Positions 1 to 27,113 of a DNA stretch of 27,113 bases are shown piece by piece. Positions within the stretch are counted from its first letter, which is position 1. Each line of letters starts with the position of its first letter. Below the pieces are notes generated by a model. It worked only from the letters and a program-made list of their open reading frames with translations. It searched no databases and was not told where the DNA came from. Source of the DNA: a virus. Where the stretch lies: positions 1 through 27,113 of IMG/VR virus record IMGVR_UViG_3300017952_000081; one strand, written 5' to 3'. The position numbers were made by a program, and so were the translations under genes.

Positions 1-177
1 ACTTGCACTACCGTTTGCATTATAACCGGTGGTATTTCCTGTACCGCTACTCCATGTTAACCAACTAGGTAGTATGTTTGATCTGTTGTGTTTCCACGGA
101 TTGCCGTCAACACTACTAGCATCAAACAAATGAGTCAATCCGTTTATTATTGTTTTTGCTCCATTGTGTGCGCCCAT
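1..177 (-). CDS. Partial candidate adhesin/fibre protein (N-terminus only)
   Basis: The first 59 codons of a gene that runs off the left edge of the window. It begins at ATG 177 (MGAHNGAKTIINGLTH), preceded by a GAGGGA ribosome binding site 7 bases upstream, and starts 19 bases after the stop of the 213-aa gene. The text 'GLTHLFDASSVDGNPW' followed by 'LTWSSGTGN' resembles the N-terminal strand of concanavalin/LamG-like phage lectins ('GLxxxLDAxNxxSYPGSGTTW'). This likeness is from memory and covers a short stretch. Its place at the end of the fibre block suggests a tail-fibre tip or accessory adhesin. Without the rest of the protein the fold cannot be confirmed. Confidence 0.6.
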   Translation of the reverse strand, partial: MGAHNGAKTIINGLTHLFDASSVDGNPWKHNRSNILPSWLTWSSGTGNTTGYNANGSAS

Positions 178-196
178 TACATATCCCTCACTTTAT

Positions 197-838
197 TCAT
201 GATACATACACTCCACAATATTGATTATTTTTAGCATATCCGTAAAATTTTTCAATAGTATCGTCTTCATCAGAATCAAATGTTGCTAAATGATTGTTGT
301 ACATGTTAAGATCAGTATCATCTGATATTTGATAAACATTTTCAAAAGCGTACATATCGCTAAAATCAGTAAACGTCCATTTAGCGTGTTTGTTATGGGT
401 TTCAGTTGAACTTAATCTTGTATCATTTTTACTACTCACATACTGATATACTGTAACTTTATCTAAATACTCACGTTGTCCGAGATATTTCCAAAAGTTT
501 AATCCTACCCAGACATTGTAATCTTTTAAATTACCAAGTGTATTAAAATTTGTTACTGCTGTATTTTTTTCACCTGATTTAATGTTTACTTTTTCGATTG
601 CGTCATTCCAGCGTAATAATTCCATACCATTTGTATTATTTTTGTTTGCTAGTACAAGTGCCCAGTTTCTGTTAGATTCGAAGTCACATTCAATCCATGT
701 GTGACAAAAACCAACGGGTGTTCTAATACTGTACCACCCGCTGGTTGTTATGTCTTCAATGTCAACATGACCCGGAGGATTCGGTCTTCCTATTACAGAA
801 TATCCTGCACAAAACTGTCTACCGTATGTGGTTGCCAT
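197..838 (-). CDS. Candidate fibre-tip adhesin with fibrinogen-like segment (213 aa)
   Basis: A complete 213-aa protein starting at ATG 838 with a GAGGAG ribosome binding site that overlaps the last codons and stop of the giant fibre gene, so the two are probably translationally coupled. Residues 34-67 read GWYSIRTP...C45...WIEC51DF...NWALVLANK. This follows the start of fibrinogen-related domains (GxYxI ... CD ... WxLV), which bind sugars or acetyl groups in animals and occur in some phage fibres. The remainder is rich in Trp, Tyr and Asn, as lectins often are. It has four cysteines (10, 45, 51 and one near the C-terminus) and no signal peptide or membrane segment. Directly downstream of a giant tail fibre, a receptor-binding role is the best inference. 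The fold assignment is moderate to weak; another beta-sandwich lectin is possible. Confidence 0.72.
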   Translation of the reverse strand: MATTYGRQFCAGYSVIGRPNPPGHVDIEDITTSGWYSIRTPVGFCHTWIECDFESNRNWALVLANKNNTNGMELLRWNDAIEKVNIKSGEKNTAVTNFNTLGNLKDYNVWVGLNFWKYLGQREYLDKVTVYQYVSSKNDTRLSSTETHNKHAKWTFTDFSDMYAFENVYQISDDTDLNMYNNHLATFDSDEDDTIEKFYGYAKNNQYCGVYVS

Positions 839-844
839 TGGCTA

Positions 845-3800
845 TTACTCCTCATACTCCGTATCCCATCTGTCAACATCTTTACGCTCACCGTACACAG
901 TGTAGAAGCAGTTGATTGGTGCATCGCTGCCAACAATAACAGTGTTGTCAACAATATCTTCAACCCAAATATCTTGTTTACCACCTATTGCTGTCAAGTT
1001 AACAGTAATAGTATCTTCATGTACAAGACCAGTCCAATAATCAGGTAACTCAATTACATTTGTATCTTTCAGTCTGCCACGTACATATACACCATCTTCT
1101 GGACCTTCGAGTGTACCGTGACGTAACTTCATGCCATCTTTGGTTGGGTGATCGATTACAAAGCTCTTGCTTACAGCAGCAAAAGTACCGTTAACTTCTA
1201 ACATATAGTTAGTACCTGGGCTAGTAGTATCACCTTCTCCAAAGCCAATTCTAGCTGCTTTTGCAACAGTTAGCTCACCATCTGTGGTAAGTGCCATAGC
1301 ACCTTGAGAATCAGCGTGAGACGAATCACCCCACCAGAAGCCTCTATCATTGGTATTACTCATTTGGAAACTCATAGCATAATCGTTTAGACCGCCATAT
1401 GTGTATCCTGATTTCATACCAATTGTGTATGTGCCGCTGCTCCAAACACGGATCTTATCACGTGTCTGTGAACCGTTACCGTCTATCAAACCAATGTTAT
1501 AACGTGTGCTTGCACTAAACAGATCTGGGAATGTACCAGCGTTTAGGTTACTTGCATTTCGGTAGAATGCACTGCTTTCTCCATCTAGCAAGTCTGCATC
1601 TAGTCCGCTACCAGAACCGTCGTTACCGCTGGTCCAAACAGTGTATTCTGTGCCATCTGCATTGTGCTTCAAGCCATTTACACCACCTAACAAGTCAATG
1701 TAGTCGTCGTGTACATCGTTGTAGATACGCACTCTGTTACCACTGTCAACAAACTGCATGTAAGCTCTACGTGTGCCTGCTTGATACCAACTGATATATG
1801 GATTACCTGTTGCACTAGTATCTGCTAAACGAATCATTTCGTCGCCTGCATGACTCATTGTTAGTAGGCCGGTCATTGTATCAGCTTGATCACTGCGTAC
1901 AAATTGAGTGCTGTTTATACCATCTAGTAAATCTGCATCAACATTTGTAAGTCCACTACCATTACCAGTAAATGTACTTGTACCAATGTTGATGTTACCA
2001 AATGTTGTAGTAATTTCACCTGCATCTAGTACACCAGTACCTGTTAAGTTACCATATGTTCCGTCAATACGTGCGTTAGGCACTGTACCACTACTCAAGT
2101 TACTTGCATTAAGTTGTGTAAGTGCGCTTCCTGTACCGTTAAAGCTACCGCCGTAAATAGCACCCTGTACACCAAGTCCACCATTTATTCTAACTGCACC
2201 AGTAGTTGTACTTGATGCTGCACTTGTATTGGTAAATGTTTTAACACCTGCCATACTTTGGTTACCACCAAGTCTACCACCTGCTACTGTACCACTGCTC
2301 AAGTTGCTTGCATTTAGACTGCTTAGTCCACTACCATTACCAGTAAATGTGCTTGTACCAATGTTAATGCTACCAAAGCCGTCAGTTATGCTACCGCTAT
2401 TTAATGCACCGGTTCCTGTGATACTTGCTTGGTGTTGTGTAATACTCGAAGCAGCAATAGCAGCATCTGGAATAACACTGTTGTTGACTGATGTTATACT
2501 AGAAGCATTTACATTTGTTAATCCTGCACCGCTACCAGTAAAGATACTTGTACCAATATTGATGTTTCCAAATCCAGTGTTAATACTACCACTGTTTAGT
2601 ACACCAGTACCAGTGATATCACCTTGGTGTTGTGTTACGTTACCACTGCTAATACGTGCATTTGCAAATGTACCACTTGTAATTTGGCTTGCAGCAATGT
2701 CACCCCAGAAGTTGTCAGCAACAACATCTTTAGCAACACGTATACCACCTGTTAGTTTTACACTTGCTGGGTCATCAGCAAATGTTTCAGTTCTATCAGC
2801 ATTTGTAGCATCAGTAAATGTTACAAAACTGTTAGCTGCTAGTGTTGTAAATGCACCTGTGCTTGGAGTGACGTTACCAATCGGTGTGTTGTTGATTGCC
2901 GGTACTGTAAACGTTCCATCAACATTTAGGTTGCCGTCAACGTCAACATTGTGTCTAAATCTAGTTGTACCAGTTGTTTCGCCAACAACAATACTGGTTG
3001 CTGCTTGACCAAATGCAATAGTAGTTGCATTGTCTTTTATTAGGTTAAATGTACCAGTTTCGTCAGTGTCAATTGTTGTACCATTAACATTTAGATTACC
3101 GTTAAGTGTGGTTGTAGCATTCCTGATTGTTGCTGTGCCTGTTGCAGCACCGATAGTTATGCCAGTACCAGCGCCGGCAATATTGACAGTTGTGGCTGTA
3201 GTATTTACTAGGTTAAATGTACTACTATTTGTAGTAATATCGCCGCCATCTACATTAACATCACCATCTACATCCAAGTTATTGTTGATACTTGTTGTAC
3301 CTGTTGCAGCACCAATATCAATTGCTGTTGCAGCACCACCAAAGTTAATTGTTGTTGCTGTGGTATCAAACAGTGCCATTGTTGCACTTGCAGCATTAAG
3401 TCCTGTTGTAATAGTCGGGCTTGTACCAAATACTAGAGCACCACTACCAGTTTCGTCGCTTATCACTCCTGCAAGTTGCGCACTTGTAGTAGCAGCAAAT
3501 TGACTTAGATTTCCTCTATTAGCAAGTGTACCACTTGTTGGAAGTGTTAATGCTGTATTACCTGTAGTTGTAAGTGAAAGTGTGTGTGCTCCACTGTGTG
3601 TGAAGTTACCGCCTAGTGTAATAGTTTTTGTACCGTTGTTTACACCTGTACCACCGTAAGTTGGGCTAATAATAGTACCTTGCCATACACCTGTGCCAAT
3701 TGTACCAACACCTGTTAAACTTGAGTTAACAACTGCACCACCGAGTGTTGTAGAACTTAAAACACTTGCTCCGTTGATACGATACGCTTTACCACTTGCA

Positions 3801-6800
3801 AGTTCAAAGTTTTCACTACTTGTCCAACTATCGGTTGCATTGACCCAATTTATAGTTTTATCTGTAGCACCTTTTAGTGTAATACCGCCTCCGTCTGCTG
3901 TTGCATCGCTTGGTGTTGTTACATTACCAAGCTCAATATTTTTGTCTTCAACTGCTAATGTTGCTGTATCAATTGTAGTTGTAGTACCGTTTACTGTTAA
4001 ATCACCTGTAACAACCAAGTTACCTGCAATATCAGTGTTACCTGTTGTAAATGCAACATTAAATTTGTTAAGACCGTCGCCAAACGCTAGATCACCTGTT
4101 GCACCAATTTGCATACGCTGAGTGCCTGCTGTGTAGAAATCTAATTGATCGTTATCAGTTCCTGCACTGGATTCAGCTTCGATTTTAGTATCTTGGTCAA
4201 CGTCTTTAACACCGCCTAAGCTACCCCAGTTTGCTCCGTCATAGCCTTCAAATGTACTATCAGTTGTGTTATAACGTATTTGACCTTGTGCTTCACCTGT
4301 TGCTACACCAGCTTCACCCGGACGTTGGGCTGATGTTCCAACTGGTACTTTTAATCCTGCTGTGCCTGTTAAGTTTACATAACCTGGAATAATTACATCA
4401 CCGTCGGTGTTGATTGTCATTCTTGTTGTATATGTTTGCTCAATATCGCCTGCCGTACCAGTATCACCTGTTTGAATAATTACACTGCCGCCTGTTGCAC
4501 TACCGGTACTTAAACCGCCTGCAAGTGTTAAATCGCCGCCTGCGATATTATTACCAATACCGCTTTCGCCTTTGATTACAGCATCAACTGGAGATGCACT
4601 TGCTTCTGCGCTACCCAGTATAACATTTCTGTTTCTCAACAATAGTGTATTATCTCTAACAATTGTACCGTTTTGTGTTATAGCTGGATCTGCACTAACG
4701 TTTGCATCAACTCTTACTGTAAATGATGTTGCAGTTTCACTTGCACCTAGAACTGGCCACGTACCATCAACATTTGTAATGCCGCTGCCGTTTATAGTTA
4801 CAGTGTCGCCTGCACGGATACCTAATGTTAAAGGAGTAGTTGTGAAAGTAATATTTGTACTTGTAAGTATACTACCAGTTAAATCATTGCTTATGAACAC
4901 TTCGCCTGCATCGGTAACACCTGTAACAGTTGTATTAGCTGGAATGTTTCCGCTACCTGTTACTAGCATACCAAACAAAATGTTTGATGTATCAGCAAAT
5001 AGAATTACATTTTCGCCATTTGCACTTGCCGCATTTGTTTGTCTTGCTATACTGTTTAGATTGACAGTAACATCCTGGCTAGTTGCTGCTTCATAACTAA
5101 TAACATTTGCACTAATATCTCTACCAGTGCTCGAAGCACCTATTTTAACATTTTCAGCGGCGCCGCCTATTTCAAGAGAAGTAACATTTGTATTGTACAC
5201 TTGTCCAAGACCTGTGCTGCTAGATGTTAAGTTTGCACTTCCAACGTCCAAGCCTTCTGCAAGATCAAGTGCTGTACCCCATTCTGGAGTTGTTCCATTA
5301 GATTTTAAGAAACTATTGTTTCTACCTATTTCTAATCTATTTAAACTACCTGCTGATTGTGCATAAAGTATATCGCCTACTGCGTATGTACTAATGTTAG
5401 TACCGCCTCTGTTTACCGGAACTAAACTGGTTAAGTTTGCTGGGTTGAGGAAATATGCACTATCTAAACTATCAAGTGTACCAGCATCAACGACACCGTC
5501 TTTAATAAACACTTCGCCTGATCCGTTTGTGTTAACATCAAATTGTTGTTGTATAAATCTTGCAACACCTAACGTTGAGAAAGTTCCAAGTGGATCATAA
5601 TCAACATTGCTAATACCAATGTTTACAGGATCTCCATAGAATTCTCCGCCTAAACTAGAACCTGTAAGTGTAATCGGGTTGTCAGTTGTGTTTGCTTTTT
5701 TCAAACTTTGTACAACAGTCTGATAGCTACTATCACCTCTTAAGAATGTATCAGTGTTGGCAACACCAGAACTTGCAAGTCTACTAGGACTAATCGTACC
5801 TGAAATAATATTTGTAGCATCGATATTAGTAACTGCTAGTGTGTTCCAGTTTGCTTTTATTCTACTAGAAGTGTTTATCACTGCTGATACTTGAACATTG
5901 TTTGGTATAATTTCTGCACTACCTACACCTGCTCCGTCAATATCTTTAGCATTTGTTACTAGTCCATTTATACTTGCTAGTGCATCAGATCTAAGTTCGT
6001 GTATTGTAAAACTATTATCAGTAACACTGCCTACAAAGAATCTACTACCAGTTGCTATAGGATCTCCGGCAACACTGAATAGCTCGTTAGCAGTAGATCC
6101 ATCACTTAATGTTTCAATTCTAATAGCATCGCCAGTTGTCAAACCATGTGCTAATACTGTTAAACTATTGTCAACTTGGTTTACCACTCTACGTGTAATA
6201 TTATGGTTGTTGTTTGCAGGAGTAGTTAAAAATTCTACTTGATTTAACAAACTAAAATCTTCATACAACTCTACAGTGCTATTGTCAATTCTTTTTGTAT
6301 AATAAACTTGACCGTTTATTAATCCACCTATAGCAACATTTCCTAATGTGTTATAAACAACAGGGTCTCCATTGCCAAACACGTGATTTGCTATGGTAAT
6401 TCTGTATGTAGTATAGTCAACAGCACCGCCACCACCAGTTGTACCTGCAAGGAAGTTTTTAGATTCTTCGTCATCTAAGTTAATAAATTTAGCATTTTGT
6501 ACTGCTGAATTATCTTCAACAAAGTCAATACTTGTTGCACTAGCGACAAATAATTCACCACCTAGAATATTTACATATGCACGTTTTTCTATAGAAGAAA
6601 CGTCAATTTCAAAGCCACTACCTGTTCCGCCTATTGAACTTGCAAGTGTCGATAATGTATCTCCAACAGCGTATCCAGTACCACCTGTTTTGATATCAAC
6701 GTCAGTAACTTGTCCTGCTGTGACAGTAATATCAGCTGTTGCTCCAGAACCAGAACCTGATACATTTGTTAGTGCAACATTTTCGTAAACTAACGTTCCG

Positions 6801-9800
6801 CCTGTAGGAGTATACAAACTACCGCCGGTAATGTTACCATTGTCTACGTTTGTTAAAACACCATAACGAACTTCGCTTACAGCACCTTGAGCATTACCAT
6901 CAGCACTTGTTACAATAGTTCTAGCAGTACCGCTATCTCCTGTGCTCGATACATCGCTACCTGTATTTGCAATTGTAAATGTAGTCGACGAAGGAACACT
7001 TAATATTTTACCATTAACTGTAAATGTTGTATCTCCTTCGACAACAACTTGAACATTATTATCTATTTGGAAATTATGAGCACCACTAGTAGTAATTGTA
7101 GCAACATTACTACTTCTTGCAATGTTAGTAATAGTTTGACTTGTAAATGTGTAATCGTCATCTGGATCAAGCACAAGGTATTGACTTGAAATACTTGAAC
7201 GTAAAAAGAAGTTGTCAATAATATCGGAACTACTTCCTTTTGAATCAACGGTTAAACCAGAGTCAACACCGTTGATATAAATTGTACCGGCACTTACTTC
7301 CCAAGGATCAGCAGTACTATCTGCTGTTTCATCCCAACGCTCTCCTTGCGAAGCAACTAGAATATTACCACTATTATCGTAACTACCTTTTGCATATGCA
7401 ATAGCTCCCTCAACTCCTGGTTGGGTAATCACATCGCCGTCGTTTGCTGTTATATTACCACTAAGTGTAAGTTCAACTTGCTGATAGTTTTCAGTAGCAA
7501 TGTCACCAGCTTTTAGATCAGCTGCTGGAATATTATCTACTTGTTCTAGTCTAGACAGATAACCATTTGTGTTTGTGTTTGTAAACTGACGTGTAGCAGG
7601 AATCAAGTCTGCATTCAACTGACCGTTTGTGTTCAACTGAACAATAGCACCCGGAACAGCCGCAGTAGACACAGTTTTGTCAACAAAGCCACCTAGCCTG
7701 TTACTAATAAAACTTCTTACTGCTAACTGTGTAGAAAGTCTAGCATCACTAGGACCGCCGATTTCATCGTCACCCAAGTTAACACTGGTTGAAATTTCTT
7801 CAATAGCAACATCTGACAAGCTCAGTCTCAATGCGTCAAGTTCGTCCACCTGCACTTTGTTTCTAAATGTAATGTTACCAGTTCTGTTGAACGCTGTAAT
7901 AAAGTCACCAACCTTAAAGTCACCAAGTTCGTTTGTACCTGATGAGTAGCAACGACCTGGTAATTCTTCAAACTGTTCATATTCTTCTCTTGTGTTACCA
8001 CCGTTTTGTGGAAGTGCATTATAGTCTGTACCAGAACCTGCATATTCCCAAGTGTGTGCAGATGAGTTAACAACCGATGGTCGGTGGAACCATACTGATT
8101 TTTCTGGTAAGTTACTTAGGTTTGTTAGACTACTTGTACCGTCTGTAGCAGTAACGGTAAATGTAGCAGTACCTAAATCTCTAACTGCACTAACTTCGTT
8201 TACACCAATACTTGTGTTAGGTGAACCAGCATGATCGCTGGTAATTGTACTAGTTGCATCAAATTGAATACGTAACGTGCTTGATCCAACTGTAACTTGT
8301 TCTACACTAACAATAAGTTTTCTTTCTATAGGTGTCCAACTGTGTACAATAGCAGCATTATTGTTTACTCCTGTTGTACCTGTAATCTGTCTACCTGGAA
8401 CAAATTCGTAACTTTCAGACCCTGATTCAAGTATTAACTGTTGATAAGTTGTATGACTGCTTAAAATTTCTTCTACAAAAAACTCTATAATATTTGATAA
8501 GAATTTATGCGTTCCGCTATTATTAAAGCCGGTAAACAATACAACATCGAATTCCAAACTATCATCAAATGCTAAAGTAAATTCATTCTCATCGATTAGT
8601 TTGATGTAGTATGTTTGTTCTGGATCTAAACCGCCAATTGGTGTGTTTCCGTCTGGATCGTATATAACTTTTTGTCCATTTGTGTATCCATGTCCTGTGA
8701 TTGTAAAGATACTTGTGCCAGCATTAACATCTGCACTTGCATCAAAAGTTTGCTCAGTTGGTGCTGGTTTATATGAGTTTGTTACATCACCTTCTGAACT
8801 AACCTCAGTGTATGACGGAATATCGCCAGGATCTCTAATTGCTTCTTTTACAATTTCAAATCTTGAATCTACAAAGTCTTCGATTGCTAGTGTAACACCT
8901 GTTAGTCCACTTATTGCTGTGTTTGCTAACTCACTTGCTTTTTCAACAGCAGCAATAGTTTGACGTTCTTGTCCACTAATTTGACTTCTAGTACTATCTG
9001 CTAAGTTGTTAGTATAGTAAGACAAGCCTGCGGCACGTGTGTATCTATTACCAGTATCCCAAGTATCTTGTGCAACAGCTTCAACAATTAGTCTTGTATC
9101 TCTACGACATTTTTCAATGTCGTATGTAAAGTTGTACCAGATAGCTGGTGCAATTTGTTCTTCTATGTATTCGTTTACATTTTGAGCAATATTAATTCTT
9201 GTTGTGTAATCAAGTAAGTTATAATTATCCTGTAAACTTTGTGTTGTCCAAGAAATATCTGGATAATCTTGTTCAAGTTCACTTATTGTTGCATCGCCAT
9301 CTGCATCAATATAATCTATAATTTCTTGCACTAGAGATTCTGCTTTTGTTGCAGCAGCTGAAGAACCAGCAGTGCCACTTGTGTCTTGCACTTCTGTTGT
9401 ACCACTTGAAGTTGTAACAGCAGTTTCTAGTATAACTTCGCCAATTACTGTTTTGAGTCTGCCATAAGCAGCAATAGTTTCTTCTTTTTTACCAGAACCA
9501 TATTGTGCTACTGTACCGACAAAGTACGCCAATGCAGCGTCATATGTTTGTAAGTTTCCGCCATATGTTAAGTCATAAATCAAGGCGTCGATAATCAATC
9601 CAATATCTTCTTGACATTTCGCAGAATTGTAAGCAAAATTAGTTGCAAATGGTGAAGTGCCTGCCGAAACTTGATCAGCTATCCAAGCAGTAACTTCATC
9701 TTGGACAAATGCTTTGTTTGCAATTAATTGTTGTACTGCATTTGCGTAACCTGCGTCACTAGCATTATTTGATCCGCCTGTTGGTGTTGGGAAACTGTAT

Positions 9801-11617
9801 GCATCAGCAGCACCTTCGCCGTTTTGTACAATATCTATAATTTCGTCCCATAGGGCATTTACACGAGCTATAAATGTACTATCTCCAAGATAATCATCAG
9901 TAATACTTTTAGCATATGTAAATGCTTCAACGTGTTGATCACGTTGATCTGGTAATGTATCAAATGTACCATTATAGTAGCGTAAACCCGCACTTACACT
10001 TCTGTAATTACTGTTAAACACAGCATCTTGTCTTATTGCATTTAGTAAAAGATTGACATCACGTTTACATTTTTCTACATTGTAATCAAATCCTGCCCAA
10101 ATACTAGGAGTTGCAGCGGCTATTTGCGCTTGAATCCAAGTTACTGTGTCATCAGCAATAGTATTTTTCTCAGCTATTAATGTATCGTATGCTGTTCTAT
10201 ATCCAGGTTCTCTAAAACGTAAAACAAATTCTTCAACAGGAGTATCACGATTAATACCCACAATTGTAAGTGTTTGTTTACCTTCACTTTGACCTGTAGC
10301 AGTAACACTAGCACGGTCAAATTCAAATGCTTTAGGTGAATAACCACTTGAACGTAGCGCATACAAACCAAAGTTTGTTGCAGAGTTAGTAATTGAGCAA
10401 TATCCGCCTGATTGTGTATAAACACCGTTGAGTAGGAAAATTTGGAAACAGCTAACGATCTGTGCATAAGCATCGTTAAGTAGTCGCCAACCTGTACCAC
10501 CAAACGAAAGCATGGTGTATGCGTTAGCAACCATCGATTTACCTTGTTCAGGTACAGCACCAATAGCTGGATTCTCTGCTTCAATTGGAAAATCAGGAAC
10601 GTTAGGCGATTCAACTAATGCACCATCAATTTTAGCACCACTACCACCTAAGAAAGAAATAATCGAGCAGTTTTGTGTATATGGAGATGTAAAAATTCTT
10701 GGTCTTGAGTCTGGCAGGTTTGTATATTCTGCACGGTCGGTAACGTCAGTTGCAAAAGGATCATCAAACACTGTTGCATAATCCCAAGTAATAACAGGAA
10801 TTCCGTTAGCATCAATACCGTCGCGGAAAGTAAATTCACCAAAGTAACAAGCGTTACGAACACGGAACATGTCCAAGTTAGCATTCGCAGGACGCACAAT
10901 ACATCCACGCAAACCGTCGCCTTTTACAACAACATTGTCTGGAATAATAACAGGGTTGTCTTCTGTATAGTCGCCAACAGCAACTTTTACGTTTACCCTT
11001 GTGCCAGAAAGTGTACCGTCTGCATTATAAACAATAGCAGATGCTAATTTACAAGCACGTTTAATTGTTTTAACTGGAGCACTCTGTCCATCGTTAGCAT
11101 CGTCGCCTTGTTCTTCGGAAACGTATATAACATTACCGCCAAAAATATCAGGATCAGTAAAACTTAGATTACCTTGCCCATCTGTTTTGAGTAGCTGACC
11201 TATTGTACCTGTAACTGGAGGCAAAGTTAAGGTATATCCGTCTGCTAGTGTATCTGGTGATTTAATACTAACACCGTCATCGCCAGATGCTGTTAATTCT
11301 TTAAATGTAAGCGTATTTGCATCTTCGATATTAACTCTATCTTTTAAATTAATATCAGTGTCATTGATAATCATACGTTCTGTGTTATTTACAGTTACAG
11401 TAACTTGAGCCTGATCAGCAGCTCCTAAATCATCAACTTTAACTTCTGAATCGCCTTCAAAAATTCTTTTGGTAATATCTTGAACAGTGTTATCATCACG
11501 CAATAGGTATACTTTACCATCGGCTGTATTGATTGCTAATTCACCTGATTCTAATTGAGAAACTATTGGCTGTTTGCCAGCCACAGCACTACGCTTGTGT
11601 CTAATTGTTGTTGCCAT
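845..11617 (-). CDS. Giant tail-fibre/structural protein with beta-helix, Cys-x-Arg-Asp modules and IDHP C-terminus (3590 aa)
   Basis: An intact 3590-aa protein starting at ATG 11617 behind AGGAGG. Domains in order: an N-terminal cap; a pectate-lyase-like beta-helix (about 160-440, 'VIYVSEEQGDDANDG ... TIKRA'); three Cys-x-Arg/Glu-Asp helical modules with Cys at about 517, 668 and 837; a 'GDFKVGDF' segment near 1225; long beta-repeat shaft regions with 'TVNG', 'GGVG' and 'NTTDSTFEGYDG' motifs (about 2430-2470); repeats around 'FTGNGSGL' (about 2990-3230); 'DADLLDG' repeats; and a C-terminal domain (about 3475-3590) with 'KSFVIDHPTK', 'GTLEGPEDGVYVRGR' and 'LPDYW'. That C-terminal domain is familiar from fibres of marine T4-like phages. 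The protein is probably a long trimeric fibre that recognises the host. It is a paralogue of the split gene upstream. Which T4 fibre it replaces (gp34-gp37) cannot be decided from sequence. Confidence 0.93.
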   Translation of the reverse strand: MATTIRHKRSAVAGKQPIVSQLESGELAINTADGKVYLLRDDNTVQDITKRIFEGDSEVKVDDLGAADQAQVTVTVNNTERMIINDTDINLKDRVNIEDANTLTFKELTASGDDGVSIKSPDTLADGYTLTLPPVTGTIGQLLKTDGQGNLSFTDPDIFGGNVIYVSEEQGDDANDGQSAPVKTIKRACKLASAIVYNADGTLSGTRVNVKVAVGDYTEDNPVIIPDNVVVKGDGLRGCIVRPANANLDMFRVRNACYFGEFTFRDGIDANGIPVITWDYATVFDDPFATDVTDRAEYTNLPDSRPRIFTSPYTQNCSIISFLGGSGAKIDGALVESPNVPDFPIEAENPAIGAVPEQGKSMVANAYTMLSFGGTGWRLLNDAYAQIVSCFQIFLLNGVYTQSGGYCSITNSATNFGLYALRSSGYSPKAFEFDRASVTATGQSEGKQTLTIVGINRDTPVEEFVLRFREPGYRTAYDTLIAEKNTIADDTVTWIQAQIAAATPSIWAGFDYNVEKCKRDVNLLLNAIRQDAVFNSNYRSVSAGLRYYNGTFDTLPDQRDQHVEAFTYAKSITDDYLGDSTFIARVNALWDEIIDIVQNGEGAADAYSFPTPTGGSNNASDAGYANAVQQLIANKAFVQDEVTAWIADQVSAGTSPFATNFAYNSAKCQEDIGLIIDALIYDLTYGGNLQTYDAALAYFVGTVAQYGSGKKEETIAAYGRLKTVIGEVILETAVTTSSGTTEVQDTSGTAGSSAAATKAESLVQEIIDYIDADGDATISELEQDYPDISWTTQSLQDNYNLLDYTTRINIAQNVNEYIEEQIAPAIWYNFTYDIEKCRRDTRLIVEAVAQDTWDTGNRYTRAAGLSYYTNNLADSTRSQISGQERQTIAAVEKASELANTAISGLTGVTLAIEDFVDSRFEIVKEAIRDPGDIPSYTEVSSEGDVTNSYKPAPTEQTFDASADVNAGTSIFTITGHGYTNGQKVIYDPDGNTPIGGLDPEQTYYIKLIDENEFTLAFDDSLEFDVVLFTGFNNSGTHKFLSNIIEFFVEEILSSHTTYQQLILESGSESYEFVPGRQITGTTGVNNNAAIVHSWTPIERKLIVSVEQVTVGSSTLRIQFDATSTITSDHAGSPNTSIGVNEVSAVRDLGTATFTVTATDGTSSLTNLSNLPEKSVWFHRPSVVNSSAHTWEYAGSGTDYNALPQNGGNTREEYEQFEELPGRCYSSGTNELGDFKVGDFITAFNRTGNITFRNKVQVDELDALRLSLSDVAIEEISTSVNLGDDEIGGPSDARLSTQLAVRSFISNRLGGFVDKTVSTAAVPGAIVQLNTNGQLNADLIPATRQFTNTNTNGYLSRLEQVDNIPAADLKAGDIATENYQQVELTLSGNITANDGDVITQPGVEGAIAYAKGSYDNSGNILVASQGERWDETADSTADPWEVSAGTIYINGVDSGLTVDSKGSSSDIIDNFFLRSSISSQYLVLDPDDDYTFTSQTITNIARSSNVATITTSGAHNFQIDNNVQVVVEGDTTFTVNGKILSVPSSTTFTIANTGSDVSSTGDSGTARTIVTSADGNAQGAVSEVRYGVLTNVDNGNITGGSLYTPTGGTLVYENVALTNVSGSGSGATADITVTAGQVTDVDIKTGGTGYAVGDTLSTLASSIGGTGSGFEIDVSSIEKRAYVNILGGELFVASATSIDFVEDNSAVQNAKFINLDDEESKNFLAGTTGGGGAVDYTTYRITIANHVFGNGDPVVYNTLGNVAIGGLINGQVYYTKRIDNSTVELYEDFSLLNQVEFLTTPANNNHNITRRVVNQVDNSLTVLAHGLTTGDAIRIETLSDGSTANELFSVAGDPIATGSRFFVGSVTDNSFTIHELRSDALASINGLVTNAKDIDGAGVGSAEIIPNNVQVSAVINTSSRIKANWNTLAVTNIDATNIISGTISPSRLASSGVANTDTFLRGDSSYQTVVQSLKKANTTDNPITLTGSSLGGEFYGDPVNIGISNVDYDPLGTFSTLGVARFIQQQFDVNTNGSGEVFIKDGVVDAGTLDSLDSAYFLNPANLTSLVPVNRGGTNISTYAVGDILYAQSAGSLNRLEIGRNNSFLKSNGTTPEWGTALDLAEGLDVGSANLTSSSTGLGQVYNTNVTSLEIGGAAENVKIGASSTGRDISANVISYEAATSQDVTVNLNSIARQTNAASANGENVILFADTSNILFGMLVTGSGNIPANTTVTGVTDAGEVFISNDLTGSILTSTNITFTTTPLTLGIRAGDTVTINGSGITNVDGTWPVLGASETATSFTVRVDANVSADPAITQNGTIVRDNTLLLRNRNVILGSAEASASPVDAVIKGESGIGNNIAGGDLTLAGGLSTGSATGGSVIIQTGDTGTAGDIEQTYTTRMTINTDGDVIIPGYVNLTGTAGLKVPVGTSAQRPGEAGVATGEAQGQIRYNTTDSTFEGYDGANWGSLGGVKDVDQDTKIEAESSAGTDNDQLDFYTAGTQRMQIGATGDLAFGDGLNKFNVAFTTGNTDIAGNLVVTGDLTVNGTTTTIDTATLAVEDKNIELGNVTTPSDATADGGGITLKGATDKTINWVNATDSWTSSENFELASGKAYRINGASVLSSTTLGGAVVNSSLTGVGTIGTGVWQGTIISPTYGGTGVNNGTKTITLGGNFTHSGAHTLSLTTTGNTALTLPTSGTLANRGNLSQFAATTSAQLAGVISDETGSGALVFGTSPTITTGLNAASATMALFDTTATTINFGGAATAIDIGAATGTTSINNNLDVDGDVNVDGGDITTNSSTFNLVNTTATTVNIAGAGTGITIGAATGTATIRNATTTLNGNLNVNGTTIDTDETGTFNLIKDNATTIAFGQAATSIVVGETTGTTRFRHNVDVDGNLNVDGTFTVPAINNTPIGNVTPSTGAFTTLAANSFVTFTDATNADRTETFADDPASVKLTGGIRVAKDVVADNFWGDIAASQITSGTFANARISSGNVTQHQGDITGTGVLNSGSINTGFGNINIGTSIFTGSGAGLTNVNASSITSVNNSVIPDAAIAASSITQHQASITGTGALNSGSITDGFGSINIGTSTFTGNGSGLSSLNASNLSSGTVAGGRLGGNQSMAGVKTFTNTSAASSTTTGAVRINGGLGVQGAIYGGSFNGTGSALTQLNASNLSSGTVPNARIDGTYGNLTGTGVLDAGEITTTFGNINIGTSTFTGNGSGLTNVDADLLDGINSTQFVRSDQADTMTGLLTMSHAGDEMIRLADTSATGNPYISWYQAGTRRAYMQFVDSGNRVRIYNDVHDDYIDLLGGVNGLKHNADGTEYTVWTSGNDGSGSGLDADLLDGESSAFYRNASNLNAGTFPDLFSASTRYNIGLIDGNGSQTRDKIRVWSSGTYTIGMKSGYTYGGLNDYAMSFQMSNTNDRGFWWGDSSHADSQGAMALTTDGELTVAKAARIGFGEGDTTSPGTNYMLEVNGTFAAVSKSFVIDHPTKDGMKLRHGTLEGPEDGVYVRGRLKDTNVIELPDYWTGLVHEDTITVNLTAIGGKQDIWVEDIVDNTVIVGSDAPINCFYTVYGERKDVDRWDTEYEE
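1930..2700 (-). repeat. Imperfect tandem repeats encoding FTGxGxGL shaft units
   Basis: Within the 3590-aa gene, three imperfect copies encode 'FGxINIGTSxFTGxGxGL' preceded by 'ITGTGxLNSGSI' or a close variant. They lie at about 1955-2060, 2326-2430 and 2517-2630, and are similar at both DNA and protein level. Such Gly/Asn/Thr-rich units are typical of trimeric beta-structured fibre shafts. Copy number could vary by slippage or recombination. Confidence 0.75.
4188..4290 (-). repeat. Dispersed repeat shared with 12742-12840 (GYDG/VKDVDQDT unit)
   Basis: This stretch encodes 'QIRYNTTDSTFEGYDG' followed by 'WGSLGGVKDVDQDT'. A closely similar DNA copy lies at 12742-12840 in the same orientation, inside the 3' half of the split fibre gene. 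The match is imperfect DNA but nearly identical protein, so it reflects paralogy under selection or gene conversion. It is the most conserved patch between the two giant fibres and a possible site of recombination between them. Confidence 0.7.
9000..10130 (-). repeat. Three Cys-x-Arg-Asp helical modules in the 3590-aa fibre
   Basis: Three copies of a module with the pattern C-x-[RE]-D-x3-[IL]-[IVL]-x-A-x3-D-x4-[GS]-N, then A-[GA]-x-x-Y-[YF]. The Cys codons lie at 10067-10069, 9614-9616 and 9107-9109, giving periods of 151 and 169 codons. Eight more copies, two of them degenerate, occur in the split fibre gene. Predicted helical content is high, unlike the beta-rich shaft. I do not know a named domain for it. 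Confidence 0.8.
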
Positions 11618-11648
11618 TCGGCATGCCTCCTATTTAGGTACGGGTCAA

Positions 11649-11660
11649 GTCTATATAGAC
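11649..11660. other. 12-bp perfect palindrome in the giant-fibre leader
   Basis: GTCTATATAGAC is a perfect inverted repeat lying 32-43 bases upstream of the 3590-aa start, within the presumed mRNA leader. It is flanked by GGG on one side and CCC on the other, so a short imperfect hairpin is also possible. A second dyad, CTGTACAG (11686-11693), adjoins the late-promoter element. These may be protein-binding sites or RNA structure; no function is shown. Confidence 0.4.
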
Positions 11661-11694
11661 GCCCAAAACTACACGATAGAAATCGCTGTACAGT

Positions 11695-11702
11695 TATTTA
11701 TC
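11695..11702 (-). promoter_or_regulatory. T4-late-type promoter for the 3590-aa fibre gene
   Basis: GATAAATA on the minus strand matches the T4 late promoter core (TATAAATA) in seven of eight bases. It sits in the 108-base gap between the two fibre genes and gives a leader of about 70 nt before AGGAGG-ATG at 11617. The same octamer precedes the 120-aa gene at a similar distance. In T4 this element is read by RNA polymerase carrying sigma factor gp55. Confidence 0.6.
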
Positions 11703-11725
11703 ATAGGAGAAAAGTAGTAGCTTAA

Positions 11726-14700
11726 TTAAAAGCTACCACCGTCGATTGTATCTGTCCAAACCGGAGTTGCATCAACATCACTAGTTACAGTAAGTAATTG
11801 GAAACTTGTACTTGCATCGCTAGTACCAGCTGCATCTGTAACTTGTACTGGATTTGCAGTATCACCATAAAGTATACCATTTTCAGTAAATGTACTTACA
11901 CCTGTACCACCGTATTGTACTTCAAGATCGTTATTGGTTAGTACCAGTGTTCCATCTACTGTTAAGTCTTCATTTACAGTAACACTTTGATCAAATGTTG
12001 TTAAGCCGCCCGATGCGCCGATTGCAATTGTAGTTGCTGCACCGCCAAAATTAACAGTTGTAGCAGTTGTGTTTAACAAGTTAAATGTTGTTTGATCAGT
12101 GCTTAGTGTATCATTATTGATTGCAACATCAGTAGTAAATGTAGAAACTGTTTCACTTAAACGTAATTTTTCAACATCAGCAGCACCACTTATCATTGTG
12201 CGGAAGACCATGTCAAAGTCTTCTTGTCCGCTTGTTACATCAGTAGCAACAACATCAATTACACCAATGTTTTCAAAGTTACTATTTCCTGTTTCAAACT
12301 CAAATTTAAGACCAGTACCACCACCTGCTCCAGGTGAACCACCGTCATTATGATGAGCAAGTGTTATTGGATAAATGATGTTTGTTGCATCTCCAGCGGC
12401 TGCGTTATTGAATATTTTTGCTGTATTTTGTAATTCAATAGTATCTGCAGGAATAATAATAGCATCTGTTTGTAAATCAGTTAACTGTAAGTTTCCGTCA
12501 TTATTGCCACTTATAAATCCTTGTACATGCAAGTTTTCTGCAATGCCAACGCCACCTGCTACTACTAATGCTCCTGTTTGATAATCTGTGCTTGTTGTAG
12601 TTGCGTTAAGTGTTACTGTTAAAACTGTACTATCAAACGAAGATGCAGCATTTTCAATTATAAAACGTTGAGCGTCATTTGTAAAGAATTTTAATTGATC
12701 GTTGTCAGTACCTGGTGAATCTTCAGGACTAATATAAGTGTCTTGATCAACGTCTTTCACACCGCCTAATGATCCCCACGCAGTACCGTCATATCCTTCA
12801 AATGTGCTATCAGTTGTGTTGTAACGAATTTGACCTTGTACTTCTGTAGGTCTTTCTAGTGTTGTACCGACTGGAATCTGTAATGCACTTGTACTGTCAA
12901 TAATAACATCTTCTACATTAATAGTCATTGTGCCTGTAGCAGCACCCATATTAATTGTTGTAGCTGCGCCAAATGCGTTTATAGTAGTAGCATTTGTATT
13001 AAAGACGTTAAATGTACCTGTTTCGTCAGTTATAATATTTGTACCGTTTACTTCTACATCTCTGTCAGCAATTAAATCCCTGTCTGCAACAACATCTTGT
13101 CCAGCGTGTATGTTAACTAGTGAAGATATTCCACCTGTTACTTGTAATGCGCCTGTAGAATTGTCAGTAGCAGCGTCAGAATTTAACAACACTAAATTAG
13201 CTATTTGTCCAATTTCTACTTTTTCAGCGCCGTCGGTTGTGTTGATACTTATATAGTCTTCAATGTTTTCGTGTAGTCTAAATGCGTCAACAGTATCATC
13301 CGGAAGATCAATATCTGTAATACCATTTATATCAATTGTATCTTCTGCTCTATCACTACCTAAACGTGTATCTCCGTTTACATTCAAACTCAATTGAACA
13401 TATAAATCTTCACCAATACCTACACCACCATCTACAACAAGAGCACCTGTAGTAGGACTTGTACTACCGCTATCATTTTGAATTTCAACTTTTGGTTGTT
13501 CACCAAATGTAAATTTTTCTTCGCCCTCACGTGTATTAATACTTACATAGTCTTCTGTGCCAACACTAATACTGTATGCTTGTAGACTTTCTTGTGGAAT
13601 AGTTAGTTCAACGTCTCCTGTAAATGTAATATTTCCATTTACTGTAAGCGTACCTTCAACTAACAAATCTGGATTAATTGTAACTAAACCTGTTGCAGAA
13701 CCTACATTTATAACGGTTGCTTCACCACCAAAGTTAATTGTTTCTGCTGTTGTGTTTAAGAGGTTGAAGCTATCAACATTTGTAGATAACACATCACCGT
13801 CGACATCTAAATTACCATCAAGTATCAAGTTTCCTGTTACAGTACCGCCTGTTAGTTTATTAAGATATCTATTTTCAACGTATGTTGTTACAGCTGATTG
13901 TGTTGGAGCAGTGTTAATATCTACTAAACCGTTACTTGCTGTTAAGTTAGGATTGTTACTTACTTCTTTCAGTTCTACACCAACTGGAATACCATCTCTA
14001 ATAAATGGTCCTACACTGGTTAAACCTTGTAAGTCAATTTCATTAGCGTTAAGTGTAATAGCACCTGTAAGTGCGTTAACTGCAAAGAAATTACCAACTC
14101 TAAAGTTACCAATTTGGTCAACAGTACCACCTGCAAATACTTTACCTTGACCTACTTCGATAATTTCTTGCGTGGCAATCGGAGATCCGCCAAAGAATGG
14201 AAGTGCGTTATATGTAATACCTGCGCCAACATATTCAAATGCGTGACCTGATGTTGAAATTGTACTAACATTGTAAAGCTGTCCAAGTGTGTCGTTTTGG
14301 ATAGTAATCAAACCTGGTGATATAATAATATCATATGTACCACCATATGTTGCGTTGATTTGTTTTATTGCTTCGTCAACAATATTTTCTGTGTTACGTA
14401 AAATCATTTCACGTTCTATATTGTATGTACTATTACCCAACGAATAATCGTGATTTACTTCACTCCATCCTGTTGTATAACCTTCTTCAATAGATTGAGC
14501 TATTCTATCAATTAATAATTCTACAGTTTGTCCAGCAGCTAGAGTACCGTCTGGTATACTTACATCTTGCGTTAAAGAGTTGCCTGGACTTTTTGTAATA
14601 GGATTATTTTGTGCAATTTCTTTTAGAATGTCGCCTAGATATCTATAAGTTAATTCAGTAATTGATTCTTGACCTTCAATTACAGCATTATTGTAGTATG

Positions 14701-15103
14701 CTAATCCTGCACGTCTAGTTTGTTTGTTACCTCCGTACATCAGATCATAGACTACTGCATCTATAATGTATTTTGTATCTCTTTCACAAACATCAACTTT
14801 ATAATCAAAATCAACAATACTATCAAATATAAAGTCTGTTACTTGACCTTGAATAGTTGCTTTTGCAGCTAATAGTTGTGCTGCTGCATTTTGTTGAACT
14901 GTGTTTAACCAACTAAAGTTAGGTTGAATTTCACCAGGTGTGCCACTTAAAGTTTGATTCGTTACAGCATCTTCGATAATTTGCAACAAATTCTCTGCTG
15001 AGTTTGCTTCTGTAAGTGTACCATAATTTCCATTTAAACTCTGAGATTCACCGTTTCCTGTACTCGGAGTAACTGCAACACCTTGTATAACATCAGCAAC
15101 CAC
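11726..15103 (-). CDS. 3' part of frameshifted giant fibre gene (1125-codon reading frame)
   Basis: This frame encodes the C-terminal 45% of a giant fibre whose N-terminal part is in the frame ending at 15133. The only start available at its head is a GTG (15103) with no ribosome binding site. In-frame homology continues upstream of it to about 15151 ('TEQAAITGAAYAHLADVV'), matching the middle of a helical module. Contents in order: the rest of one module; a complete Cys-Glu-Arg-Asp module (Cys codon 14786-14788); a 'FEYVGAGITYNALPFFGG' and 'GNFRVGNFFAVN' segment shared with the 3590-aa fibre; then beta-shaft repeats ('TGALVVDGGVGI', 'TVNG', 'INFGG') and a natural C-terminus 'WTDTIDGGSF'. It is probably a tail-fibre shaft. 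Whether it is made at all depends on the frameshift near 15151. Confidence 0.8.
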   Translation of the reverse strand: MVADVIQGVAVTPSTGNGESQSLNGNYGTLTEANSAENLLQIIEDAVTNQTLSGTPGEIQPNFSWLNTVQQNAAAQLLAAKATIQGQVTDFIFDSIVDFDYKVDVCERDTKYIIDAVVYDLMYGGNKQTRRAGLAYYNNAVIEGQESITELTYRYLGDILKEIAQNNPITKSPGNSLTQDVSIPDGTLAAGQTVELLIDRIAQSIEEGYTTGWSEVNHDYSLGNSTYNIEREMILRNTENIVDEAIKQINATYGGTYDIIISPGLITIQNDTLGQLYNVSTISTSGHAFEYVGAGITYNALPFFGGSPIATQEIIEVGQGKVFAGGTVDQIGNFRVGNFFAVNALTGAITLNANEIDLQGLTSVGPFIRDGIPVGVELKEVSNNPNLTASNGLVDINTAPTQSAVTTYVENRYLNKLTGGTVTGNLILDGNLDVDGDVLSTNVDSFNLLNTTAETINFGGEATVINVGSATGLVTINPDLLVEGTLTVNGNITFTGDVELTIPQESLQAYSISVGTEDYVSINTREGEEKFTFGEQPKVEIQNDSGSTSPTTGALVVDGGVGIGEDLYVQLSLNVNGDTRLGSDRAEDTIDINGITDIDLPDDTVDAFRLHENIEDYISINTTDGAEKVEIGQIANLVLLNSDAATDNSTGALQVTGGISSLVNIHAGQDVVADRDLIADRDVEVNGTNIITDETGTFNVFNTNATTINAFGAATTINMGAATGTMTINVEDVIIDSTSALQIPVGTTLERPTEVQGQIRYNTTDSTFEGYDGTAWGSLGGVKDVDQDTYISPEDSPGTDNDQLKFFTNDAQRFIIENAASSFDSTVLTVTLNATTTSTDYQTGALVVAGGVGIAENLHVQGFISGNNDGNLQLTDLQTDAIIIPADTIELQNTAKIFNNAAAGDATNIIYPITLAHHNDGGSPGAGGGTGLKFEFETGNSNFENIGVIDVVATDVTSGQEDFDMVFRTMISGAADVEKLRLSETVSTFTTDVAINNDTLSTDQTTFNLLNTTATTVNFGGAATTIAIGASGGLTTFDQSVTVNEDLTVDGTLVLTNNDLEVQYGGTGVSTFTENGILYGDTANPVQVTDAAGTSDASTSFQLLTVTSDVDATPVWTDTIDGGSF
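12742..12840 (-). repeat. Dispersed repeat, partner of 4188-4290
   Basis: This encodes 'QIRYNTTDSTFEGYDG' and 'WGSLGGVKDVDQDT', as in the 3590-aa fibre gene. Identity is high at protein level and moderate to high at DNA level. Both copies are in the same orientation about 8.5 kb apart, so recombination between them would delete the intervening fibre sequence. Confidence 0.7.
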
Positions 15104-18000
15104 ATCTGCTAAGTGTGCATATGCAGCACCAGTTATAGCCGCTTGCTCAGTTGGTAAGTATTTGTTGATCCTAAGAAATATGCTCTTGTTGCAATGAGTA
15201 TTGCAATGTTACCTGTATACAATAAATCATGACATAATGCATCAATAATATATCTTGTATCTCTTTCACATTTTTCTTGATTATATGAGAATCCATTGTA
15301 TGTAGTGTTAATATAGCTAATAGTATCTGTTTGTAATGTAGACTTTAGATCTACAAAATCTTGTCTAGCAGCTAATACACCTGCATCAACCCATGCAGTT
15401 GACGGCGAAGATATTGCTGGAAGAGTATCAGTTCCATATTCAATACAATCCTCTACAATTTGAACTAATGATTCTAAATCGCTAACTTCAGTTGCACTTG
15501 AATTGCTACCGCTTGTATCTTGTGTTTCTGCATTTCCAGTTTGCGCTGTTATTGCGTTGCCTAATAAAATATCTTCAATTAAACTTTGCAAGTGGTTAAA
15601 ACCAGCTGCTGTTTCTACTTGCTGTCCACTAACTTGTGTTACTGCATTTTCAAAATATGCGCTTGCTGCTTTTCTTGTTGCTGTATTTCCGCCATAAACA
15701 ATATCATATGTTAATGCATCAACAACATATCTAACATCTCTTTCACATTTTGTTTGATTGAATGTTAAACTTGGATAGTTGTTTACAATATAGGCTCCTA
15801 CGTCAGCAGCTAAAAAGTCTCTGTTATTTTGCAGTCTATCTCTAGCTGCTGTAATTGTTGCTGCTGCTCCTGTTGGTATAGGAAACGTTAATGCGTCTGC
15901 GGCTGTATCTGTACTTACAACACCGTTTTGAATAATATCTATAATTTCATCAAAAGCAGCATCACTTCTAAGAACTGCTGTAGCATCAGCAGTCATAATG
16001 TTAGACGCTCTGCCTTTTAGATATGTAATTGCGCCCACTGTTTGTGTAGATTGATCGCTTTGTACATAAGAGCTTCCTGCTCTTTGATATGATAAACCTG
16101 CTGTAACTGCATTATAATTTGTACCAAACGCAACGTCAGCTGATACTGCATCGATTATTAATCCTGTGTCTCTTGAGCATTTGTCGTCATCATAAACAAA
16201 TAAAGTGCCACTACCGTTATCATAAACGTTATTAATATATGCAGTAACTTCCTTTGTTAAAAATTCTCTGTTGTTAATTACTTGTTCAACTGCATCAATT
16301 AAATCTTGTGATGCAGGACCAGGACTTTCAAAAACTCTACCTTCACTAGGAATTTCATCATATTCGATTACTTGTAATACATCTTCCCAACGAGCTTCTA
16401 CTTGATCTTTTATAAAACTGTCTAACTCTACCGCTGCTACACTAAGTTCTTTTGCTTTACGTAAAGCCATAATTGTTGCAGGTTTTTGTTGTTCAGTAAA
16501 GTAAGCTGTATTTGCTCTATAATATGCTTGTCCTGCTGTTAAACTGTTGTGGTTAGTGCCTAATTGCGCATCTCTATAAACAGCATCAATTATTAAACCA
16601 ACATCTCTTTCGCATTTTGTTCTATCAAATGTTTGATTAGGAAATGTTTGTAAAAGGTATGAATTTGTTGCACTTATTATACTTGTACTATTGTTTAATA
16701 TATCATTTGCAGCATTTTGTTTTACACTTGTTTCAGTATCATATGTTGGATAAGAAATAAGAGGCAATCTACTTGTTGTATTTTCCGCAACCATGTCTTC
16801 AATGTTAAACAACAAGGAATCTAGTGCATCTGCTTCAATACTTGTAGCTGCTGCATTACTAAAATCTTGCGTTTCGGTTGCGCCTGGTGATTGAACTACA
16901 ACTTGTTCTCTAACAACAGATTTAATTACTGCTCTCATTCGTGCAAAGCCATCTGCAATACGGGTTCTATTAATAGCAGTATAGTCGTCTATTTTTCTTC
17001 TAGCGTAATATCTAAATCCTTCACGCACTACGCCACTGTTACCTGTGTACAAAATATCATAAGTTAAAGCATCTACAATTTTTTCAAAATCTGCATAAAA
17101 ATTATCTTCATCTACTGACGTCCAAGTATCAGTAAGTGTAGGGTGTTCGCTTTTCATATAAGCAATAAATTCATCTGCTAAAAATGCTTTGTTTGCTTGT
17201 ATTTGATTTTTTGCGTCTCTTCTATTTGCTTCAACTCCGGTATGATCAGGATAATCAATAGTAATACCTGCACTATCGCCATCATCAAAAATATTGATAT
17301 ATGTATTAAATGCTTCATTTGTTGTTTGCAACATTGTATTGTCAGCTTGTACTTGTGTAAGTTGTAATGCTCTGTTTTGTACATCTTGCCATGCTGCTAA
17401 GTATAGACTTTTTTGTGTATCTCTAACTACATACTCTTGTGCATCTCTTACAACATGGTAATTACTTCCTAAAGCACAATAATATGCTGTGGCTTTTAAC
17501 AAGTTATTTGCATCTGTTTCAAATTGCGGAACATTGTAACTTAATTCAGTAAACTGATTTCTAATATATTCGGTAATTTCTTCAACAATAAAATCTTTAT
17601 TTGCTACAATATTATCTTTTGCTCTACGTACACCAATGTCAACAGTTGATAAATCATTATACACAATATCTGGTGCAGCACTACTGTCTTCGTTTCTTAA
17701 GAAATTAGTTATAATAGCAAATTTTTCAGTTATTAGAGTTTGCACTGCTACGTTTTGTGTAAGTGCTATCATTTCGTCTCTTGCAACGTTGATACCAAAT
17801 ATTGTAGGTTCTAATTGATCATTAAGAACTTTACCCGATCTTGCACGTAAATAACTTCTACCTGCTGCAATACTTTGGTAATTTGTACCTAAAACAATAT
17901 CACCTATTACAGCATCAATAATAAATCTTGTGTCTCTTTTACAAACTTCTTCATCGTAAAAGAACGGTGGTGTAATTTGTCTTGATTCTGTAATGTAATA
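14640..18000 (-). repeat. Eight Cys-x-Arg-Asp helical modules spanning the split fibre gene
   Basis: Clear copies have Cys codons ending at 17943, 16614, 16179, 15747, 15270 and 14788. Two degenerate copies lacking the Cys lie near 17520 ('FETDANNLLKATAYY') and 17090 ('FEKIVDALTYDILYTGN'). Spacings between the last five clear copies are 435, 432, 477 and 482 bases. The first three are multiples of three; the last is one base short of 483, which locates a frameshift between 15270 and 14788. Typical core: 'YN..KCERD...IIDA...D...G.N', then 'AG..Y...', then a second helical half ending in 'ESLVQIVEDCI' or similar. Confidence 0.8.
15133..15208 (-). other. Frameshift site joining the two halves of the giant fibre gene
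   Basis: The upstream frame ends at TAA 15135-15133 after 'RAYFLGSTNTYQLSKRL'. The -1 frame is open from 15208 onwards and encodes 'TEQAAITGAAYAHLADVV', which continues the same module. Restoring one A to the AA at 15152-15151 (minus strand) joins the frames as '...STNTYQ-TEQAAITG...' and gives a 2528-aa protein. I see no X-XXY-YYZ slippery heptamer in the correct phase, so a one-base deletion or a sequencing error is likelier than programmed frameshifting. Confidence 0.75.
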
Positions 18001-19311
18001 AAATGTATTGTCGTTTAAGAATTGTGCAATACTACCAACCTGTGGTTTATCTCTCAAGCTACCTATTCTAATCAAACTATTTGTTGATAAGTTAATAGTT
18101 CCTTCTGCACGTATTTGCGGATCACCTCCTACAAATTGGACAGCAGGCACTCTTTCGTATCCTGATCCTTGATCAATTATTGTTACACCTGCAATGTTAC
18201 CTGTAGTTGCATCTAATACTGCGGTTGCTGTTGCTTGTGTACCACCTGCTCCAGTAGGAGCATCAATTACAACAGCAGGAGTGTTTACATATCCAACACC
18301 CGGACTTGTAACTGTAATACTTGCAACACTTGAATAATAATCTTGAACTGGTCTTGCACTTGTATAACTTGTTGGATAATAACCATCTGCTACACAACCA
18401 AAATCGCCAAAGTCACTAACAGAGTTTGAAATACTTAGATAACCACCTCTTGTAGTTTTGAATCCTGTTGTACAGAAAACTGTAAAGCAACTAACAATCT
18501 GCGTATATCCAAAGTTTGTAATTTCAAAACCAGGTCCGCCTTGAGCAATTTGAGTAAATGCGTCAGCAACAAATGACTTAACTAAAGATGCAGGATTATA
18601 TAAATCTCCATCAACTAGCATACCGCCGCCGCCACCTTCTAAGTCTACTTGTTTTTCATAAGGAATAGCTGGATTGTCTTCGATCAATATTGGTCTGGCG
18701 CCTGGTGCTATACCTTCAATTTGTACAGTTTCAAATGGCACAAATTCAGTACCATCATTTAACCAAGGACCGTTCATGTTTGTACAGTTTTGCACATATG
18801 GCGAAGTTGTACACAATGTTCCTGGTCTAATACTTGCACACCACGCTGGAGCTCTCAAAGCTCTAAATGTCATTTGATATAGATAACATCCGTTACCCAT
18901 TAAAAAGAAATTTTGAGTTGGATTATTTGGAAAAACTCTTGTATTACGCAGTTCGCCTGTGCCAGATATTGTAACAAAATCGGGCATAGAAATTGGATTA
19001 TCTTCATAGTAGTCACCAGGAGCAACCATAATTGTAGTTCCTGGTACGGCAACTGCTACTGCTGCTTTTATAGTGCGCTTTGCACCATCAGGGCCCATAC
19101 TACGGCCATCGTTACTATCGTTACCGTCTTGATTCACATAAAGAACATCAGTTACTTCTGGACCGCTTATGTTTCCTGTAACTGTAACTGTAGCGTCAAT
19201 AGCCAACTTTCCACTTGGTGGGTTTATTTCAACATCACCATTAGATTTAAGGATTACCGACTGATCGTTAATCTTTCTTTCGTGAATTTTTTGACCCTTA
19301 AAATATTCCAT
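15133..19311 (-). CDS. 5' part of frameshifted giant fibre gene: beta-helix plus Cys-x-Arg-Asp modules (1392 codons)
   Basis: Starts at ATG 19311, three bases after the stop of the 110-aa gene, with GGAAG just upstream inside that gene. Residues 1-50 form a cap. About 55-330 is a pectate-lyase/DUF1565-like beta-helix ('YVNQDGNDSNDG', 'RTIKAAVAVAVPGTTIMVAPGD', 'DNPI'). About 330-400 holds two 'GxGYxxxPxVxxxx' repeats. From about 450 come seven helical modules, five with the Cys-x-Arg-Asp signature (Cys at about 457, 900, 1045, 1189 and 1348). The frame ends abruptly inside the seventh module. The 'YTQIVSCFTVF...GGYLSISNS...FG' segment is clearly related to 'YAQIVSCFQIF...GGYCSITNS...FG' in the 3590-aa fibre, where helical modules and shaft follow in one uninterrupted frame. 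If the frameshift is real, this product would be a shaftless beta-helix/helical fragment. Confidence 0.88.
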   Translation of the reverse strand: MEYFKGQKIHERKINDQSVILKSNGDVEINPPSGKLAIDATVTVTGNISGPEVTDVLYVNQDGNDSNDGRSMGPDGAKRTIKAAVAVAVPGTTIMVAPGDYYEDNPISMPDFVTISGTGELRNTRVFPNNPTQNFFLMGNGCYLYQMTFRALRAPAWCASIRPGTLCTTSPYVQNCTNMNGPWLNDGTEFVPFETVQIEGIAPGARPILIEDNPAIPYEKQVDLEGGGGGMLVDGDLYNPASLVKSFVADAFTQIAQGGPGFEITNFGYTQIVSCFTVFCTTGFKTTRGGYLSISNSVSDFGDFGCVADGYYPTSYTSARPVQDYYSSVASITVTSPGVGYVNTPAVVIDAPTGAGGTQATATAVLDATTGNIAGVTIIDQGSGYERVPAVQFVGGDPQIRAEGTINLSTNSLIRIGSLRDKPQVGSIAQFLNDNTFYYITESRQITPPFFYDEEVCKRDTRFIIDAVIGDIVLGTNYQSIAAGRSYLRARSGKVLNDQLEPTIFGINVARDEMIALTQNVAVQTLITEKFAIITNFLRNEDSSAAPDIVYNDLSTVDIGVRRAKDNIVANKDFIVEEITEYIRNQFTELSYNVPQFETDANNLLKATAYYCALGSNYHVVRDAQEYVVRDTQKSLYLAAWQDVQNRALQLTQVQADNTMLQTTNEAFNTYINIFDDGDSAGITIDYPDHTGVEANRRDAKNQIQANKAFLADEFIAYMKSEHPTLTDTWTSVDEDNFYADFEKIVDALTYDILYTGNSGVVREGFRYYARRKIDDYTAINRTRIADGFARMRAVIKSVVREQVVVQSPGATETQDFSNAAATSIEADALDSLLFNIEDMVAENTTSRLPLISYPTYDTETSVKQNAANDILNNSTSIISATNSYLLQTFPNQTFDRTKCERDVGLIIDAVYRDAQLGTNHNSLTAGQAYYRANTAYFTEQQKPATIMALRKAKELSVAAVELDSFIKDQVEARWEDVLQVIEYDEIPSEGRVFESPGPASQDLIDAVEQVINNREFLTKEVTAYINNVYDNGSGTLFVYDDDKCSRDTGLIIDAVSADVAFGTNYNAVTAGLSYQRAGSSYVQSDQSTQTVGAITYLKGRASNIMTADATAVLRSDAAFDEIIDIIQNGVVSTDTAADALTFPIPTGAAATITAARDRLQNNRDFLAADVGAYIVNNYPSLTFNQTKCERDVRYVVDALTYDIVYGGNTATRKAASAYFENAVTQVSGQQVETAAGFNHLQSLIEDILLGNAITAQTGNAETQDTSGSNSSATEVSDLESLVQIVEDCIEYGTDTLPAISSPSTAWVDAGVLAARQDFVDLKSTLQTDTISYINTTYNGFSYNQEKCERDTRYIIDALCHDLLYTGNIAILIATRAYFLGSTNTYQLSKRL

Positions 19312-19314
19312 GTT

Positions 19315-19647
19315 TTAAACTTCCAAATAACTTAATGTAACACTTAAATTGGTAGGTGCAGCACCTACCATAATTATCCTATCACCTTCTTCTAATACCA
19401 GTCTTTCGACATTAAACGTAAATGTTTCTGCCGAAGGCACTGACAAATCATTTAGCACTTGATTGTCGTCACCTTTTGCATCACCGTCTACAACAACATG
19501 CATGTCAAAGCTAGTATCGCCTATTCCTGATCCATCATCAACTGCCGTATTGCATACTAGAATAGTGGTAATAGCATACTTTTTTCCAGACGGAACAGTT
19601 AATATGGTAGTATCTGTAGCGTTTATGGTTGAGTTTACTATTGCCAT
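19315..19647 (-). CDS. Small beta-sandwich virion protein (110 aa)
   Basis: A 110-aa protein starting at ATG 19647 with AAGGAAAG 4 bases upstream; the 358-aa gene ends 9 bases before it. The pattern of short hydrophobic strands ('TTILTVPSGKKYAITTILVCNTA', 'FDMHVVVDGD', 'FTFNVERLVLEEGDRIIMVG', 'LSVTLSYLEV') suggests an all-beta fold like small phage head-fibre or tail decoration proteins that begin 'TxLYTVPAGKxAxVxxIxVxN'. It has no catalytic motifs, signal peptide or membrane segment. Its place inside the structural operon supports a virion role. Similar proteins occur in marine T4-like phages as uncharacterised structural proteins, which is recalled knowledge rather than a search result. Confidence 0.8.
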   Translation of the reverse strand: MAIVNSTINATDTTILTVPSGKKYAITTILVCNTAVDDGSGIGDTSFDMHVVVDGDAKGDDNQVLNDLSVPSAETFTFNVERLVLEEGDRIIMVGAAPTNLSVTLSYLEV

Positions 19648-19656
19648 CTTCTTTCC

Positions 19657-20733
19657 TTAAAATATAATACTAAAAAGCAGAGCTTTATTTCTGCCTATAA
19701 GTTCGTCTTGCGTTCCTAAAGCGTTTCTAAAAAACACACCAGTGCCGCCGTCTCCTTCTGCTTTACCGTAAAGCAACACACCTTCACTAGGATCAGCAGT
19801 AGGATCAGTTTGTTCTGTTAGTTGTGCAACACTATCGACTTGCACAACTCCAGTGCCGCTACCTCTAATAATAACATCGCCGATTAAATCAAGATTGGTA
19901 ATTATGTTATCATTTAATCTGATATTTCCTATTTCTACTCTATCATCATAAAATATAGCCGCTTCTGTACTATCAACAGTAATTACTGCTCTACTGTCTT
20001 CTAATGGTTCTATTTCTTGATCAAAAATTCTAACACTAGTGTTTGTAGTCAAATCATTATATGTAATTCTATCTTGATAGTTGTATTTGTGATAATCTCT
20101 TACATAATCAGTTAAAGTTTTTGCAGTAATTAAAGCATCTAAATCATAAGGTGTTCCAAGTTTATCCGGGTTACTAGCTATGTTTTGTATTTCACCAGCA
20201 ACGTATGGAAATACTTGTTGATGATAATCAGCAGTACCTCTAACACTAACTATTCCTGTGCCTTCTGCTAAAAATATTAAATCGTTGTTGCCATTAGTTT
20301 TTATACCACTAGCATACAAAGTTTTAAGTTTATTTTGAGAATCTTTAAATATAAATGCGCCTGCATCTACATCAGGAAATGTAGCTAAATCTAATCCTGA
20401 ATCACTTGGAACTATGTTTTTTAATTCTTCATCAAAGAGTATGCTTGCGTTAAAACCTCCAGAAGCTTCGCCTCTGTCGATAATTAAACCAGCTTGACGT
20501 GCGCCATCTGCTTCACTAACACCTGGACCTACTTCACCGTCGTTTAGTGTGATTGTTCTATCTCTAACAACAACTTCGTTAACTTCGGTCTGAGTAATAT
20601 TACCTGTAACATTCAAGCTACCTGTAATGTTTACTTCTCCTAAATCTGCACCAGTGTCGATTGTAAACGTGGCGTTATCATTTAACTTAATCTTATAGGA
20701 ATCGAGATCAAGTATTTCAACTCTTTGAGCCAT
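19657..20733 (-). CDS. Fibre-like structural protein (358 aa)
   Basis: A 358-aa protein starting at ATG 20733 behind AAGGAG, 11 bases after the stop of the 120-aa gene. The N-terminal segment 'FTIDTGADLGEVNITGSLNVTGNITQTEVNEVVVRDRTITLNDGE' is a shaft-type beta repeat ending in the 'LNVTGNIT...VRDxTIxLNxGE' element seen in many marine phage fibres. The middle and C-terminal parts ('AGLIIDRG', 'FIFKDSQNKLKTLYASGIKTNG', 'VEIGNIRLNDNIITN') are also beta-rich. No enzymatic motif is visible. It may be a short fibre, a fibre connector or a neck/whisker component. Its position just upstream of the giant fibres suggests that it assembles with them. Confidence 0.82.
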   Translation of the reverse strand: MAQRVEILDLDSYKIKLNDNATFTIDTGADLGEVNITGSLNVTGNITQTEVNEVVVRDRTITLNDGEVGPGVSEADGARQAGLIIDRGEASGGFNASILFDEELKNIVPSDSGLDLATFPDVDAGAFIFKDSQNKLKTLYASGIKTNGNNDLIFLAEGTGIVSVRGTADYHQQVFPYVAGEIQNIASNPDKLGTPYDLDALITAKTLTDYVRDYHKYNYQDRITYNDLTTNTSVRIFDQEIEPLEDSRAVITVDSTEAAIFYDDRVEIGNIRLNDNIITNLDLIGDVIIRGSGTGVVQVDSVAQLTEQTDPTADPSEGVLLYGKAEGDGGTGVFFRNALGTQDELIGRNKALLFSIIF

Positions 20734-20744
20734 TATCTAACTCC

Positions 20745-21107
20745 TTAGATTGCAGTCAAACGTAGTAATGATTCGGTTGAGTCGTCCTCAGCTGTCCATG
20801 TATAACGATTTCCGTTATAATCTACTGCTGTTCTGTTGAATAACTTTTTAATTGCAATAGCGCCGCCGCCATCTCCAATACCTATGATTTGGCATTCTAA
20901 ATTTGCGTTTGGTTCTGAACCATCTGATGTTAATCTGCAAATTCTTGTAATTGTATCACCATCGTTTGAGCAGTTAAATTTATTTGTACCACGTTGTGAT
21001 AAAATGTAACCTTCGATTAAATTTGAACCATCGTGGAATCTAATTGGAATATTAGCTGCTGCTCCACCTGTTGCTCCAAAGTATCTTTTATTTACTGGAC
21101 GTCCCAT
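20745..21107 (-). CDS. MGRPVN-family small structural protein (120 aa)
   Basis: A 120-aa protein starting at ATG 21107 with AAGGAG 8 bases upstream. The N-terminus 'MGRPVNKRYFG' is a recurrent signature of small proteins in the structural clusters of T4-like marine phages. The rest is Gly/Asn-rich and beta-predicted ('GYILSQRGTNKFNC', 'ITRICRLT', 'GNRYTWTAEDDSTESLLRL'). The family's function is not known to me; a virion component is inferred from context. It is the first gene of the fibre/structural operon, preceded by a late-type promoter (21193-21200) and a structured leader. Confidence 0.83.
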   Translation of the reverse strand: MGRPVNKRYFGATGGAAANIPIRFHDGSNLIEGYILSQRGTNKFNCSNDGDTITRICRLTSDGSEPNANLECQIIGIGDGGGAIAIKKLFNRTAVDYNGNRYTWTAEDDSTESLLRLTAI

Positions 21108-21141
21108 TGTTTTTCTCCTTATGTTGACGTTCTAGGTCTAC

Positions 21142-21174
21142 GCAGTGGGTACTGCATAAGTCCTCATCGTGAGG
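21142..21174 (-). promoter_or_regulatory. Paired hairpins in the leader of the structural operon
   Basis: Two short perfect hairpins lie between the late promoter (21193-21200) and the 120-aa start. One pairs 21162-21166 with 21170-21174 (CCTCA/TGAGG, loop of 3). The other pairs 21142-21146 with 21151-21155 (GCAGT/ACTGC, loop of 4). They may stabilise the 5' end of a long late mRNA. Neither covers the AAGGAG ribosome binding site. Confidence 0.45.
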
Positions 21175-21192
21175 CTCTCCTCTTGACATAAG

Positions 21193-21200
21193 TATTTATC
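21193..21200 (-). promoter_or_regulatory. T4-late-type promoter for the structural operon
   Basis: GATAAATA on the minus strand, identical to the element at 11695-11702 and one base off T4's TATAAATA. It lies 86 bases upstream of the 120-aa start and 31 bases after the noncoding RNA terminator, where a new promoter is needed. It would drive the structural genes from 21107 leftwards. Confidence 0.6.
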
Positions 21201-21230
21201 TTTTTAGTAAAAATGGGTTATAATGACCAT

Positions 21231-21262
21231 AAAAAAAGGCCTGCAATTATGTTGCAGACCTT
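21231..21262 (-). terminator. Intrinsic terminator of the noncoding RNA region
   Basis: AAGGCCTGCAA (21236-21246) pairs with TTGCAGACCTT (21252-21262), an 11-bp stem with one C-A mismatch and a 5-base loop. On the minus strand a run of seven T (21237-21231) follows, as in a rho-independent terminator. It ends transcripts coming from the cold-shock-like gene and from the promoter at 21486-21513. Confidence 0.85.
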
Positions 21263-21479
21263 TCTCTATAATATTGATAGGTTGGACTAAGGATTACCAA
21301 CAATCGCCTTTGTAGATCCTGTCTAATAAAGCGAAGCCTAGCATCGGATAGTTATTTCCAAAATACGCATCTTCATGTCTCCATGCTCATGCGCTGCCAC
21401 TACAGCTACTAGCCAAGTTACTGCCTCTACTAAGCAGCGTTTCCTTGCACTATCTAACTTGGACCGTCGTCTTCGTTAT
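21231..21479 (-). ncRNA. Candidate structured noncoding RNA (about 250 nt)
   Basis: This stretch has no plausible protein gene but has a consensus-like sigma70 promoter at its head and a strong intrinsic terminator at its end. Between them the minus-strand RNA can fold. An 8-bp stem pairs CCAAGTTA (21462-21455) with TAACTTGG (21420-21413), enclosing a small CTGC/GCAG hairpin. At 21394-21365 lies a symmetric 30-nt hairpin: a 6-bp outer stem with one G-U pair, a GAG/AAG internal loop, a 4-bp CATG/CATG stem and a GAGA tetraloop. GAGA is a GNRA loop only on the minus strand, agreeing with the promoter direction. I found no tRNA, RNase P, tmRNA or group I intron signatures. The function is unknown; it may regulate host or phage genes, or be an unrecognised RNA family. 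Confidence 0.6.
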
Positions 21480-21485
21480 GTACTT

Positions 21486-21513
21486 AATATAGCATATACA
21501 AAATAAAAGTCAA
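21486..21513 (-). promoter_or_regulatory. Sigma70-type promoter of the noncoding RNA
   Basis: Minus strand: TTGACT (21513-21508), a 16-base spacer, then TATATT (21491-21486), with an expected start near 21479. The -35 box matches consensus in five of six bases and overlaps the stop codon of the cold-shock-like gene. This host-type promoter differs from the late-type elements elsewhere in the window, suggesting expression early in infection by unmodified host polymerase. Confidence 0.62.
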
Positions 21514-21710
21514 CCTATTTTTGTAATTTCTTCTGCATATCTTCTACCTTTTTTTTCAATATATGTGTATTCAACTCTGTCACCTTCGTTAAATTCATAA
21601 TTTATTGTTTCAAAGTAAACATCTTGACGTAATGTTTTCCATTGGTCAGGTAGTATTGTTCCATACTTTTTTCTTTTACTAAACTTTATAATTGTGCCAG
21701 TGTGTTCCAT
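21510..21710 (-). CDS. Diverged cold-shock-domain-like protein (66 aa)
   Basis: A 66-aa protein starting at ATG 21710 with GGAG 5-8 bases upstream. Its layout follows the cold-shock domain: 'GTIIKFSKRKKYGTILPD' for the first strands, 'DVYFETINYEFNEGDRVEYTYIEKKGRRYAEEITKI' for the rest, compared with CspA-type 'GxVKWFNxxKGFGFIxPD ... DVFVHxxAI ... EGQxVxFxxxxxxxGxxAxNV'. The length (66) matches CspA (about 70). The RNA-binding motifs are altered: KGFGFI becomes KKYGTI and VFVHF becomes VYFET, losing some stacking aromatics. It is highly charged and probably binds nucleic acid as an OB-fold. It sits in the place of T4 gene 24, between the gp23 terminator and the noncoding RNA. The fold call is from pattern only. 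Confidence 0.75.
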   Translation of the reverse strand: MEHTGTIIKFSKRKKYGTILPDQWKTLRQDVYFETINYEFNEGDRVEYTYIEKKGRRYAEEITKIG

Positions 21711-21736
21711 ATCAACTCCAATACAATATACTTATC

Positions 21737-21762
21737 AAAAAAATAGGCCCCGTAGGGCCTAT
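21737..21762 (-). terminator. Intrinsic terminator after the major capsid gene
   Basis: A perfect 8-bp stem ATAGGCCC (21743-21750) / GGGCCTAT (21755-21762) with a 4-base loop, followed on the minus strand by seven T (21743-21737, overlapping the stem end). It lies 24 bases past the gp23 stop codon. T runs on the other side make it potentially bidirectional. Confidence 0.92.
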
Positions 21763-21785
21763 CTTGTTTTTTTATAATGTTTGCC

Positions 21786-22958
21786 TTAGCTGAATGATAC
21801 GTTTGAAACGCTTACACGAGCTAGGTAATCAGCAGCATTGCCAAGTGACGATGCTGTGTTGTTTAGCTCAACATAACCGTAACGTGTCATGAAGCTTACT
21901 ACTGGCTCGAATGATGTTGGATCTAGTACAACACCTGAGCTCATTAGTGGGATGTATGGGCAGTAGAACGCTGCTGCGTCTGATTCTGAAGAACCTTTGT
22001 AACCAATTAGTACATCTTTGCTGTCTGATGCATATGTGTTTACATATACTTTCATTGCGTTGTTCAATGTACCAACCATTTTTGTGTTTGTTGGTGCTTC
22101 AAATGTGCCTTCTGTTGTACGTGCAAACGCTGAAGTTGTTGCAGATTGTAGTACTGTTAGTGTGTGTGGTGACACAACTGCCCAGTTACCTGCGCCTCTG
22201 CGTGTACGCTGTGCGATTTTGTTTGATGCACGGTTGATCATAACTGCTAGAGCAGCATGTTCGTCACCAACAAATGTCGCTGTACCTGAAACAGCAGCTT
22301 GGTCAAACTGTACGTCTGATTCCGCTGAACCTGCTAGGCTATATAGTGACTCAAGAACTTCTTGGTCGATTTCAGCAGTAATCTCTTGTGCTAGTGCAGC
22401 CATGATTTCTGCTTCTACGTCGATACCATGCTGTGACTGAGCGTCCTGAGCTGCTTCAAATGTCCAGCGAGCTGACAATTTACGTGTCTTCGCTTCGACA
22501 GTTTGCTTCAAGATCTGGATGCTTAGACGGTTACCTGCGGTACCTTCCATAGCTGAAGTTGAGTTTGCTTTACCTCCATCTGAACCAGCTTCGTCACCTG
22601 AGTAACCGATAGCTAGTTTAAATGGGCTTAGTGCCTCTTCGCCTGCTGTTGCGTCATCAGCTGTGTCTGTATAACGAACGCGAAGTGTGTGAATCTGGCC
22701 AACTGGACCAGTCATTGGTTGTACACCAACAATCTCGTTTGCGATGACAGTTGGCATCACACGTCTGATTACTGGAAGAATAACACGGTTAAGTGTTGCG
22801 ATATTACCGGCAGATGTAGCACCAGCAGTTGCAGTCTCCATCAAATACTTGCGAGTATTTTCAAGTGTTGAAGCCATTACTGCTTTCTTTGTGCCTTGTA
22901 GGCCTTCAAGAAGTGCTGTTTTAGTATCGTGCCAGCGACTTTCTAATAGTTCTGACAT
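21786..22958 (-). CDS. 23: Major capsid protein gp23
   Basis: A 390-aa HK97-fold capsid protein that builds the head shell. It is recognised by 'RRVMPTVIANEIVGVQPMTGPVGQIHTLRVRY', equivalent to T4 gp23 'RRAIPNLIAFDICGVQPMNSPTGQVFALRAVY', and by the C-terminal 'SFMTRYGY' region. It is shorter than T4 gp23 (521 aa), as in other marine T4-like phages. The N-terminal propeptide also looks short: gp21-type sites (L-x-E) occur at 16-18 (LLE-G) and 39-41 (LME-T), so cleavage after Glu41 would remove about 41 residues versus 65 in T4. It starts at ATG 22958 with AGGAGA 7 bases upstream, 14 bases after gp22. A terminator directly downstream permits high, separate expression. Confidence 0.97.
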   Translation of the reverse strand: MSELLESRWHDTKTALLEGLQGTKKAVMASTLENTRKYLMETATAGATSAGNIATLNRVILPVIRRVMPTVIANEIVGVQPMTGPVGQIHTLRVRYTDTADDATAGEEALSPFKLAIGYSGDEAGSDGGKANSTSAMEGTAGNRLSIQILKQTVEAKTRKLSARWTFEAAQDAQSQHGIDVEAEIMAALAQEITAEIDQEVLESLYSLAGSAESDVQFDQAAVSGTATFVGDEHAALAVMINRASNKIAQRTRRGAGNWAVVSPHTLTVLQSATTSAFARTTEGTFEAPTNTKMVGTLNNAMKVYVNTYASDSKDVLIGYKGSSESDAAAFYCPYIPLMSSGVVLDPTSFEPVVSFMTRYGYVELNNTASSLGNAADYLARVSVSNVSFS

Positions 22959-22969
22959 TGGTTTCTCCT

Positions 22970-22977
22970 TATTTATA
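22970..22977 (-). promoter_or_regulatory. TATAAATA element upstream of gp23
   Basis: A perfect match to the T4 late promoter core on the minus strand, overlapping the gp22 stop codon. Initiation 5-6 bases downstream would fall inside the AGGAGA ribosome binding site and produce a nearly leaderless gp23 mRNA, so it is either an unusual promoter or coincidence. Confidence 0.35.
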
Positions 22978-24070
22978 GTCCAGCTAAACGCTTAAAGTCA
23001 ACTAAATTGTCTTTTGCGTCTGCTGTCATGTCATTTGTTTGTGTTTCTACACGGTTGCCTGTTACTTCTTTTGCCTCTGCCAATACTGCCTTCTTCTTTG
23101 CTGGAGATTTACCGTCAATTACTGCCGGTAGATACTTGTCAAACGATTCACGAAGTTTCTTCGTTTGTACAGATTCCAGTAAGTCCATCATAATACTTTT
23201 CTGATCCTTGTTTAAAGGAGCAGTTAGTTCACTAATAATGTCATTGCGAGCAATAGACTCGTTAATCATTTTGATTTTCTTGTCTTGTGCTTCTGCAAGT
23301 TTGATTGCTTTCGCCGCTGCTTCACGTGCTTCTGCTACTTGTTTTGTCTTAGCATCAACTACTTTTAATAGTTTAGATGTTTCTGATTTTTCATTTAGCA
23401 GACTGTGAGTGTATTCGTTAGCAAATGCTTCGAATATTTTGCGACCAAAGTCATTCTTACGTGCGCTATCGATATCTTCTTTTAGTGCTGTAATCTCTTT
23501 TGTGAGACCTTTAGCAACTGTTTCTGATACCAATGTTGCACTTTTCTTGATAAAGTCTGACTTAACTTTATCTAGTTGAGCTTTGCCTTCACGTACAAGA
23601 CGTACTTTTGTTTCAGCAAGATCTTTTTTATCTTCGTAAAACTCTGCAAGTTCTTTTGCAAGTGACTCTACTACAAACTCTTCCATAGCAACAAATTTGT
23701 CAGCCATAGCTTTTTGATCTGAGTGTAGTTCCGTTACTTCTTTTTTCAACGATTCTAATACAAAATCTTTTAACAAGTTTGCATTTTCACGTTGAGCAAC
23801 TGCAAATTTAGCTTTTGCCTCAGCAAGTTGCTTACGATCTTCTTGGAATTCTGCAATTTCTTCACTTAGTTTTTCAGTAACTAGTGCGTCAATTGCTTCT
23901 ACCATAGTTTGCTTGTCATGTTCATATTTGCCAGCAAACTCTTCACGTAGTTCAGCAGTAACAGCAAGGCGATTTTCTTTCACCTTAGCGTTCCAAGCCT
24001 CTTCAAGTTCTGTACGAACTTCTTCCGAAATAGCAGTGTTTTCAAAGAGTGATTTCAGTGCATCATTCAT
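22973..24070 (-). CDS. 22: Prohead core scaffolding protein gp22
   Basis: A 365-aa scaffold protein that forms the temporary core around which gp23 assembles and is later degraded by gp21. The sequence is almost wholly charged alpha-helix with heptad-like coiled coil (Lys/Glu/Ala/Leu-rich), including repeats of 'LAEFYEDKKDLAETK' / 'IAEFQEDRKQLAEAK' and 'LKKEVTELHSDQKAMADKF'. The C-terminal third ('ARNDIISELTAPLNKDQKSIMMDLLESV') is the conserved gp22 region. I chose ATG 24070 because GGAGAA lies 5 bases upstream; an in-frame GTG six codons earlier (24088) would overlap gp21 and lacks a better ribosome binding site. It lies between gp21 and gp23, the T4 gene order. Confidence 0.93.
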   Translation of the reverse strand: MNDALKSLFENTAISEEVRTELEEAWNAKVKENRLAVTAELREEFAGKYEHDKQTMVEAIDALVTEKLSEEIAEFQEDRKQLAEAKAKFAVAQRENANLLKDFVLESLKKEVTELHSDQKAMADKFVAMEEFVVESLAKELAEFYEDKKDLAETKVRLVREGKAQLDKVKSDFIKKSATLVSETVAKGLTKEITALKEDIDSARKNDFGRKIFEAFANEYTHSLLNEKSETSKLLKVVDAKTKQVAEAREAAAKAIKLAEAQDKKIKMINESIARNDIISELTAPLNKDQKSIMMDLLESVQTKKLRESFDKYLPAVIDGKSPAKKKAVLAEAKEVTGNRVETQTNDMTADAKDNLVDFKRLAGL

Positions 24071-24084
24071 TTTTTTCTCCTTGG

Positions 24085-24708
24085 TCACTGGAGTTTGTCT
24101 ATTATGTTTAATAGACTCTCTTTTATATATTGTTGTGCCTTTTTGTCGCCTTGTACTTCCCTAGCTGTATGGAACGCCTTCAAACCACCATTGGTATTCA
24201 TTAGGTGTTCATATATTGGTGTTGGATAAGCACCGGGGGCGCTAGGCTGAGCCACAACGTCCACGGTGATTATTTCGAAATCAGTTACTTCTCCTGATCC
24301 GTCTTCTTTTACATTGCCTGAACCCCTTGATGAAACACCTAGTTTAACGCTGCTTTCGAGCATTGTTTTTACCAGTTGTCCCATTGGAGTAGGCAAGATT
24401 TTTAACTTGCCATAACCGTTTGGTCCATCCATCCACATTTCTGAGATCATATGGCTTACACGGTCCAAGTTAATGTTAAGTCCGTCTGGATGATCTACTT
24501 CACCTAACACGGAGTAGCCACCACTAATTTGTTCGTTGAGTGTGGTGACAGCCCTGCCAATCTCGTTAACGGGATAAACACGCTGATTTGCGTTGCGTAC
24601 TCCGCCTTGAATGCAAATACCTTTCATGTAAAGGTCTTTACCATCGTTAGCAGACTCAACAACAATCCTAGCCTGGTCGAAACTCAAATGTTCATTTAGT
24701 AAATTCAT
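24085..24708 (-). CDS. 21: Prohead maturation protease gp21
   Basis: A 207-aa serine protease of the T4 prohead/herpesvirus assemblin type (MEROPS S80), which cleaves scaffold and capsid proteins after L/I-x-E during head maturation. Visible features: an N-terminal 'GGVRNANQRVYP' like T4 'AEVVNRNKRLYP'; catalytic His73 in 'GEVDHPD' (T4 'GELNHPP'); the nucleophile Ser126 or Ser127 in 'GVSSRGSG' (T4 'GVSSRGLG'); and Asp150 in 'ITVDVVAQPSAPGA' as the likely third residue. The length is close to T4 gp21 (212 aa). It starts at ATG 24708 with AAGGAC upstream, 19 bases after the core protein gene, and ends 14 bases before gp22. Confidence 0.97.
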   Translation of the reverse strand: MNLLNEHLSFDQARIVVESANDGKDLYMKGICIQGGVRNANQRVYPVNEIGRAVTTLNEQISGGYSVLGEVDHPDGLNINLDRVSHMISEMWMDGPNGYGKLKILPTPMGQLVKTMLESSVKLGVSSRGSGNVKEDGSGEVTDFEIITVDVVAQPSAPGAYPTPIYEHLMNTNGGLKAFHTAREVQGDKKAQQYIKESLLNIIDKLQ

Positions 24709-24727
24709 CAGTCAGTCCTTAATCAGT

Positions 24728-25675
24728 TTAGCTGCCAATAGTTGATTTTTTATTAGCTGCATCGCCGGCTGCTTTAGCTGCTGGTGCTGATTTAATGTCA
24801 GCTGCTTTACCACCTGGAACGTTCACGTTACCCATGTCGTCCTCTTTTGGTGCTGCTGCTTTGCCGCCTGCTTCATCTTTTGATCCTGCTGCGATATTTG
24901 CTGATGTACCACCCATATCATTTTTACTTGCTACAGCTGATTTTGTACCGTTAGTACCTGTATCGCCCATTTTTGGTGACACTGTGTCAACATATTCACG
25001 CATTACTTCGCCTGCTGATTTTGGTGCTTTTGACTCTTCTACTTCGTCATCAGTTGCTTCTTCAACTTCTTCGTCTTCAAAAGCAATTGCTTCTTCTTCA
25101 GCTTCTTCGTCGTCGTCACCTTCTTCTGAATCCATGTCCATTGGCATTTCATCATCTGCAGGTGCTTCGTCGTCGCCATCTGCCATCATTGCATCAAATT
25201 CTGCTTTTAGTTCGTCTAGCATGTCTTCAATGTCTGTTAAACGATCTTCTACATCGCCTTCACCTTCGTCGTCCATGCCCATTTCTGGCTCGTCGCCCAT
25301 TTCTGGCTCATCGCCCATGTCTGGCATTTCAATGTCACCCATCATGTCATCAACTGGGTCTGCTTCTGCTACGTCACCATCAAAGAAGCTTTCGTCTACT
25401 TCTTCGTCTGCTTCGTCTAATTCTTCTTCTGATTCGTCAACTTCTTCATCGGTTGCTTCGTCTAGGTCTTCGTCATCTGACTCATCTAGATCTTCATCAG
25501 TTGCTTCATCTACTTCTTCGTCAGTTGTTTCTTCAACTTCTTCATCTTCAAGTAGTGATTCATAAATGTCACGTGATTTTTCTACCACGATTTCGTGAAA
25601 AAGCTCTTCCGCACCTGCTTTGTCTTCATTGACAAGGCGCTCAAGCATTTCTTCAAACTTATTGCGTTCAGTCAT
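24728..25675 (-). CDS. Acidic prohead core protein, gp67/gp68 type (315 aa)
   Basis: A 315-aa protein starting at ATG 25675 behind AAAGGAG. Residues 1-42 form a helix ('FEEMLERLVNEDKAGAEELFHEIVVEKSRDIYESLLE') like the N-terminus of T4 gp67 ('LIEAIKSNDLVAARKLFAEAM...'). About 43-215 is a very acidic tract of Asp/Glu/Met with reiterated 'DEATDE', 'LDES', 'LDEA' and 'GDEPEMG' units. About 215-315 is Ala/Gly/Lys-rich low complexity. T4 gp67 is only about 80 aa with an acidic tail, so this is a large expansion. Several L-D-E-A/S motifs fit the gp21 cleavage rule. The role inferred is an internal scaffold degraded to peptides at maturation. Position next to gp21 supports this; gp67 versus gp68 is uncertain. 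Confidence 0.85.
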   Translation of the reverse strand: MTERNKFEEMLERLVNEDKAGAEELFHEIVVEKSRDIYESLLEDEEVEETTDEEVDEATDEDLDESDDEDLDEATDEEVDESEEELDEADEEVDESFFDGDVAEADPVDDMMGDIEMPDMGDEPEMGDEPEMGMDDEGEGDVEDRLTDIEDMLDELKAEFDAMMADGDDEAPADDEMPMDMDSEEGDDDEEAEEEAIAFEDEEVEEATDDEVEESKAPKSAGEVMREYVDTVSPKMGDTGTNGTKSAVASKNDMGGTSANIAAGSKDEAGGKAAAPKEDDMGNVNVPGGKAADIKSAPAAKAAGDAANKKSTIGS

Positions 25676-25721
25676 GTTATTCTCCTTTAAATTTACAAGG
25701 CTGTCTATTATATTTACACTT

Positions 25722-25729
25722 TATTTAAA
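25722..25729 (-). promoter_or_regulatory. Weak late-promoter-like element before the acidic core gene
   Basis: TTTAAATA on the minus strand, one mismatch from TATAAATA, lies 47 bases upstream of ATG 25675 in the 89-base gap. A TATAAT hexamer (25712-25707) is also present but has no good -35 box. Either could start the core/protease/scaffold/capsid operon, but the region is AT-rich and chance matches are likely. Confidence 0.3.
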
Positions 25730-25764
25730 ATATACGCTTAAAATGGGGCAAAAACACGCCGTTT

Positions 25765-26373
25765 TTATACGGGAAGTGCTTTTAGGCTGAATTTTTGCAC
25801 AAATTCAGGTATAGTTTGATGATATAAGTTTTGTAAATCTTTTAATTGATCAGGTACAAAACCTCTATTGTTTTCAGTTATCCTAATGTATTTAGTTCTT
25901 GGATTGGTGTTTATTGTCATAGTAGTTTGCCGTACCCAATTACCATAATAAGTTGCTCTTTCGTCTGATCTTTTATAATTTTTTGTGTCTGCAAATAAAT
26001 TGTTTACTTTATTATTATCTTCACCTACTCCTAAAAAATCAAATCCTAATATGTAAATGGTTTTAAATTTATGTGTACTAGCAAGCCATAATGCTGTAGG
26101 ACCACTACTCCATCCTTTGTTAGGATTGAGTAAATTTAACCCTTCTACAGATTGGCTGTACTTGTTTGGATTAGTATATACTTTATGATGCCTATGATAG
26201 CCGTTATCTGCTATTTCCATAATCATTTTAGTATCTACAGCTACTAAATGATCAACCGCACATTCTCTATAAACTGCATTACAAGCATATACAGTTCCTT
26301 GATCTTTTAATTGAGGTATTGATATTTGTTTTCTACTTGTGCCATTGCCAAGCACAAAGGCTATCTCAGACAT
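25765..26373 (-). CDS. GNG-motif Rossmann-like protein, DUF115/GT42-like (202 aa)
   Basis: A 202-aa protein starting at ATG 26373, overlapping the stop of the preceding 82-aa gene by one base (TAATG), so probably translationally coupled. It has an N-terminal strand and glycine motif 'FVLGNGTSR' (6-14), 'YACNAVYRE' (29-37), 'LVAVDTKM' (43-50), 'GWSSGPTALWLA' (87-98) and 'IYILGFDFLG' (106-115). This order (GNGxS near the start, S-G-x-x-A, then IYxxGxDF) is shared with DUF115 proteins and family 42 sialyltransferases, which use a Rossmann-like nucleotide-sugar site. Similar proteins sit in head clusters of other marine phages as unknowns. Activity is unproven; glycan modification or nucleotide binding are possible. 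Confidence 0.85.
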   Translation of the reverse strand: MSEIAFVLGNGTSRKQISIPQLKDQGTVYACNAVYRECAVDHLVAVDTKMIMEIADNGYHRHHKVYTNPNKYSQSVEGLNLLNPNKGWSSGPTALWLASTHKFKTIYILGFDFLGVGEDNNKVNNLFADTKNYKRSDERATYYGNWVRQTTMTINTNPRTKYIRITENNRGFVPDQLKDLQNLYHQTIPEFVQKFSLKALPV

Positions 26374-26621
26374 TAAATTCCAGCGGCTGCTGCTTGTGCT
26401 GCAATACCGTACATTTGTTTCACAAAGTTCAAGTCTTCTGCTTGTTCTTTGCGTTTCATATCGCTTGCTTTACGCACTTTATTAATGTCTTTTAAAGTGA
26501 GCTTTGCTTTTCTGTTATCAGACATTTTCAAAACGCTCATGTCATCTTGAGCATTGTACCTATCATTTTCTGTAGGTTCAAGTGTGTCGTCATCAAAATA
26601 AAACAATTCTCTTAGTATCAT
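26373..26621 (-). CDS. Conserved small head-cluster protein downstream of portal (82 aa)
   Basis: An 82-aa protein starting at ATG 26621, 16 bases after the portal stop, with AAAAGG upstream. The text 'LFYFDDDTLEPTENDRYNAQDDMSVLKMSDNRKAKLTLKDINKVRKASDMKRKEQAEDLNFVKQMYG' follows a pattern I recall from uncharacterised genes right after gp20 in cyanophages: an acidic N-terminus, 'xRY...D.S.....D.RK..LTL..IN..R', a charged helix and 'xxQMY'. The C-terminal two thirds are helical. It could be a prohead core or portal-associated factor, since T4 places gene 67 here, but it lacks gp67's acidic tail. Its function is unknown. Confidence 0.83.
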   Translation of the reverse strand: MILRELFYFDDDTLEPTENDRYNAQDDMSVLKMSDNRKAKLTLKDINKVRKASDMKRKEQAEDLNFVKQMYGIAAQAAAAGI

Positions 26622-26637
26622 GTTATTATTTACCTTT

Positions 26638-27113
26638 TTAAATTGTTTGATCTGTAGCAGGTTCTTCAGCGCCTAATGCTCCTAAGTCTGCGCCTGTGGC
26701 AGTATCAGGTGGTGTATCTTCGCCGCCGTCGATGCCGCCTAAGTCATCATCTAATCCTGTTTCTAAACCACCAAAGTCTCCGCCTAAGTCGCCTCCAGTA
26801 ACACCTGCGCTACGCATTTCTGCACTTCCTTCAGCATCCGTTGGCATTAAGTTTTCATCGTTTTCTTCACGCCATAGACGTTCGTTTTCGGCAATTTCTT
26901 CTTTGCTCATACCTAAGAATCTACTCATTGCAAATCTATTTGAAATATACGGAATAGCAGCCATTTGTGTAAATGTACCTATTCTGTTGTTATCAAGTTC
27001 AGCTTGTCTATAACTTGCAAAGTTTTGTGGTGGAGTTAGTTTTAAGTCAAACATTGCAAAGTCAACGTTTGCACCTTTACTGTTTAAATATAATTTAAAT
27101 TCTTGGTTAAAAA
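26638..27113 (-). CDS. 20: Portal vertex protein gp20, C-terminal part (partial)
   Basis: The C-terminal 157 residues of the portal. The frame is open to the right edge, where upstream codons read 'FNQEFKLYLNSKGANVDFA' before Met 27054, so that Met is internal and not the start. Recognised by 'MFDLKLTPPQNFASYRQAELDNNRIGTFTQMAAIPYISNRFAMSRFLGMSKEEIAENERLW', the conserved C-terminal region of marine T4-like gp20. The last 70 residues are Gly/Asp/Glu-rich, low complexity and probably disordered. gp20 forms the dodecameric ring through which DNA enters and on which the scaffold nucleates. It is followed by the head genes in T4 order. Confidence 0.92.
   Translation of the reverse strand, partial: FNQEFKLYLNSKGANVDFAMFDLKLTPPQNFASYRQAELDNNRIGTFTQMAAIPYISNRFAMSRFLGMSKEEIAENERLWREENDENLMPTDAEGSAEMRSAGVTGGDLGGDFGGLETGLDDDLGGIDGGEDTPPDTATGADLGALGAEEPATDQTI

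Follow-up and report, generated by a model that had tools for sequence, protein, structure and literature searches.

Genomic context of the RNA unit

The window, that is, the whole stretch of 27,113 nucleotides that was analysed, comes from a marine, T4-like phage whose gp23 is nearest to that of Vibrio phage 2.275.O (72% identity) and shares only about 32% identity with its cyanophage counterparts. Between the ORFs at 21510-21710 and 20745-21107 lies a gap of 402 bases without a protein gene, in which the minus strand carries, in order, a promoter (21513-21486), an RNA domain (21477-21271) and a terminator (about 21265-21231), as the first-pass annotation had described. The complete order is gp23, gp23 terminator, small cold-shock-domain (CSD)-like ORF, promoter, RNA, terminator, late promoter, freshwater-2 leader and gene. 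The features are as follows, given with the evidence for each.

21786..22958, minus strand: gp23 major capsid protein, upstream neighbour of the RNA unit (Pfam Gp23, E 4e-99)
21736..21762, minus strand: gp23 terminator, a palindromic hairpin and T run (sequence; same position in relatives)
21510..21710, minus strand: CSD-like protein of 66 aa, whose gene ends with a stop codon adjoining the -35 box (Pfam CSD E 2e-5, just short of the curated cutoff)
21486..21513, minus strand: sigma-70-type promoter TTGACT-16-TATATT with TG before the -10 (sequence scan; conserved in homologues)
21271..21477, minus strand: structured RNA domain with a divergent manA (RF01745) fold (cmscan, R1 model, covariation)
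21450..21454, minus strand: closing helix, 5' strand GATAG, pairing with 21276-21280 (covariation)
21374..21385, minus strand: CATG-GAGA-CATG hairpin with a GNRA-type loop (sequence, folding)
21276..21280, minus strand: closing helix, 3' strand CTATC (covariation)
21231..21265, minus strand: intrinsic terminator of the RNA unit, hairpin and T run (sequence; also in locus L001, identical to the window)
21193..21200, minus strand: late-type promoter element GATAAATA, belonging to the operon that follows, beyond the RNA terminator (sequence; slot relatives)
21105..21176, minus strand: freshwater-2 RNA (RF02980), leader of ORF 20745-21107, outside the RNA unit (cmscan 51.7 bits, gathering 49.9)
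20745..21107, minus strand: downstream gene for a 120-aa protein, which marks the slot in relatives (73 related loci)

The predicted gp23 terminator separates capsid transcription from the RNA unit. ORF ends similar to that of the CSD-like ORF were found before the RNA in four other loci (L004, L005, L024 and L025). At gathering thresholds, freshwater-2 was the sole Rfam match in the gap. It is, like the window RNA, a structured element of this gap, but it is unrelated in sequence and serves, behind a late promoter, as leader for the gene that follows, on a separate transcript. Rfam lists it only as cis-reg, and it recurs behind the late-type promoter at the equivalent place in many related phage contigs. 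Neither ARAGORN nor Rfam found a tRNA or tmRNA in the window. Elsewhere in the window, a single ORF of 3590 aa (845-11617, minus strand), accompanied on the opposite strand by long ORFs out of frame with it, probably encodes a tail fibre or other structural protein.

Relationship of the window RNA to manA

The first-pass annotation had recognised no known RNA family in the gap. This view had to be given up, since cmscan against Rfam at relaxed thresholds aligned the minus strand from 21477 to 21271 with the manA model RF01745 at 40.7 bits (E 9.7e-9, model positions 1-192 of 192). The score lies below the family's gathering score of 55.2 bits, which was reached by RNAs that occupy this slot in related contigs (L006, 85.3; L018, 62.5; L015, 62.1; L005, 59.0; L036, 56.3; L011, 55.4), that is, by 6 of the 10 slot loci scanned, with the remaining loci below it. 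Another scan gave an RF01745 match in 17 of 50 slot records, 7 of them over the cut-off. Because of the full-model match and the same-slot relatives over threshold, the window RNA is, judged from its sequence, a divergent manA homologue and not a threshold-passing member. Low-score Rfam matches such as Thr_leader, STnc30 and others were attributed to the terminator hairpin or to chance.

manA was described in 2010 (Weinberg) as a marine/cyanophage motif, likely cis-regulatory and possibly a riboswitch (PMC2864571), and Rfam 14 gives 48 covarying pairs for it with the ZWD alignment (PMC7779021). The window RNA shares with this family the full-length alignment over all helices, covariation within its own clade and the setting in marine T4-like phages: it neighbours gp23, it is carried by cultured cyanophages and pelagiphages, and the position directly after gp23 is also that of manA in P-HM1, P-RSM4 and S-SSM5. 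There are also differences. The core of its clade, GUGCAAGGAA...AACUUG, replaces the canonical GUGACUGAAUAA...UAAGGUG; in the alignment of the window RNA the first hairpin of manA deviates from the consensus pairing; and the window form is a unit of promoter, RNA and terminator, whereas manA carries the label of an element in potential 5' UTRs. In the window a terminator and a separate late promoter precede the next gene. Phages also carry GOLLD and ROOL, structured RNAs whose function is not known and which are often near tRNA genes (PMC12286853); both are much larger than the window RNA and unrelated to it in sequence, and the analysis gave no evidence of an oligomer or cage for the window RNA.

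Conservation of the fold

Folding of 21478-21228, to which the terminator contributes part of the stability, gave a z-score of -4.4, with none of 200 shuffles as stable. In an alignment of 42 sequences, made without fitting to the manA model and counted against its own RNAalifold consensus, there are 29 pairs in 7 helices, with 96.6% of cells paired. Covariation in relatives, which the first-pass annotation had proposed as a check, is evident: 285 cells carry double changes compared to 87 in shuffles, compensatory changes occur at 20 of the 29 pairs, and sliding the partners by 1-3 columns lowers pairing to 31-54%. The R1 model, in which the window sequence is itself included, scored the window RNA at 182.4 bits; further matches to this model, at 12-14 bits in some contigs, were treated as noise.

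The long-range stem of 8 bp that had been noted earlier is present as the GATAG/CTATC closing helix (helix 1), kept in 42 of 42 homologues with 100% of cells paired and double changes present, but its conserved part extends over 4-5 bp rather than 8. The hairpin with the GAGA cap stood in full, with a GAGA or GAAA loop retained in 29 of 42 homologues. No convincing ORF was found inside the RNA region in any frame of either strand, and decayed coding sequence was rejected because each of the six frames contains stops and because of the compensatory changes.

These data bear on the earlier suggestion of an antisense or decoy RNA, taken here as one aimed at a particular mRNA of phage or host. A standalone transcription unit would suit such a role, but conservation is highest in the helices and junctions that make up a complex fold, and not in a long open seed region, and we regard this reading as very unlikely.

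Distribution and promoter of the homologues

A blastn search with the window RNA against annotated phages returned chance matches only, and homologues were therefore sought through the flanking protein and DNA patterns. The downstream 120-aa protein retrieved 73 related viral loci, and the core pattern of the clade, TAGTGCAAGGAA...AACTTG, matches at least 120 viral contigs; the core-pattern matches listed from these contigs, together with the slot loci, provided 94 non-identical RNAs. Homologues of the window RNA are thus numerous and widespread in marine viral contigs. A longer core pattern searched in genome_contigs (84,980 species) matched only two contigs of one MAG. Both look like phage, since both carry freshwater-2 and one of them, L232, further contains ORFs that resemble those for gp23 and fibres.

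Within the slot itself, the RNA is present in 19 of 50 loci; in others, the gp23 terminator leads directly to the late promoter. The late-type element GATAAATA is found in slot relatives both with and without the RNA. The RNA is gained or lost as a unit, and two loci without it (L027 and L029) retain apparent 3' halves of its terminator, leftovers which suggest that the unit may have been lost there by deletion.

Among the homologues, tRNA-Gly follows the RNA in two loci (L086 and L099), and a permuted tmRNA is directly upstream of it in L140. The permuted tmRNAs (RF04321) were located at L140:5282-5613 and L088:12888-13275, the former with the predicted tag AKDHITLPSGSKF. Two further elements were observed in these contigs. 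In three contigs the manA-family RNA is preceded, at a distance of a few hundred bases, by a glutamine riboswitch aptamer (RF01739; L006:2214-2264, L036:1897-1943 and L051:2465-2512), and a recurrent hairpin like CTTAATAA-n-CGnGGGGnCCACGGTnAGnCCCC occurs near the manA RNA or tmRNA in L113, L115, L139, L140, L153 and L184, with no Rfam match at gathering level.

A promoter scan of the region returned 41 sites compared to 37.3 in shuffles, that is, no enrichment, so the window promoter alone means little. It becomes significant through its conservation directly before the RNA across homologues: of 89 distinct homologous loci, 77 have a sigma-70 match scoring 10/12 or better immediately ahead of the RNA, a level reached by 2.0% of random positions in the same contigs. 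The host-type promoter of the first-pass annotation is thereby supported, and it would place the transcription start near 21479. From the type of promoter only, the RNA may be active at a different time than the structural genes.

The terminator and the question of attenuation

A terminator lies within 70 nt after the RNA in 52 of 85 homologous loci, compared to 6.9% of controls, and mostly 12-20 nt past the RNA end. Where it is absent, the RNA is mostly separated from the next ORF, often a gp32-like one, by a late promoter element, and a few loci run directly into rubrerythrin, peroxiredoxin or hypothetical genes, names that were read from predicted protein starts and not from a database search.

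The conserved position of the terminator and its spacing from the RNA fit a transcription-attenuating riboswitch, in which a manA aptamer and its terminator platform would control readthrough into 20745-21107 and the fibre operon, and manA has been published as a riboswitch candidate. If the terminator were such a platform, its 5' arm should complement its own RNA above others, and the pairing test showed otherwise: pairing was -8.59 kcal/mol with the own RNA and -8.47 kcal/mol with other RNAs (p = 0.77), or -7.04 and -6.59 kcal/mol for the 3' part alone (p = 0.15). In the locus identical to the window, pairing of the arm with the RNA is possible at -14.9 kcal/mol, compared to -23.9 kcal/mol for the terminator hairpin. 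With no overall signal when own and swapped arms are compared, antiterminator pairing was rejected, and the mutually exclusive pairing of aptamer and terminator arm by which terminator riboswitches are judged was not found in this clade. Besides this lack of co-evolution between RNA and arm, the gene that follows is equipped with a separate late promoter and leader, relatives without the RNA retain both gene and late promoter, many members have no terminator, and the RNA occurs in single copy per genome at unrelated genes. Attenuation is consequently considered unlikely.

An RNA acting like put, which would modify RNA polymerase to read through the adjacent downstream terminator, agrees with the promoter-proximal position of the RNA, often directly ahead of a terminator. 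Readthrough in the window, however, would reach only late structural genes that have their own promoter, and the members flanked by tRNA or tmRNA fit poorly, leaving this mechanism highly improbable.

Cultured phages and canonical members

Among cultured phages, 16 records of complete or nearly complete genomes were searched. Of these, 10 gave a single RF01745 match above threshold (P-SSM2, P-SSM4, P-SSM7, P-HM1, P-HM2, P-RSM4, S-SSM5, S-SSM7, ACG-2014f and Mosig) and HTVC008M gave one weak match. Vibrio phage 2.275.O lacks the RNA. Every complete cultured genome with a match has a single copy. Apart from the three phages with the RNA directly after gp23, it is located ahead of tRNA-Gly in S-SSM7, between two tRNAs in ACG-2014f, and before purL, gp32 or rubrerythrin in others. 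An evident TTGACA-17-TATAAT-like promoter lies right before the RNA in most of the RNA-bearing cultured phages, and in P-HM1 a terminator follows it immediately. In the literature, a CMCompare study found manA often beside tRNAs (PMC3692125), and S-CREM1 was annotated with one manA RNA, its authors leaving the role open (PMC9964418). Annotated small hypothetical proteins (T4-GC 428, 524, 569 and 1355) overlap the manA RNA in P-SSM4, P-HM1, P-HM2, S-SSM5 and S-SSM7; such small ORFs in cyanophage genomes may be spurious.

Canonical cyanophage-type RNAs have their own promoter of at least 10/12 in 79 of 88 cases, compared to 3.3% of controls. Their terminators (11 of 87) are only slightly above the controls (6.5%), and an ORF begins within 150 nt downstream in 66 of 87 loci, where ORFs were called by length only and some are spurious. 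This context is compatible with the published cis-regulatory reading (PMC2864571). Since canonical members mostly precede nearby ORFs, the generality of the conclusion on the standalone form is limited.

The same proximity of ORFs would favour a cis-acting 5' leader that stabilises or boosts early transcripts, as an RNase shield or translation element, of which the standalone form would be a derived or decayed remnant. The RNA is indeed usually at the extreme 5' end of a sigma-70 transcript, and in P-SSM2 purL begins 16 nt after it. The standalone members, however, keep strong covariation, promoter and terminator, and are thus under selection without a downstream gene, while some members sit in tRNA or tmRNA arrays. 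A cis leader is therefore held to be improbable.

A probable standalone RNA gene with a proposed action in trans

Taken together, the absence of co-evolution with the terminator arm, the single copy per genome, the unrelated neighbours, the tRNA and tmRNA surroundings and the downstream gene's own promoter make an independent trans-acting RNA the simplest account, and the window feature is probably an independently transcribed structured non-coding RNA gene. Its transcription, stability and action in trans are what we infer from these data. Host-type (sigma-70) RNA polymerase would start near 21479 and produce a transcript of about 250 nt, ending at the terminator near 21231. The transcript would adopt the manA-type fold, with a 5' hairpin, the GATAG/CTATC closing helix, an invariant CAAG/CTTG helix, junction helices, the GNRA-type hairpin and a conserved 3' hairpin. 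As a stable structured RNA it would act in trans, probably through binding to one of the infected cell's proteins or ribonucleoproteins, and the tRNA and tmRNA neighbours hint at a possible link to tRNA or translation. Our literature search found neither a description of a standalone manA transcription unit nor a map of transcription starts for a phage that carries manA.

An extension to the whole manA family can be put forward only tentatively. The family could be a phage non-coding RNA gene with its own sigma-70 promoter rather than a cis-regulatory element, normally present in one copy per genome, located behind gp23, within tRNA/tmRNA arrays or in front of early genes, and acting in trans in the takeover of the cell, with the downstream genes as passengers of its promoter.

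The results indicate that a large clade is missed by the Rfam gathering score for RF01745. Since 2010 manA has remained an orphan among riboswitch candidates, and in its standalone form it does not resemble the gene switch that it had been taken for. The widespread occurrence of this form shows that selection can keep the RNA itself and not a downstream gene, and it shifts the search from a ligand to an RNA or protein partner.
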